A stretch of 64,000 bases of DNA from Rubrivivax sp. (GTDB lineage Bacteria > Pseudomonadota > Gammaproteobacteria > Burkholderiales > Burkholderiaceae_C): NCBI GenBank assembly GCA_024641945.1, contig JAHECD010000004.1, positions 1-64,000 of the forward strand. Direction: 5' to 3'. Numbering within the stretch: the stretch's first letter is position 1; each line of letters begins with the position of its first letter. The position numbers and the translations under genes were made by a program. Positions 1 to 64,000 of this stretch are shown piece by piece. Below the pieces are notes generated by a model, which did no database searches, had not been told where the DNA came from, and saw nothing but the letters and a program-made list of their open reading frames with translations.

Positions 1-950
1 TCCGGCACGAGCGACCGCAGCGCGGGCGCTACCGCCAGTTTCACCAGGTGGGTGTCGAGGCGCTGGGCTTCGCCGGCCCTGACGTCGATGCCGAAGTGAT
101 CCTCATGGCGCGCTCGCTCTGGCGCGACCTCGGCCTGACCGACGTCCGCCTGGAACTTAACAGCCTGGGGCAGATCGACGAGCGCAAGGCCCACCGTGGG
201 GCCTTGATCGCGCACTTCGAGACCCACGCCGATGTGCTGGACGCGGACGCGCTGCGACGATTGCATACGAACCCGTTGCGCATACTCGATACCAAGAATC
301 CCGCAATGCGCGAAGTGGTCGAATCGGCGCCCCGCCTGATGGACTATCTGGGAGAGGCGTCGCTCAAGCACCTTGATGGCGTTCGAGCGGCGCTCGACGC
401 CGCGGGCCAGGCCTACACCCTGAACCCGCGGCTCGTTCGAGGCATGGACTACTACAACCTGACGGTGTTCGAGTGGGTGACCGATCGTCTCGGCGCACAG
501 GGCACACTCTGTGGCGGCGGGCGCTACGATCCGTTGGTCGAAATGCTTGGCGGCAAACCGGCCCCGGGGATCGGCTGGGGCATGGGGGTCGAGCGCGTGC
601 TCGATCTGCTGCACGAACTCGGCATCAAGGCGCCGGTCGACGTACCGGACGCGTACTGCATCGTGCCTGACATTCAGGCTCTACCCACCGCCACGGCCGT
701 TGCAGAAGCGCTGCGGGCCACCGGGCTGTCCGTCCTGCTTCACGCCGCTGGCAAGGACGGCCAAGGCAGCATGAAGAGCCAGTTCAAGAAGGCCGACGCG
801 AGCGGGGCGCGTCACGCGCTCATTTTCGGCGCCGAGGAGCTGCTCCAGGGTCACGTGGCCGTCAAGCCGCTGCGCGATACGTGCGGCGCCCAGACGCTCA
901 AGCCGATCGCCGCGGCGGCCGCCTGGGCGAACGAGTTGCGCAACGCATAA
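1..950 (+). CDS. hisS: Histidyl-tRNA synthetase, 3' part
   Basis: Charges tRNA-His with histidine in the cytoplasm. The gene enters the window already open (reading frame from base 3), so the N-terminus with motif 1 is missing. The first visible residues, [17 protein letters not shown], are the class II synthetase motif 2. A histidine-binding segment ([15 protein letters not shown]) and a motif 3-like stretch ([12 protein letters not shown]) follow, then the C-terminal anticodon-binding domain, ending in TAA at 948-950. The GTG at 48 is an internal codon, not a start. It is followed after 26 bp by the yfgM-like gene, the order usual in proteobacteria. Confidence 0.97.
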
Positions 951-976
951 TCGCGAGTCTTCATCGAACCACCGTC

Positions 977-1645
977 ATGGCCACACAACTCGACCTGCAA
1001 GAGCAGGAGCAAGTCGACGCCCTCAAGGCGTTCTGGAAAGAATACGGCAACCTGATCACCTGGACATTGATCCTGGCGCTCGGTGCGTTTGCGGCGTGGA
1101 ACGGCTGGAACTGGTACCAGCGGGACCAAGCCTTGAAGGCGGGCGCAATGCACGACGAGCTGGACCGTGCCGTTCAGGCAGGTGATGTCGACAAGGCGGG
1201 CCGCATCTTCTCGGACCTGCGCAACCGCTTCCCGCGAACCGCGTTTGCACAACAGGGCGGTCTTCTGGTTGCCAAACTTCAGGCCACCAAGGCGAAGCCT
1301 GACGACGCTTTGGCGTCGCTGGCCTGGGTGGCCGCCAACGGCATCGAAGACGAAGTCAAGACGGTGGCTCACCTTCGAATCGCTGGCCTGCACCTCGACG
1401 CGAAGAAATACGACGAGGCGCTCAAGGAGCTCGACCAGGCGAAAGCTCCCGGCTTCGAGGCGTTGGTATCCGACCGCCGCGGCGATGTACTGATGGCACA
1501 GGACAAGAAATCGGAGGCGGCTGCCGCCTACAAGGCGGCTTGGTCGGCCATGCCCGCGACGGTGGAGTACCGGCGTGTCATCGAGGCCAAGTTGACATCG
1601 CTAGGCGCTGCACCTGATCCGGTCGCCTCGGGAGTCAAGCCGTGA
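977..1645 (+). CDS. yfgM: YfgM-like TPR membrane protein
   Basis: A 222-residue protein with a short cytoplasmic N-terminus, one membrane segment at about residues 26-44 and a periplasmic region of weak TPR-like helices. This is the layout of YfgM, an ancillary SecYEG-associated protein that links translocation to periplasmic chaperones and has been tied to BamB-neighbourhood functions. The start is ATG 977, giving MATQLDLQEQEQVDALKAF; the open frame extends further upstream but only inside hisS. It lies between hisS and bamB exactly as in E. coli, and its stop overlaps the bamB start (GTGA). The family assignment rests on topology and position; no catalytic motif is expected. Confidence 0.88.
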   Translation: MATQLDLQEQEQVDALKAFWKEYGNLITWTLILALGAFAAWNGWNWYQRDQALKAGAMHDELDRAVQAGDVDKAGRIFSDLRNRFPRTAFAQQGGLLVAKLQATKAKPDDALASLAWVAANGIEDEVKTVAHLRIAGLHLDAKKYDEALKELDQAKAPGFEALVSDRRGDVLMAQDKKSEAAAAYKAAWSAMPATVEYRRVIEAKLTSLGAAPDPVASGVKP

Positions 1646-2769
1646 CCCGCCCGTTCACGGCCCACCTCGGGATCGCGGCCTGCGCTGCGGTGGCAGTGCT
1701 GTTGGCAGCCTGCGGCTCCGACAAACCGAAACCCACGCCGCTGGAGCCGCTGGCAGCCAAGATCGCGGGTCGACAAGTCTGGTCGGCGCGGGTCGACAGC
1801 GTGCCGTTCCCGCTGGCAGTTGCCGTTGCCGGAGGACGGTTCGTCGCCGCCGGTGGCGACGGTACGGTGGTGGCGCTCGACGCCAGCACCGGTGCCGAGG
1901 TATGGCGCGCTCAAGTCGGCGCCAAACTGTCCGCGGGAGTTGGCAGTGACGGCCGATTCGTCGCCGTGGCCACTGTCGGCAACGAAATGGTCGTTCTCGA
2001 CAACGGGCGGCCCACGTGGCGCGCCAAGTTGCCTGCGCGCTCGGTGACGCCGCCCCTCGTGGCTGGCGAGCGTGTCTTCGTCTTGACCGTCGATCGCGTC
2101 GTGCTGGCGTTCGATGCCGTCGACGGCAAATTGATCTGGACGCTGCAGCGGCCCGGCGACGCGCTCACGCTCGGGCAGGCCGGAGTCCTCATGGCATTCA
2201 AGGACACCCTCGTTGCGGGACAGGGTCCCCGTCTTACCGGTATAGACCCGCTGCGCGGCACCGTGCGGTGGGAAACTGCCATCGCCACGCCACGCGGAAC
2301 CAATGAGGTCGAGAGATTGGCAGACCTCGTTGGCCCTGCCTTGCGCGTGGGCGACACGATCTGTGCGCGCGCCTTCCAGTCCGCTGTGGGTTGTGTCGAT
2401 GCTGACGCGGGAACATTGAAGTGGTCGCGCAACGTCGGCGGCATACAGGCGGTCGGTGGGGGCGATTCAGTGGTCGTCGGCGCCGATGCATCCGACCGGA
2501 TCAGTGCCTGGCGCCAGTCGAATGGTGAACTGGCGTGGACGTCCGAGAAATTTCTCCACCGTGGACTGAGCGGTGCCCTGGGTGCCGGCCGTTCCATCGT
2601 CTTTGGTGATCTCGAAGGGCAGGTCCACTTTCTCGACCGCGAGACCGGCGACACGGTTCTGCGTCTGGCTACCGACGGTTCCGGCGTTGTCGGTGCACCG
2701 GTGTTGTCGGGCACGACGATGCTGGTCGCCACGCGGGCTGGCGGGTTGTTTGCATTTCGCCCTGAATAG
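1642..2769 (+). CDS. bamB: Outer membrane assembly lipoprotein BamB
   Basis: A 375-residue lipoprotein of the beta-barrel assembly machinery. The N-terminus has a signal peptide ending in a lipobox (LAAC, Cys24); the residue after Cys is Gly, not the Asp inner-membrane retention signal, so outer-membrane sorting is expected. The remainder is built of repeated blades with DAxTGxxxW-like segments typical of PQQ-type eight-bladed propellers, ending in a blade with GGLFAFRPE. It starts with GTG 1642, overlapping the yfgM stop by four bases, so the two are translationally coupled. BamA, the barrel partner, is encoded at 24282-26585 in this window. Confidence 0.95.
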
Positions 2770-2855
2770 ATGATCCCCGAATCCGACGTTTCCGCGTTCG
2801 ACCGTGGCCTTGTCACTCGGGGGCAGCGAGCGCCACGCCGTGCGCGCGGCAGCAG

Positions 2856-4193
2856 GTGAAGCCAGTCATTGCCATCGTGGGCCGGCCCAATGTCGGCAAG
2901 TCCACGCTCTTCAACAGGCTGACGAAGAGTCGCGATGCGATCGTCGCCGACTTCTCCGGCCTGACACGAGACAGACACTATGGCGATGCCCGCCTCGGCG
3001 CGCGCGAGTTCATCGTCATCGACACCGGGGGCTTCGAACCGGACAGTTCCACGGGCATCGTGCGCGAAATGGCCAAACAGACGCGCCAAGCCGTGGCCGA
3101 AGCCGATGCGGTCATTTTCGTCGTCGACGTGAGGGCCGGTCTCTCGGCGCAGGACCACGACATTGCCCAATATCTGCGCAGCGAACGCAAGCGGGTTCTG
3201 CTGGCGGCGAACAAGGCCGAAGGCATGGTCGATTCTCCGGCACTCGCGGAATTTCATGAGTTGGGGATTGGTGACCCGATTCCCGTGTCTTCGGCGCACG
3301 GGCAAGGCATTCGCAGCCTGATCGAACTGGCACTCGAGAGCTTCGATTTCGGCGACGAATACGAAGAGGCACCTCCTGACGCCGAAGCCCCGATCCGGCT
3401 GGCCGTTGCTGGGCGGCCCAACGTTGGCAAGTCGACGCTGATCAATACATGGTTGGGCGAAGAGAGGCTCGTCGCTTTCGACCAACCCGGCACGACCCGG
3501 GATGCGATACACGTGCCTTTCGAGCGCGACGGACAACGCTTCGACCTCATTGATACGGCAGGATTGCGTCGCAAGGGCAAGGTCTTCGAGGCGATCGAAA
3601 AGTTCTCTGTCGTGAAGACGCTCCAGGCGATCGCCGACGCGAACGTGGTGCTCTTGTTGATCGACGCGACCCAGGGCGTTACGGACCAGGACGCGCACAT
3701 TGCCGGCTACATCCTCGAGTCCGGTCGGGCGGTGGTGATCGCCATCAACAAATGGGATGCCATTGACCGTTACCAGCGAGAGATGCTGCAACGCTCCATA
3801 GAGCAGCGGTTGGCATTTCTGAAGTTTGCCGATGTGCTGAATATTTCGGCGCTGAAGCGGCAAGGGCTGGGGCCGGTGTGGAAGGCGATAGCAGCGGCGC
3901 ACGCGTCGGCAGTCAGGAAGATGACGACGCCTGTGCTCACGCGTCTGCTGCAAGAGGCCGTCGAGCATCAACAGCCGCCTCGCGCCGGGCGCTTCCGACC
4001 GAAGTTGCGCTATGCCCACCAAGGCGGCATGAACCCGCCGATTGTCGTTATCCACGGCAACTCGCTGGAACACGTGGGTGAGTCGTACAAGCGGTACCTG
4101 GAGGGGCGCTTCCGTGCCCATTTCAAATTGGTCGGTACGCCCATGCGCATCGATTTCAAATCGTCGGCAAACCCGTTCGACAAGGCCACCTGA
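2856..4193 (+). CDS. der: Ribosome biogenesis GTPase Der (EngA)
   Basis: A 445-residue double GTPase needed for 50S maturation. Two complete G domains are visible: GRPNVGKST at residues 9-17 with DTGGF, and a second GRPNVGKST near residue 185 with DTAGL and NKWD, followed by the C-terminal KH-like domain. The start is GTG 2856 ([17 protein letters not shown]); no ATG lies closer to the G1 loop. Bases 2770-2855 between bamB and der hold no gene. The length matches the family, and bamB-der is a common neighbour pair. Confidence 0.97.
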
Positions 4194-4213
4194 GGTTCCT
4201 GTCGATCGAACCC

Positions 4214-4241
4214 CTTGGGAACGTCGGGAACGACCCCATGT
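4214..4241 (+). promoter_or_regulatory. Predicted sigma-32 promoter of hfq
   Basis: CTTGGGA (4214-4220) and CCCCATGT (4234-4241) are separated by 13 bases. The known sigma-32 consensus is CTTGAAA with about 13-15 bases to CCCCATnT, so the -10 is a full match and the -35 is 5 of 7. The predicted start is near 4248, giving a leader of about 30 bases. A 5-bp hairpin (GTGAT 4250-4254 / ATCAC 4262-4266) ends directly before the GGAG ribosome binding site. Confidence 0.55.
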
Positions 4242-4276
4242 GATAACGTGTGATCACTTCCATCACGGAGCATATC

Positions 4277-4522
4277 GTGAGCAATAAAGGGCAGTTGCTT
4301 CAAGACCCGTTCCTCAATCTTTTGCGCAAGGAACACGTACCGGTCTCGATCTATCTCGTCAATGGCATCAAGTTGCAGGGCCACATCGAATCGTTCGATC
4401 AGTACGTCGTGCTGCTTCGCAACACGGTGACCCAGATGGTCTACAAGCACGCAATCAGCACGGTGGTCCCTGGCCGCGCCGTCAATTTCCACGCCAACGA
4501 GCCCGGCGAGCCGCAGGCCTGA
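4277..4522 (+). CDS. hfq: RNA chaperone Hfq
   Basis: An 81-residue Sm-like hexameric RNA chaperone that pairs small RNAs with mRNAs. The Sm1 segment ([20 protein letters not shown]) and Sm2 segment ([10 protein letters not shown]) are nearly identical to the family. GTG 4277 is chosen as the start because GGAG lies at 4267-4270 with six-base spacing and the protein then begins [15 protein letters not shown], the standard Hfq N-terminus; the longer frame from 4250 adds nine unsupported residues. It has a short C-terminal tail, as in other betaproteobacteria. hflX follows after 22 bp. Confidence 0.98.
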
Positions 4523-4544
4523 TGGCCTGCCGTTCGCACCAACC

Positions 4545-5756
4545 TTGAGTCAATCCACACCTGTGGCCGTAGCGCCTGATGGGGGTGCTGCCCGTGCTGT
4601 GCTGGTCGGCGTGGACTTCGGTCCTGGCAGTTCCTTCGACCCGACACTCGAGGAATTGGCGCTTCTGGCGACCTCCGCAGGGGACGATCCCGTCGCACGA
4701 GTCACTGCGCGACGAAAGGCGCCCGATGCGGCACTTTTCATCGGGTCGGGCAAGGCAGACGAAATCAAGGCGCTGGTGGCGGGCACGTCGGCACAAGGCG
4801 TGATTTTCGATCAAGCGCTCAGCCCGGTGCAGCAGCGAAACCTCGAGCGCCATCTGGGCGTGCCGGTAGCTGACCGAACGGCCGTGATCCTCGACATCTT
4901 CGCTGCGCGTGCCCAGAGCCATGAAGGCAAACTGCAGGTCGAACTGGCTCAGTTGCAGTACCTTTCGACGCGCCTGGTGCGTCGGTGGTCGCACCTCGAA
5001 CGTCAACGTGGCGGCATTGGCACCCGGGGGGGGCCCGGCGAGACGCAGATCGAACTCGACCGGCGCATGATCGGAGAACGTATCAAGTCGGTAAAGGTGC
5101 GCCTCGAAAAGGTCAAGCGTCAACGCGGGACACAAAGGCGGGCGCGCGAACGGCGTGGCACCTTCCGCATTTCGCTCGTTGGATATACCAATGCGGGCAA
5201 GTCGACGCTGTTCAATGCGCTGGTCAAGGCGCGTGCCTATGCTGCGGATCAGCTGTTTGCAACGCTGGACACCACGACGCGGGCCTTGTGGCTGCAGCAG
5301 GCCCAGGCCTCGGTGTCGTTGTCCGACACGGTCGGGTTCATTCGCGACTTGCCGCACAAGTTGGTCGAGGCGTTCCAGGCCACGCTTTCCGAAGCAGCCG
5401 ACGCGGACCTCCTGCTTCACGTGATCGACGCATCCAGCCCGCAATTGGCGGAACAACAGGCCGAGGTATCGCGTGTCCTGGTTGAAATCGGTGCCGATCA
5501 TGTTCCACAGGTGCTTGTCTACAACAAGGTCGATCTCCTTGAAGCAACACAACAACCCCGCATGTTGTCGGACCAGATCGAAGTGAGCTCGGGAGTCCGA
5601 TACCCGCGGGTTTTCGTCAGTGCCATTGGTGGCCTGGGCCTCGACGCCCTGAGGGCTGTCATTGCAGACGCCGTCTTGGCCGATGGTGGCGGATCAGACG
5701 TCGCCGCGGCAGGGCCGGCCAGGGCCACAGTTCCATTCCTTTCAGAAGACGCATGA
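4545..5756 (+). CDS. hflX: Ribosome-rescuing GTPase HflX
   Basis: A GTPase that splits stalled ribosomes, notably after heat stress. It has the HflX N-terminal domain with the glycine-rich linker RGGIGTRGGPGETQ, a coiled-coil helix, then the G domain with GYTNAGKST, DTVGFIRDLP and NKVD. The start is uncertain: TTG 4545 gives 403 residues, in-frame GTG 4563 gives 397, and neither has a clear Shine-Dalgarno; no upstream ATG exists between hfq and this frame. The stop overlaps the hflK start (ATGA). The hfq-hflX-hflK-hflC order is conserved across proteobacteria. Confidence 0.95.
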   Translation: MSQSTPVAVAPDGGAARAVLVGVDFGPGSSFDPTLEELALLATSAGDDPVARVTARRKAPDAALFIGSGKADEIKALVAGTSAQGVIFDQALSPVQQRNLERHLGVPVADRTAVILDIFAARAQSHEGKLQVELAQLQYLSTRLVRRWSHLERQRGGIGTRGGPGETQIELDRRMIGERIKSVKVRLEKVKRQRGTQRRARERRGTFRISLVGYTNAGKSTLFNALVKARAYAADQLFATLDTTTRALWLQQAQASVSLSDTVGFIRDLPHKLVEAFQATLSEAADADLLLHVIDASSPQLAEQQAEVSRVLVEIGADHVPQVLVYNKVDLLEATQQPRMLSDQIEVSSGVRYPRVFVSAIGGLGLDALRAVIADAVLADGGGSDVAAAGPARATVPFLSEDA

Positions 5757-7057
5757 ACATGCACGCAACGCCCGAGTCCCTTGGTGGCCGCCTGCGCCTC
5801 CTGGGCCAGTCCACGCTCCTGCTGCTCGCAGGGCTGACCGGCCGGCGCGGCAACGTGATCCAAAACAGCGGCCGCAACGACGGCCCGCCCGATCTGGATG
5901 AGCTTTGGCGGGATTTCAACCGCAAGCTCAACGGCCTGTTCGGTGGCAAGGGCGGCGGCAAACGCGGCGGAGACGATCGCCCTCCGGGTGGGCCGCAATT
6001 TCAGCCGAACATGAAGAGCGCGGGCGTCGGCATCGGGCTGATCATCGCCGTTGCGGTGATCGTCTGGCTCGGCAGCGGCTTCTTCATCGTCCAAGAAGGC
6101 CAGCAGGCAGTAGTGACGTCGTTTGGCAAGTACAGCCACACGTCGGATGCCGGTTTCAAGTGGCGGTTCCCGTATCCCTTCCAGGCACACGAGACGGTGC
6201 CGGTGACTCAATTGCGCTCGGTCGATGTGGGCCGGAGCACGGTCTCGCAGGCCACGGGCCTTCGCGATTCATCGATGTTGACGCAGGACGAGAACATCGT
6301 CGACATCCGCTTCACCGTTCAGTACCGGTTGAAGGACGCGCGCGCCTACCTGTTCGAGAACAATCGCCCTGACGAGGCAGTTCTTCAAGCGGCCGAATCC
6401 GCCGTTCGGGAAATCGTCGGGCGCAGCAAGGTCGACTCCGTGCTCTACGAACAGCGCGACGCGCTTGCGGCCGACCTCGTGAAGTCGATCCAGTCGCAGC
6501 TCGACAGACTTCGCGCCGGGATCGTCGTGGCCAACGTGAACGTACAGAACGTGCAAGTGCCCGAGCAGGTGCAAGCCGCTTTCAACGATGCCGTGAAGGC
6601 CGGTGCCGACCGGGACCGCTTCAAGAACGAAGGCCAGGCGTACGCCAGCGACGTGGTGCCGAAGGCACGTGGCACGTCCGCGCGCCTGAAGGAAGAGGCC
6701 GAAGGCTACCGATCTCGCGTGGTTGCGCAGGCCGAAGGCGATGCGCAGAGATTCAATCAGGTATTGGCGGAGTACCAGAAGGCACCGAATGTCACCCGCG
6801 ATCGCCTCTATATCGAGACGATGCAGCAGGTCTACTCGAACGTGAGCAAGGTTCTGATCGACGCCCGCAGTGGTTCGAACCTTCTGTACCTGCCGCTGGA
6901 CAAGCTGCTGCAGCAAGCTGGCGCTGTCGGCACTGGAGTCTCGGCGACGCCCGGTCCGAGCCCCGTGCCTGCAGATACGCCGCCCGCCACGACGTCGACC
7001 GCGGGCGATGTGCGCTCGCGTGACAACTCCCGGTCGCGCGACCGTGAAGGCCGTTGA
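5753..7057 (+). CDS. hflK: FtsH modulator HflK
   Basis: A 434-residue inner-membrane SPFH/band 7 protein that with HflC forms a periplasmic cage around the FtsH protease and tunes its activity. The glycine-rich cytoplasmic N-terminus contains DGPPDLDELWRDFNRKL, a membrane helix lies at about residues 92-112, then the band 7 domain starts with VQEGQQAVVTSFGKY, and a Pro/Thr/Arg-rich tail closes it. ATG 5753 overlaps the hflX stop. The first 35 residues include a hydrophobic stretch (STLLLLAGLTG) before the glycine-rich region. The second ATG at 5759 cannot be excluded. Confidence 0.95.
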   Translation: MNMHATPESLGGRLRLLGQSTLLLLAGLTGRRGNVIQNSGRNDGPPDLDELWRDFNRKLNGLFGGKGGGKRGGDDRPPGGPQFQPNMKSAGVGIGLIIAVAVIVWLGSGFFIVQEGQQAVVTSFGKYSHTSDAGFKWRFPYPFQAHETVPVTQLRSVDVGRSTVSQATGLRDSSMLTQDENIVDIRFTVQYRLKDARAYLFENNRPDEAVLQAAESAVREIVGRSKVDSVLYEQRDALAADLVKSIQSQLDRLRAGIVVANVNVQNVQVPEQVQAAFNDAVKAGADRDRFKNEGQAYASDVVPKARGTSARLKEEAEGYRSRVVAQAEGDAQRFNQVLAEYQKAPNVTRDRLYIETMQQVYSNVSKVLIDARSGSNLLYLPLDKLLQQAGAVGTGVSATPGPSPVPADTPPATTSTAGDVRSRDNSRSRDREGR

Positions 7058-7069
7058 GGGGCCGACATC

Positions 7070-7963
7070 ATGAACAGAATTGGAATCGTCGCCGGTGGCA
7101 TCCTGTTGCTCTTGATGCTGGCCGCGTCCACGCTCTTCATCGTCGACCAGCGGCAGGTCGCGGTGGTCTATGCCCTGGGCGAAATCAAGGAAGTGATTAC
7201 CGAGCCCGGGCTGAAGGTCAAGCTCCCGCCGCCTTTCCAGAATGTCGTCTTCCTTGACAAGCGGGTGCAGACGCTCGACAGCCCCGACACCCGGCCGATC
7301 TTCACTGCCGAGAAGAAGAGCCTCGTGATCGACTGGCTGGTCAAGTGGCGCATCAGCGAGCCGCGCCAGTTCATCCGGAACAACGGAGTTGATTTTCGCA
7401 ATCTCGAAAGTCGACTGAGTCCGGTCGTACAGGCGGCCTTCAACGAGGAGATCACAAAGCGCGATGTTCGTGGCGTATTGTCTGCAGCCCGCGAGCAGGT
7501 CATGAACGACGTACGGTCACGGTTGTCGGAAGAAGGCAAGTCGTTTGGCATCGAGATCGTGGATGTCCGCATCAAGCGCGTCGACTTCGTTGCCGACATC
7601 ACCGATTCGGTCTATCGCCGCATGGAGTCGGAGCGCAAGCAGGTGGCCAACGAACTGCGGTCGCAGGGCGCCGCCGATGCGGAAAAGATCCGCGCCGACG
7701 CGGACCGACAACGCGAGGTGATCATCGCCGAGGCCTACCGCGACGCCCAGAAGATCAAGGGCGACGGCGACGCCAAGGCTTCGGCCCTGTATGCCGATGC
7801 GTTCGGTCGCGACCCGCAGTTTGCGCAGTTCTATCGAAGCCTCGAAGCCTATCGCGCTAGTTTCCGCAATAAGTCCGATCTGATGCTGGTCGATCAGAGC
7901 AGCGATTTCTTCCGCGCGATGCGTGGCGCACCCGCAGCGCCACCATCGCCCAAGCGCAAATAG
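7070..7963 (+). CDS. hflC: FtsH modulator HflC
   Basis: A 297-residue partner of HflK. It has a single N-terminal membrane helix (about residues 5-22), then a band 7 domain beginning with VDQRQVAVVYALGEIKEV and the long charged helix ESERKQVANELRSQGAADAEKIRADAD split here across the coiled region. It begins at ATG 7070, 12 bases after hflK, and belongs to the same transcript. The length is normal for the family. Confidence 0.95.
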   Translation: MNRIGIVAGGILLLLMLAASTLFIVDQRQVAVVYALGEIKEVITEPGLKVKLPPPFQNVVFLDKRVQTLDSPDTRPIFTAEKKSLVIDWLVKWRISEPRQFIRNNGVDFRNLESRLSPVVQAAFNEEITKRDVRGVLSAAREQVMNDVRSRLSEEGKSFGIEIVDVRIKRVDFVADITDSVYRRMESERKQVANELRSQGAADAEKIRADADRQREVIIAEAYRDAQKIKGDGDAKASALYADAFGRDPQFAQFYRSLEAYRASFRNKSDLMLVDQSSDFFRAMRGAPAAPPSPKRK

Positions 7964-7990
7964 TCCCCTCCAACAGGCCAGCAGTGTCCG

Positions 7991-8179
7991 ATGGGTGAGA
8001 TGTTGCTAGGTGCCGTCGCACTGATGTTCGTGCTCGAGGGGCTGCTTCCCTTTCTCAGCCCCGGCGCTTGGCGCTCGATGTTCATGCGCGCGACCCAGCT
8101 GACCGACGGTCAGATCAGGTTCCTCGGATTGGCCAGTATCGTCGTCGGGTTGTTGCTGCTGACGCTGTTTGCCGGTTGA
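7991..8179 (+). CDS. DUF2065 (YjeT-like) small membrane protein
   Basis: A 62-residue protein made of two hydrophobic helices separated by a short polar loop containing GAWRSMFMRATQLTDGQIR. The length and pattern match the DUF2065/YjeT family, which regularly sits between hflC and hisZ or purA. Its function is unknown. It starts at ATG 7991, 27 bp after hflC, and is probably cotranscribed with it. Confidence 0.85.
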   Translation: MGEMLLGAVALMFVLEGLLPFLSPGAWRSMFMRATQLTDGQIRFLGLASIVVGLLLLTLFAG

Positions 8180-8240
8180 GCACGTGGCCGTCGCCGGGTG
8201 ACGCGTCGGTACAATGCAGGTTTCAACGACGTCCTTGTCC

Positions 8241-10774
<2,534 letters not shown>

Positions 10775-10785
10775 GGAACGGATCC

Positions 10786-11307
10786 ATGCTCACCGATGAC
10801 GGCAAGCACCTGTATGTCTCTTGGGACGAATATCACATGCTCATCGAGCGTCTCGCGCTCAAGGTCGCGAACTCGGGCTGGGCGTTTGACCAGATCCTGT
10901 GTCTGGCGCGCGGTGGAATGCGACCTGGTGACGTGCTGTCGCGCGTCTTCGACAAGCCGCTTGCCATCATGTCCACCAGTTCGTACCGGGCCGACGCGGG
11001 AACGATCCAGGGCCGGCTCGATCTCGCCAAGTACATCACGATGCCAAAGGGCGAACTGGCGGGTCGAGTGCTTCTTGTCGACGATCTCGCGGATTCCGGC
11101 GTGACGCTTCGTGCGGTCGTCGAAAGGCTGCGTGGAATGCCGGCGATTGCAGAGCTGCGGTCCGCGGTGCTGTGGGTCAAGGGGGTATCGACCTACACAC
11201 CGGACTATTTTGTCGAGACACTACCCACGAGTCCTTGGATCCATCAGCCGTTCGAGGAATACGACAACCTGCGCCCAGACGCGCTTGCAAAGAAGTTTGC
11301 CGTTTGA
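10786..11307 (+). CDS. Purine-type phosphoribosyltransferase
   Basis: A 173-residue PRTase-fold protein (COG2236-like). The PRPP-binding loop is VLLVDDLADSGVTL at about residues 94-107; a second recognisable segment is CLARGGMRPGDVLS near residue 42. Members are usually annotated as hypoxanthine or xanthine-guanine phosphoribosyltransferases, which suits a position 11 bp after purA in a purine operon, but substrate specificity cannot be read from the sequence. It is the last gene of the plus-strand run; the bidirectional terminator at 11397-11432 follows. Confidence 0.85.
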   Translation: MLTDDGKHLYVSWDEYHMLIERLALKVANSGWAFDQILCLARGGMRPGDVLSRVFDKPLAIMSTSSYRADAGTIQGRLDLAKYITMPKGELAGRVLLVDDLADSGVTLRAVVERLRGMPAIAELRSAVLWVKGVSTYTPDYFVETLPTSPWIHQPFEEYDNLRPDALAKKFAV

Positions 11308-11396
11308 TCGTCACGTGTCCGGTCAATGGGGCGATGCCCGATTTGCCACGGCCCGTACCGTGCAAACCTAGGCTGCAGACGTCTAAAGGACACCAC

Positions 11397-11432
11397 AAAG
11401 AAAAAGGCCGACACTTTCGCATCGGCCTTTTC
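11397..11432 (-). terminator. Rho-independent terminator for tRNA-Leu
   Basis: Hairpin with GGCCGA (11406-11411) pairing with TCGGCC (11422-11427), extended by an A5 run on one side and T4 on the other. On the minus strand the stem is followed by a run of T, as expected for the terminator of the tRNA gene 13 bases upstream. On the plus strand the T4 is short but may also stop transcripts from the purA operon. Confidence 0.8.
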
Positions 11433-11444
11433 GTAACCTTCCAT

Positions 11445-11529
<85 letters not shown>

Positions 11530-11540
11530 TCTCAGGAACC

Positions 11541-13847
11541 ATGAATTCTACTATCAAAAATTTCAAGACTTCGACGCTGGCGACGCCGGCAAACGCACAA
11601 GCTCTGTTGAGCGAAGTGCAAGGGCGCATCGACGGTCATCGTGACGGTCACGGGTTTGTCGTGCGCGACGACGGTGAAGCTTCCATCTATCTGGCGCCAC
11701 AGGAAATGCGCGCCGTGCTTCACGGCGACACCGTTCGAGTTCGCATCATTCGATACGACCGGAAAGGCCGACCGGAGGGGCGCGTCCTCGATATCGTCGA
11801 TCGTAGAAAGTCGCCGCTCATCGGCCGCTTGCTGCATGAAAACGGCGTATGGGTGGTCGCGCCTGAAGACCGGCGATATGGACAGGACGTTCTGATACCC
11901 AAGAATGCCACGGGCAGCGCGCAGGCTGGACAGGTCGTGTCCGTCGAGCTGACCGAACCGCCGTCGCTGTTCTCTCAGCCGGTTGGTCGTGTGGTCGAGG
12001 TGCTCGGTGAGATCGACGATCCTGGCATGGAGATCGAGATCGCCGTGCGGAAATACGACGTTCCACACCGGTTCTCACCGGAGACATTGGCGCAGGCGGC
12101 GGCCTTGCCAGACCGTGTCCGCGCCGTCGACAAGCGCCAGCGCGTGGATCTCAGCGACGTACCGTTGGTGACCATCGATGGTGAGGATGCGCGCGACTTC
12201 GACGACGCCGTCTACTGCGAGCCCTTCAAGCGCGGACGTGGCAGGACTCTTTTCGAGGGCTGGCGCCTGCTCGTCGCGATTGCAGACGTTAGCCACTATG
12301 TCAAACCGGGTGAGCCGCTCGATGCGGACGCCTACGAACGGGCTACTTCAGTCTATTTTCCGCGCCGGGTGATCCCGATGTTGCCGGAGAAGTTGTCCAA
12401 CGGCTTGTGCTCGTTGAACCCCGAGCAGGACCGATTGGCCATGGTGTGCGACATGATTGTCGGCGCTGACGGCGCGATCGATGCTTATCAGTTCTACCCA
12501 GCAGTGATGCGCTCGCACGCGCGCTTCACCTATAACGAGGTGGCGGCAATCCTGTCGAATACGCGCGGGCCTGAAGCGCAGCGCCGCCAGACCCTGGTGC
12601 CGCATCTGATCCATCTGCACGAAGTCTACAGAGCGCTTCTCAAGCAGCGTTCCCGGCGGGGCGCAGTCGACTTCGAGACGACCGAAACGCAGATCGTCTG
12701 CGACGAGGCCGGGCGGATCGAGAAGATCGTCCCCCGCGTACGCAACGAGGCACACCGACTGATCGAAGAGTCCATGCTTGCCGCCAACGTATGTGCGGCC
12801 GCGTTCATCGAGGCGGGAGCGCACCCGTCGCTCTACCGCGTGCATGAAGGCCCGACGCCCGAGAAGCGGCTCGCGCTGCAGAACTATCTGCGTGCGCTGG
12901 GAATCGGTCTGCATGTGGGCGACGATCCGACGCCCGGCGAGATGCAGGCCATTGCGCAGGCCACCAAGGATCGGCCGGACGCATCGCAGATCCATCAGAT
13001 GTTGTTGCGCTCGATGCAGCAGGCGATCTATACGCCGGTGAACAGCGGGCACTTCGGATTGGCCTACGAGGCCTACACGCATTTCACCAGCCCGATCCGT
13101 CGCTATCCCGATCTGCTTGTACACCGTGTCATCAAGGCGTTGCTGTCCAAGAAGAAGTACGTTTTCGAGCCGTCCGCCGCCACGGCAGAAGCGCCTCTTC
13201 GCCGTGGTGCAAAGCCGGCTGCAAGACCAGTTCCAAGAGTCGGCAGCAAGGATCTTGCCGCGTGGGAAATCGCCGGCGCGCACACCAGCGCTCGCGAGCG
13301 GCGTGCCGACGAGGCGTCACGCGATGTCGAAGCGTGGCTCAAGTGCAAGTACATGCGTGAGCATCTGGGAGAAGAGTTCTCGGGCACGGTGAGTTCGGTT
13401 GCTGGCTTCGGCCTGTTCGTCACGTTGGACTCGATGTATGTCGAGGGGTTGGTGCACATCACCGAACTCGGCGGCGAATACTTTCGTTTCGACGAAGTCC
13501 GCCAAGAACTTCGCGGCGAGCGCAGCGGCATCCGATACAGCGTCGGAACGCGCGTGCGGGTTCAGGTCAGCCGCGTCGATCTGGACGGGCGCAAGATCGA
13601 TTTCCGCTTGGTGCGTGAAGGTGACGGTGAAGGCGAACGTCTGCTTGCAAAGGGCAAGGCGACCGATCGAACCAAAGCGCCCAGCGCGGTGGAGGATCTG
13701 GCCGCCGTCCAGGCGCAGGATCTCGCCGGCAAGGCGGCCGCCAAACGTGAGCGAAAGTCCACTTCGCGAAAACCCGGCGGTGGCACGGGTCCTCGCGGCG
13801 CGGTTCGCGAGCGCAAGGCTGCGGCAAAGAAGCGATCGCGCCGCTGA
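11541..13847 (+). CDS. rnr: Ribonuclease R lacking the N-terminal winged helix
   Basis: A 768-residue processive 3'-5' exoribonuclease of the RNB family. Cold-shock domains begin at about residue 26; the catalytic metal site is TIDGEDARDFDDAV (211-224); the S1 domain (FSGTVSSVAGFGLFVTL) starts near residue 612; a Lys/Arg-rich tail closes it. The family normally carries a helix-turn-helix domain of some 70 residues ahead of the first cold-shock domain; here there are only about 25 residues. ATG 11541 has AGGA at 11534-11537, close spacing. The open frame reaches up to 11502 but that lies in the tRNA. The first 13 codons are unusually AT-rich for this genome. Confidence 0.95.
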   Translation: MNSTIKNFKTSTLATPANAQALLSEVQGRIDGHRDGHGFVVRDDGEASIYLAPQEMRAVLHGDTVRVRIIRYDRKGRPEGRVLDIVDRRKSPLIGRLLHENGVWVVAPEDRRYGQDVLIPKNATGSAQAGQVVSVELTEPPSLFSQPVGRVVEVLGEIDDPGMEIEIAVRKYDVPHRFSPETLAQAAALPDRVRAVDKRQRVDLSDVPLVTIDGEDARDFDDAVYCEPFKRGRGRTLFEGWRLLVAIADVSHYVKPGEPLDADAYERATSVYFPRRVIPMLPEKLSNGLCSLNPEQDRLAMVCDMIVGADGAIDAYQFYPAVMRSHARFTYNEVAAILSNTRGPEAQRRQTLVPHLIHLHEVYRALLKQRSRRGAVDFETTETQIVCDEAGRIEKIVPRVRNEAHRLIEESMLAANVCAAAFIEAGAHPSLYRVHEGPTPEKRLALQNYLRALGIGLHVGDDPTPGEMQAIAQATKDRPDASQIHQMLLRSMQQAIYTPVNSGHFGLAYEAYTHFTSPIRRYPDLLVHRVIKALLSKKKYVFEPSAATAEAPLRRGAKPAARPVPRVGSKDLAAWEIAGAHTSARERRADEASRDVEAWLKCKYMREHLGEEFSGTVSSVAGFGLFVTLDSMYVEGLVHITELGGEYFRFDEVRQELRGERSGIRYSVGTRVRVQVSRVDLDGRKIDFRLVREGDGEGERLLAKGKATDRTKAPSAVEDLAAVQAQDLAGKAAAKRERKSTSRKPGGGTGPRGAVRERKAAAKKRSRR

Positions 13848-13891
13848 TCGATCTGACGGAATTGCGCGTCGCCCGTCGGCGGCCAGAACCG

Positions 13892-15454
13892 TCAAATAGG
13901 CTGCGCCCCTGATATCAGGTCTCGCATAGTCTCGACGAGATCCAGTGCACGAACCGCTGATCGATGTTCGTGGTCGGCGGCTGCGCCGTGCAGCCATGTA
14001 GCCGCAGTCGCGCAATCGAAAGCGACATCGGCGGATGGCTCCAACGACCGGGTGGCTCCGGCTTGTGCCCACATGCCGCCGATCCAGCCGGCCAGCACAT
14101 CGCCCGTTCCCGCGCTGCCCAAGGCCGCGCTACCGGTGCTGTTCACCGATGGCAAGCGGCCTTCGGCAGCGACGATCGTTCCCGATCCCTTCAGCACCAC
14201 CACCGCATTCAGCTTGTGCGCCAATTCGCGTGCAGCACCAACCCGGTCGGCCTGCACTGCGGGCGTCGTGACACGGAGCAGTCTTGCCGCTTCCAGAGGG
14301 TGGGGCGTGACGACCGTGGCGCGACCGCCCGAAGCGCGTGCACGCAGCAAGGGAACGAGCGCCGGGTCTTCGGCAATGGCATTCAGCGCGTCAGCGTCAA
14401 GAACCAGACGGTTGGTGCGCGAGATCACGGCCGGAAGTGCAGCACGTACGGTCGGACCGCCGCCGCAACCGCACACCATCGTGGAGTGCTCGAGTGCCGC
14501 GCGTCCAGGCAACCATGCCCCATCGACCCACAACAACTCCGGACGCAACGTGTCGCCGCGCGGTGTGTCGGGGTCGAGCAGGCTGACGAGCGTACGCCCG
14601 GAGCCTGCTGCCAGCGCGGCGTGCGCTGCAAGGCGGGCGGCGCCGACCATGCCTGGCGCGCCCCCCACGACGATCACATCGCCGAAGCTTCCCTTGTGCT
14701 GATCGTGTCTGCGCACCGGCGCGATTGCATGCCAGTCGGCCGCGCTGCTGAGACGCGCGCACGGCCGATCGGCTGCGTCGGACGTGATGCCCAGCGCATC
14801 GAACCAGACTTGGCCCGCATACACACGGCCACTTGCCGTAAACAGCCCAGGCTTCAGCGTGAGCAGCGATAGCGTCGCGCTTGCCTGAACCACGGCGCAG
14901 CTGTCGGCCTCGCCGGTGTCCGCCGCAAGACCAGTCGGAAGATCCACCGATAGGCAAGGGCACGCCAACCGGTTGAGGGCCTGGATCGCCTGCAGGATCG
15001 AACCCTGCGGAGGGCGCGATGCCCCCAAACCGAGGAGCGCATCGACGGTCAGATCGAATTGATCATCTGTTGGCAGGCCACGAATGACATTGACGCCTGC
15101 ATCGTGCGCGCGCTGCAGCCCTTGGAGCGCATCGGCCGGCAAATTGGTGTCTTCTGCGAACAGACTCACCGTGACTTTGCGGCCCTGCACGTTGAGGTCG
15201 GCCGCCGCATGTAAACCGTCGCCGCCGTTGCCTCCCGGCCCTGCAGCGATCCATACCTTCGCCGCATGTGGCGCCACGGCCAGAGCGCAACGCGCCACGC
15301 CGCGCCCCGCTCGGCGCATCAGCTCGCCATCGGGCTTCATGAGCAATGCTTGCCGCTCGATCGCGCGCGTGCCCAAGGTATCGAAGAGCAGCCAACTTGA
15401 TGTCGCCGGCAGGATAGGCAAGGGGTGAGGTTGCTCGTCGTGCATGGAGTGCAT
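13892..15454 (-). CDS. nnr: Bifunctional NAD(P)H-hydrate repair enzyme
   Basis: Repairs hydrated NADH/NADPH: the N-terminal half (residues about 25-230) is the epimerase with AGPGGNGGDG at 71-80, the C-terminal half is the ADP-dependent dehydratase with VLKGSGTIV and GSAGTGDVLAG (catalytic Asp about 452). The fused 520-residue form is that of E. coli YjeF/Nnr. ATG at 15452-15454 is chosen because AAGGAG lies six bases upstream; frames from 15475 or 15445 are less likely. It is the second gene of a two-gene operon, 27 bp after the DadA-like gene, and converges on rnr with a 44-bp gap. Confidence 0.94.
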   Translation of the reverse strand: MHSMHDEQPHPLPILPATSSWLLFDTLGTRAIERQALLMKPDGELMRRAGRGVARCALAVAPHAAKVWIAAGPGGNGGDGLHAAADLNVQGRKVTVSLFAEDTNLPADALQGLQRAHDAGVNVIRGLPTDDQFDLTVDALLGLGASRPPQGSILQAIQALNRLACPCLSVDLPTGLAADTGEADSCAVVQASATLSLLTLKPGLFTASGRVYAGQVWFDALGITSDAADRPCARLSSAADWHAIAPVRRHDQHKGSFGDVIVVGGAPGMVGAARLAAHAALAAGSGRTLVSLLDPDTPRGDTLRPELLWVDGAWLPGRAALEHSTMVCGCGGGPTVRAALPAVISRTNRLVLDADALNAIAEDPALVPLLRARASGGRATVVTPHPLEAARLLRVTTPAVQADRVGAARELAHKLNAVVVLKGSGTIVAAEGRLPSVNSTGSAALGSAGTGDVLAGWIGGMWAQAGATRSLEPSADVAFDCATAATWLHGAAADHEHRSAVRALDLVETMRDLISGAQPI

Positions 15455-15481
15455 TCTGCGCTCCTTGACGACCACGTCGTG

Positions 15482-16753
15482 TCAGCGAAACCGGCCGATG
15501 TGTAGGCGGCTGATGTCGACTCCAGGGGCACGGTTTTGGATGAGATCGGCCAATACCCGCGCCGAACCGTTCGACAGGGCCCAACCGCTGGCGCCGTGCC
15601 CCAAGTTCAGCCAGATGCCTTTCGCTCCGCTGGGTCCGACGATGGGTGGCCCGTCGGGCAGCATGGGGCGGGCGCCTTTCCAGTGTTGGGCTTTGGCAAT
15701 TTCGGCGGCGCCCGGAAACCAGTCTTCGAGCACGTCGTAGAGCTGCCGCAGACTGTCGTTATTGAAGCGGGACGGGTGGCCGCCAATTTCCGCGATGCCG
15801 GCCACCCGGATGCGTTGACCCAGGCGTGCGATGTCAACCTTGTAGCGCTCGTCCATGACACTGCCCTGCGGTCCGAGGTCCGGTGAATCATCGCGGTGGC
15901 GCAGCGGCACCGTCACGGAGTACCCATAAACGGGCAGGATCGGTACCTGTACGCCGATCGGATGGAGCAACTTGGGCGCGCGAGCGCCCGTGCAAATGAC
16001 CGCAGCATCGAATGATTGAGTCTGCGCTGCGGCTGAGCTTCCCGCGACGCTCGACGTCACCTCGACCGGCGCACCAGCCTTCAACGCTTGCACCTGGCAG
16101 CCAAAGTGAAACTCGGCGCCCAGCGCCTGGGCATGGGACTTGATCTGGTGAGCAAATTGCCGACAGTTTCCCGTGCCGCCTTCGGCAAAATGGATGGCCG
16201 CATGCAGCGGCGCGACTGGCGATAAGCCAGGTTCCAACACCCGGGCCTCCGCTGGGGCGAGCAATCGATGTGCTTGCCCAGCATGGTTCAGCATCGCAAG
16301 GGATCCGCTGGCCCGGGCGAGGTCACGAGCAGACCGCAGCAGCACCATGTAGCCGTACGTTTGCTCGTACTGCAGTTTCAGCGCGCTGGTGAGTTCATGC
16401 GTGCGGTCTTGGCTGTATCGCGCCAATGCCTGCATCTGCGCCAGACTCAGTTCGTACTCCGCCTTTGCACATGCGCGAAAGAAGCGCCATAACCAGGGGG
16501 CCACGGACAATGCGCCGCCGCCGAACCTTACCGCCCCGCGGCGGGTCAGTAGGCCGGCCAACGCCGTCGAACGCATCCCGGGTGCTGCCCATGGGACAGC
16601 GTATCCGGGCGCGATCACACCTGTGTTCGCAAAGCTGCTTTCGGTGGCGACGCTGGCACGCCTCTCGAAGACAACCACGGCGTGACCATCCGCGGCGAGC
16701 TCATACGCAGTAGTGGCGCCGACAATGCCGGCGCCGATGACGGCGATGCGCAA
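15482..16753 (-). CDS. FAD-dependent D-amino acid dehydrogenase-like
   Basis: A 423-residue DAO-family flavoprotein. The Rossmann motif GAGIVG is at residues 7-12, followed by the acidic end of beta-2 (VFERRASVATESSFANTG), a pattern shared with DadA. The C-terminal GHGASGWALSNGSARVLADL is the second FAD-binding segment. DadA oxidises D-alanine and other D-amino acids at the inner membrane and passes electrons to quinones; specificity here is inferred only from similarity, so sarcosine- or glycine-type oxidases remain possible. It is upstream of nnr on the same transcript, and its 5' end faces the rpsB leader (16754-17010). Confidence 0.85.
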   Translation of the reverse strand: MRIAVIGAGIVGATTAYELAADGHAVVVFERRASVATESSFANTGVIAPGYAVPWAAPGMRSTALAGLLTRRGAVRFGGGALSVAPWLWRFFRACAKAEYELSLAQMQALARYSQDRTHELTSALKLQYEQTYGYMVLLRSARDLARASGSLAMLNHAGQAHRLLAPAEARVLEPGLSPVAPLHAAIHFAEGGTGNCRQFAHQIKSHAQALGAEFHFGCQVQALKAGAPVEVTSSVAGSSAAAQTQSFDAAVICTGARAPKLLHPIGVQVPILPVYGYSVTVPLRHRDDSPDLGPQGSVMDERYKVDIARLGQRIRVAGIAEIGGHPSRFNNDSLRQLYDVLEDWFPGAAEIAKAQHWKGARPMLPDGPPIVGPSGAKGIWLNLGHGASGWALSNGSARVLADLIQNRAPGVDISRLHIGRFR

Positions 16754-16799
16754 CCTAGGCCCCCGCCAAGTCAGGCGTGATCAAAGGTCCGGACTTGCG

Positions 16800-16808
16800 T
16801 GCTAAAAT
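16800..16808 (+). promoter_or_regulatory. Extended -10 promoter for rpsB-tsf
   Basis: TGCTAAAAT contains a good -10 (TAAAAT, 16803-16808) with the TG of an extended -10 one base upstream. No clear -35 lies at the expected distance. The resulting leader of about 195 bases before rpsB (start 17011) contains no gene and is long enough for an S2-type autoregulatory structure, though I cannot fold it reliably. Confidence 0.5.
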
Positions 16809-17010
16809 CTTTGGGTTTATCTGCACAGTGCTGCCGCGTAAGTGGGGGGCTCTGGGCAGTCAAACCTCTCCAGGTCCGGCCGGCTTGCGCCTGCCATCCA
16901 GGAGGGAAAGCGCGAACCCGGCGACCGAGTGGTGTTGTGGCATTCAATTCAATATGAAACGAATGCTTCAATTCGTGCCGGGATTCTAGACCCAACCTTC
17001 GGAGTTAATC

Positions 17011-17754
17011 GTGACTGTCTCCATGCGTGAAATGCTGGAAGCCGGTGTTCATTTCGGACATCAAACCCGCTTCTGGAACCCCAAGATGGCCCCGTATATC
17101 TACGGCCATCGCAACAAGATTCACATCATCAACCTCGAGAAGACGCAGCCGCTCTTCAACGATGCGATGAAGTTCATTCGTCAACTTGCCGGTCGACGCG
17201 GCACGATCCTGATGATCGGTACCAAGCGTCAGGCGCGTGAAGTGATTTCGACTGAAGCACAACGCGCGGGCATGCCGTACGTCGACCAGCGCTGGCTCGG
17301 CGGGATGATGACGAACTTCAAGACCGTCAAGGGATCGCTCAAGAAGCTCAAGGACATGCAGGCCACCAAGGAAGGCGGCGGCGAGCCGTTGATCAAGAAG
17401 GAAGCGCTCATGTTCGACCGAGAGCTGGCGAAGCTCGAGAAGGACATCGGTGGCATTCAGAACATGACGGCGCTGCCTGATGCCATGTTCGTCATCGACG
17501 TCGGCTATCACAAGATTGCCGTCGCCGAAGCCAACAAGCTCGGTATTCCGGTCATCGGCATCGTCGATACGAATCACACGCCCGACGGCATCCAGTACGT
17601 CATTCCCGGCAATGACGACTCTGCCAAGGCGGTGGCGCTCTATGCGCGTGCGGTGGCCGACGCTGTGCTGGAGGGCAAGGCGAACGCGACCTCCGAGGTC
17701 GTTGCCGTTGCCGCAGAAGGCGACGAGTTCGTCGAAGTCAGCAACGAGGGTTGA
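17011..17754 (+). CDS. rpsB: 30S ribosomal protein S2
   Basis: A 247-residue S2 protein. It begins at GTG 17011 with GGAG at 17001-17004, giving [20 protein letters not shown]; signature segments include [15 protein letters not shown] and [17 protein letters not shown]. It is the first gene of the S2/EF-Ts transcript, preceded by a 257-bp intergenic region that also serves the divergent DadA-like gene. An ATG at 17023 lies in frame but has no better ribosome binding site. Confidence 0.98.
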
Positions 17755-17764
17755 CGCCTTGTAG

Positions 17765-17804
17765 CGGGCGGCGTGAGCGTGGCCCGCGTCGCGCCCGCCG
17801 CCCG
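17765..17804 (+). terminator. rpsB-tsf intergenic attenuator hairpin
   Basis: A perfect nine-base stem, CGGGCGGCG (17765-17773) with CGCCGCCCG (17796-17804), lies 11 bases after the rpsB stop and is followed by TATTCATTCT rather than a clean T run. A partial terminator between rpsB and tsf is known in E. coli; the position here suggests the same role in setting the S2 to EF-Ts ratio. Confidence 0.55.
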
Positions 17805-17833
17805 TATTCATTCTGAACTGGAGTATTCAATAG

Positions 17834-18724
17834 ATGGCTGCAATTTCTGCAAGCATGGTCGCCGAGCTTCGCGCCAAGACTGACGCGCCGATGATGGAGT
17901 GCAAGAAGGCACTGACCGAGGCCGACGGCGACATGGGGCGGGCTGAAGAAATCCTGCGTGTGAAGCTGGGCAACAAGGCCGGCAAGGCATCTGCTCGCAT
18001 CACGGCCGAAGGTGTCATTGCCGCATCGGTGGCGGGCTCGACCGGCGCGCTGATCGAGGTCAACTGCGAGACAGACTTTGTCTCGAAGAACGAGTCGTTT
18101 CTAGCGTTCACCAAGGCCTGTGCCGATCTTGTGGCGTCCGCAAACCCGGCCGATGTGGCCGCACTCTCCGCTCTTGCTTTGGCACAGGAGGGGTTCGGCC
18201 CTACTGTCGAGGATGTTCGCAAGGGCCTTATCGGCAAGATTGGCGAGAACGTCGCGATCCGTCGCTTCAGGCGTTATGCGGGCGGCGGAAAGCTGGCGCA
18301 CTACCTGCACGGAACTCGAATCGGCGTGATCGTCGAATTCGAGGGGGACGACGTTGCGGCCAAGGACACCGCGATGCACATCGCCGCCATGAAGCCGGTT
18401 TCGCTGTCAGTGGCCCAGGTCCCGACCGAGCTTGTCGAGCGTGAGCGTCGCGTCGCTGCGGAAAAGGCCGCTGAGTCGGGCAAGCCGCCTGAGATCGTTT
18501 CCAAGATGGTCGATGGCTCCGTACAGAAGTTCCTCAAGGAGGTGTCTCTGTTCAACCAGCCCTTCGTCAAGAACGACAAGCAAACCGTCGAACAAATGCT
18601 CAAGGCCAGCGGCACGTCCGTCAATGGATTCACGCTTTACGTCGTCGGCGAGGGCATCGAGAAAAAGGTCGACGACTTTGCTGCCGAGGTCGCCGCGCAA
18701 GTGGCCGCTGCGAAAGCGCAGTAG
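17834..18724 (+). CDS. tsf: Translation elongation factor Ts
   Basis: A 296-residue nucleotide exchange factor for EF-Tu. The N-terminal UBA-like domain carries the family signature [20 protein letters not shown], followed by the core with [19 protein letters not shown] 17834 (MAAISASMV) is the family start. It is separated from rpsB by the attenuator hairpin and followed by 74 bp before pyrH. Confidence 0.98.
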
Positions 18725-18798
18725 ATCATTCGAGGCGGAATCGGGTTTACCTGGGCCGCTTACACTTCCGGGCGAAACACCACAGACAAGGACCTTGC

Positions 18799-19509
18799 AT
18801 GCCGGCGTACCAGCGCATCCTGCTCAAGCTATCGGGCGAGGCCCTCATGGGGGACGACGCTTACGGCATCAACCGCGCGACGATCGTTCGCATGGTGCAG
18901 GAGGTGCAGGAGGTCACGCGTCTGGGTTGCGAGGTGGCGGTGGTCATTGGCGGCGGCAATATCTTCCGTGGTGTGGCCGGAGGATCGGTTGGCATGGACC
19001 GCGCTACGGCGGACTACATGGGGATGCTGGCGACGGTGATGAATTCGCTTGCGCTGGCCGATACGATGCGCCAGGAAGGCATGACGGCCCGTGTGATGTC
19101 TGCCATCTCGATCGAGCAGGTCGTCGAGCCCTACGTGCGGCCGAAGGCCTTGCAGTATCTCGAGGAGGGCAAGGTTGTCGTGTTTGCCGCAGGCACTGGA
19201 AACCCGTTCTTTACAACGGACACAGCAGCTGCGCTTCGTGGTGCCGAAATCGGCGCCCAGATCGTCTTGAAGGCAACCAAGGTGGACGGTGTATACAGCG
19301 CCGATCCCAAGAAGGATCCTTCGGCCACACGTTACGCGACGATCACATTCGACGAGGCGATCGCCAAGAACCTGCAGGTGATGGATGCGACGGCGTTTGC
19401 GCTTTGCCGTGACCAGAGGCTGCCTATCAAGGTGTTTTCAATCTTCAAGCCCGGCGCGCTGAAACGCGTGGTTCAGGGTGAGGACGAAGGCACGCTGGTG
19501 CATGTCTGA
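18799..19509 (+). CDS. pyrH: UMP kinase
   Basis: A 236-residue bacterial hexameric UMP kinase making UDP. The N-terminal [12 protein letters not shown], the GGGNIFRG phosphate-binding loop and DNA-like tail segments of the amino-acid kinase fold are visible ([27 protein letters not shown]). It starts at ATG 18799, upstream of frr by 15 bp, the usual order pyrH-frr. Confidence 0.98.
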
Positions 19510-19524
19510 CCAGAGAGTTGCACG

Positions 19525-20085
19525 ATGACCATAGAAGAAATCAAGAAGACCGCCGAGACGAAGATGGGCAAGTCCATCGAGGCGATGAAGGGGGAGTTGC
19601 AGAAGATCCGCACGGGGCGCGCCCACCCCGGCATCCTCGATCAGGTGCATGTCGATTACTACGGTGCAATGGTCCCGATCAGTCAGGTCGCCAACGTGAC
19701 CCTTCTGGATGCGCGCACGATCAGCGTTCAGCCTTGGGAAAAAGGCATGGGGCCGAAAATCGAGAGAGCCATTCGAGAGTCGGACCTCGGCCTCAACCCT
19801 GCCACCCAGGGCGATTTGCTTCGCGTGCCGATGCCGGCACTGACCGAAGAGCGTCGACGCGATCTGACCAAGGTCGTGCGGCACACGGGCGAGGAATCCA
19901 AAGTTGCCGTCCGCAATCTGCGGCGTGATGCCAACGACCATCTGAAGAAGCTGCTGAAAGACAAGTCGGTCTCCGAGGACGACGAGCGCCGGGCCCAGGA
20001 CGACGTGCAGCGTCTGACCGACCGAGTGGTCGCCGAGATCGACCGCCTGGTGCATGCGAAAGAAGCGGAGATCCTGGCCGTCTGA
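19525..20085 (+). CDS. frr: Ribosome recycling factor
   Basis: A 186-residue RRF that with EF-G dissociates post-termination ribosomes. The typical core [26 protein letters not shown] and the C-terminal helix are present. It starts at ATG 19525. uppS follows after 32 bp, so translation and envelope genes share one transcript. Confidence 0.98.
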
Positions 20086-20117
20086 GCCGGGCCCTTCCAA
20101 TCTACGAACCCCGACCT

Positions 20118-20849
20118 GTGGACAGACACACTCCCGTGCCGCGCCATGTCGCCCTGGTGATGGACGGCAACGGGCGCTGGGCCAAGCAGCGCTACATGCC
20201 GCGGTTCTTCGGGCACAAGGCTGGTGTCGATGCTTTGGTGCGTGCGGTCAATCTCTTCGCGGATCGGGGAGTCGAGTACCTGACTGTCTTTGCGTTTTCG
20301 TCCGAAAACTGGAAGCGGCCGTCGGACGAAGTTTCAGGGCTGATGGGACTTGTGCTGGTCGCCGTATCGAAATACCTCACCCGGATGGCCGCCGACGGCG
20401 TGCGCATTCGCATCGTCGGCGATCGGTCTGCGGTATCGGACAAGTTGCGCATGGCGTGGGAGCACGCAGAGGACAGTACGGCGCACAACGACCGCATCAC
20501 GCTTTCGGTGGCCTTCAACTATGGCGGCCGATGGGACATCGTCCAGGCATGCCAGCGCGCACTTGCCGATGGCGTTGCGCCTGTCGACCTGACGGAAGAC
20601 GCACTCGGGCGATACACCGCCTTGAGCTTTGCACCCGATCCAGACCTCTTCATCCGCACTGGGGGAGAAATGCGCATCAGCAACTTCCTCCTTTGGCAGG
20701 CGGCCTACTCGGAGCTCTTCTTCACCGACTGCCTCTGGCCTGACTTCGGCGCACAGCACATCGACGAAGCCCTGGCCGCCTATGCCGGCCGCGATCGTCG
20801 ATTCGGTGGAATCCGCATGCCGGAAACCGTGACGGCCGGCGACGGTTGA
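20118..20849 (+). CDS. uppS: Undecaprenyl diphosphate synthase
   Basis: A cis-prenyltransferase that elongates farnesyl diphosphate to the C55 carrier used in peptidoglycan and O-antigen synthesis. It has VMDGNGRWA with catalytic Asp16, FAFSSENWKRP, and the C-terminal LFIRTGGEMRISNFLLWQ. It starts with GTG 20118 (MDRHTPVPRHVALVMDGNG); no obvious Shine-Dalgarno precedes it. 243 residues, normal length. cdsA begins seven bases after its stop. Confidence 0.97.
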   Translation: MDRHTPVPRHVALVMDGNGRWAKQRYMPRFFGHKAGVDALVRAVNLFADRGVEYLTVFAFSSENWKRPSDEVSGLMGLVLVAVSKYLTRMAADGVRIRIVGDRSAVSDKLRMAWEHAEDSTAHNDRITLSVAFNYGGRWDIVQACQRALADGVAPVDLTEDALGRYTALSFAPDPDLFIRTGGEMRISNFLLWQAAYSELFFTDCLWPDFGAQHIDEALAAYAGRDRRFGGIRMPETVTAGDG

Positions 20850-20856
20850 CCTTTCA

Positions 20857-21702
20857 ATGCTCAAGCAGCGGGTCATCACCGCCCTGGTCCTGCTGGCACT
20901 CCTCGTTCCGGCCCTGTTGACGACGAACCCTTGGCCGTTCAATGTGCTTACCCTGGCGCTGATCGGCGCCGCTGGTTGGGAGTGGGGGCGATTGAACGCT
21001 GCTGGTCGGGGGCTGTCCGTTGCGTTCGGTATCGTGTTGGTGGGCGCGGGCGCAGCGGCGTGGCACGTTGGATGGACATCCGCAACACCATCTGTCGTGT
21101 GGTGGACGACGGCAGCACTTTGGATTGCCGGAGGTAGCCTTGCACTACATGCCGGACCGGCGGGATGGCCCACCGTTCCGCGCGCGGCGCGCTGGGCCAT
21201 CGGGTTGCTGGCGCTGTGGTCGGCATGGCTGGCCATTGGCGCGTCGAGGACGCATGGCCTGAGCTACGTCATGTCGATCTTCTGCTTGGTCTGGGTTGCC
21301 GACATCGCAGCCTATTTCGGCGGCCGCACCTGGGGTCGACGAAAGCTGGCGCCGACCATCAGCCCCGGCAAGACTTGGGAGGGGGCGTGGTCAGGCGCCA
21401 TCGGAGTACTCGCACTCGCTGCCACGTGGCTGGGCATCGAGGGCTCGTCGTTGCCTTCGCAGAGCATCTTTTCCGATCTGCGAAACGGCTTCGGGTGGCT
21501 CGGCGGGATGCTGGGAGTTGCCGGGCTGGCCGCCATGAGTGTCGTCGGCGATCTCTTCGAGTCTCTTGTCAAACGAGCGGCCGGTGCCAAGGATTCAAGT
21601 CGGCTTCTGCCCGGCCACGGTGGCGTGCTGGATCGTGTGGATGCGCTGCTGCCGGTCTTCCCGATGGCGCTCGCCTTGTCAACCATGGGGCACGCCACAT
21701 GA
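20857..21702 (+). CDS. cdsA: Phosphatidate cytidylyltransferase
   Basis: A polytopic inner-membrane enzyme (281 residues) making CDP-diacylglycerol, the precursor of all phospholipids. Hydrophobic helices fill the sequence, and the C-terminal CDS signature is KRAAGAKDSSRLLPGHGGVL with DRVDALLP after it. It starts at ATG 20857; the stop overlaps the dxr start (ATGA). Confidence 0.97.
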   Translation: MLKQRVITALVLLALLVPALLTTNPWPFNVLTLALIGAAGWEWGRLNAAGRGLSVAFGIVLVGAGAAAWHVGWTSATPSVVWWTTAALWIAGGSLALHAGPAGWPTVPRAARWAIGLLALWSAWLAIGASRTHGLSYVMSIFCLVWVADIAAYFGGRTWGRRKLAPTISPGKTWEGAWSGAIGVLALAATWLGIEGSSLPSQSIFSDLRNGFGWLGGMLGVAGLAAMSVVGDLFESLVKRAAGAKDSSRLLPGHGGVLDRVDALLPVFPMALALSTMGHAT

Positions 21703-22895
21703 TGAATGGGCGTCGCCAGCGTCTGGCCATCCTGGGTTCCACGGGCTCCATCGGGGTGAGCACACTGGACGTGGTGTCGCGGCACCCTGAAAAGATCGAG
21801 ATCGTGGGCCTCTCGGCGTGGCGCCGCATGGACGAACTCGCCGCACAGTGCCTCCGGTACCAGCCGCGTGTTGCCGTGGTCCCAACTCAAGAACAAGCAG
21901 ATACCTTGCGCCGTGCATTGAACGGCGGTGCGCCTCGGACCGAGATCTGGACCGGGCCCGATTCGCTGGAAACGCTGGCGTCGGATCCCGGCGTGGACAG
22001 CGTGATGGCCGCCATCGTCGGCGCCGCGGGACTTCGTCCATGCATGGCCGCGGCACGCACTGGCAAGCGCCTGCTGCTTGCCAACAAGGAAGCCCTCGTC
22101 GTCGGTGGCAGCGTCTTCATGGACGCCGTGCGTACCGGTGGTGCAACCCTGTTACCGATCGACAGTGAACATTCGGCGATCTTCCAATGCCTGCCTGAGG
22201 ACCGGGCAGATTGGCCCGCCCGGATCGATCACATTGTTTTGACCGCATCCGGCGGCCCGTTCCGCACCCGCGACCCGGCGACGCTGGGCAATGTCACGCC
22301 TGATGAAGCCTGCGCGCACCCGAACTGGGTCATGGGACGCAAGATTTCGGTCGACTCCGCGACGATGATGAACAAGGCGCTGGAGGTTATCGAGGCGCGT
22401 TGGCTTTTCGACCTGACGCCGGACCAGATCCGGGTTGTCATTCACCCTCAGAGCATCATCCACTCGATGGTCGTATGTACCGACGCGTCGGTTCTTGCAC
22501 AGCTCGGCACCCCCGACATGCGCGTGCCGATCGCCTACGGACTGTCATTTCCGCAGCGCATCGAATCGGGCGCGGGTCATCTCGATTTCATGGGATTGGG
22601 GCCCCTCACGTTCGAAGAAGCAGATTCGCGCCGCTTCCCTGGTCTGCAGCTCGCATTTGACGCACTTCGCGGGCCTGACGGTGCCAGTGTCGTGTTGAAC
22701 GCTGCAAACGAGGAGGCCGTGGCTGCCTTTCTAGACGGAACAATCGCCTTCACGGCGATTCACAGCGTGAACATGAAAGCCATCGATTCGATGATCGGCC
22801 GGCTCGGGCCGGTCGGCACGGTCGATGAACTGCTCGCCATCGACGAGCAGTCCCGCGCCGTCGCGCGAGCAGCCATCAAGGAATTCGCCCGGTGA
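21699..22895 (+). CDS. dxr: DXP reductoisomerase
   Basis: Converts 1-deoxy-D-xylulose 5-phosphate to MEP, the committed step of non-mevalonate isoprenoid synthesis, feeding uppS. The NADPH-binding motif GSTGSIG is at residues 13-19; NKEALV, the metal-ligand segment DSEHSAIFQ and the SATMMNKALE signature follow. ATG 21699 overlaps the cdsA stop; ATG 21702 is an equivalent alternative one codon later. 398 residues. A longer open frame reaching back to 21165 is only the shadow of cdsA. Confidence 0.97.
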   Translation: MMNGRRQRLAILGSTGSIGVSTLDVVSRHPEKIEIVGLSAWRRMDELAAQCLRYQPRVAVVPTQEQADTLRRALNGGAPRTEIWTGPDSLETLASDPGVDSVMAAIVGAAGLRPCMAAARTGKRLLLANKEALVVGGSVFMDAVRTGGATLLPIDSEHSAIFQCLPEDRADWPARIDHIVLTASGGPFRTRDPATLGNVTPDEACAHPNWVMGRKISVDSATMMNKALEVIEARWLFDLTPDQIRVVIHPQSIIHSMVVCTDASVLAQLGTPDMRVPIAYGLSFPQRIESGAGHLDFMGLGPLTFEEADSRRFPGLQLAFDALRGPDGASVVLNAANEEAVAAFLDGTIAFTAIHSVNMKAIDSMIGRLGPVGTVDELLAIDEQSRAVARAAIKEFAR

Positions 22896-24274
22896 TCACG
22901 ACGGTTCTTGCATTCCTTCTCACGCTCGGTGTGTTGGTCGTCGTGCACGAGTACGGACACTATCGCGTGGCCGTCGCCTGCAACGTCAAGGTGTTGCGTT
23001 TCTCTGTCGGGTTCGGACGTGTCGTGTGGAGTCGCCGCCGCGGGCCGGACCAGACCGAGTTTGTCCTGTCAGCGCTGCCGCTGGGCGGGTACGTGCGTAT
23101 GCTCGACGAGCGCGAGGGCGCTGTAAGCCCGAACGAACTCGATCGCGCATTCAACAACCGCCCGTTGTGGCAGAGGGTTGCTGTGGTGGCGGCAGGTCCG
23201 CTGGCCAACCTGGGCCTGGCTGTGCTGCTTTACGCTGCTGCAAATTGGATCGGCATCGAGGAACCGAAGGCACTGATCAGCACCCCCGCGGCGCAGAGTG
23301 CGGCGCAACGTGCCGGTCTGCAATCGGGCGATTGGGTACGTGCATGGTCTTCCGACGGAGCGGAATGGCAGGACGTCGATTCGATGAGCGACCTGCGCTG
23401 GACGCTTACGCAGGCAGCGCTCCAGGGGGAGCGGGTGTCCTTGAGTGTCAGCGACCGGAACGGCCATCGACCACGTACCGTGCAAGTCGATCTGAGCGGT
23501 CTCGATGCCCGCGATGTCGACGCCGACCTGATGCGGCGAATCGGTCTTGGCGCGCCCTACAGCGAACCGGTACTCGGTGATGTGAAGGCAGGCGGGCCGG
23601 CATCAACCGCGGGCCTGCAGGCGGGAGATCGCGTGGCGAGCGTCGATGATCGCGAGATCAACGACGCGGCTTTGCTGCGGGACATGATCAAGGCGGCTGT
23701 CAAGGGCGATGCTGGCGTCGCCATGCGATGGGTCGTCGAGCGCGCCGGCGAAAATGTCAGTGTGACCGTGACGCCCCGGGTGATACCAGCTGGAGGATCG
23801 GGGCCCACGGCCAACGTCGGACGTATCGACGCCTACGTGGGCAAGCCGGCCGAGATGGTGTTGGTCAGGCACGGACCGATCGACGGTCTGTTGCAAGGCG
23901 TCACGCGAACCTGGAATATGGCGTCACTGACGGTACGCATGCTTGGACGCATGGTCATCGGCGAGGCGTCGATCAAGAACCTGAGCGGGCCGTTGACCAT
24001 TGCGGATTACGCCGGTCAATCGGTCCAGCAAGGTCTGAGCTACTACCTCGCATTTCTGGCGCTGGTCAGCGTCAGTCTGGGTGTGCTCAACCTGCTCCCG
24101 CTGCCAATGCTGGATGGCGGACACCTGATGTATTATCTTTTCGAGGGGGTGACGGGCCGCCCCGTGCCGGAACGCTGGCTGGATCGGCTGCAGCGCGGAG
24201 GCATTGCGGTGCTTCTCGTCATGATGTCCGTAGCCCTCTTCAACGACGTGGCCCGCTTGCTGGGCTTGCACTGA
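22892..24274 (+). CDS. rseP: Site-2 intramembrane protease RseP
   Basis: A 460-residue zinc metalloprotease that cleaves anti-sigma factor RseA and remnant signal peptides within the inner membrane. The active-site HEYGH is at residues 19-23 in the first membrane helix, two PDZ domains occupy the periplasmic middle (the second with VKAGGPASTAGLQAGDRV), and the third zinc ligand is in LLPLPMLDGGHL (Asp408). It starts with GTG 22892, overlapping the dxr stop. It lies directly upstream of bamA, as in most proteobacteria. Confidence 0.97.
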   Translation: MITTVLAFLLTLGVLVVVHEYGHYRVAVACNVKVLRFSVGFGRVVWSRRRGPDQTEFVLSALPLGGYVRMLDEREGAVSPNELDRAFNNRPLWQRVAVVAAGPLANLGLAVLLYAAANWIGIEEPKALISTPAAQSAAQRAGLQSGDWVRAWSSDGAEWQDVDSMSDLRWTLTQAALQGERVSLSVSDRNGHRPRTVQVDLSGLDARDVDADLMRRIGLGAPYSEPVLGDVKAGGPASTAGLQAGDRVASVDDREINDAALLRDMIKAAVKGDAGVAMRWVVERAGENVSVTVTPRVIPAGGSGPTANVGRIDAYVGKPAEMVLVRHGPIDGLLQGVTRTWNMASLTVRMLGRMVIGEASIKNLSGPLTIADYAGQSVQQGLSYYLAFLALVSVSLGVLNLLPLPMLDGGHLMYYLFEGVTGRPVPERWLDRLQRGGIAVLLVMMSVALFNDVARLLGLH

Positions 24275-24281
24275 TCTCCCA

Positions 24282-26585
24282 ATGAACTCCAATTCTTGTT
24301 TTGGGCCTTTGCGGCCCGTCGCGGCGCTGGTCGCGGTAGCAGCGGCCCTGTGTGCGCCAGCGGCGAGGGCGGTAGAGCCGTTCGAGTTGAAGGACATCCG
24401 AGTTGAAGGGCTGCAGCGCACCGATCCTGGGACAGTGTTTGCGGTCTTGCCCTTCCGCATCGGCGACACCTACACCGACGACAAGGCTGCGACGGCTTTG
24501 CGCGCGCTGTTTGCAACCGGCTTGTTCAAGGACGTGCGGATCGAACTCGAAGGTCAGGTTGCCGTCATCATCGTGGACGAACGGGCCGTGGTGGCTGCGG
24601 TCGATTTTGTCGGTCTCAAGGAGTTCGACAAGGACACATTGGTCAAATCGCTCAAGGACGCAGGAATCGGCGAGGGCTTGCCGTTCGACCGTGCCCTCAT
24701 CGACCGCGCAGAGCAGGAGATCAAGCGCCAGTACCTCTCGCGCAGCCTGTATGGGGCCGAAGTCGTGACCACGGTGACGCCGATCGAGCGCAACCGGGTG
24801 AACGTCACCTTCACGATGAACGAGGGCGAGGCTGCGCACATCAAGGAGGTCCGCATCAACGGTGCCAAGGCCTTCAGCGAGTCGACGTTGCTGTCCCTGA
24901 TGGACCTGACGTCCGGCGGATGGCTCACGTGGTACACGAAGACTGACCGCTACTCGCGCACCAAGCTCAATGCCGATCTGGAGACACTGCGCGCGTACTA
25001 CGTAAATCGGGGCTATCTGGAGTTCGAGGTCGAGTCGGCGCAGGTGACTATCTCGCCTGACAAGCAGGACATTTCGATAGCGATCTCGATCAAAGAAGGC
25101 CAGCCATACACCGTCATCGGCGTCCGGCTCGAAGGCCAGTACCTCGGGCGTGAAGAGGAGTTCCGGTCTCTGGTCCAGGTCAAGCCCGGCCAGGCGTACC
25201 GCGGCGAAGACGTGGCCAACACCACGCGTTTGTTCACCGATTTCTTCGGCAGCTTCGGATATGCGTTCGCTCGTGTCGAGCAACGCCCGCAGATCGATCG
25301 CAGCACGGGGCAGGTTGTCGTCGTGTTTGCTGCAGAACCTGCGCGACGTGTATACGTGCGGCGCATCGAAGTCGCCGGAAATACGCGGACCCGTGACGAA
25401 GTCGTGCGCCGCGAGTTCAGGCAACTCGAGTCGTCCTGGTACGACGGCGCGCGTATCAAGCTCTCGCGCGACCGCGTCGAGCGGCTTGGATTCTTCAAGG
25501 AAGTCAATGTCGAAACGCAGGAGGTTCCGGGTCAGCCTGACCAAGTCGATCTCGTCATCAATGTCGAGGAGCGTCCGACAGGCAACCTGCTGATCGGTGC
25601 GGGATATTCAAATGCCGAGAAATTGTCGTTCACGGCATCCATCAGGCAGGAAAACGTCTTCGGAAGCGGCAACTATCTCGGCGTGGAACTCAACACGAGC
25701 AAGTCGAACCGCTCGATGTTGATCAGCACGGTGGATCCATATTTCACCGTTGACGGGATCTCGCGCGCCATCGACGTCTTTTATCGCACCAGCCGCCCCT
25801 ACAACAGCCTTGGCGATCAGTACCAGATCGCCACACCAGGGGCATCGATCCGCTTCGGTGTCCCGTTCTCAGAATTCGACACCGTCTTTTTCGGGATCGG
25901 TATCGAGCGAACCGAAATCAAGGCGTCGACCGCAATCCCGAACAGCTACTACCTTTACCGAGAGCAATTCGGACCTACCAGCACCGCGCTGCCGCTCACC
26001 CTTGGATGGCAGCGTGACCAGCGCGACAGCGCGCTCACGCCGACGGCTGGAAGATACCAGCGTGTGAACGTCGAGTGGAGTCTTGCGGGCGACCTGCGCT
26101 ATCTCCGTACGAATCTGCAGTTCCAGCAATATTGGCAATTGCCCGCCAAGATGTCATTCGGCCTGAATGCGGAGGTTGGTTTTGGCAAAGGTTTGAGCGG
26201 CCGGCCGTTTCCACTTTTCAAGAATTTCTACGGCGGTGGACTCGGCTCGGTGCGGGTGTTCGAGCAGGGCTCTCTCGGTGTGATCGATCCCACTGGCGCG
26301 TTTATCGGTGGTGCGAAGCGCCTCAATGTCAACGGCGAGTTGTACTTTCCCGTTCCAGGCACGGGTAACGACAAATCGCTGCGGATCTTTGCATTTACTG
26401 ATGCAGGCAACGTCTGGCGCGATGGGGAAAGTGTGACCGCGTCGAGCCTTCGCGTTTCGGCTGGGGTCGGTTTGAGCTGGATCTCTCCTGTCGGGCCCTT
26501 GAAGTTGAGCTACGGTTCGCCGATTCAGGCGGACCCCAAAGATAGAATCCAAAAGTTCCAATTCCAGATCGGGACTGCATTTTGA
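24282..26585 (+). CDS. bamA: Outer membrane assembly factor BamA
   Basis: A 767-residue Omp85 protein, the core of the machine that inserts beta-barrels. A signal peptide ends at about residue 30 (PAARA), five POTRA domains run to about residue 430, and a C-terminal barrel contains VRVFEQGSLG and ends in Phe (FQIGTAF), the usual barrel signal. ATG 24282 begins seven bases after rseP. Its stop overlaps the skp start (TGATG). Confidence 0.97.
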   Translation: MNSNSCFGPLRPVAALVAVAAALCAPAARAVEPFELKDIRVEGLQRTDPGTVFAVLPFRIGDTYTDDKAATALRALFATGLFKDVRIELEGQVAVIIVDERAVVAAVDFVGLKEFDKDTLVKSLKDAGIGEGLPFDRALIDRAEQEIKRQYLSRSLYGAEVVTTVTPIERNRVNVTFTMNEGEAAHIKEVRINGAKAFSESTLLSLMDLTSGGWLTWYTKTDRYSRTKLNADLETLRAYYVNRGYLEFEVESAQVTISPDKQDISIAISIKEGQPYTVIGVRLEGQYLGREEEFRSLVQVKPGQAYRGEDVANTTRLFTDFFGSFGYAFARVEQRPQIDRSTGQVVVVFAAEPARRVYVRRIEVAGNTRTRDEVVRREFRQLESSWYDGARIKLSRDRVERLGFFKEVNVETQEVPGQPDQVDLVINVEERPTGNLLIGAGYSNAEKLSFTASIRQENVFGSGNYLGVELNTSKSNRSMLISTVDPYFTVDGISRAIDVFYRTSRPYNSLGDQYQIATPGASIRFGVPFSEFDTVFFGIGIERTEIKASTAIPNSYYLYREQFGPTSTALPLTLGWQRDQRDSALTPTAGRYQRVNVEWSLAGDLRYLRTNLQFQQYWQLPAKMSFGLNAEVGFGKGLSGRPFPLFKNFYGGGLGSVRVFEQGSLGVIDPTGAFIGGAKRLNVNGELYFPVPGTGNDKSLRIFAFTDAGNVWRDGESVTASSLRVSAGVGLSWISPVGPLKLSYGSPIQADPKDRIQKFQFQIGTAF

Positions 26586-27097
26586 TGAAAATGTCGACCA
26601 AGTTCTCATTCGTCCTCGCAACCGCGCTGCTCGCACTTACTGCGGCGGCGTCTGCCGAGGAACTCAAGATCGGCTACGTCAACAGCGAGCGTGTGCTTCG
26701 CGATGCCGTACCGGCCAAGGCCGCCCAAGCAAAGCTCGAGGCAGAATTCGGCAAGCGCGAGAAGGACCTGAATGATCAGGCCTCGAAGTTGAAGGCCGCG
26801 GCCGACAAACTCGAAAAGGACGCTCCGACGATCAGCGAGTCCGAGCGGACGCGGCGCCAACGGGAACTCGTCGAGCAGGATCGCGACCTGCAGCGAAAGC
26901 GTCGCGAATTCCAGGAAGACCTCGGTCAACGAAAGAACGAAGAGCTGTCTACCGTGGTCGAGCGAGCCAACCGCGTCATCAAGCAGATCTTCGAGTCTGA
27001 GAAGTACGACGTCATCCTTCAGGAGGTCGTCTTCGCCGGCCCCCGCGTCGACATCACCGACAAGGTGATCAAGGCCCTGAACGCGCCAGCCAAGTGA
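26585..27097 (+). CDS. skp: Periplasmic chaperone Skp (OmpH family)
   Basis: A 170-residue periplasmic chaperone that holds unfolded outer-membrane proteins. There is a signal peptide of about 24 residues (ending AAASA), then [14 protein letters not shown], a long charged coiled coil (the jellyfish tentacles), and a C-terminal strand with [15 protein letters not shown] 26585 shares a base with the bamA stop; ATG 26591 is possible. It lies between bamA and lpxD as in E. coli. Confidence 0.94.
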
Positions 27098-27110
27098 TCG
27101 GCGTAGGGTC

Positions 27111-28139
27111 GTGGTCGAGGTCAGCGTCCGCGAACTGAGTGCGATTCTTGATGGTGAAGTCCTGGGAGACGCCGATACGCGTCTCACGCGTATCGGTCCG
27201 CTCCTGGGGGCCGATGAATCGACGGTCTCGTTTCTTGCCAATCCCAGATACGCGTCTCAGCTGACGCAGTCCGCCGCAGGTTGTGTTCTCCTCGGCCCAG
27301 CCATGCGTGCCGCGGCCATGGCAAGGCCAAGTGCCATCATCTGCGACGATGCCTACCTGGCGTTTGCACGTCTGACCCAGTGGTGGGCCGCACGGATTCG
27401 ACCGGCGTCGCCAGCCGGCATTCATCCCTCGGCCGTGGTCGACCCCACCGCACATGTGGACCCCTCTGCGACGGTCAGCGCCCTCAGCGTCATCGGGCCC
27501 GCCGCGACCATTGCGGCCCATGCCGTGATCGGCAGTCATTGTGTGGTCGAGCGGGGTGCGTCGGTCGGTGCGGGAACGGTATTGAAGCCACGCGTGGTGC
27601 TGGGCGAGAACTGCTCGATCGGTTCGCGCTGCATCGTCCACAGCGGAGCGGTCATCGGGGCTGACGGGTTCGGCTTCGCTCCGAGCCAGGGCCGCTGGGA
27701 AAAGATCGAGCAGCTTGGGGCCGTGCGTATCGGCGACGACGTAGAGATCGGTGCGAACTCTTGCGTTGACCGCGGCGCACTCGACGACACGGTGCTCGCA
27801 GACGGCGTCAAGCTCGACAACTTGGTACAGATCGCTCATAACGTGCAGGTCGGCGCGAATACCGCAATGGCCGGTTGCGTCGGCATCGCGGGCAGTGCCC
27901 GCATCGGCGCAAATTGCACCATTGGTGGGGGTGCAATCGTGCTGGGCCATCTGGAACTGGTCGACGACGTCCATGTTTCCGCCGCGACGGTCATCTCGCG
28001 GTCGATACTTAAACCGGGCCAGTACAGTGGTGTGTTTCCGTTCGATGACAATGCCGCATGGGAGAAGAATGCGGCAACCCTGAGGCAACTCCATGCCCTA
28101 CGTGACCGCCTGCGCGCCATGGAGAAAAAGATCGCATGA
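27111..28139 (+). CDS. lpxD: UDP-3-O-acyl-glucosamine N-acyltransferase
   Basis: Adds the second acyl chain in lipid A synthesis. A 342-residue trimeric left-handed beta-helix protein: the N-terminal uridine-binding domain, then many hexapeptide repeats of the I-G-x-x-x-x type, with catalytic His243 in QIAHNVQVG. It starts with GTG 27111; the ATGA overlap at its end couples it to fabZ. Confidence 0.97.
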
Positions 28140-28582
28140 CCACCATTGATATCCACGAGATCCTGAAGAAGCTTCCGCACCGGTATCCGTTTCTGCTCGT
28201 CGATCGGATCCTTGACCTTCAGAAAGGCGTCAGTATCAAGGCCGTCAAGAACGTGACGATCAACGAGCCGTTCTTTCCGGGTCACTTTCCACACCGGCCC
28301 GTGATGCCTGGTGTATTGATGCTGGAGGCGCTGGCACAGGCAGCGGCAGTGCTTTCGTTCGAGACTGCCGGCCAAGAGCCCGACGAGAAGACGGTGTACT
28401 ACTTCGCCGGGATCGACAACGCGCGCTTCAAGCGTCCGGTCGAACCTGGCGACCAGATGATCATGGACGTGTCACTGCTGCGGGCGAAGGCCGGCATTTA
28501 CAAGTACGCAGCGCGTGCCAGCGTCGACGGCGTTCTTGCCGTGGAAGCCGAATTGATGTGTGCCACTCGCCGGCTTCCCTGA
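28136..28582 (+). CDS. fabZ: 3-hydroxyacyl-ACP dehydratase FabZ
   Basis: A hot-dog fold dehydratase of fatty acid elongation (148 residues). The catalytic His50 and Glu64 are in [20 protein letters not shown]. It starts at ATG 28136, overlapping lpxD. Its presence inside the lpx genes is classical and thought to balance acyl-ACP use between phospholipid and lipid A. Confidence 0.98.
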
Positions 28583-28586
28583 CACC

Positions 28587-29381
28587 GTGGCGACCATCCA
28601 CGCCACAGCCATCGTCGATGCCGCCGCTGAACTGGCGGATGACGTGCGGGTCGGCCCATACGCGGTGGTCGGTGCCGACGTGCGCGTCGGCAGTGGTACG
28701 AGCATTGGTGCGCATTGCGTGATCGAGGGCCCGACAACCATCGGGCGCGACAACCGCATCTTTCAGTTCGCATCGCTCGGTGCGGCCCCGCAAGACATGA
28801 AATACGCTGGCGAGCCAACAGAGTTGCACATCGGCGACCGCAATACGATTCGCGAGTTCTGCACTTTCAACCGCGGTACGTCGCAGGACGTTGGTATCAC
28901 CCGCGTGGGTCATGACAACTGGATCATGGCCTACGTTCACATCGCACACGACGTGCAATTGGGCGATCACACGATCCTCGCGAACAGTGCAACATTGGCA
29001 GGGCACGTCCACATCGGTGACTGGGTGATCGTTGGTGGGCTCACAGGGGTCCACCAGTTCACGCGCATCGGCGCGCACGCGATGACGGGCTTCCAGAGCC
29101 ACGTGTCGCAAGACGTGCCGCCGTTCATGATGGTCGCGGGCCATCCACTGTCCGTTCACGGGTTCAATGTCGAGGGTCTTCGTCGACGCGGCTTTTCCCG
29201 CGAGCGTATCGCCCAGATCAAGCAGATGCATCGGCTGCTGTATCGCGACGGGCTCACATTCGAGCAGGCGAAGGAGGCGATCGCGCGTCTCAAAGGTGCG
29301 GTTGCCGACGAACAGGCAGACGCGGACGTGCAGGCCATGTTCGATTTCCTCGCAGCGTCATCGCGCGGCATCGCGCGCTGA
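28587..29381 (+). CDS. lpxA: UDP-GlcNAc O-acyltransferase
   Basis: First enzyme of lipid A synthesis. A left-handed beta-helix with hexapeptide repeats and the active-site segment HIAHDVQLG, catalytic His121. GTG 28587 is preferred ([17 protein letters not shown], 264 residues) because it aligns with the family N-terminus; GTG 28560 would place nine extra residues inside fabZ. The C-terminal helical domain contains [13 protein letters not shown]. Confidence 0.97.
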
Positions 29382-29402
29382 CTGCGCCACCGGACCTTGG
29401 CG

Positions 29403-30530
29403 ATGCGGCTGGCCATGGTGGCGGGTGAGGCCTCAGGCGACTTGCTGGCTGGACTGTTGATGGGCGGGCTTCGGGAGCGCTGGCCGGGGCTGGGGTCATT
29501 CGGTATCGGCGGCCCGCACATGATCGCGCAAGGCTTCGATGCCTGGTGGCCAAGCAGCAAGCTCGCGGTGCGCGGCTACGTCGAGGTGCTGCGCCACTAC
29601 CGCGAGATCTCCGCCATCCGCCAGCAGCTCGCCGAGCGCCTACTTTCCGAACGGCCAGATGCGTTTGTCGGTGTCGACGCTCCCGATTTCAATCTCGGCC
29701 TCGAGGCCAAGTTGAAGGCGGCGGGACTCAAGACCATTCATTTCGTCTGCCCGTCGATCTGGGCCTGGCGCGGCAAACGCGTCATCAAGATCGCACGAAG
29801 CGCGGACCATGTGCTCTGCTTGTTTCCCTTTGAGCCCGAGCTGCTGCGCCGACATGGCGTGCATGCCACCTATGTCGGGCACCCGCTGGCTGACGCCATC
29901 CCGCTCGAACCGCCGCGGGCCGAAGCCCGGCAGGCATTGGGGTTCTCCGAAAACGACACGGTGATCGCCCTCCTGCCGGGAAGTCGCCGCTCGGAAATCG
30001 AATACATCGCTCCTGTGCTTCTGCAGGCCGCGGCGCTGCTGTCCGCGCGCCGTGCCGGGCTTCGCTTCGTGTTGCCCATCGTGCCCGGGCTGCGCGCCAT
30101 GCTGGACACGTTGACGAAGGACGCGGGCGACGTGGATCTCACATTGCTGGACGGCCGGTCACATGAGGCGTTGGCCGCCTGTGACCTGACGCTCATCGCG
30201 AGCGGCACCGCCACGCTCGAAGCCGCCTTGTTCAAGTGCCCCATGGTCATTGCCTACCGCATGCACCCGATCAGCTGGCAGTTGATGAAGCGAATGGCGT
30301 ATCAACCCTGGGTCGGCCTGCCCAATATCCTGTGTCGCGATTTTGTGGTCCCTGAATTGATCCAGGACGCCTGCACACCTCAGGCGCTCGCTGACGCCGC
30401 GCTGAAGCTGCTTGCCGACGCGACCGCACGCGAGCGTCTGGCCGAGCGATTTGCCGACCTCCACCAACTTTTGAGGCGCGACACCGCGCGCTGTGCCACC
30501 GATGCCATCGCGCAGACGCTTCAAGCCTGA
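29403..30530 (+). CDS. lpxB: Lipid-A-disaccharide synthase
   Basis: A peripheral membrane glycosyltransferase that joins UDP-diacylglucosamine and lipid X. The start of the GT19 fold ([13 protein letters not shown]), [13 protein letters not shown] and LPGSRRSEI are recognisable. ATG 29403 gives 375 residues; TTG 29397 adds two. The 3' end overlaps rnhB by 29 bases. Confidence 0.97.
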
Positions 30531-31125
30531 ACAGCTTGCATTTACTTGGGACGCGCCGGGCCTGGTGGCAGGCGTCGATGAGGCCGGTCGAGGGCCGCTG
30601 GCAGGCCCGGTGGTGGCTGCAGCCGTTATCCTGGACGAATTGAAGCCGATCCGAGGGCTCGCGGATTCGAAAGTCATCACCCCGTTGCGGCGAGCGCGCC
30701 TGTTCGATGAAATCCTCGGGCGCGCGTTGTGCCACAGCATTGCGCTGGCGAGCGTGGAGGAGATCGACGAAATGAACATTCTGCAGGCCACGATGCTCGC
30801 GATGCGGCGTGCTGTGTCGGGCCTGCGACTGCCTCCACATCGAGTGCTGGTCGACGGCAACCGGATCCCGGCCCTGCCGATGCCAGCACAGGCGATCGTT
30901 CGTGGTGACGCCACGGTCGCGTCGATCTCGGCCGCATCGATCCTGGCCAAGGTATATCGCGATCGCCTTTGCGACGAACTGGACCAGGCGCATCCAGGCT
31001 ATGGGTTCGCATCGCACAAGGGCTATCCGACACAGGAACATCTGCGAGCGCTCGATGAGCATGGCGCCTGCGCAGCCCACCGCCGTACCTTTGCGCCAGT
31101 GCGCAACGTGCTGAAGCGGCCATGA
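30502..31125 (+). CDS. rnhB: Ribonuclease HII
   Basis: Removes ribonucleotides from DNA-RNA hybrids. The metal site begins with [19 protein letters not shown] (Asp26, Glu27), with LVDGNR and the C-terminal [14 protein letters not shown] completing the RNase H fold. ATG 30502 lies inside the end of lpxB; GTG 30493 is possible. 207 residues. The stop overlaps the next gene (ATGA). Confidence 0.97.
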
Positions 31126-31907
31126 CGATGCCGCGGCTGATCACTTCGCGCGACAACGTGCTGCTGCAGCGCGTTCGCAAGCTTTTGCACGATCCGACCC
31201 ACTACCGCAAGACACAAGCTCTCTGGCTCGAAGGTGAACACCTTTGTGATGCACTGCGTGTGCGCGGCGCAACGGCTCGCCATGCGATCTGTGCGGAATC
31301 GGCACACCAGCGCAAAGTGATTGCCATGCTGGCATCGCATGCGGAGGATCAGATCCTCGTGCCGGACCGTCTGTTTGCCGACCTGAGTTCAATGCCGTCG
31401 CCGGCGGGGATCGGCTTTCTTTGCGATTTGCCACCGACACCACCTCTGGACACCGGCGTCGCGACCGTCGTCATGGACCGGCTGCAGGACGCCGGAAATG
31501 TCGGCAGCATCTTGCGTTCGGCCGCGGCACTCGGCGTTGGCCAGGTGATTTCCATGCGGGGCACCGCGGGACTTTGGTCCCCCAAGGTGATGCGGGCCGG
31601 CATGGGCGCGCATTTTGGTCTGCGGCTCATCGAGGGGCTCGACATCGCCGATTTGGATTCCCTGGCAGTTCCGTTGGTCGCGACGAGCTCACATGGCGCA
31701 ACGGCCCTGCAAGACGCACCGCTTCCCGAGCCTTGTGGCTGGATCTTCGGGCACGAAGGGCAGGGCGTGAGTGAGCATCTTCTGGAGCGCTGTTCGCTGA
31801 CGGTGCGAATTCCGCAGCCTGGGGGCGAGGAGTCGCTCAACGTGGCCGCCGCGGCTGCGATCTGCCTATACGAATCGAGCCGGCGCCGGCAGTCGCCCGG
31901 TCAATAG
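31122..31907 (+). CDS. SpoU/TrmH family RNA 2'-O-methyltransferase
   Basis: A 261-residue SPOUT (knotted) methyltransferase. Motif 1 is [20 protein letters not shown], motif 2 [11 protein letters not shown] and motif 3 [18 protein letters not shown], the last forming the AdoMet-binding knot; an N-terminal substrate-binding domain precedes them. The target is probably rRNA (RlmB/TsnR type), but the exact nucleotide cannot be deduced. It is coupled to rnhB by ATGA, and its last seven bases overlap the 3' end of convergent ppsR. Confidence 0.93.
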
Positions 31908-32725
31908 ATCAGGCGGTCGGGACGGATATCGCGCAGGATGGTCGTCGCGATTTCCTCGATCGACTTGTGCGTCGACGACAGCCAGTTGATCCCTTCGCGG
32001 CGCATCATCGATTCGGCGGCGCTGACCTCGTAGCGGCAATTCGACAGCGACGCGTACTTGCTGTCGGGGCGCCGCTCATGGCGGATCTGCGACAACCTGT
32101 CCGGGTCGATCGTCAGTCCGAAGCACTTGGCCTTGTAAGGGCCCAGCGGCGTGGGCAGGCGTCCACGCTCGAAGTCCTCGGGGATCAGCGGGCAGTTCGC
32201 GGCCTTGATGCCATGCTGCATGGCGAGGTAAAGGCTGGTCGGGGTCTTGCCACATCGGCTGACGCCGACCAGGATGACGTCGGCCGCGGCCAGATTGCGC
32301 GACGACTGACCGTCATCGTGCGCCAGCGAGAAATTGATGGCCTCGATGCGGTCGTTGTATTCCTGACTTTTCGCAGCGTCGGAGAACCGCCCGACGCGGT
32401 GGTTCGATTTGATGCCGAACTCGGTCTCTAAGGGTTCGACGAAGGTCCTGAACATGTCCAGTACGAGGCCTTTGCCCTCAGGGCTGGTGAGCACCTCTCG
32501 AATCTCGTCGTTGACGAGGGTGATGAAGACGATAGGTCGCACGCCTTCGCGTTCGGCCGTCTGGCCGATCTCGGCCTGCACGGCCCAGGCCTTGTCAAGA
32601 CTGTCGATGAAGGGCCTGCGGACATGGCGGGGCTTGGCCGAAAACTGCGCCAAGATCGAATTGCCGAAAGTCTCGGCGGTGATGCCAGTGCCGTCGGAAA
32701 CGAAGAATACGGTGCGATGGGGCAT
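31901..32725 (-). CDS. ppsR: PEP synthase regulatory kinase/phosphorylase
   Basis: A DUF299 protein that inactivates PEP synthase by ADP-dependent phosphorylation of an active-site Thr and reactivates it by phosphorolysis. N-terminal FFVSDGTGITAE and the P-loop GVSRCGKT (residues 154-161) are the family hallmarks. ATG at 32723-32725 gives 274 residues; the open frame runs to 32812 but the family begins at this Met. It is divergent from its target ppsA across 186 bp, and converges with and overlaps the methyltransferase gene by seven bases. Confidence 0.96.
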   Translation of the reverse strand: MPHRTVFFVSDGTGITAETFGNSILAQFSAKPRHVRRPFIDSLDKAWAVQAEIGQTAEREGVRPIVFITLVNDEIREVLTSPEGKGLVLDMFRTFVEPLETEFGIKSNHRVGRFSDAAKSQEYNDRIEAINFSLAHDDGQSSRNLAAADVILVGVSRCGKTPTSLYLAMQHGIKAANCPLIPEDFERGRLPTPLGPYKAKCFGLTIDPDRLSQIRHERRPDSKYASLSNCRYEVSAAESMMRREGINWLSSTHKSIEEIATTILRDIRPDRLIY

Positions 32726-32911
32726 GGCGTCGGACAAGCGTGGAATGGTTGAACCGATGATAGGGAAGAACTCCCTACAATCCGGGCAAGATTTGCGCCG
32801 CCACAGCCGCATGGGCGCCCCGTACCCACAAGAACAGCAAGTCAGTACCGGGGTTGGCCAAGGTGCGCTGCGGGCGAGGGCCCTCGATTTTTGTCATTAC
32901 GGAGTCTTTCC

Positions 32912-35314
32912 ATGTCTACAGCAGATCTGGCGACCGCCCTCGTCGCGCCCTTCGAACAATTGAGAATGACCGACGTCGAGACGGTTGGTGGCAAGAATTC
33001 GTCCCTTGGCGAAATGATCAGCCAACTGGCCGCCTCTGGCGTGCGAGTGCCGGGGGGCTTTGCGACCACGGCGCACGCGTTCCGGCAATTCCTGATGCAG
33101 CAGGCGCTCGACCACCGCATCGCTCAGCGGCTGGCCGTGCTCGATGCGGACGATGTCCGGGCGCTCGCCGAGGCGGGCGCCGAAATTCGCAAGTGGATCA
33201 TCGAAACACCGTTCCCCTCGGATCTCGAGGCAGCGATTCGCGAGCAGTTCACGCGCCTGACGTCTGAAAATCCAGAGGCGACCTTTGCCGTGCGATCTTC
33301 GGCGACGGCCGAAGATCTGCCTGACGCCTCATTTGCCGGGCAGCAGGAGACATTTCTCAATGTGGCTGGCATCGACGAGGTGTTGCATCGCATGAAGGAC
33401 GTCTTCGCCTCGCTCTACAACGACCGCGCCATCAGCTACCGGGTGCACAAGGGGTTTGCGCATGCTGGCGTGGCATTGTCCGCAGGCGTGCAGCGCATGG
33501 TTCGGTCCGATGTCGGCGCGGCCGGCGTGATGTTCACCATCGACACCGAGAGCGGGTTCCCCGACGTCGTATTCATCACCTCGAGCTACGGCCTCGGCGA
33601 GACCGTCGTTCAGGGGGCCGTCAACCCTGACGAGTTCTACGTTCACAAGCCCGGCCTGAAGGCAGGCAAGTCGCCGATCATTCGCCGCTCACTGGGTTCC
33701 AAGCTGGTTCGCATGGAGTTTTCGTCCGCCCAGGAGAAAGCCGAGACGGGGCATCTGGTGAAGACCGTCGATACGCCGGCAGAGCAGCGCAACCGTTTCT
33801 CGCTGTCGGACGCCGATGTCATCGAACTGGCCCGTTATGCGCTGGTGATCGAGCAGCACTATGGTCGGCCCATGGACATCGAGTGGGGCAAGGACGGAAT
33901 CGACGGCAAGCTCTACATCCTGCAAGCGCGGCCCGAGACGGTCAAAAGCCAGCAAGGTGCGAAGGTCGAGCAGCGCTACCGGCTCAAGGGAACGGGAACG
34001 ATCCTGGCCGAGGGGCGCGCAATCGGTCAGAAGATCGGCACGGGGCCCGTGCGCCTGGTGTCGTCGCTGTCCGAGATGGGCAGCGTGCAGCCGGGTGACG
34101 TGCTCGTGACCGACATGACCGACCCGAACTGGGAGCCTGTGATGAAGCGCGCGAGCGCCATCGTCACCAACCGCGGCGGACGTACCTGTCACGCCGCCAT
34201 CATCGCGCGCGAACTGGGTATCCCCGCCGTGGTCGGCTGTGGTGACGCCACGGAAAAGCTGACCGATGGCGCGCTCGTCACGGTGGCCTGTTCGGAGGGC
34301 GATACAGGCTATATCTTCGACGGGCTGCTCGAGACCGAGGTCAAGGAAGTTCAGCGCGGCGAGATGCCTTATTGCCCGATCAAGATCATGATGAACGTGG
34401 GCAACCCACAACTCGCGTTCGACTTCGCGCAGATGCCCAATTCGGGCGTGGGCCTGGCGCGCCTCGAGTTCATCATCAACAACAACATCGGCGTCCATCC
34501 CAAGGCCATCCTCGACTACCCGAATGTCGACCCCGAGTTGAAGAAGGCGGTCGAGTCTGTGGCGCGGGGACACGCGTCGCCCCGTGCCTTCTACGTCGAC
34601 AAACTGGTGGAAGGCGTGGCCACGATCGCGGCCGCCTTCTGGCCCAAATCGGTCATCGTTCGCCTTTCGGACTTCAAGAGCAACGAGTACATCAAGCTCA
34701 TCGGTGGCAAGCGCTACGAGCCGGACGAAGAGAATCCGATGCTTGGCTTCCGCGGGGCGAGTCGATATCTCAGCAGCGAGTTCGCGGATGCCTTCGGCAT
34801 GGAGTGCGAAGCCCTCAAGCGGGTTCGCACGGACATGGGCCTGGTGAACGTCGAAATCATGGTGCCGTTCGTGCGTACCGTGAAACAGGCGGAACGCGTG
34901 ACGCAGATGCTGGCGGATCGTGGCCTCAAACGTGGCGTGAACGGCCTTCGGCTCATCATGATGTGCGAGGTGCCGAGCAATGCGATCCTGGCCGAGCGCT
35001 TCCTGGAGTATTTCGACGGCATGTCCATTGGCTCGAATGATCTGACGCAACTCACGCTGGGTCTGGATCGCGATTCCGGGCTTGAGCTTCTGGCAAACGA
35101 CTTCGACGAGCGCGATCCTGCCGTCAAGGCCATGATTTCCAGGGCGATTGCGGCTTGCCGCGCCGTTGGCAAGTACGTCGGCATCTGCGGGCAAGGTCCC
35201 AGCGACCATCCCGATTTTGCGGATTGGCTCGCGCAGGAGGGGATCGTTTCGATGTCGCTCAACCCGGATACGGTCGTCGAGACTTGGCAACGCTTGGCGG
35301 GCGAAAGCAGGTAG
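32912..35314 (+). CDS. ppsA: Phosphoenolpyruvate synthase
   Basis: Makes PEP from pyruvate and ATP for gluconeogenesis (800 residues). The N-terminal ATP-grasp domain contains [11 protein letters not shown] and [20 protein letters not shown]; the swivelling domain has the phosphohistidine motif [15 protein letters not shown] (His427), with the Thr target of PpsR in the same loop; the C-terminal PEP domain ends with [12 protein letters not shown]-type Cys. ATG 32912 has GGAG at 32901-32904. The promoter lies in 32726-32911; a TACAAT at 32776-32781 lacks a convincing -35. Confidence 0.98.
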
Positions 35315-35383
35315 TCGGGTCAACCCGACTGGGAGAAGACCTAGTCCGGACGCCGTCCCCGTGAGGCGTCGAGTCAGATACTC
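35313..35383 (+). repeat. Three tandem hairpins after ppsA
   Basis: Starting inside the ppsA stop codon region, AGTCGGGT (35313-35320) pairs with ACCCGACT (35323-35330), GACGCC (35349-35354) with GGCGTC (35365-35370), and GAGT (35371-35374) with ACTC (35380-35383). None is followed by a T run, so this is not a standard intrinsic terminator. It may stabilise the ppsA 3' end or form a processed RNA; the function is unknown. Confidence 0.5.
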
Positions 35384-35422
35384 GTAAGGCGCGGCGACAA
35401 CATTCGCACTTTGGCTCTTGCG

Positions 35423-35719
35423 ATGCTGACAGTTCTCAACGCGCTTCAACTTGTCCTGTACATCGCCTTGCTCGCGCTGGCCGGGCAGGGCGTTCTCTTC
35501 GTGCTCGCGGGTGACAGGCGCAGTTCGAACTTCTTCTATCGGACGCTGCAGGTGGTTTCCATGCCGTTTACCGCACTGATACGCAAGGCGACACCTCGAG
35601 CGGTAGCCAATCGCCATGTTCCACTGGTCACGTTTCTGGTTCTGCTGGTGGCGTACGCGGTCGTGACATTCGAAAAGATCGGGCTCTGCGTGTCGCTCAA
35701 CATGGTGGGTTGCCGGTGA
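35423..35719 (+). CDS. Small membrane protein of unknown function
   Basis: A 98-residue protein with two hydrophobic segments (about residues 5-28 and 64-84) separated by a basic loop with FFYRTLQVVSMPFTALIRKA. I do not recognise a named family; the topology loosely recalls YggT-type proteins but no motif supports that. ATG 35423 is chosen; a TTG at 35411 would add four residues. Its stop overlaps the start of the following TPR gene (GTGA), so the two are probably made together. Confidence 0.7.
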   Translation: MLTVLNALQLVLYIALLALAGQGVLFVLAGDRRSSNFFYRTLQVVSMPFTALIRKATPRAVANRHVPLVTFLVLLVAYAVVTFEKIGLCVSLNMVGCR

Positions 35720-36297
35720 GCGTCGTCGCCTACCACGTACTCAAATGGCGAGCCATCGCTTGGCTGGTCCTGGGGCGGGACGCACCGGCACTTGCCCTGT
35801 TCGACCAGATCGTTCGCGACCGGCCATCGGACACCTACGCGCTGTCGAGCCGCATGAACCTGTATGCACGTCGTGGCCAATGGGCGCGGGCGGTTTCCGA
35901 TTCAGACCTAGTCGTAGCGACTGAGCCGGAGAATGCGCACCACTGGTTCAATCGTGGCTACGTGCTGGAACAGATCGGCCTTCTCGATGAGGCCCGATTG
36001 GCGTTCGGCCGAGCGACATCCCTGTCGCCGACGCTTGACCGGGCTTGGTATGGCCTGGGGTTGGTGCTGATCCGCCAGCACTGTTTCGATGAGGCCGTGC
36101 ATGCGCTGCGGCGTGCGACTGAACTGCAACCGATGAGCCCTCATGGCTGGTATCAGCTCGCACGGGTCCACGTCGACAGGCACGACCTGGATGCCGCTCG
36201 AAAGATCATCGGGCATCTCAAGGGTTTCGAGCCCCGTGTCGCGGCGCAACTTGAGCGCGAAACGGGATTGCTAGAGAACGAACCCGTTGCGGCTTGA
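35716..36297 (+). CDS. TPR-repeat protein
   Basis: A 193-residue protein of about four tetratricopeptide repeats (for example WFNRGYVLEQIGLLDEARLA, then AWYGLGLVLIRQHCFDEAVH and GWYQLARVHVDRHDLDAARK), preceded by a short hydrophobic N-terminus without a clear cleavage site. TPRs mediate protein contacts; no enzymatic domain is present. GTG 35716 overlaps the stop of the small membrane protein gene, suggesting the pair acts as a membrane-anchored scaffold. The partner is unknown. Confidence 0.75.
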   Translation: MSVVAYHVLKWRAIAWLVLGRDAPALALFDQIVRDRPSDTYALSSRMNLYARRGQWARAVSDSDLVVATEPENAHHWFNRGYVLEQIGLLDEARLAFGRATSLSPTLDRAWYGLGLVLIRQHCFDEAVHALRRATELQPMSPHGWYQLARVHVDRHDLDAARKIIGHLKGFEPRVAAQLERETGLLENEPVAA

Positions 36298-36357
36298 GCG
36301 TGAGCCAATCGGACATGGCCGCCGACACGGCCTGATCAAATCTAAGTGAGGCCGCAG

Positions 36358-36615
36358 ATGAAGGTGAGCAAGAACCACAGGGCCTATTGGCAGAAGAACC
36401 TGCGCGTCACTGCGATCCTTCTCGTGATCTGGTTCGTCGTCACCTACGTTGTTGGCTACTTCGCGCGCGATCTCGATTTCAGCTTCTTCGGATGGCCATT
36501 CAGTTTCTGGGTCGCCTCCCAGGGTGCCCTCGTCGTCTATGTGTTGATCATCTGGTTTTACGCAACCTACATGAACAAGCTTGACAAGGCACACGACGTG
36601 GCCGAGGAGGAATGA
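36358..36615 (+). CDS. DUF4212 symporter small subunit
   Basis: An 85-residue membrane protein with two helices (about residues 18-38 and 51-72) and the family pattern AYWQKNLRVTAILLVIWF, FGWPFSFWVASQGA. In this family the small protein is always encoded beside a VC_2705-type sodium:solute symporter, as here. ATG 36358 has GAGG at 36348-36351. The stop overlaps the symporter start (ATGA). Confidence 0.92.
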   Translation: MKVSKNHRAYWQKNLRVTAILLVIWFVVTYVVGYFARDLDFSFFGWPFSFWVASQGALVVYVLIIWFYATYMNKLDKAHDVAEEE

Positions 36616-38753
36616 GGATGGCGCAGCCAGACAGCCGACACGGGAGCGCGGCACTTTCAGGCAGGGCCGCCAACGACGCGTTCCGGCGGCAGCTCAACAA
36701 GGTCTACGGCTGGTACACCGGCGGTTTCTTCACCTTCGTTGCGGTGCTGGCGGTCCTGGAGCAGATGGGCCTCAGCCGCGGCGCAATGGGCATCGTCTTC
36801 TTGCTCGCCACAGTGGCGCTTTACGCGGGCATAGGGATCTTGAGCCGGACCAACGACGCCGCGGAGTACTACGTGGCAGGACGGCGTGTGCCAGCCATGT
36901 ACAACGGCATGGCCACGGGTGCAGACTGGATGAGCGCGGCGTCGTTCATCGGGCTTGCCGGTACCCTGTACCTCACTGGCTACGGTGGCCTGGCCTTCAT
37001 CATGGGGTGGACGGGTGGTTACTGCCTGGTCGCACTGTTCCTCGCACCATACCTCCGCAAGTTCGGCCAGTTCACGATTCCCGATTTTCTCGGTGCCCGG
37101 TACGAGGGCAACGCCGCGCGCCTTGTCGGCGTGATCATTGCAATCCTCTGTTCGTTCACCTATGTCGTGGCGCAAATCTATGGGGTCGGGCTCATCACGA
37201 CGCGTCTGTCGGGCATCCCGTTCGAGATCGGCATCTTCGTCGGACTTGGAGGGATCCTCGTCTGCTCTTTCCTTGGTGGCATGCGCGCGGTCACCTGGAC
37301 CCAGGTGGCGCAGTTCATCATTCTCATCATCGCGTACATGATCCCGGTGATCTGGCTGTCGGTGAAGCAGACAGGTTTTCCTATTCCGCAGGCCATCTAC
37401 GGCTACCAACTCCAGAAGGTCACGGCGCAGGAACAGAAGCTGATTGACGACCCCAAGGAGAAGGAGGTCGTGGCCATCTTCCGAAAGCAGGCCGACACAC
37501 TTGCCGACAAGCTGAAGGATGTTCCAGCCGCACTCGTGGCGGACCGAGCCGCCGCGAAGAAGCGCGTCGAGGATCTTCGTGCCGCCAACGCACCGCTGGC
37601 GGAGCTTCAATCGGCAGAGCGCGCGCTGTCATCGATGCCCAAGGACGAGTCCGCTGCCAAGGCGGCTTGGACAGCGGCCCGCGCTGCGGCCGACGCGAGG
37701 GCCAAGCCGCTCGCGGGGATGCCGCGTCATGCGGCACAGTACAACGGCGACCCGGACGGAGACGCCAATGCACGACTGAGCTTCAGCGAGTCCCGCCGCA
37801 ACTTTCTCGCGCTTGTCTTCTGTCTGATGGTCGGCACTGCAGCGCTGCCCCACATCCTGATGCGCTACTACACGACGCCATCCGTGAAGGAGGCTCGAAG
37901 CTCCGTCACTTGGAGTCTGTTCTTCATATTCCTGTTGTACTTCACGGCACCGGCACTGGCGGTGCTCGTCAAGTACGAGGTCTTCAACGTACTGGTGGGT
38001 ACGCCGTTCGACCGGTTGCCGGGTTGGATTGCCGCGTGGTCGCGCGTCGATCCAGGGCTGCTGTCGGTGACCGACATCAACAAGGATGGGATCTTTCAGC
38101 TGGGCGAGATGAAGATCGGCGGCGACATCATCGTGCTGGCCACGCCCGAGATTGCCGGTCTGCCGTATGTCATCTCGGGGCTCGTCGCTGCAGGCGGTCT
38201 GGCCGCTGCACTTTCCACGGCCGACGGCTTGTTGCTGACGATTGCCAACGCGCTGTCGCACGATCTCTACTACAAAATGATCGATCCCAATGCGCCCACC
38301 TCCCGGAGGGTGCTGATCTCGAAAATGCTTCTCCTCGTTGTGGCCGTGTTGGCGGCGTTGGTCGCTGCGCAGAAGCCGGCTGACATTCTGTTCCTGGTAT
38401 CGGCAGCCTTCTCGATCGCCGCCGCAGGCTTCTTTCCGGCGTTGACGCTGGGCATTTTCTGGAAACGTGCCACCAAGTGGGGGGCCACGCTTGGAATGAT
38501 TGCGGGCTGCGGCATCACGCTCTACTACATGGCAACGACCCAACCCTGGTTGCGCGGGCTTTTCGGGGTGTCGTCTCCGGTGGCCGAGCACATCTGGTGG
38601 GGGATTTCGCCCATCTCGGCCGGCGTGTTCGGCGTGCCGCTGGGGTTCCTGGTGATCATCGTCGTGAGCCTCGTGACACCAGCTCCCAAGGCCGACGTAC
38701 AAGAACTCGTGGAGCACGTGAGGTATCCGAACCTGCGGCCGACCAAGGGCTGA
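36612..38753 (+). CDS. VC_2705-type sodium:solute symporter
   Basis: A 713-residue SSS-family transporter, probably importing a short carboxylate such as acetate with Na+, together with the DUF4212 subunit. It has membrane helices throughout, the family motifs RTNDAAEYYVAGRRVPAMYN and ATGADWMSAASFIG, and the core LPHILMRYYTTPSVKEAR. Two unusual features: a hydrophilic, Ala/Lys/Asp-rich helical insertion at about residues 265-395, and an EF-hand-like loop DINKDGIFQLGE at 488-499. The insertion probably faces the cytoplasm. The substrate is inferred from family, not from sequence. Confidence 0.9.
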   Translation: MRMAQPDSRHGSAALSGRAANDAFRRQLNKVYGWYTGGFFTFVAVLAVLEQMGLSRGAMGIVFLLATVALYAGIGILSRTNDAAEYYVAGRRVPAMYNGMATGADWMSAASFIGLAGTLYLTGYGGLAFIMGWTGGYCLVALFLAPYLRKFGQFTIPDFLGARYEGNAARLVGVIIAILCSFTYVVAQIYGVGLITTRLSGIPFEIGIFVGLGGILVCSFLGGMRAVTWTQVAQFIILIIAYMIPVIWLSVKQTGFPIPQAIYGYQLQKVTAQEQKLIDDPKEKEVVAIFRKQADTLADKLKDVPAALVADRAAAKKRVEDLRAANAPLAELQSAERALSSMPKDESAAKAAWTAARAAADARAKPLAGMPRHAAQYNGDPDGDANARLSFSESRRNFLALVFCLMVGTAALPHILMRYYTTPSVKEARSSVTWSLFFIFLLYFTAPALAVLVKYEVFNVLVGTPFDRLPGWIAAWSRVDPGLLSVTDINKDGIFQLGEMKIGGDIIVLATPEIAGLPYVISGLVAAGGLAAALSTADGLLLTIANALSHDLYYKMIDPNAPTSRRVLISKMLLLVVAVLAALVAAQKPADILFLVSAAFSIAAAGFFPALTLGIFWKRATKWGATLGMIAGCGITLYYMATTQPWLRGLFGVSSPVAEHIWWGISPISAGVFGVPLGFLVIIVVSLVTPAPKADVQELVEHVRYPNLRPTKG

Positions 38754-38835
38754 ATCCACCGCAGGCCTGCGCGCCTTGCGGCGGCCCCCGCCGGCGCCAT
38801 CGTGCACCGACGGAAACCCTGACGATCGCATCGGC

Positions 38836-38841
38836 TACAAT
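38836..38841 (+). promoter_or_regulatory. Candidate -10 of the rpsF operon
   Basis: TACAAT lies 84 bases before rpsF, inside an otherwise gene-free 172-bp region. No good -35 is found 16-18 bases upstream, so the assignment is tentative. Transcription from here would include the hairpin at 38859-38895. Confidence 0.35.
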
Positions 38842-38858
38842 ATTGGGTTTCCTGCCTT

Positions 38859-38895
38859 GCTGCACCCGTATGAAGTCAGACGCTGACGGGGCAGC
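38859..38895 (+). promoter_or_regulatory. rpsF leader hairpin, possible S6:S18 site
   Basis: GCTGC (38859-38863) pairs with GCAGC (38891-38895), CCC (38865-38867) with GGG (38888-38890) around a bulged A, and GTCAG (38875-38879) with CTGAC (38883-38887) above an asymmetric bulge at 38868-38874. An S6:S18 binding stem-loop with an unpaired C/G-rich bulge is known in many bacterial rpsF leaders; the position 30 bases before rpsF fits, but the exact motif was not verified. Confidence 0.4.
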
Positions 38896-38925
38896 TTCCT
38901 TTCATGGAATCCACAAGGAGCATTC

Positions 38926-39288
38926 ATGCGTCACTATGAGATCGTTCTCTTGATCCATCCGGATCAGAGCGAACAGGTTCCGGCCATGCTGGAACGCTAC
39001 AAGACACTGGTCACCAACGCCGGCGGCAAGGTGCACCGTGTCGAGGACTGGGGTCGCCGCCAATTGGCGTACATGATCCAGAAGCTCGCCAAGGCGCATT
39101 ATCTGTGCCTGAATATCGAGTGCAGCAACGAAACGCTGACCGAGATCGAGACGGGCTTTCGTTTCAACGATGCCGTGCTGCGCCACCTGACGGTGGCCAA
39201 GAGCAAAGCCGAGACGATTCCTTCGGTAATGATGAAGGCCGTCGAGCGCGAAGAGTCGCGCAAGGCTGCACAGGAGACCACGGCCTGA
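38926..39288 (+). CDS. rpsF: 30S ribosomal protein S6
   Basis: A 120-residue S6 protein ([37 protein letters not shown]). AAGGAG at 38915-38920 precedes ATG 38926. It is the first gene of the conserved rpsF-priB-rpsR-rplI operon and pairs with S18 encoded two genes later. Confidence 0.98.
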
Positions 39289-39322
39289 TTCGGCCCCAAG
39301 CGGCTCCCGTGGTGTAACGCTG

Positions 39323-39604
39323 ATGAACCGCCTGGTTCTGTCGGCTACGCTGTTGGAGCGCGGTGCCTTGCGCTACACGCCTGCCGGAATGCCCGCCTTG
39401 GATCTGAGCCTCGCTCATGAATCTGAAGTCAGCCATGAAGGCCAGCCGCGCAAGGTTTCGCTGCAGGTGAGGTCCCTGGTTATCGGGTCGCTTGTCGACC
39501 GGGTTTCCGGGATGCCTCTGGGAGCGCCATCGCAATATGCGGGCTTCCTCGCACCTGCGCGCAACGGGCGCGGCATGCTGTTCCACATCACCGAGATCGT
39601 CTGA
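39323..39604 (+). CDS. priB: Primosomal replication protein N (PriB)
   Basis: A 93-residue OB-fold single-strand DNA-binding protein of the replication restart primosome. The pattern NRLVLSATLLERGALRYTPAG and the Ile/Val-rich end LFHITEIV match betaproteobacterial PriB. Located between rpsF and rpsR, as in gamma- and betaproteobacteria. It lies in the same operon neighbourhood as replicative helicase dnaB. Confidence 0.95.
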   Translation: MNRLVLSATLLERGALRYTPAGMPALDLSLAHESEVSHEGQPRKVSLQVRSLVIGSLVDRVSGMPLGAPSQYAGFLAPARNGRGMLFHITEIV

Positions 39605-39664
39605 CCCGAACGTCGAGCGACCGACCCCTTTCAAACCGATCCTCAAGTTTTCAGGAGTTCCATC

Positions 39665-39955
39665 ATGGCACCACCCCGTGGCAAAGGCCGTTTTTCCAAG
39701 GACAAGCGCCCCAAGCGCAATCAACAGTCCCTGCTGTTCCGGCGCAAGCGCTTTTGTCGCTTCACCGTGGCTGGCGTGGAAGAGATCGACTACAAGGACG
39801 TCGATGTCTTGCGCGATTTCGTCGGCGAGAACGGAAAGATCACACCTGCGCGCCTGACCGGCACGCGTGCCTTCTATCAACGGCAACTGACCACGGCGAT
39901 CAAGCGTGCGCGCTTCTTGGCGCTGCTGCCGTACTCCGACCAACACAAGGTTTGA
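39665..39955 (+). CDS. rpsR: 30S ribosomal protein S18
   Basis: A 96-residue S18 with a basic N-terminus and the signature [20 protein letters not shown], then [20 protein letters not shown]. It starts at ATG 39665. rplI follows after 10 bp. Confidence 0.98.
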
Positions 39956-39965
39956 GGGCAACGAC

Positions 39966-40418
39966 ATGCAAATCATCCTGCTTGAAAAAGTTGACAACCT
40001 TGGCAACCTGGGCGATGTCGTCAAGGTCAAGGACGGCTACGCCCGCAATTTCCTGATTCCGTCACGCCGTGCACGCCGCGCCACCGAGGCGGCGATCAAG
40101 GAATTCGAAGTCAAGCGTGCCGAACTCGAGAAGGTTGCGGCGGAGAAACTGGCCGCCGCGCAGACGCTGGGCGAACAACTCACCGGCAAGACGGTGCGGA
40201 TCGTCCAGAAGGCCGGCGTGGACGGCCGGCTGTTCGGCTCCGTCACCAACCAAGATGTCGCCGAGGGCCTGGACAAGATGGGCCTGAAGATCGCGAAGTC
40301 TCAGGTTCGCATGCCCAACGGTCCGCTCAAGACCGTGGGTGAGCACGCCGTGACCGTATCGCCGCACGGCGACGTGGTGGTGGAGATCACGGTGATGGTG
40401 GTCGCGCAAGCTGACTGA
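39966..40418 (+). CDS. rplI: 50S ribosomal protein L9
   Basis: A 150-residue L9: N-terminal domain [19 protein letters not shown] with [12 protein letters not shown], connecting helix, and C-terminal domain containing [17 protein letters not shown] 39966 is the family start; a longer open frame from 39906 lies inside rpsR. Last gene of the operon, followed by the terminator at 40442-40470. Confidence 0.98.
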
Positions 40419-40441
40419 CGCCGCTGCCGTTTCGACGGATG

Positions 40442-40470
40442 AAGGGCCGGCCTGTCCGGCCCTTCTGCAT
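40442..40470 (+). terminator. Terminator after rplI
   Basis: A perfect nine-base stem AAGGGCCGG (40442-40450) / CCGGCCCTT (40456-40464) with a five-base loop lies 24 bases after the rplI stop, followed by CTGCATTTT. The T run is short and slightly displaced, so termination may be partial, leaving some read-through into dnaB. Confidence 0.7.
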
Positions 40471-40501
40471 TTTGGGCGGATCTCCACCGCAACTCCAAGG
40501 C

Positions 40502-40523
40502 CTGTCCACAGGTCTGTCCACAG
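40502..40523 (+). repeat. Tandem CTGTCCACAG repeat before dnaB
   Basis: CTGTCCACAG occurs at 40502-40511 and again at 40514-40523, a 12-base period. Each copy differs from the DnaA box TTATCCACA at two positions (CTGTCCACA). The pair ends 32 bases before the dnaB start. It could be a weak DnaA-binding array or another operator; function unproven. Confidence 0.45.
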
Positions 40524-40555
40524 CGTGCTCTCGACGCACTCGTATCATTCATTTC

Positions 40556-41965
40556 ATGTCCGCTCGCATTGAATCCATCGAGCCGCTGGAAGGCCGCGAC
40601 GACGAAGTTGCCCGACTTCGCGTCCCGCCACATTCGGCGGAGGCCGAGCAGAGCGTCCTCGGTGGCTTGCTGCTCGACAACCTTGCATGGGATCGAGCGG
40701 CCGACCTGCTCACCGACAGTGATTTCTATCGCTACGAGCATCGTCACATCTATGCCGCGATCGGTGCCTTGATCGGCGCAAGCCGCCCCGCCGACGTTGT
40801 CACGGTGTTCGAGGCCTTGCAGTCGCGTGGCAAGGCCGAGGACTGCGGCGGTATCGCCTACCTCAATGCGCTCGCCCAGAGCGTGCCCAGCGCGGCCAAC
40901 GTGCGACGCTATGCGGAGATCGTTCGTGAACGCGCCGTGCTGCGCAAGCTCATTGCGGCCAGCGACGAAATCGCGACGAGTGCGTTCAGCCCGCAAGGCG
41001 TGCCGGTTTCACAATTGCTCGACGAGGCGGAGTCCAAGATTTTCCGCATCGGCGAGGAAGGCGCGCGTGGTGGCGTTGGCTTTCAGCAGATGAACAAGTT
41101 GGTGGGCGCGCTGCTCGAACGTGTCGACGAACTCGAAAAGAACGGATCCGAAGAAGTCACCGGTGTCCGCACTGGCTTCTACGACCTCGACCGCCAGACG
41201 GCCGGCCTCCAGAAAGGCGACTTGATCGTCCTGGCCGCGCGACCTTCGATGGGGAAGACGGCCTTTGCGCTCAATATTGCCGAGCATGTGGGGGTCGAGG
41301 AAGGCTTGCCGGTGGCCGTGTTCTCGATGGAAATGGGCGCCTCGCAGTTGGCGTTGCGCCTGGTCGGCTCGCTGGCCCGCATCGATCAGCAGCACCTTCG
41401 AACGGGGCGGCTTCGTGATGACGAGTGGGAACGGCTGCCGACGGCGGCGACCAAGCTCAGCCAGGCGCCGATCTTCATCGACGAATCCGTGGGACTCAAT
41501 CCGGCCGAACTGCGTGCCCGCGCGCGGCGTCTTGCGCGGCAATATGGCGGCACGCTCGGCCTGATCGTGATTGACTATCTGCAATTGATGAGTGGCAGTG
41601 GTGGAAGCGAAGAAAATCGCGCCACCGTGCTCGGTGAAATCTCGCGCAGCATGAAAGGCCTGGCCAAGGAACTCCAGTGCCCGGTCATTGCGCTGTCGCA
41701 GTTGAACCGCAGCGTCGAATCGCGACCCGACAAGCGCCCCATGATGAGCGATCTTCGCGAATCCGGTGCGATCGAGCAGGATGCCGACATCATCATGTTC
41801 ATCTATCGCGACGACTACTACAACAAGGAATCGAAGGAACCGGGGGTTGCCGAGATCGTCATCGCGAAACAGCGCAATGGCCCGGTCGGCACGGTGAAGT
41901 TGACGTTCTTGAAGCCGTTGACGCGCTTCGACAACATGGCGCCGGACGCGTCGAACGACTACTGA
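40556..41965 (+). CDS. dnaB: Replicative DNA helicase DnaB
   Basis: A 469-residue hexameric helicase that unwinds DNA at the fork and binds primase DnaG (also in this window). The N-terminal domain begins VPPHSAEAEQSVLGGLLLDN; the RecA-like C-terminal domain has Walker A ARPSMGKTA (228-236), IVIDYLQLMSG (Walker B) and the KQRNGPVGTVKL segment. ATG 40556 gives the usual length; the open frame reaches 40439 without support. Confidence 0.98.
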   Translation: MSARIESIEPLEGRDDEVARLRVPPHSAEAEQSVLGGLLLDNLAWDRAADLLTDSDFYRYEHRHIYAAIGALIGASRPADVVTVFEALQSRGKAEDCGGIAYLNALAQSVPSAANVRRYAEIVRERAVLRKLIAASDEIATSAFSPQGVPVSQLLDEAESKIFRIGEEGARGGVGFQQMNKLVGALLERVDELEKNGSEEVTGVRTGFYDLDRQTAGLQKGDLIVLAARPSMGKTAFALNIAEHVGVEEGLPVAVFSMEMGASQLALRLVGSLARIDQQHLRTGRLRDDEWERLPTAATKLSQAPIFIDESVGLNPAELRARARRLARQYGGTLGLIVIDYLQLMSGSGGSEENRATVLGEISRSMKGLAKELQCPVIALSQLNRSVESRPDKRPMMSDLRESGAIEQDADIIMFIYRDDYYNKESKEPGVAEIVIAKQRNGPVGTVKLTFLKPLTRFDNMAPDASNDY

Positions 41966-41976
41966 CACGACACTTG

Positions 41977-42006
41977 CTTGCAGGCATTGGCAAGACTGTA
42001 TATATT
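41977..42006 (+). promoter_or_regulatory. Predicted sigma-70 promoter of the radical SAM gene
   Basis: TTGCAG (41977-41982) and TATATT (42001-42006) are 18 bases apart. The -10 matches five of six consensus bases, the -35 three of six. Transcription would start at about 42013, i.e. at the A of the start codon, giving a leaderless mRNA; no Shine-Dalgarno is visible. Confidence 0.6.
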
Positions 42007-42011
42007 TACAG
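41996..42011 (+). promoter_or_regulatory. LexA (SOS) box
   Basis: CTGTATATATTTACAG is a full match to the LexA operator CTGT-N8-ACAG with an all A/T centre, as in strong E. coli boxes. It covers the predicted -10 and ends one base before the start codon at 42013, an ideal place for repression. Confidence 0.85.
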
Positions 42012-42012
42012 T

Positions 42013-43146
42013 ATGTCAGCCAAGCACATGCCGCCCGACCTGCCTGCGCAGCCCATCGCGTTGGTCAGGATGCCTGCGAAGGGCAGGGGGACCGCCTGGG
42101 AAATCCGGCACCGATTTGCCACCGATACGCGCAGCGACTTCAACGATGGCTGGGGCACCCTCGATCAGGCCGCGGTCGAAGTACCGTCCAGCCCGGAAAC
42201 GACCGTCATCGAAGAGTCGGTGCGCACCATACTTTCGGGCAATGACTCGCCGGACATTGCTTTTGACCTTTCCATCAATCCGTACAGAGGGTGCGAGCAC
42301 GGATGCATCTACTGCTTCGCGCGCCCCACGCACAGCTACCTGAACCTCTCGCCCGGGCTCGACTTCGAGACCCGGATCATTGCCAAGCGCAATGCTGCCG
42401 AGTTGCTGCGCAAGGCATTTGCAAGCCGATCCTACGAGCCATTGCCCTTGAATCTCGGGTCCGCGACGGATGCCTATCAGCCGGTGGAGCGGCGTCTGCG
42501 CATCACGCGGGCCGTCGTGGAGGTACTGGCCGAGCACCGCCATGCGTTTTCGGTCATCACCAAGTCTGCGCTCATCGAGCGCGATCTGGATCTGCTCGTC
42601 CCAATGGCTGCGGAGCGTCTCGCCGCGGCCTACGTTTCGATCACGACGCTAGACCCGGTTCTGGCACGCGCCATGGAGCCGCGGGCGGCTGCCCCACACC
42701 GTCGGCTTCGAACCATTGAGACCTTGGCCAAGGCTGGGGTGCCGGTGGGCGTGAGCGTGTCGCCGGTGATCCCGTTCCTGAACGAACCCGAAATCGAACG
42801 CATCCTTGCTGCTGCTGCCAGTGCCGGCGCGACGTCGGCATTCAGCATCGTGTTGCGGCTGCCGTGGGAGGTCAACCCACTGTTTCAGCAATGGCTGCAG
42901 CAGCATGTACCGGAGAAGGCAGAGCGCATCATGGCTCGAGTGCGTGAAATGCGCGCGGGCCGCGACAACGACGCGACCTTCGGTCGCCGTATGACAGGTG
43001 TCGGCGTCTGGGCGGACCTCCTGCGCCAGCGCTTCGAAAAGACGGCCGCCAGGCTGGGCCTCAACCGCGCCCGGGTCGACCTCGACCTGTCTCGGTTCAG
43101 GCGGCCGAATGCCAGTGAACATTCCGCACAAGGCAACCTGTTCTGA
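42013..43146 (+). CDS. PA0069-family radical SAM protein
   Basis: A 377-residue radical SAM protein. The [4Fe-4S] ligands are Cys94, Cys98 and Cys101 in NPYRGCEHGCIYCFARPTH; the TIM-barrel strands follow, with GSATDAYQPVERRLRITR and VSVSPVIPFLNEPEIERI characteristic of the PA0069/Rv2578c group, which is distantly related to spore photoproduct lyase. The reaction is unknown. It begins at ATG 42013 directly behind a LexA box, so it is predicted to be induced by DNA damage; a repair or nucleotide-lesion role is therefore plausible but unproven. Gene order (after dnaB) gives no further hint; the downstream gene is convergent. Confidence 0.92.
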   Translation: MSAKHMPPDLPAQPIALVRMPAKGRGTAWEIRHRFATDTRSDFNDGWGTLDQAAVEVPSSPETTVIEESVRTILSGNDSPDIAFDLSINPYRGCEHGCIYCFARPTHSYLNLSPGLDFETRIIAKRNAAELLRKAFASRSYEPLPLNLGSATDAYQPVERRLRITRAVVEVLAEHRHAFSVITKSALIERDLDLLVPMAAERLAAAYVSITTLDPVLARAMEPRAAAPHRRLRTIETLAKAGVPVGVSVSPVIPFLNEPEIERILAAAASAGATSAFSIVLRLPWEVNPLFQQWLQQHVPEKAERIMARVREMRAGRDNDATFGRRMTGVGVWADLLRQRFEKTAARLGLNRARVDLDLSRFRRPNASEHSAQGNLF

Positions 43147-43171
43147 TCCGGTCATTGACCAGTCGGCAGCG

Positions 43172-44863
43172 CTAGGTGCGCAAGATCAGTCCGCCCGCCG
43201 AGCGACCTGTTTGACGAATGCCAGCGATATGGTGGACGGGGTGGCAGACACGGGCCATGGTCTCGTTCGATTCAGCGACGAGTGCGTCGCAGTCTTGCAG
43301 GCTCGCGGCGTGGCGGCGGGCGACCAGCGTCGCCATTTCGAGCAACTTGGCGTTGCGCCACGTTTTGCCACGATCGAGGAGAGCTCGTACGGCCTGGTCC
43401 GGTCGCGACTCCAGCGCGTGGGTCATCGACGTTTCGACATACGACGCCAACTCTTGCTGGCAGGCCCTGACAACCGAGCGCAGTTGGTCGCTGGTTGCCG
43501 CCGCGGACACCAGCAGTTCGGTCATCGAGCGCGATACGCAGAACCGATGGCCAGCGGCCTTGGCGACCTTTTCGAGTTCTCCCGCAGAAATGTCGCGGTC
43601 GGGCAGTCTTGCCCAGACCGCGAGTGCCACGACAGCGGACTCCAAGTCGCCGGCGTCACTCTCGATCACGGCGGAAAGTTCTCTGGCGCAATCCTGCGCG
43701 GCGTCCAGTTCATTGGCGGCGAGATGCCGAAGCGCGCGCGCCGCACGGTCGAAGCACTCCAGTCGAGGCGACCCTTCCTGCCTTTGCGCGTGTCGAAGCA
43801 ACTGCTCGTGGGCGGCTACGAGCGCCTTGGTATTTCGTTCATCGTAGCGAAGCAGTACCAGGAGCATGAGTGTGAGCGCATCGAAAAGCCGCGACCGGAT
43901 GCCGAGGCTCACGCTGCGGTCGAGCCACTGCATGGCGCCCTGCCGATCGCCGGCATAGAAGGCGAGCGAACCGCAGGCTTGAAGCCGAAGAAGGCAACCC
44001 GGCGTCAGTTCCACTGATCGGCGATAGGCGGCAAATGCCTTGTCGATATCGCCGTGTTCGAGGTGGATGCGCCCCAGCGCATCGTGCGCATCGGCATCGT
44101 CGGCGCGACTGGCGATCAAGGCATCGCAGATCCGTCGTGCCGTGCCCAAGTCACCGCGGTGAAGGTGGGCTCGAACGATGCCCAGGCGAGCCCAGCTCGA
44201 GCCCGCCTTTCGCTCGACGTCTTCGCAGAGTTCGAGCGTGGCCTTGGCATTGCCCTGGCGCAGCAGCAGTTCTGCCGCGACGCGCGCGGCGTACGGCGCG
44301 TACGGCATATTGCGGTGGTAACGATCGAGGCTCAGGCGCGTCGCGCGTGGCAGATCGCCCGTGGCCAGGGCACCGAGCAGATCTGCGAGCGTCTCCTTTC
44401 GTCTGCGAGCCTCGAGGATCCGCTCCGCGAGGGTTGCCGCGGTGTAGGGCCGCAGCAGGAATCCGTCCAGAGACGCTTCGCCGGCCTCGGTCACCTTTGC
44501 ATAGGTCGCTTCGCTCGTGATCATGATGAACACCGTCGAATGCGGCAGCAGCTGTTCGCGCCGAAGTTCGTCCACGAGGTCTTGACCCGTGACGTCGGGA
44601 TCATCGAAATCCCGGCTGCACAGCACGATGTCGTACGCGTCCTGTTCCAGCTTCAAGCGGGCGTCGGTGATTCGCGATGCCTGATGCACCACGCCGACAC
44701 CCATGTCGCGCAACTGGTTGCACACGACACTGCGAGCCATGGCATTCGGCTCGATGACGAGCGCCTGCGCAGACGCGATGTCGTTGCGCTTTCGAGGCGC
44801 CGGCGCGACAAACGATGCCGCGGAGGGCGACCGCTCGATGGTGGAGGGGGCGGCTGTGGTCAT
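43172..44863 (-). CDS. Receiver-like TPR protein
   Basis: A 563-residue soluble protein with an N-terminal receiver-like domain (about residues 33-150) and a long helical TPR region (about 155-540; for example DAHDALGRIHLEHGDIDKAF). The receiver looks degenerate: the acidic pair is reduced to Glu38, the phospho-acceptor position holds Ser83 (DIVLCSRDF, with Asp85 two residues on), and the conserved Lys is Arg138 (LLRPY). Thr116 is kept. It probably works as a protein-interaction module rather than a normal phosphoswitch. ATG at 44861-44863 is chosen; GTG 44893 would add ten residues. It lies 75 bp downstream of dnaJ and converges on the radical SAM gene. Confidence 0.8.
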   Translation of the reverse strand: MTTAAPSTIERSPSAASFVAPAPRKRNDIASAQALVIEPNAMARSVVCNQLRDMGVGVVHQASRITDARLKLEQDAYDIVLCSRDFDDPDVTGQDLVDELRREQLLPHSTVFIMITSEATYAKVTEAGEASLDGFLLRPYTAATLAERILEARRRKETLADLLGALATGDLPRATRLSLDRYHRNMPYAPYAARVAAELLLRQGNAKATLELCEDVERKAGSSWARLGIVRAHLHRGDLGTARRICDALIASRADDADAHDALGRIHLEHGDIDKAFAAYRRSVELTPGCLLRLQACGSLAFYAGDRQGAMQWLDRSVSLGIRSRLFDALTLMLLVLLRYDERNTKALVAAHEQLLRHAQRQEGSPRLECFDRAARALRHLAANELDAAQDCARELSAVIESDAGDLESAVVALAVWARLPDRDISAGELEKVAKAAGHRFCVSRSMTELLVSAAATSDQLRSVVRACQQELASYVETSMTHALESRPDQAVRALLDRGKTWRNAKLLEMATLVARRHAASLQDCDALVAESNETMARVCHPVHHIAGIRQTGRSAGGLILRT

Positions 44864-44938
44864 GATCCGTCTGTACAGCAGATCATCGGCCACGGCGCCG
44901 CAGACTTGAGCCCGCCCAGCCCTGCGGGACCGATCGCG

Positions 44939-46090
44939 CTACTTGAAAAGGTCGCGCACGCGGTCGGTCCAGCTCTTGGCGTTCGGCGAGTGCCGGTCAC
45001 CCGAGGTGCGGAAGGACTCGTCGAGTTCCTTCAACAACTTGCGTTGAGCCTCGGTCAACTTCACTGGTGTCTCGACCGTCACGTGGCAATACAGGTCGCC
45101 TGGATAACTCGAGCGGATGCCCTTGATCCCCTTGCCGCGCAGACGGAACGTCTTGCCATGCTGCGTGCCTTCGGGCAGGTCGATTTCGGCCTTGCCCGAT
45201 AGCGTCGGCACCTCGATCGCGCCGCCCAGTGCCGCGGTGGTCAACCCGACCGGCACGGTGCAGTGCAGATCGTCGCCATCACGCTCGAAGATCTCGTGCT
45301 GCTTGATCCGGATCTCGATGTACAGGTCTCCGGCCGGGCCGCCATTGGTGCCGGGCTCGCCGTTGCCTGCCGAGCGGATGCGCATGCCTTCGTTGATGCC
45401 GGCCGGTATCTTGACCTCGAGCGTCTTCTGGCGCTTGATCTTGCCGGCGCCGTGGCAGGTCGTGCACGGCTCCGGAATGATCTTGCCGGTGCCACGACAG
45501 TGCGGGCACGTTTGTTGGATGCTGAAGAAGCCCTGGCGCATGTGCACCGTACCCGCTCCGTTGCACGTGGCGCACGGTTTGGCATGCGTGCCGGGCTTTG
45601 CGCCGGTGCCGCCGCAGGTATCGCACGCGTCCCAGCTGGGGATCCGGATCTGCGTGTCCTTGCCCGCCGCCGCTTCCTCGAGCGTGATCTCCATCGCGTA
45701 GCTCAGGTCGCTTCCACGATAGACCTGCTGCGCACCGCCGCCGCGCCGGGCGCCGGCGGCGCCGCCCGCGCCAAAGATGTCACCGAAGATGTCGCCGAAC
45801 GCCTCGGCGAAACCACCGAACCCTTCAGGCCCAGGGCCACCTCGCCCGCCCATGTTGGGGTCCACGCCTGCGTGGCCGAACTGGTCGTACGCGGCGCGCT
45901 TCTGTGCGTCGGAGAGCATTTCGTAGGCCTCTTTCGCCTCCTTGAACTTCTCCTCCGACTTCTTGGCATCGTCACCCTGGTTTCGGTCGGGGTGGTGCTT
46001 CATCGCCAGCTTGCGATAGGCCTTCTTGATGTCGTCCTCGGAGGCGTTCTTCGGGACGCCGAGGATGTCGTAGTAGTCGCGCTTTGCCAT
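44939..46090 (-). CDS. dnaJ: Chaperone DnaJ
   Basis: A 383-residue type I J-protein that delivers substrates to DnaK. J domain with HPD at residues 33-35, Gly/Phe-rich linker ([17 protein letters not shown]), four zinc motifs [24 protein letters not shown] and CTTCHGAG, then two beta-barrel substrate domains. It is transcribed from dnaK, 109 bp upstream, with a hairpin in the gap. Confidence 0.98.
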
Positions 46091-46171
46091 GAAAACTCTC
46101 AGATCCGATGAAGCGAAACCGCCGCGTCGCGGTGCAGGCCGGGCCTGTCACCTCGTACGCGGCGAATAAGC

Positions 46172-46195
46172 GGCGCGGCCCATCGGGCCCGCGCC
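46172..46195 (-). other. dnaK-dnaJ intergenic hairpin
   Basis: GGCGCGGCCC (46172-46181) pairs with GGGCCCGCGCC (46185-46195) around a three-base loop, with one bulged base. On the transcript (minus strand) it is not followed by a T run, so it more probably protects or processes mRNA and lowers dnaJ relative to dnaK than terminates. Confidence 0.5.
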
Positions 46196-46199
46196 GGAA

Positions 46200-48146
46200 T
46201 CACTTCTTGACTTCCTTGAACTCGGCGTCGACCACGTTGTCGTCGGCCGGCTTGGACGATTTCGGCGCCGCTCCCTCCGGTGCGGCTTCCGGAGCACCGG
46301 CGTCGGCTGCCGCCGCAGCGGCCTGCTGCTCCGCGTAGACCTTCTCGCCGAGCTTCTGGCTGGCCGTCATCAGCGCCTCGGTGCGCGCATCGATCGCCGC
46401 CTTGTCGTCACCCTTGATCGCCTCTTCGGCATCTTTCAGGGCGGCTTCAATGGTTTCCTTCTCGCCGGCCTCGAGCTTGTCGCCATGCTCGGACACGCTC
46501 TTGCGCACCGAGTGGATCATCGCATCGGCCTGATTGCGTGCCTGTACGAGTTCGACCTTCTTGTGGTCCTCGGCGGCGTTCAATTCCGCATCCTTGACCA
46601 TCTTCTGGATCTCTTCCTCCGACAGACCCGAGTTGGCCTTGATCGTGATCTTGTTTTCCTTGCCCGTGCCCTTGTCCTTGGCATTGACGTGCAGGATGCC
46701 GTTGGCGTCGATGTCGAAAGTGACCTCGATCTGCGGCAGGCCGCGCGGTGCCGGCGGGATGCCCTCGAGGTTGAACTCACCCAGGCTCTTGTTGCCGGTG
46801 GCAAGTTCACGCTCGCCCTGGTAGACCTTGATCGTCACGGCCGGCTGGTTGTCGTCTGCGGTCGAGAACACCTGCGAGAACTTGGTCGGAATCGTCGTGT
46901 TCTTCTTGATCATCTTGGTCATCACACCGCCGAGCGTCTCGATACCGAGCGACAGCGGCGTCACGTCCAGGAGCAGCACATCCTTGCGCTCGCCACCCAG
47001 CACCTGGCCCTGGATGGCGGCACCCACGGCTACCGCCTCGTCCGGGTTGACGTCCTTGCGCGGCTCCTTGCCGAAGAAGGCCTTGACCTTGTCCTGCACC
47101 TTGGGCATGCGCGTCATGCCGCCGACCAGGATCACGTCGTCGATGTCGGTCAGCTTGACGCCGGCATCCTTGACCGCGATGCGGCACGGCTCCATCGTGC
47201 GCTCGATCAACTCGTCGACCAGGCTCTCGAGCTTGGCGCGCGTGAGCTTCACATTCAGGTGCTTCGGGCCGGTGGCGTCGGCCGTGATGTACGGCAGGTT
47301 GACATCGGTCTGCGTGCTGTTGGACAGCTCGATCTTCGCCTTCTCGGCAGCTTCCTTCAGGCGCTGCAGCGCCAGCACGTCTTTCGTCAGGTCGACACCT
47401 TGCTCCTTCTTGAACTCGGTGACGATGTAATCGATGATGCGCTGGTCGAAGTCCTCGCCACCCAGGAACGTGTCGCCGTTCGTCGACAGCACCTCGAACT
47501 GCTTCTCGCCGTCGACGTCGGCAATCTCGATGATCGAGATGTCGAACGTGCCGCCGCCGAGGTCGAAGACGGCGATCTTGCGGTCACCCTTGCCGTGTTT
47601 GTCCAGGCCGAACGCCAGGGCCGCGGCGGTGGGCTCGTTGATGATGCGCTTGACGTCGAGGCCGGCAATGCGGCCGGCGTCCTTGGTCGCCTGGCGCTGG
47701 CTGTCGTTGAAGTAGGCCGGCACCGTGATCACGGCTTCGGTGACTTCCTCGCCGAGGTAGTCCTCGGCGGTCTTCTTCATCTTGCGCAGCACTTCGGCGC
47801 TGATCTGCGGCGGTGCGAGCTTCTTGCCGCGCACCTCGATCCAGGCGTCGCCGTTGTCGGCCGCGAGGATCTTGTAAGGCATCAGGTCGATGTCCTTCTG
47901 CACTTCCTTCTCGGCGAACTTGCGGCCGATCAGGCGCTTGGACGCGTAGACCGTATTTTTCGGGTTCGTGACGGCCTGACGCTTGGCCGAGGCGCCGACG
48001 AGCACTTCACCGTCGTCCTGGTAGGCAATGATCGACGGCGTGGTGCGCGCACCCTCGCTGTTCTCGATCACCTTGGTCGTATTCCCCTCCATGATCGCGA
48101 CACACGAGTTGGTCGTGCCGAGGTCGATGCCGATGATCTTTCCCAT
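46200..48146 (-). CDS. dnaK: Chaperone DnaK (Hsp70)
   Basis: A 648-residue Hsp70. The ATPase begins [20 protein letters not shown], with [14 protein letters not shown] and the linker [14 protein letters not shown]; the substrate domain and lid end in the flexible tail [20 protein letters not shown] precedes the start ATG by nine bases. It has its own probable sigma-32 promoter in the 86-bp gap after grpE. Confidence 0.99.
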
Positions 48147-48183
48147 TTTCGAATGCTCCTGAAACTGAATTCGGTTGTCTTAG

Positions 48184-48211
48184 AGTTGTGGATAACCTGC
48201 CGGCTTTCAAG
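48184..48211 (-). promoter_or_regulatory. Predicted sigma-32 promoter of dnaK
   Basis: On the minus strand CTTGAAA (48211-48205, full consensus) is followed after 13 bases by CCACAACT (48191-48184; consensus CCCCATnT, six of eight if n is free). The predicted start is near 48176, 30 bases before dnaK. Confidence 0.6.
48187..48195 (-). promoter_or_regulatory. DnaA box in the dnaK promoter
   Basis: TTATCCACA, the strict DnaA box, reads on the minus strand and overlaps the -10 of the dnaK heat-shock promoter by five bases. Given the base composition such a perfect match is expected well under once in this window, but a single box can still be fortuitous. Confidence 0.55.
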
Positions 48212-48232
48212 GGCGCCGGACCGTGACTCAAG

Positions 48233-48775
48233 TCACTTGGGTGCGGACACCGTCACCAGTGCGGGGCGCAATATCCGGTCGGCGATCAGGTAGCCCTTTT
48301 GCAGCACCGCAACCACCGTATTGGCCTCCTGATCGGCCGGCACCATGCTGATCGCCTGGTGCTGGTGCGGGTCAAACTTGGTGCCGGGTGGGGGCGCGAT
48401 CTGGACGACCTTGTTGCGCTCCAGCGCCTGGCCCAGTTGGCGCAGCGTGGCGTGCACGCCCTCGAGAAGCTGCTCGTTGGTGGCGTTCGGAATGGCAATC
48501 GCCGCCTCGAGACTGTCGCGCACAGGCAGCAGACTTTCGGCAAAGCCCTCGATCGCGAATTTGCGTGCCTTGGACATCTCCTCGTCGGCACGCCTGCGGG
48601 TATTTTCGGCCTCGGCCTTGGCTCGCAGGTAGGCGTCGGACACCTCGGCATGTCGGGCCTCCAGTGCCGCAAGACGTTCTTCCAAAGAGTTCGGGACTGC
48701 GTCTTGCCGGTCGGCGGTGGATGGGGTGCCGTTCTGCACGGGCTCCTGATCTGGGTGGGGGGTGCTTGTGGTCAT
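48233..48775 (-). CDS. grpE: Nucleotide exchange factor GrpE
   Basis: A 180-residue dimeric exchange factor for DnaK: disordered N-terminus, long coiled coil ([20 protein letters not shown]) and the C-terminal beta domain with [20 protein letters not shown] and the end [20 protein letters not shown]. The start ATG is at 48773-48775. It has its own sigma-32 promoter and lies 57 bp after hslR. The stop codon overlaps a small palindrome GTGACT-CA-AGTCAC (48223-48236). Confidence 0.97.
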
Positions 48776-48801
48776 GGTCGATATGCGTCAACTCGCGGGG
48801 A

Positions 48802-48828
48802 GATTGGGGCGGTTGCCCCGGCTTCAAG
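48802..48828 (-). promoter_or_regulatory. Predicted sigma-32 promoter of grpE
   Basis: On the minus strand CTTGAAG (48828-48822) and CCCCAATC (48809-48802) are 12 bases apart, close to the heat-shock consensus CTTGAAA / CCCCATnT. It lies just outside the 3' end of hslR, with a predicted leader of about 20 bases before grpE. Confidence 0.6.
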
Positions 48829-48832
48829 AGGG

Positions 48833-49246
48833 TTAATCGTCGGAATCCAAGGACGCGCTCCAGCGTTGCCAGTCGCCCAACTGACGTCGATCCCGTTTGG
48901 TCGGCCGGCCGTCGGTCAGCGCGAGAGCGGGTTCGGTGCCCTGGCGGCGCGCCTCGGCGGCGAGGTGGCGGGCCTGCACACTTTCGGGCGTTTCGTCATA
49001 GAGCAACTGGGCGACCGGCGCCGGGCCCCGCACGGCGCTCAGCCCGCGCACGTCGAAATGGCGCACGCCTCCCGGCTGGCGGATCGTGACGCGGTCGCCC
49101 GTTCGCATTTCGCGCGATGGTTTGGCATGCTGGCCATTCACGTCGACGCGCCCGCGTCCCACCTCATCGGCGGCCAGGGATCGGGTCTTGAACAAGCGCG
49201 CGGCCCAAAGCCATTTGTCGAGGCGGACGTGCAGGATGTCACTCAT
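48833..49246 (-). CDS. hslR: Heat shock protein 15 (S4-domain RNA-binding)
   Basis: A 137-residue Hsp15 that binds 50S subunits carrying stalled nascent chains. The S4 domain MSDILHVRLDKWLWAARLF with TRSLAADEVGRGRVDVNG is clear, followed by a basic C-terminus with RPTKRDRRQL. It lies 10 bp after the tctE stop, so it may be partly co-transcribed with tctDE, and upstream of grpE. Confidence 0.95.
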   Translation of the reverse strand: MSDILHVRLDKWLWAARLFKTRSLAADEVGRGRVDVNGQHAKPSREMRTGDRVTIRQPGGVRHFDVRGLSAVRGPAPVAQLLYDETPESVQARHLAAEARRQGTEPALALTDGRPTKRDRRQLGDWQRWSASLDSDD

Positions 49247-49256
49247 CGCTCAATTC

Positions 49257-50672
49257 TCACGCGGCCGCCAGCGGTAGCCGGACGACGGCGTCCAGCCCCT
49301 CGATCTTTCCAGCGTCGGTTCGGTTCTTCAGTTCGATCTGCCCACCCAGGCTGGCCACGATCTCGTGACAGATGGCAAGCCCCAGACCAGAGCCGTCTCG
49401 CTCCTGCAGGTCGGCGCGTGCAAACGGGCGGAACAGGTGCGGCCGGAGGTCCGCCGGAATGCCGGTCCCCCGGTCGGAGATGGTCAGGGCGGCATGGCGC
49501 CCATCGTTGACCAATGTCACGCCCAGGGTCGCACCCCGCGGGCTGTGCTTGATCGCGTTGTGCAGAAGATTGCGCGTGAGTTCGCGCAGGGCCCATTCGT
49601 GCGCGCGCACCGGCGTGGCGGTGACCGCGATCTCAAATTCGAGTCTGCCCTGGGCGATCAGCGCGGAAAGGTCCAGTGCCACCTGGCGCGCAGTGTGTGC
49701 CCAGTCGACCACCAGCGCATCGCCTTGCTGGCGAAGTTGTTCGACCTTGGCAAGTGCGAGCATCTGGTTGGCCAGGTCGGTCGCGTCGGCCACCGTGTGC
49801 TCAATCTCGCCGAGCGCCTGCTGCATCTCGACGTCGCCGCGTCGCGCCGACTGCACCTGTGCGCGCAGCACGGCCAGCGGTGTGCGCAGTTGGTGCGCCG
49901 TGTCGCGCAAGAAGCGCTTCTGATGCTGCAACTGTTGGTCGAGTCGGCTCATCAGGTCGTTCGTCGCCTCCACCATCGGCAGCAGTTCGCGCGGCGCACC
50001 GCCCACCGGCAGGGCCGAAAGATCGCCCGTCGCGCGGGACTGCAACTGCGCGCTCAGCTCCCGCACGGGCCGTGTCGCACGCTGCACGACGACCACCACG
50101 ACCAGTGCGATCACGACCACCAGCGCACCTTGCTGCGAGATCGCCCGTGTCAACAGTTCGCGCGCCAAGGCTTGTCGCAACTCGAGCGTCTCGGCCACCT
50201 GGATGGTGGCCATGCCCTGGCCGGCAACGCCGGCGACCGGCTGCAGCAGGACCGCCATCCGCACGGGCACGCCGCGGTAGGTGTCGTCGTAGAAATGCAC
50301 GAGCGCCGCGTAGACGTTGCGCGCGGGGAGGGTGCCGCGCCAGGGTGGCATGTCATCGAAGCCCGAGACCGGCTCGCCGTTGAATCCCGAGACCTTGAAA
50401 TACATGCGGCTGCGGCTGTCGGCCTCGAAGGCCTCCAGCGCCGAGTAGACCAGCGTGGAACGCAGCACCGGGCGGTCCGGTTCGCCCTCGACCTCGAGTT
50501 GTTCGCCGATGGACTTGGCCGAGGCCAGGAGCGTGCGGTCGTAGGCCGTGTCGGCCGCGGCCAGCGCCTGCCGGTATTCACTCACGGAATTGATCACCAC
50601 GAACGCCAGGACGGGCACCAGGATACCAATCAGCAGTACGCGGCGCAGCGAGTTTTGACGCGGCGCTGTCAT
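49257..50672 (-). CDS. tctE: TctE-like sensor histidine kinase
   Basis: A 471-residue inner-membrane kinase. Two membrane helices (about 11-30 and 181-197) flank a periplasmic sensor; a HAMP-like segment follows, then the H box RDTAHQLRTPL with His260, N box around Asn372 (NLLHNAIKHSP), G1 DRGTGI (400-405) and G2 GSGLGLAI (427-434). It is downstream of its regulator tctD (70 bp gap) and divergent from tctCBA, suggesting it senses tricarboxylates or a related ligand. Confidence 0.92.
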   Translation of the reverse strand: MTAPRQNSLRRVLLIGILVPVLAFVVINSVSEYRQALAAADTAYDRTLLASAKSIGEQLEVEGEPDRPVLRSTLVYSALEAFEADSRSRMYFKVSGFNGEPVSGFDDMPPWRGTLPARNVYAALVHFYDDTYRGVPVRMAVLLQPVAGVAGQGMATIQVAETLELRQALARELLTRAISQQGALVVVIALVVVVVVQRATRPVRELSAQLQSRATGDLSALPVGGAPRELLPMVEATNDLMSRLDQQLQHQKRFLRDTAHQLRTPLAVLRAQVQSARRGDVEMQQALGEIEHTVADATDLANQMLALAKVEQLRQQGDALVVDWAHTARQVALDLSALIAQGRLEFEIAVTATPVRAHEWALRELTRNLLHNAIKHSPRGATLGVTLVNDGRHAALTISDRGTGIPADLRPHLFRPFARADLQERDGSGLGLAICHEIVASLGGQIELKNRTDAGKIEGLDAVVRLPLAAA

Positions 50673-50742
50673 CCGAGATTCGCGTTGACCATGCCGGCGC
50701 GGGCGAGGGCACGACCGCAGCGTTCGGGTCGGGTGGCAGGGA

Positions 50743-51408
50743 TCAATCGCCCTCCTTCAGCAGGTAGCCCAGCCCACGCAGCGTCACCAGTTGGGCGCCG
50801 GCACCGGCCAGCTTCTTGCGCAGGCGATAGACCACGACTTCGATCGCCTCGGTATGGACGTCGGTCTCGCCGGGGAAGACCAGTTCGAACAGGCGTTCCT
50901 TGGCCACCGCATGGCCGGGCCGCTGCAGAAGGGCTCTCAGCAACGCATTTTCGCGGGCGGTCAGGTCCATGACCTGGTCATGCAGGTGGATGGCGCCGCT
51001 GTCGGCGTCGATCCGCAACCCGGCAAAGTCGTCTGGCGGTAGCCGGCCGGTCTGGCGCCGCGCCAGGGCACGTACGCGCGCCTCGAGTTCGTCGAGGTCG
51101 AACGGCTTGGCGAGATAGTCGTCTGCGCCCGTGTTCAAACCCAGGATACGGTCGCCCACCGTGCCACGCGCCGTGAGAATCAGGACGGGCGTATCCAGGC
51201 CCGCCCGACGGGCGTCTTCGAGCACCTGAAGGCCATCCAGGCCGGGCAGGCTCAAGTCCAGCACCACGACGCTCGGCACGCAGGCCTGCCACCGCGCCAC
51301 CGCGCGGGCGCCATCGTTGCACAGCACGACCTGGATGCCGCGCCGCTCGAACGTGCGCTGCAAGGTCGTCTGCATGGCGGGGTTGTCTTCGACGAGCAGA
51401 AGCTTCAT
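50743..51408 (-). CDS. tctD: TctD-like OmpR-family response regulator
   Basis: A 221-residue regulator: receiver with Glu7/Asp8, phospho-acceptor Asp51 (VVVLDLSLPG) and Lys101 (YLAKPF), then a winged-helix DNA-binding domain with LTARENALLRALLQ and VVYRLRKKL. ATG at 51406-51408 is the family start; the open frame extends to 51528 without support. It faces tctC across 120 bp, which should contain its operator. That region holds a perfect TTGACA (51469-51474) on the plus strand but no good -10. Confidence 0.94.
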   Translation of the reverse strand: MKLLLVEDNPAMQTTLQRTFERRGIQVVLCNDGARAVARWQACVPSVVVLDLSLPGLDGLQVLEDARRAGLDTPVLILTARGTVGDRILGLNTGADDYLAKPFDLDELEARVRALARRQTGRLPPDDFAGLRIDADSGAIHLHDQVMDLTARENALLRALLQRPGHAVAKERLFELVFPGETDVHTEAIEVVVYRLRKKLAGAGAQLVTLRGLGYLLKEGD

Positions 51409-51528
51409 GGTCCACCAAATTATCCGGTGCTCACGGTTCGCGTTTTCCCCCGCCCATCGGACAGCGAATTGACAGCCGGGCCATCGACCATCGAGGCCAT
51501 TCGTATCCACCCTAGACGGAGACTGCAA

Positions 51529-52488
51529 ATGCGTCGAGACACCTTCCTGAAGTCCATGGCTGCCCTGGCGGCCGCCGGCACGCTGCCGCTGTCGGCCCGC
51601 GCAGCCGCGAACCTGAAGATGATGATTCCTGCCAACCCCGGTGGGGGCTGGGATTCGACCGGGCGTGCACTCGGCAAGGCATTGCAGGAGTCCGGCGTGG
51701 CGTCGTCGGTGACTTACGACAACAAGGGTGGCGCCGCCGGCGCGATCGGGCTTGCGCAGTTCTTCAATGCATCGAAGGGCGATGGCAACGCGCTGATGAT
51801 CATGGGCGCCGTGATGCTCGGCGGCGAGATTCGCAACAAGCCGCCGGTGTCGCTGTCGCAGGTGACGCCTCTGGCGCGCCTGACCACGGAATACAACGTG
51901 TTCGTCCTGCCGTCGAATTCACCGTTCAAGACGATGGCCGATGTCGTGGCCCAGTTCAAGAAGGATCCTGGCAGCGTCAAGTGGGGCGGCGGCTCGGCCG
52001 GCTCGACCGAACACGTGGCGATCGCCATGCTGGCACGCGAGGTGGGCGTCGACCCGCTGAAGATCAACTACGTACCCTTCCGAGGCGGCGGCGAAGCCAC
52101 GGCGGCCATCCTCGGCGGCAACGTGAGTGTTGGCGGCAGCGGCTACAGCGAGTTCCAGACCTACATCGAGAGCGGCAAGATGAAGGCCATCGGCGTCACG
52201 TCCGAAGCCCGCCAAAAGGGCATCCCGGTGCCGACCATGAAGGAGCTGGGATTCAACGTCGTGCTCGGCAACTGGCGCGGCGTTTATGGCGCTGCCGGCA
52301 TCGACGCCGCCCAGAAGAAGGCGCTCGTCGATATGGTGATCAAGGCCACCAAGACCAAGTCGTGGGCCGAGGCGCTGGAGAAGAACAACTGGACGTCGGC
52401 CGTCTTGGCGGGCAAGCCGTTCGAGGAGTTCGTCGACGAGAGCTTTGCTGGCCTGCGCGCGACGATGGTCAAGTCCGGGATGGTCTGA
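51529..52488 (+). CDS. tctC: Tricarboxylate-binding protein TctC
   Basis: A 319-residue periplasmic substrate-binding protein of the tripartite tricarboxylate transporter family. The signal peptide starts MRRDTFLKSMAALAAAG, twin-arginine-like, with probable cleavage after SARAA. The family segments NPGGGWDSTGRALGKAL and NKGGAAGAIGL are present. ATG 51529 has GGAG at 51518-51521. The ligand may be citrate or another carboxylate; the family is very diverse. Confidence 0.94.
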   Translation: MRRDTFLKSMAALAAAGTLPLSARAAANLKMMIPANPGGGWDSTGRALGKALQESGVASSVTYDNKGGAAGAIGLAQFFNASKGDGNALMIMGAVMLGGEIRNKPPVSLSQVTPLARLTTEYNVFVLPSNSPFKTMADVVAQFKKDPGSVKWGGGSAGSTEHVAIAMLAREVGVDPLKINYVPFRGGGEATAAILGGNVSVGGSGYSEFQTYIESGKMKAIGVTSEARQKGIPVPTMKELGFNVVLGNWRGVYGAAGIDAAQKKALVDMVIKATKTKSWAEALEKNNWTSAVLAGKPFEEFVDESFAGLRATMVKSGMV

Positions 52489-52570
52489 CGCCGGCCCCTG
52501 ACTGATTACCGCCTGCGGGGCGCGGGTCGTCGAGGCCCCGCCCCGCTCTTGTTGCAAGGAGCGAAGTTTC

Positions 52571-53083
52571 ATGTCCAACCCGTCGGAGCCCTCGATGCAT
52601 CAGACCCTCGTGGGGGTCGGCGCGCTGGTGATCGGTGCCTTGATGGCCTACGGCGCGACGTCGATTCCATCGACCGCTGGCTATGCGGGCGTCGGCCCCA
52701 ATTTTCTGCCCTGGGTCGTATCGCTGGTGCTGTTGCTGTGCGGCGCATGGTTGATCTATGAAGCGCGCAGTGGTGGTTTCCGTCATCTCGAAGAGCCGTC
52801 CGGCGCCGAGCATGGCAACTGGACCGCATTTGCATGGATCACCGCCGGCATCATGGCCAACGCTTCGTTGATCACGACGGTCGGGTTCATCCTCAGCTGC
52901 ACCCTGTGCTTCATGCTGGCGGTGCGGGGCCTGCGCATCGCCGAACGCAAGGCGGCCGGCGGCCCGCGCCAGATCGCCATCGACTTTGTCACCGGCGCCC
53001 TCATCGCAGCGCCTGCGTTCTGGGTCTTCACCAAGGTGTTGTCGATCAATCTGCCGGGCCTGACCGAAACGGGGTGGCTGTGA
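52571..53083 (+). CDS. tctB: Tripartite transporter small subunit TctB
   Basis: A 170-residue membrane protein with four hydrophobic helices and no other domain, as in TctB. It starts at ATG 52571 after an 82-bp gap from tctC and shares a base with the tctA start (TGATG). Confidence 0.92.
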
Positions 53084-54573
53084 TGGAAATATGGAACCAC
53101 CTCCTGGACGGTTTCATCACGGCCGGTACGCCGGTCAACCTGATGTGGGCCTTCGTCGGCTGCGCGCTGGGAACGGGCATCGGCGTCTTGCCGGGCATCG
53201 GTCCCGCAGTGACGGTAGCCATGTTGCTTCCGATCACGGCGCAGGTCGAACCGACGGCATCGATGATCTTCTTCGCCGGCATCTACTACGGCGCGATGTA
53301 CGGGGGGTCGACGACGTCGATCCTGCTCAATACGCCGGGCGAGACAGGCACGATGGTGACCGCGCTCGAAGGCTTCAAGATGGCCAAGAGCGGCCGCGCC
53401 GGCGCGGCATTGGCCACGTCGGCGATCGGCTCGTTCGTCGCGGGAACGATTGCCACGGTACTCGTCACGCTGTTCGCCCCTGCCGTCGCCGAATACGCGG
53501 TACGGCTCGGCCCGCCCGAGTACTTCATGCTGATGCTGCTGGCCTTCACCACCGTGAGCGCGGTGCTCGGCAAGAGCACCTTGCGTGGCATGACGGCGCT
53601 GTTTCTCGGGCTCGCCATGGGCCTTGTCGGCCTGGACCAGATCACCGGGCAGGTTCGCTACACGGCCGGCATTCCGGAATTCATCGACGGTCTGGAGGTC
53701 GTGCTCATCGCGGTCGGTCTCTTCGCCGTCGGCGAATGCCTCTACACCGCGCTCTACGAGGGCGGCGTCGAAGGTCAGCTGAACCGCATGGACAAGGTTC
53801 ACATGACCAAGGAAGAGTGGCGGCGTTCATGGCCCGCCTGGCTGCGCGGCACCGCGATCGGGTTTCCCTTTGGCACGATCCCGGCGGGGGGCACCGAAAT
53901 TCCGACCTTCCTGAGCTATGGCGTCGAGCGCAAGCTCAGCAAGCACAAGGAGGAATTCGGCACCATCGGCGCGATCGAAGGCGTGGCCGGGCCCGAAGCG
54001 GCCAACAACGCGGCGGTCACCGGGACGCTGGTTCCGCTCCTGACACTGGGTATTCCGACGTCGGTGACGACGGCCATCCTGCTGAGTGCGTTCCAGAATT
54101 ACGGCATCAATGCCGGCCCGCAACTGTTCCAGACCTCGTCATCGCTGGTCTGGGCGCTGATTGCCTCGCTGTACATCGGCAACGTGATGTTGCTTGTACT
54201 GAATCTGCCGCTGGTGGGTCTGTGGGTGAAATTGCTGAAGATCCCGAAGCCGCAGTTGTATGCCGGCATCCTGATCTTCGCGACGGTGGGCGTCTACGGC
54301 ATGCGGCAGAGTGCGTTCGATCTCTACCTGATGTACGCCGTCGGCGTGTTGGGAGTCCTGGTGCGCCGGTTCGACATTCCGTCGGCACCGGTCATCGTCG
54401 GCATGATCCTCGGGCCGATGGCCGAGGCGCAGATGCGCAATGCCCTTTCGATCGGCGAGGGCCGATGGACGGTCTTTGTCGAGCGCCCGATGTCAGCGGT
54501 CCTTCTGGCCATCGTGGTGGCCATCCTGGTCGTGCCGCGGCTGGCGAAGTGGCGCCAATCAAGCCGCACCTGA
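53083..54573 (+). CDS. tctA: Tripartite transporter large subunit TctA
   Basis: A 496-residue permease with about 12 membrane helices. Family motifs are [19 protein letters not shown] near residues 33-51, [20 protein letters not shown] and [20 protein letters not shown]. It uses the Na+ or proton gradient with TctB and TctC. ATG 53083 overlaps the tctB stop. It converges on hemH across 31 bp with no clear terminator. Confidence 0.96.
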
Positions 54574-54604
54574 CGTCGGACTTTTCGCGCACGGTCAGGG
54601 GCGG

Positions 54605-55699
54605 TCAGAGGTCCTTCGCGCCCATTGCCAAGGCGCGCTCGCGCTGCAGGCGCTCGGCGTCGCCGGGCGCAGGGCCCGGTACGGGCCAACCACCGAGGTG
54701 CCGCACCACGATGTCGACGAGCGCACGCACGCCGTCGGGCCGATCGTTCAGGCATGGGATGTAGTGAAAGGTCTTTCCGCCGGCGGCGAGGAACGCGTCC
54801 CGCGCCTCCTGCGCAATCTCCTCCAGCGTCTCGAGGCAGTCGACGGGGAAGCCCGGGCAGATGACGTCGGCGCGCTCCAGCCCATCGGTCCCCAGTGACC
54901 GGAGCGTCGGTTCGGTATACGGCTGCAACCACTTCGCCTTGCCGAAGCGGCTTTGGAACGTGACCTTGTATTCGTCCGGCGCAAGTTCCAGCGCATCGGC
55001 CAGCAAACGGGCCGTCTTGTGGCACTCACAGTGGTAGGGATCGCCCAGGAGCAGCGAGCGTTCCGGGAGCCCGTGAAAGCTCATCACCAGCATCCGGCCG
55101 CGCCCGTTGTGCAGCCAATGATCGCGGACGCTCTGCGCAAGGGCTGCGATGTACCCGGGGTCGTCGTGGTAGCGATTGATGAACCGGAATTCCGGTACGT
55201 GGCGCGCGGCGTTGGCCCATCCTGAAACGGCGTCCCAAACGCTGGCGGTGGTGGCTGCGGCATATTGCGGATACAGCGGAAGCACCAGCACCCGTGTCGC
55301 CCCTTCGGCGCGCAAGGCGTCGAGCGCGTTGGACACCGACGGGTTGCCGTAGCGCATGGCGTGCCGCACGAGCAACGGATGGCCGCGTTCCCCGAGGTGT
55401 CCTTGGAGCCACTTGGTCAGCGCGGCCGTTCCCGCAACCAGGGGCGAGCCTTCAGCGGTCCAGATGGTGGCGTACTTGGCGGCAGACTTGGCTGGGCGCG
55501 TACGCAGGATGATGCCGTTGAGGATCGGCCACCACACGAGTCGCGGAATCTCGACCACACGCGGGTCGTTCAGGAATTCGGCAAGATACCGGCGGGTTGC
55601 ACCAGCGGTCGGTTCATCGGGACTGCCCAGATTGACAACGAGCAAGGCGGTGCGCGGTGTCGTGCCATGCCGATAGGCGGGTTCGGGACGAAAGGCCAT
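54605..55699 (-). CDS. hemH: Ferrochelatase
   Basis: Inserts Fe2+ into protoporphyrin IX, the last step of heme synthesis. A 364-residue protein with VVNLGSPDEPTAGATRRYL, LPLYPQYAAATTASV and the active-site His in MSFHGLPERSLLLGDPYHC; the C-terminal Glu segment CPGFPVDCLETLEEI is present. ATG at 55697-55699 is preferred over the longer frame to 55867. It starts seven bases after a response regulator, so it is translated from a signalling operon. Confidence 0.97.
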   Translation of the reverse strand: MAFRPEPAYRHGTTPRTALLVVNLGSPDEPTAGATRRYLAEFLNDPRVVEIPRLVWWPILNGIILRTRPAKSAAKYATIWTAEGSPLVAGTAALTKWLQGHLGERGHPLLVRHAMRYGNPSVSNALDALRAEGATRVLVLPLYPQYAAATTASVWDAVSGWANAARHVPEFRFINRYHDDPGYIAALAQSVRDHWLHNGRGRMLVMSFHGLPERSLLLGDPYHCECHKTARLLADALELAPDEYKVTFQSRFGKAKWLQPYTEPTLRSLGTDGLERADVICPGFPVDCLETLEEIAQEARDAFLAAGGKTFHYIPCLNDRPDGVRALVDIVVRHLGGWPVPGPAPGDAERLQRERALAMGAKDL

Positions 55700-55706
55700 C
55701 GAGATG

Positions 55707-56075
55707 TCAGCTTTCCTGCTGCAGGCGTGACAGGTCGGCGAGCATTTCGTGCAACACGACCGGCTTGCTCCAGCAGCCTGCATAGCCTGCCGCCGCAGCC
55801 GGTCGCGCCACGTCACGAGGGTGTTCTGCCGAGCAAAGGAATGCAGGCGTATCGGCGAGGGCGGCATCGCTGCGCAAGGCCGCCAGAAGGGCGTAGCCGT
55901 CGGTATCGGGTAGATGAAGGTCGATCACCAACACCTGGGGCGTGAACCCGCGCACGAGGTCCAGCGCCTCGGCGCCGCTACCGGCGCAACGTACTTCGAG
56001 TCTCGGATCGAGCCTGCAGGTTTCCTCGAAGAGCAGCGTATTGATGCGATCGTCGTCGACGTAAAGCAGTCGCAT
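55707..56075 (-). CDS. Single-domain response regulator
   Basis: A 122-residue receiver with no output domain. All active-site residues are present: Asp7/Asp8 (LLYVDDDRIN), phospho-acceptor Asp52 (VIDLHLPDTDG), Ser82 and Lys104 (WSKPV). Such proteins act by binding partners, like CheY. It lies between an FHA-adenylate cyclase (11 bp upstream) and hemH (7 bp downstream); the cognate kinase is not nearby. Confidence 0.9.
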   Translation of the reverse strand: MRLLYVDDDRINTLLFEETCRLDPRLEVRCAGSGAEALDLVRGFTPQVLVIDLHLPDTDGYALLAALRSDAALADTPAFLCSAEHPRDVARPAAAAGYAGCWSKPVVLHEMLADLSRLQQES

Positions 56076-56086
56076 GTCTTGCCCGG

Positions 56087-57031
56087 TCAGGGTTCGGATT
56101 GTGGCTGCGTGTCGCCGAACCGAAGTACCTCGAAGCGAACCACGGCGGAGCCCGGCTCTGCCGGCGAACCGCCCAGACCGACCGCGCCGTTGCCATGCAG
56201 CGTGCAGCTGCCGCGCCGAAGACTGATGATCTCGCCGTCCGTGAAGCGGACATACGTACCGTTGTAGCTGAGGTCGGTAAGCTGGAAGCTGCCGCCATGC
56301 CAATCGACGCGCGCGTGCGAGCGAGAAACGCGCGAGTCGTCGACACAGAAGTTGGCCTGTGGGCTGCGTCCGAGGACAACCGGCATCTGCTGGCTTGCGA
56401 AGACGCGGTTCTGGTCGAGCCACAGCAGGCGGATGCCATCGGGCTCCACGGGCTCGGGCATGTCGCCAAACAGCGTGGCCGCGGAGTCCGCCGCCCGCCG
56501 TCCTCCCTGGATGTGCACCGATACCGGCTCCGCGCGGCCGCGCAGCACGATTCGGTCGAGATGGCGATAACGTACCCGGACGTCGGCCGCCAGGTCGGCG
56601 TAGACCTCGGCCGTGACGAGCGTTTCGTTGTCACCCGCATGATCCAGCAGGCGGGCCGCGACGTTCACCGCGTCGCCGAAACAGTCGCCACCCATCTCGA
56701 CGATTTCTCCACGCGCCACTGCCACCTGCAGTTTCAGCGCACGCAAGCCGGCCGAAGCGCCGCGCTCGTTGCCGCGCGACACCATCGTCTCGAGCATGTC
56801 GTGCATGCGCGCCGCAGCCTCGGCAGCCGCGGGCGAGCGCTCGAAGACCGCCATGAGGCCATCGCCGAGCGTCTTGACGACGGTGCCACCCGCCGCCGTC
56901 ACCCGCTGTCCGAGCGCAGACACGCAGTGCGTCACGACCGATGTGGCCTCGGCGTTCCCCAGCGTCTCGAACAGCGACGTGCTTCCGCGCAGGTCAGCGA
57001 AGAGAACGGTGCGTTCGGCAATGCGCGTCAT
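56087..57031 (-). CDS. FHA-domain class III adenylate cyclase
   Basis: A 314-residue cytoplasmic protein. The N-terminal cyclase domain (about 5-175) keeps the catalytic residues: metal-binding Asp13 (LFADLRGS) and Asp57 (KTLGDGL), adenine-specifying Lys53 and Asp120, transition-state Asn123 and Arg127 (DAVNVAARL). The C-terminal FHA domain (about 205-305; VLGRSPQANFCV, SRSHARV, YNGTYVRF) binds phosphothreonine peptides. It should make cAMP under control of a Ser/Thr-phosphorylated partner. No kinase is encoded nearby. It is the first gene of an operon with the response regulator and hemH. Confidence 0.9.
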   Translation of the reverse strand: MTRIAERTVLFADLRGSTSLFETLGNAEATSVVTHCVSALGQRVTAAGGTVVKTLGDGLMAVFERSPAAAEAAARMHDMLETMVSRGNERGASAGLRALKLQVAVARGEIVEMGGDCFGDAVNVAARLLDHAGDNETLVTAEVYADLAADVRVRYRHLDRIVLRGRAEPVSVHIQGGRRAADSAATLFGDMPEPVEPDGIRLLWLDQNRVFASQQMPVVLGRSPQANFCVDDSRVSRSHARVDWHGGSFQLTDLSYNGTYVRFTDGEIISLRRGSCTLHGNGAVGLGGSPAEPGSAVVRFEVLRFGDTQPQSEP

Positions 57032-57097
57032 CGGCAGAAGTGTAGGTTTCGCGGCGCGGGGGCAACGGCACGTGGCCGACCCGCGACGGGCGCGAAA

Positions 57098-59419
57098 TTA
57101 CAGGTTGTCGAGGTACGTGCGAAGCTTGTCCGAACGGCTCGGATGCTTGAGCTTGCGGATTGCCTTGGCTTCGATCTGGCGGATGCGTTCGCGCGTGACG
57201 TCGAACTGCTTGCCGACCTCTTCAAGCGTGTGATCCGTGCTCATCTCGATGCCGAAGCGCATGCGCAGCACCTTGGCCTCGCGCGGCGTCAACCCGTCCA
57301 GGATGTCCTTCACGACATCGCGCAGACCGGCCTGCATCGCGGCCTCGATCGGCGCCGTGTTGTTCGTGTCCTCGATGAAGTCGCCCAGGTGGCTGTCGTC
57401 GTCGTCGCCGATCGGCGTTTCCATGGAGATCGGCTCCTTGGCGATCTTCATGATCTTGCGGATCTTGTCCTCGGGGATCTCCATCTTCTCGGCCAGCGTA
57501 GGCGCATCGGGCTCGTAGCCGAACTCCTGCAGGTGCTGCCGCGAGATGCGGTTCATCTTGTTGATCGTCTCGATCATGTGAACCGGGATGCGGATCGTGC
57601 GTGCCTGGTCGGCGATTGAACGTGTGATGGCCTGTCGGATCCACCAGGTGGCGTAGGTCGAGAACTTGTAGCCGCGGCGGTATTCGAACTTGTCCACGGC
57701 TTTCATCAGGCCGATGTTGCCCTCCTGGATGAGGTCGAGGAACTGCAGGCCGCGGTTGGTATATTTCTTGGCAATGGAGATCACCAGGCGAAGGTTCGCT
57801 TCGATCATCTCCTTCTTCGCGTCGCGCGACGCCTTCTCGCCCTCGTTCATCTTCTTGTTGATGATCTTCAGGTCCTCCAGCGGGACGACCGCCTTGGACT
57901 GCAGGTCGATCAGCTTCTGCTGCAGTTCCTGCACCGCCGGCAGGTTGCGCTCGAGAACGATGCTGTAGCTCTTGCCGGCCGCAACTTCCTTCTCGGCCCA
58001 CTTCAGATTCAGCACGTTGGGCGGAAAGGTCTTGATGAAGTGCTCCTGCGGCATGCCGCACTTGTCGACCACGATCTTGCGGATCTCGCGCTCGTAGCGA
58101 CGCAGGTCGTCGACCTGCATCCGCAGGATGTTCGACAGCTTCTCGATCGTCTTGACGGTGAAGCGGATCGTCATCAGGTCGTCGCTGATGGCGTGCTGCG
58201 CCTTGTTGTACGCGGTGGACTTGTAGCCCTCCTTCTCGTACGCCTTGCGCATGCGGTCGAAATGGGTGCGCAGCGCCTCGAACTTGACCAGCGCCTGCGA
58301 CTTGAGTTCCTCGAGCTTCTTCGTCAGCGCCTTGCTGCCGCCGTTGCCGTCGTCGTCGTCCTCCTCGTCGAACTCGTCGAAGTCCTCTTCGGCCACGTAG
58401 TCGTCGGCCTCGTCGGTCGAGACGAATCCGTCGACGACTTCGGAGATCTGCATCTCGCCAGCGGCGATCCGATCGGCCATGGCCAGGATCTCGGCGATCG
58501 TCGTCGGCGAGGCACTGATGGCCAGCATCATGGCCTGCAGGCCGCCTTCGATGCGTTTGGCGATCTCGATCTCGCCCTCGCGTGTGAGCAACTCGACCGT
58601 GCCCATCTCGCGCATATACATGCGCACCGGGTCCGTGGTGCGGCCGAATTCGCTGTCCACCGTGGACAACGCCGCCTCGGCAGCCTCTTCGGCCTCTTCC
58701 TCGGTGGCCGTGCTCGCGCCGCCGCCGGCGATCAGCAGCGTGGCGGCATCGGGCGCCTGCTCGTAGACGGCGATGCCCATGTCGTTGAGCATGGAAACGA
58801 TGGCCTCGAGGATTTCCTCGTTGACCAGCTTCTCGGGCAGGTGATCGTTGATCTCCTGGTGCGTGAGGAAACCACGCGTCTTGCCCATCTTGATGAGCGT
58901 CTTGAGCTCATGGCGCCGCTTGGCGACTTCCTCTTCGGTCAGTGTCGTCTCGTCGAGACCGAACTCGCGCATCAGCGCGCGCTCCTTGGCGCGCGACACC
59001 TTCATTCGCAGCGGCTTGGCCTTGGCTTCCTTCACGTCCTCGACGACTTCGACCGCCTCGGGCTCTTCACCCCCCTCGAAGTCGGACTCGACGTCGGACA
59101 AATCCTCCTCGAGGACCTCGGCCTTCTTCTTCGCCTCGACCGCCGCACCCTTGCGGCCGGCTGGCGCCTTGGCAGCGGCCTTGCCGGCCGATCCCTTGGA
59201 GGCCGGCCGCTTGTCCGTCGACTCGGTGGGCTTGGACGCGGTCTTGGATGCGGCCTTGCCAGCAGAGGCCTTGGCGGTCGGCTTCGCTGCCGGTTTGGCT
59301 GCCGAAGGAGCATGCGTGGCCGCAGCCGCGCCCTTCTTGTGGGCATCCGGCGCAGGAACGGCTGCCTTGGACTTTTCAGCGGGCTTGGCGGCCTTGGGGT
59401 CGGACTTCTTGGCGGTCAT
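57098..59419 (-). CDS. rpoD: Primary sigma factor RpoD (sigma-70)
   Basis: A 773-residue housekeeping sigma factor. Region 1.1 (residues about 140-230), region 1.2 ([12 protein letters not shown]), a non-conserved acidic stretch ([11 protein letters not shown]), region 2 with [20 protein letters not shown] and [18 protein letters not shown], and region 4 ([20 protein letters not shown]) are all present. The first 100 residues are an Ala/Lys/Pro-rich extension resembling histone H1-like tails, longer than in E. coli. It is downstream of dnaG with a 299-bp gap that contains a perfect TATAAT. Confidence 0.98.
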
Positions 59420-59673
59420 GCGGTTCCTCGATGAAGGGTGGCGTCATCACGTCCACGACAGGCATCCCGATGCGCGGCTGACCGGGGCGGGAAGGCGAAC
59501 CGGGCGCACTGAAAGGATCTGGAAGCGAGTCGGGCAGGCAAGATCGCGTGGACACTCTGAAATCTGCAGCCCTTGCGGATGATGGTTGGCCATTGATGTT
59601 GAATCAGCCCGTGTCAGGGGTGGCCGGGGTCCGGAGGTGCTGCCGCCACTCTTGCCGCTGCAACAAACCACGG

Positions 59674-59679
59674 ATTATA
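59674..59679 (-). promoter_or_regulatory. Candidate -10 of an rpoD promoter
   Basis: TATAAT reads on the minus strand in the dnaG-rpoD gap, with a probable start near 59667. No TTGACA-like -35 is at 17 bases. A leader of about 250 bases would precede rpoD; nothing else recognisable lies in 59420-59718. Confidence 0.55.
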
Positions 59680-59718
59680 CCGTCGACGGCAAGCCCCGTA
59701 TCGGTGCAAGTCGAGCGC

Positions 59719-61452
59719 TCAGATTCGCCCTAGCAGCTGCAGCGCATCGCGCTTTTCGATGAGGGAGCGGGTCTGACTCACGGCCGCCTGCAATTCCGCG
59801 AGGTCCGGTGTCATCTGGATGGCAGCACCATCGACGAGCGAACGGGCAAGTTGCGCCAACGAGCCCTCGACGAGCTGCTCGCGAAGCTCGGGCCATTCGC
59901 GGTGCCCGTGTTCCGTCAACTCACGTTCGAGCCACCGAAACAGCTCCCCATGCCAGGAGTCCAGACCGGACAGCATCTCGTGGTCGGCGCCGGAGAGGGC
60001 ATGCCAGAGATCGGAGTTCAGCAAGAGCATGCGAGCAGCTTGATCCTGCGGCAGCTTGACGGCGACGCCGGACGTCCGGCGCGAAAGGGCGGGGCGCCTC
60101 GCCGACGGTGGGCGAGCGCCTGCAGCGCTCGCCGTCTGCCCCCACAGGCGCGAAAGCTCATCCAGCGGCAACCGCGCCTCCTGTGCCAGGTCGGCCAGGA
60201 TCTGCGCCCGAAGGGCGCCCACGGGCAACGCCATCCACAAGGGACGCGCCTGGGCCAGCAGGCGTGCCCGGCCCTCCGCCGTGGCGAGATCGGCACCCTC
60301 GGCGGCGCGCTCGATCAGTTGGCGCGACAGCGGGAGCGCGGCTGCGACGAATTGCTCGAACCCGGGTGCACCGTGCTCGCGGACATAGGAATCGGGGTCA
60401 TGTTCCGGTGGAAGGAAAAGAAACTTGAAACTGCGCAGGTCGGTGACGTGCGGCAGCGCGGCCTCGAGGGCACGACCCGCCGCCCGGCGGCCTGCGGCAT
60501 CGCCGTCGAAGCTGAAGACGACGTGGTCGGTGAATCGCAGCAGCTTCTGCACGTGATCGGGCGTGCAGGCCGTGCCCAAGGTCGCCACGGCATTTCCGAA
60601 ACCCGATTGAGCCAGTGCGACGACGTCCATGTAGCCTTCGACGACGAGCGCATACCCTCGCTCCCGAAACGCCGTGCGCGCTTCGAACAATCCATACAGC
60701 TCCCGGCCCTTGACGAAGACCGGGGTCTCGGGCGAATTCAGATATTTCGGCTCGCCGCTGTCGATGACGCGCCCGCCAAAACCTATCACGTCGCCTTTCA
60801 CCGAACGAATCGGAAACATGATTCGGTCGCGGAAGCGGTCGTAGCGCTTCTGATCCGCACCGTCGTCGCCCTGCACGATGACCAGTCCCGCCTCCACGAG
60901 CAAGGGATCGTCGTACTTCGGGAACGCGCTCGCGAGGGTGCGCCAGCCTTCGGGCGCAAACCCGAGCCCGAACTGGCGTGCGATCTGGCCGGTCAGCCCG
61001 CGCCGCTTCAGGTAGTCGACCGCACGTTTGTCGTCCTTCAGCCGAGCGCGGTAATGCTCGGCCGCGCGCTGCAGCACGTCGGTCAGCGTGGATCGGAGCG
61101 CGCGTGCCTCGGCGGCGCGGGCCTGCTCCGCTGGATCCACCTGCTCCTCGGGCACTTTCAAGCCGGCCTGCTGCGCCAGGTCGCGTACGGTGTCGACAAA
61201 CCCCGCACCGGTGTGTTCCATCAGGAAGCGAATCGCGTCGCCGTGCGCGCCACAGCCGAAGCAGTGATAGAACTGCTTCGACGGGCTGACCGAGAAACTC
61301 GGTGACTTTTCGCCGTGGAAGGGGCACAGCCCCATCAGGTTGGCGCCGCCCTTCTTGAGTTGCACGTAACGCCCGACGACGTCGACGATGTCGACACGTG
61401 CCAGCACCTCCTGGATGAAGGTGTCGGGGATCTGTCCGCGCGGTGGGCTCAC
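59719..61452 (-). CDS. dnaG: DNA primase
   Basis: A 577-residue primase that makes Okazaki primers and works with DnaB. The zinc-binding domain has Cys43, His46, Cys64 and Cys67 (CPFHGEKSPSF, CFGCGAHG); the TOPRIM catalytic core contains VVEGYMDVVAL and FSFDGDAAGRRAA; a C-terminal helicase-interaction domain follows. The start is GTG 61452 (MSPPRGQIPDTFIQEVLA). It is downstream of an H-NS gene by 37 bp; rpsU, the usual partner elsewhere, is absent. Confidence 0.97.
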   Translation of the reverse strand: MSPPRGQIPDTFIQEVLARVDIVDVVGRYVQLKKGGANLMGLCPFHGEKSPSFSVSPSKQFYHCFGCGAHGDAIRFLMEHTGAGFVDTVRDLAQQAGLKVPEEQVDPAEQARAAEARALRSTLTDVLQRAAEHYRARLKDDKRAVDYLKRRGLTGQIARQFGLGFAPEGWRTLASAFPKYDDPLLVEAGLVIVQGDDGADQKRYDRFRDRIMFPIRSVKGDVIGFGGRVIDSGEPKYLNSPETPVFVKGRELYGLFEARTAFRERGYALVVEGYMDVVALAQSGFGNAVATLGTACTPDHVQKLLRFTDHVVFSFDGDAAGRRAAGRALEAALPHVTDLRSFKFLFLPPEHDPDSYVREHGAPGFEQFVAAALPLSRQLIERAAEGADLATAEGRARLLAQARPLWMALPVGALRAQILADLAQEARLPLDELSRLWGQTASAAGARPPSARRPALSRRTSGVAVKLPQDQAARMLLLNSDLWHALSGADHEMLSGLDSWHGELFRWLERELTEHGHREWPELREQLVEGSLAQLARSLVDGAAIQMTPDLAELQAAVSQTRSLIEKRDALQLLGRI

Positions 61453-61489
61453 GCGCCGAGTCTAGCGGCGCGCTGGATGACGCTGGACT

Positions 61490-61798
61490 TCAGACCGCAA
61501 AGTCGGAAAGCTGCTTTCCCGAGGCCAAGGCGGCCCTGAGCCATTTGGGCTGGAGGCCGCGTCCGCTCCAGGTATCGCCCGTGGCCGCATTCCGATATTT
61601 GGCCGCGACCTTTGCACCCGCCTTCGGCCCGCGGTTCGGCGAACCCGCACGGGCAGAAAGGTCGGCCAGGGTCAATCCATGCTCGGCCATCAGAGACTTG
61701 ACCTGCGCGATGGCCCCCGCCTTTTCTTCGCGCTGTGCATCGGCGATCTGCTTCTCGATAGCGGCCTTTTGGGCCAATAATTCGGCGACGCTGGGCAT
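61490..61798 (-). CDS. H-NS family nucleoid protein
   Basis: A 102-residue H-NS-like protein: N-terminal oligomerisation coiled coil (about residues 1-42), basic linker (PNRGPKAGAKVAAKY), and the C-terminal AT-hook-like DNA-binding motif DTWSGRGLQPKWLRAAL. It silences AT-rich DNA. It starts at the ATG 61796-61798 and lies 37 bp upstream of dnaG. The 203 bp upstream contains a 20-bp dyad and looks AT-richer than its surroundings, which suits autorepression. Confidence 0.92.
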   Translation of the reverse strand: MPSVAELLAQKAAIEKQIADAQREEKAGAIAQVKSLMAEHGLTLADLSARAGSPNRGPKAGAKVAAKYRNAATGDTWSGRGLQPKWLRAALASGKQLSDFAV

Positions 61799-61871
61799 CG
61801 GTCAACTCCGAGAAAATTGAATGGACGGATGATAGTTCATCGCGGTGAGCCACCGCAGCCTCGAAAACCCA

Positions 61872-61891
61872 CCCATGGATATGTCCAAGGG
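61872..61891. promoter_or_regulatory. 20-bp dyad upstream of the H-NS gene
   Basis: CCCATGGATATGTCCAAGGG is an imperfect palindrome with eight of ten pairs matching, centred at 61881.5, 74-93 bases before the H-NS start codon. A second inverted pair, GTCGTGAT (61912-61919) and ATCACGAC (61958-61965), lies further upstream. Operator function is inferred only from symmetry and position. Confidence 0.35.
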
Positions 61892-62001
61892 TGAAAATCA
61901 AATGCAGAGCGGTCGTGATGACACGACGCTCGTGACGATTATGTCCATTCTCGTCGAATCACGACAGAAACGAGCATCGCCTGCAGGAAGCGCAGAGCGG
62001 C

Positions 62002-62274
62002 TCAGGGTTGCGGCGGAACGTAACCCTGCGGTTGATCGACGCCGGCGCCGAAGAAGAACTGCTCCATTTGCCTCGCCAGATACTGCCGGGCACGTGCATC
62101 GGCGAGGTTGAGACGGTTCTCGTTCACCAGCATGGTCTGGTGCTTTTTCCACGCCTCGAAGGCTTCCTTCGAAACATTGTCGTAAATGCGTTTTCCAAGT
62201 TCGCCCGGGTAAGGAGGAAAGGCCAGGCCCTCGGCTTCCTTTTTGAGGTGGATGCATTGCACCATGCGCGTCAT
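62002..62274 (-). CDS. yggX: Probable Fe(2+)-trafficking protein YggX
   Basis: A 90-residue protein of the YggX family, which protects Fe-S clusters against oxidative damage. Characteristic segments are [21 protein letters not shown], split here as two motifs ([13 protein letters not shown] and [12 protein letters not shown]), and [15 protein letters not shown]. It lies 13 bp downstream of argA on the same strand, a frequent pairing in betaproteobacteria. Confidence 0.96.
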
Positions 62275-62287
62275 ATCGCTGCTCCGA

Positions 62288-63643
62288 TCATTTCTTGAAG
62301 GACTTAACCATTACTTGCGAACGTCGATCCCAGTTGTATTTGCGTTTGCGCGCCTCGGGTAACCATTCGGGATCGACCTGCATAAAACCACGCTTGATGA
62401 ACCAGTGCATCGTGCGGGTCGTCAGCACGAAGATACTGTCCAGGCCCATCGCGCGCGCCCGTTGTTCGACACGCTTGAGGATGCGCTCGCCATCGCCCTG
62501 CGCCTGCACCTGGGGGCTTACCGTGAGCGCTGCCATTTCTGCAGTGCCCGCTTCAGGGTAAGGATAGAGCGCTGCGCAGCCGAAGATCACGCCGTCGTGC
62601 TCGATGACGGTGTAGTTGCCGATGTCGCGCTCGATCTCCGTCCGCTCGCGCCGCACCATCGTCCCGTCGCGCTCGAACGGTTCGATCAATTGAAGGATGC
62701 CGCCGACGTCGTCGGCGGTCGCTTCCCGCAGGCTCTCGAGCTTCTCGTCCACCACCATCGTGCCGATGCCGTCGTGGGTATAGACCTCCATTAGCAGCGC
62801 GCCGTCGCTGGAAAACGGCAGGATGTGTGAACGTTCCACGCCGCCCCGGCAGGCCTTCACACAATGCCGCAGATAAAAGGCGACGTCCGTCGGCCGAGTC
62901 GGCGCGGGCAACGCGGCCAGCATGCGCTCTGCCTCCGCCAGCGCGAGTTCGGTGTCGATCGGGCTTTCGGGGTCGCCAGCCTGTTCGTGCACACCCGGCA
63001 CCTCGGTCAGGAACAACAGCTTGTCCGCCTGCAATGCGATGGCGGTCGACGTCGCCACCTCTTCCATCGTCAAGTTGAAGGCTTCGCCGGTGGGCGAAAA
63101 ACCGAACGGGCTGAGCAATACGACCGCGCCGCTGTCGATGGCGCGGCGGATGGCGGCGGAGTCCACCTTGCGCACCAGCCCGCTGTGTCCGAAATCGACG
63201 CCGTCGACGATGCCTACCGGACGCGCGGTCAGGAAGTTCCCTGAGATCACGCGCACCGTGGCGTTGGCCATCGGCGTATTCGGCAGCCCTTGCGAAAAGG
63301 CGGCCTCGATCTCGAATCGCAACTGGCCCGCAGCTTCCTGTGCGCAATCCAGTGTCACCGCATCGGTGATGCGCATGCCGTTGCTGAACCGTTCGGGGTG
63401 CCCCTTGGCGCGCAGTTGCTCGGTCACCTGCGGCCGGAACCCGTGTGCCAGCACGATGCGGATGCCCATCGCATGCAGGATCGAAAGATCCTGGACAAAG
63501 GCGCTGAGCTTGCCCGCCGCAATGGCCTCACCGGCAAGGCCAACCACAAAGGTCTTTCCGCGGTAGGCATGGATGTACGGCGCAACGGCCCGAAACCACG
63601 GTACGAACGTGTGCGGAAAGACGAAACTGGTGGGCAGGTTCAT
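62288..63643 (-). CDS. argA: N-acetylglutamate synthase
   Basis: First enzyme of arginine synthesis. A 451-residue fusion of an amino-acid-kinase-like domain (residues about 1-290; [29 protein letters not shown]) and a GNAT acetyltransferase domain (about 295-445; [21 protein letters not shown] contains the acetyl-CoA loop). The kinase-like part binds arginine for feedback inhibition in the family. ATG at 63641-63643 is chosen; the frame to 63748 overlaps the promoter of the divergent VOC gene. Confidence 0.97.
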
Positions 63644-63734
63644 GGCGGCGTGATTGTGCCGCAGCGGGATCTTGACACGGCGCGGTGCGACGCAGAGCAT
63701 GGCCCCCTTTGCTTCGACGCGCGAGGTGCCTCCC

Positions 63735-64000
63735 ATGGACGCTTTCAAGACCCACGGCGCTTTCAGCTGGTGTGAATTGATGACCCCGGACCCGGCCGCC
63801 GCGGTCGCGTTCTACGGCCCGCTCTTCGGCTGGAAATCCGACAAGATGGATATGGGCCCGGGCCAGTATCACGTGCAAAAGGTCGGCGACGCTGCCATCG
63901 GCGGCGTCATGAGCATGCCGCCCGACGCCCCTAAGGGCATGCCACCGATGTGGGGCTGTTACGTCACGGTCGACAAGGTCGACGACACCGTCGCCCAAGC
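63735..64000 (+). CDS. VOC-fold (glyoxalase-like) protein, 5' part
   Basis: The gene runs off the right edge; 88 codons are visible. It starts at ATG 63735 (MDAFKTHGAFSWCELMTPD) and shows a glyoxalase/bleomycin-resistance-type beta-alpha-beta unit: FYGPLFGWKSD, then VGDAAIGGVMSMP. Such proteins bind a metal and act on small substrates or confer resistance; function cannot be assigned from half a gene. It is divergent from argA with a 91-bp gap. Confidence 0.8.
   Translation, partial: MDAFKTHGAFSWCELMTPDPAAAVAFYGPLFGWKSDKMDMGPGQYHVQKVGDAAIGGVMSMPPDAPKGMPPMWGCYVTVDKVDDTVAQ

Follow-up and report, generated by a model that had tools for sequence, protein, structure and literature searches.

Genes annotated as splB, or simply as encoding radical SAM proteins, have been placed under LexA control in several bacterial lineages. 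A 2012 report predicted that splB is under SOS control in alpha- and betaproteobacteria and, in its available text, proposed a role as a true spore photoproduct lyase (SPL) for these groups (PMC3323433). A radical SAM protein appears in the LexA regulon of Streptomyces venezuelae with RNA-seq and ChIP-seq values (PMC9380542), radical SAM/splB genes count among the SOS genes given for Gram-positives, Balneolaeota, and Bacteroidetes (PMC7739468, PMC8565304), and SplB-like photolyases have been linked to the SOS response (PMC3765255), each in the portions of these papers that were available. SPL itself needs Cys141 as a hydrogen donor (PMC3742179, PMC5368176), with the enzyme of Clostridium acetobutylicum keeping its cysteine elsewhere (PMC5368176). 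In the accessible part of a 2026 study, a Streptomyces Rv2578c-family protein had an rmsd of more than 4 A to Bacillus subtilis SplB, and caution with the name was advised (PMC12924846). The phrase "PA0069 family" and the combination of Rv2578c with LexA each returned no match in the literature searched, and where two papers mention PA0069 the text around it deals with matters other than LexA.

We examined a 64-kb stretch of DNA from Rubrivivax sp. (the window) in which an open reading frame at 42013-43146 (+ strand; start ATG 42013-42015) encodes, with its stop codon, a protein of 377 aa. The product belongs to the radical SAM superfamily (Pfam PF04055, 54.1 bits, cut-off 29.5; CxxxCxxC motif present) and, within it, to the PA0069 family, whose NCBIfam profile NF033668 matches residues 23-370 at 454.4 bits (cut-off 360). 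A sequence-only reading of the same DNA had named a joint PA0069/Rv2578c group; its first half is borne out, while for the second the Rv2578c profile NF038135 gives 218.3 bits (residues 52-305), below the cut-off of 430, and identity to three actinobacterial proteins that do pass this cut-off is 39.8-40.1%. The family core opens with KGRG (residues 23-26; 42079..42090, +), where the profile begins, and R25 and G26 are conserved in at least 90% of 55 aligned sequences. The [4Fe-4S] cluster motif CEHGCIYC (42292..42315, +) places its cysteines at residues 94, 98, and 101, exactly as had been proposed, and all three are invariant in 55/55 aligned members. The "splB" gene of the SOS regulons in print for alpha- and betaproteobacteria is probably a PA0069-family gene; the window protein passes the cut-off of that family, and its gene has the putative LexA control predicted for splB in the available text of PMC3323433.

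The nearest named relatives by protein are Burkholderiales of the Aquincola/Rubrivivax/Roseateles group, with up to 74% identity (among the best 80 of 575 loci). Upstream of the gene lies an ORF that we read as a putative replicative helicase gene, dnaB; the next long ORF on the 3' side is on the opposite strand, so the radical SAM gene is probably transcribed alone. No constant partner gene was found among the neighbours of the named loci (best 80 of 575), the largest cluster of ORFs (at least 90 aa, spurious ones included) reaching 15/80. PADLOC gave no match for the protein, and the four phage records with partial matches included none covering 80%. As observations on relatives, two PA0069-family genes (L283:1201-3287 of G368, and L282 of G320) occupy open frames of 722 and 703 codons, respectively, and in each the two profile matches stand about 1 kb apart close to the cluster motif; the former also has weak Pfam intein-splicing and LAGLIDADG matches, and NCBIfam names a family of Rv2578c relatives that carry inteins. 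In another genome (G027, contig 55, 3308-4330) the family gene lies in four fragments with stops and is apparently a decayed copy.

Directly before the start codon stands a perfect LexA box, CTGTATATATTTACAG (41996..42011, +; extended form GACTGT...ACAGTA), recognized from its sequence and from conservation in relatives. As the sequence-only reading had stated, it covers the -10 element and ends one base before the ATG at 42013, with a T at 42012 between them. Within the window alone, one CTGTN8ACAG box is not significant (0.58 expected), but across the 5.02-Mb host genome (G000) such boxes are scarce, numbering 11 compared to 24 for the reversed control pattern, and 20-base palindromes with at most two mismatches number 9 compared to 46 for the control. 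Sites in the host genome were located by pattern search, and the window box is one of only three palindromes there with at most one mismatch. Of the other two, one precedes imuA (169.9 bits vs. a cut-off of 150) and one an integron integrase gene (452.2 bits vs. a cut-off of 265); moreover, the sole lexA gene over the family cut-off and recA each have two one-mismatch boxes upstream. Given these boxes at imuA, the integron integrase, lexA, and recA, the host LexA very probably uses this motif.

Some further sites in the host genome deserve mention in their own right. The integron integrase box (L045:4174-4189, contig 157), TACTGTTTTTTCATACAGTA, is directly upstream of its gene and is the genome's only mismatch-free 20-base LexA palindrome. 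Both lexA boxes carry CTGG on one side. A perfect CTGTN8ACAG at L046:4555-4570 (contig 198) lies about 190 nt upstream of ORF 4757-6178, whose C-terminal part weakly matches TIR-domain defence proteins; this ORF is possibly SOS-linked, the distance being large. Another, at L044:2081-2096 (contig 116), is 24 nt before a 97-codon ORF (2121-2411) that has no Pfam or NCBIfam match.

Conservation upstream of family genes was followed in two even draws of genomes. From the class, 102 of 274 genomes match the family, 89 over cut-off, and upstream DNA was read for 86, leaving out the window's own locus and two with matches at a contig edge (G051 and G062); the order draw gave 100/250 genomes over the cut-off, of which 99 were read, leaving out a partial match at a contig edge (G330). 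The sets share one locus (L104) and some species, and two loci (L162 and L191) have identical upstream sequence. A perfect box is present at 9/86 class loci, always 243-278 nt before the cluster cysteine, and at none of the gene controls of that draw (68.8 kb). Order loci have a perfect box in 34/99 cases and a one-mismatch match in 11/99, three of these judged to be chance. We also used a site profile trained on 49 sites of named loci, with a threshold passed by 1% of gene controls, such that about one chance pass is expected per locus set. Applied to loci other than those named, it accepts a LexA-like site at 54/99 order loci and 13/86 class loci; a search for LexA boxes upstream of PA0069-family genes, as the earlier reading had suggested, thus does find them. 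The profile accepts no site at 45/99 order loci, many of them in genomes having lexA, and at 73/86 class loci. We read the box of the window as a putative LexA operator that overlies the promoter and is kept at orthologous loci, though not at every one.

The named loci, which are the best 80 of 575 confirmed, have a perfect box in 49/80 cases, and in 44 of the 55 placed in Burkholderiales. By profile, a count that is partly circular because the profile was trained on named-locus sites, a site is present in these best 80 of 575 at 53/55 Burkholderiales, 3/3 unplaced Betaproteobacteria, 1/1 Pseudomonadales, 1/1 loci from a MAG labelled Myxococcales, and 2/4 unplaced loci. By the same profile none is present in Lysobacterales (0/6), unplaced Gammaproteobacteria (0/3), Nitrosomonadales (0/2), Chromatiales (0/1), or Alphaproteobacteria (0/4). 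The closest relative among the matches listed (L107) is accepted by the profile but retains no more than the box's first half, and a Pseudomonas relative (L183) has a perfect box. Of the 99 order genomes, 80 were compared for lexA: a gene passing the cut-off of that family is found in 21/23 boxed genomes (match with at most one mismatch) vs. 36/57 boxless genomes (p 0.014), where the boxless set includes three genomes whose one-mismatch match was judged to be chance (G308, G432, and G515) and some with profile-accepted sites. At six order loci (L190, L197, L200, L204, L210, and L216) the usual upstream place is occupied by CTGG-N8-CCAG, which suggests a variant LexA half-site.

Beyond the class, the motif GTTCN7GTTC, which we take to be the alphaproteobacterial LexA motif and which differs from CTGTN8ACAG, occurs upstream in 9/10 named alphaproteobacterial loci (the miss being Methylobacterium bullatum) and in 3/3 unnamed loci of the same phylum. 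These 13 loci (62 kb) hold 15 matches, 14 of them at the upstream position. Among the Rv2578c-family actinobacterial loci, a one-mismatch CGAACN4GTTCG is present in Nonomuraea and Streptomyces and absent from Tsukamurella (2/3); these sites weigh little because a non-actinobacterial locus of the same class (L320), which has no alphaproteobacterial or CTGT site, also has two such matches. The scan for alphaproteobacterial and actinobacterial motifs took in 4/9 low-scoring loci, and 9 of 49 plasmid records were taken in. Other LexA motifs are absent or at background in the class loci (alphaproteobacterial, 0 and 1 matches in the two orientations; Xanthomonas, 1; actinobacterial, 0), and the Lysobacterales loci have a Xanthomonas-type match with at most one mismatch in 0/6 cases. 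SOS control of the radical SAM gene, as the sequence-only reading had claimed, is therefore strongly supported by comparison across order, class, named, and alphaproteobacterial loci, but it is not new, having been in print since 2012. Regulation by LexA is very probably genuine, and its outline was known before; the term "uncharacterised", which had been applied to this enzyme, holds for its reaction only, because SOS control of splB had been published as a prediction, as the available text of PMC3323433 shows.

The arrangement of the promoter bears on how the gene may be expressed. A -35-like hexamer, TTGCAG (41978..41983, +), and a -10-like hexamer, TATATT (42001..42006, +), the latter inside the LexA box and with its last base 7 nt ahead of the start codon's A, are both present as had been noted, with a spacing of 17 bases rather than the 18 given before. 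No Shine-Dalgarno sequence is seen by eye ahead of the ATG at 42013, in agreement with the same reading. Across 124 family sites, 37 end 1-2 nt before an in-frame ATG (30 at 1 nt and 7 at 2 nt), and an ATG at this distance is in frame in 37 cases and out of frame in 1. There is no other start codon before the conserved core in 21 of these 37 box-adjacent genes, and in 23/37 the distance from the -10-like hexamer to the A of the start codon is likewise 7 nt, when the hexamer is taken as the best match lying 6-12 nt away. In the 36 distinct genes with a box 1-2 nt before the ATG, there are 22 instances of TTGN/CTGG between -38 and -34 (21 between -36 and -34) vs. 0.66 per position elsewhere.

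From the in-frame excess and the spacing of the -10 and -35 elements, we infer that the radical SAM gene probably has a leaderless mRNA, as had been predicted, a layout that these features support well. The box could instead be a LexA operator at a promoter whose transcript starts upstream, with the adjacent ATG either not being the start or being served by an ordinary leader. Such an arrangement would fit the many relatives whose first ATG follows the box after 7-40 nt, as well as the other possible starts of the window gene before the core (ATG at codon 6, TTG at codon 17, and ATG at codon 20), but it would leave unaccounted for the 37-to-1 frame bias, the 21 genes with no alternative start, and promoter elements spaced for initiation at the ATG, and we regard it as unlikely. 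The leaderless layout itself appears to be evolutionarily labile: in a rapidly built protein tree (173 rows) it changes at least 12 times among the 111 genes with a site, and so has been gained or lost repeatedly. For comparison, 2/19 boxed lexA genes (31 lexA loci read) have the box within 2 nt of the start; the difference from 37/124 family sites is not significant (p 0.10), and the layout may therefore be a habit of LexA promoters in the order rather than specific to this gene.

An AlphaFold2 model of the window protein (55 homologues; mean pLDDT 89.1, pTM 0.87) has the overall fold of SPL (TIGR04070, PF20903; PDB 4FHC and others). SPL entries take ranks 1-6 of the fold search (E 4e-8 to 3e-7, TM 0.53-0.61, rmsd 4.7-5.2, 16-17% identity), SkfB follows (E 1.4e-6), and the list includes enzymes acting on a nucleotide (viperin), tRNA (MiaB), and peptide (SkfB). 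Sequence places the protein outside the SPL family, the NCBIfam SPL model giving 17.7 bits (E 0.0014) vs. a cut-off of 400. Profile comparison alone with SPL aligned only residues 180-294, a PDB search with the single window protein returned 0 matches, and a PDB profile search returned 9, among them NifB and, as the best, SkfB (2.3e-4), and no SPL. The distant relation to SPL that had been proposed thus stands for the nearest solved fold and only weakly for the sequence.

The residues of the active site bear more directly on chemistry. Alignment with three SPL-like proteins, which score 254-282 bits and are themselves below the SPL cut-off, sets Ser150 of the window protein (42460..42462, +) in the place of the SPL hydrogen-donor cysteine (C141 in B. 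subtilis). Cysteine occupies this position in 0/262 members (1/263 loci left out, the motif not being matched), which have Ala, Thr, Ser, Val, Ile, Met, Gly, or Tyr instead. The position alone is not decisive, because the C. acetobutylicum SPL uses a cysteine elsewhere, but the 55 aligned members have no fourth invariant cysteine at all outside the cluster, the best column reaching 30/55. A cysteine at window position 143, considered as a shifted SPL cysteine, was rejected as essential, being present in 125/262 members and replaced by Pro in the window.

These features also bear on whether the window protein is a true SPL (splB), reversing the thymine dimer 5-thyminyl-5,6-dihydrothymine after UV. 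In favour of that identity are the SPL entries as best solved folds, the shared CxxxCxxC site, the weak sequence matches, and the places of the two SPL tyrosines, where Y100 is invariant (55/55) and residue 102 is Y/F in 258/260; the gene is also named splB, in the setting of SOS-controlled photoreactivation, in the available text of PMC3323433. Against it, the SPL model score is far below cut-off, identity to SPL is low, the hydrogen-donor cysteine is missing with no invariant substitute, and the dimer is described, in the part of the source at hand, as the photoproduct of endospores (PMC3742179). We consider a true SPL very unlikely. The splB label is doubtful because the hydrogen-donor cysteine is missing in 262/262 members, and with it the photolyase label of the family.

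A feature that the sequence-only reading had missed is found at the other end of the protein. The C-terminal tail, QGNLF (residues 373-377; 43129..43143, +), resembles a sliding-clamp-binding peptide. UmuC, Pol II, and MutS are among the proteins that have such motifs, and we recognized the tail by QL[SD]LF, which we take to be the consensus of the bacterial sliding-clamp-binding motif. The pattern Q-x-x-[LIMV]-[FLWY] is present in the last 15 residues of 243/262 members (1/263 loci left out for a stop or for length), at the very end in 217, and Q-x-x-L-F in 226/262; the remaining sequence of these proteins would lead one to expect about 1 match, and neighbouring ORFs have the tail pattern in 8/1440 cases. 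The commonest forms are QLDLF (36) and QLSLF (19), with the window's QGNLF in 5 members, and the 19 misses include several close variants (e.g. QLSLI or QMQLDF). The tail accompanies genes with a LexA-like site (107/111) and those without (63/66) alike, in counts over order and named loci (named being the best 80 of 575) that allow a looser six-residue form. It is also present in 9/10 named alphaproteobacterial proteins, the miss being from Hyphomonas (L177), and in 3/3 Rv2578c-family proteins, where LL is the ending in two. SPL-like proteins, in contrast, have it in 0/8 cases.

Residues 371-377 of the model have a mean pLDDT of 53, as expected of a free tail, and a Q-L-S/D-L-F-type peptide in a flexible tail is what we would expect of a sliding-clamp client, although the window's form is not the commonest. 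The tail probably docks the radical SAM enzyme on the sliding clamp (DnaN). The SOS proteins UmuC, ImuB, and Pol II, which we take to bind the clamp, share with it a short Q-L-x-L-F peptide and LexA control, but they are polymerases or their partners, whereas the window protein is a radical SAM enzyme whose clamp binding is predicted only. The clamp-like tail is a new lead, and the most useful one on function. It also sets our description apart from that of the printed splB: the available text of PMC3323433 describes neither the leaderless layout nor the tail, the word "leaderless" has 0 occurrences there, and the word "clamp" has 0 occurrences in it and in the available text of PMC3765255.

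We hypothesize that this gene encodes an SOS-induced radical SAM DNA repair enzyme, translated from a leaderless mRNA, docked on the sliding clamp, and working without the SPL cysteine relay, a reading to which we give an even chance. LexA would sit on the -10 element and block RNA polymerase until DNA damage led to RecA-driven LexA cleavage, freeing the promoter. Transcription would then probably begin at the A of the ATG, giving an mRNA without a leader, and the product would be a radical SAM enzyme of SPL-like fold whose flexible C-terminal tail, carrying a clamp-binding-like peptide, probably tethers it to DnaN where forks have stalled or gaps are left. There, the 5'-deoxyadenosyl radical would act on a damaged DNA base by a route that does without the cysteine relay. 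Action on a nucleic-acid lesion, as the sequence-only reading had proposed, is plausible and is helped by the tail; that the substrate is DNA, and the outcome repair rather than another modification, we infer from the regulation, the tail, and the fold together.

The same SOS-induced enzyme might act on a free nucleotide, tRNA, or a protein, with the tail being structural or an unrelated peptide. The presence of viperin, MiaB, and SkfB in the fold list and of SkfB and NifB in the profile search would suit such substrates, as would the lack of a constant DNA-repair neighbour (best 80 of 575 named loci). Two different LexA motif types, in beta/gamma- and in alphaproteobacteria, point instead to DNA, as do a clamp-like tail in 243/262 members and SPL as the best fold, and we find a substrate other than DNA rather unlikely. 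More broadly, and more tentatively than for the single gene, the PA0069 and Rv2578c enzymes might form a separate class of SOS DNA repair enzymes in several phyla that the clamp brings to damaged replication forks, where they would repair a base lesion through radical chemistry that needs neither the SPL cysteine relay nor light; this is possible, if somewhat short of likely.

For more than a decade this type of gene has been listed, on distant homology, as an SOS-controlled photolyase (available text of PMC3323433), and the data presented here argue against SPL chemistry. The five-residue tail offers a concrete and cheap handle on the enzyme's expected place of action in the cell. Should it bind DnaN, the lesion could be sought within clamp-dependent repair alone.
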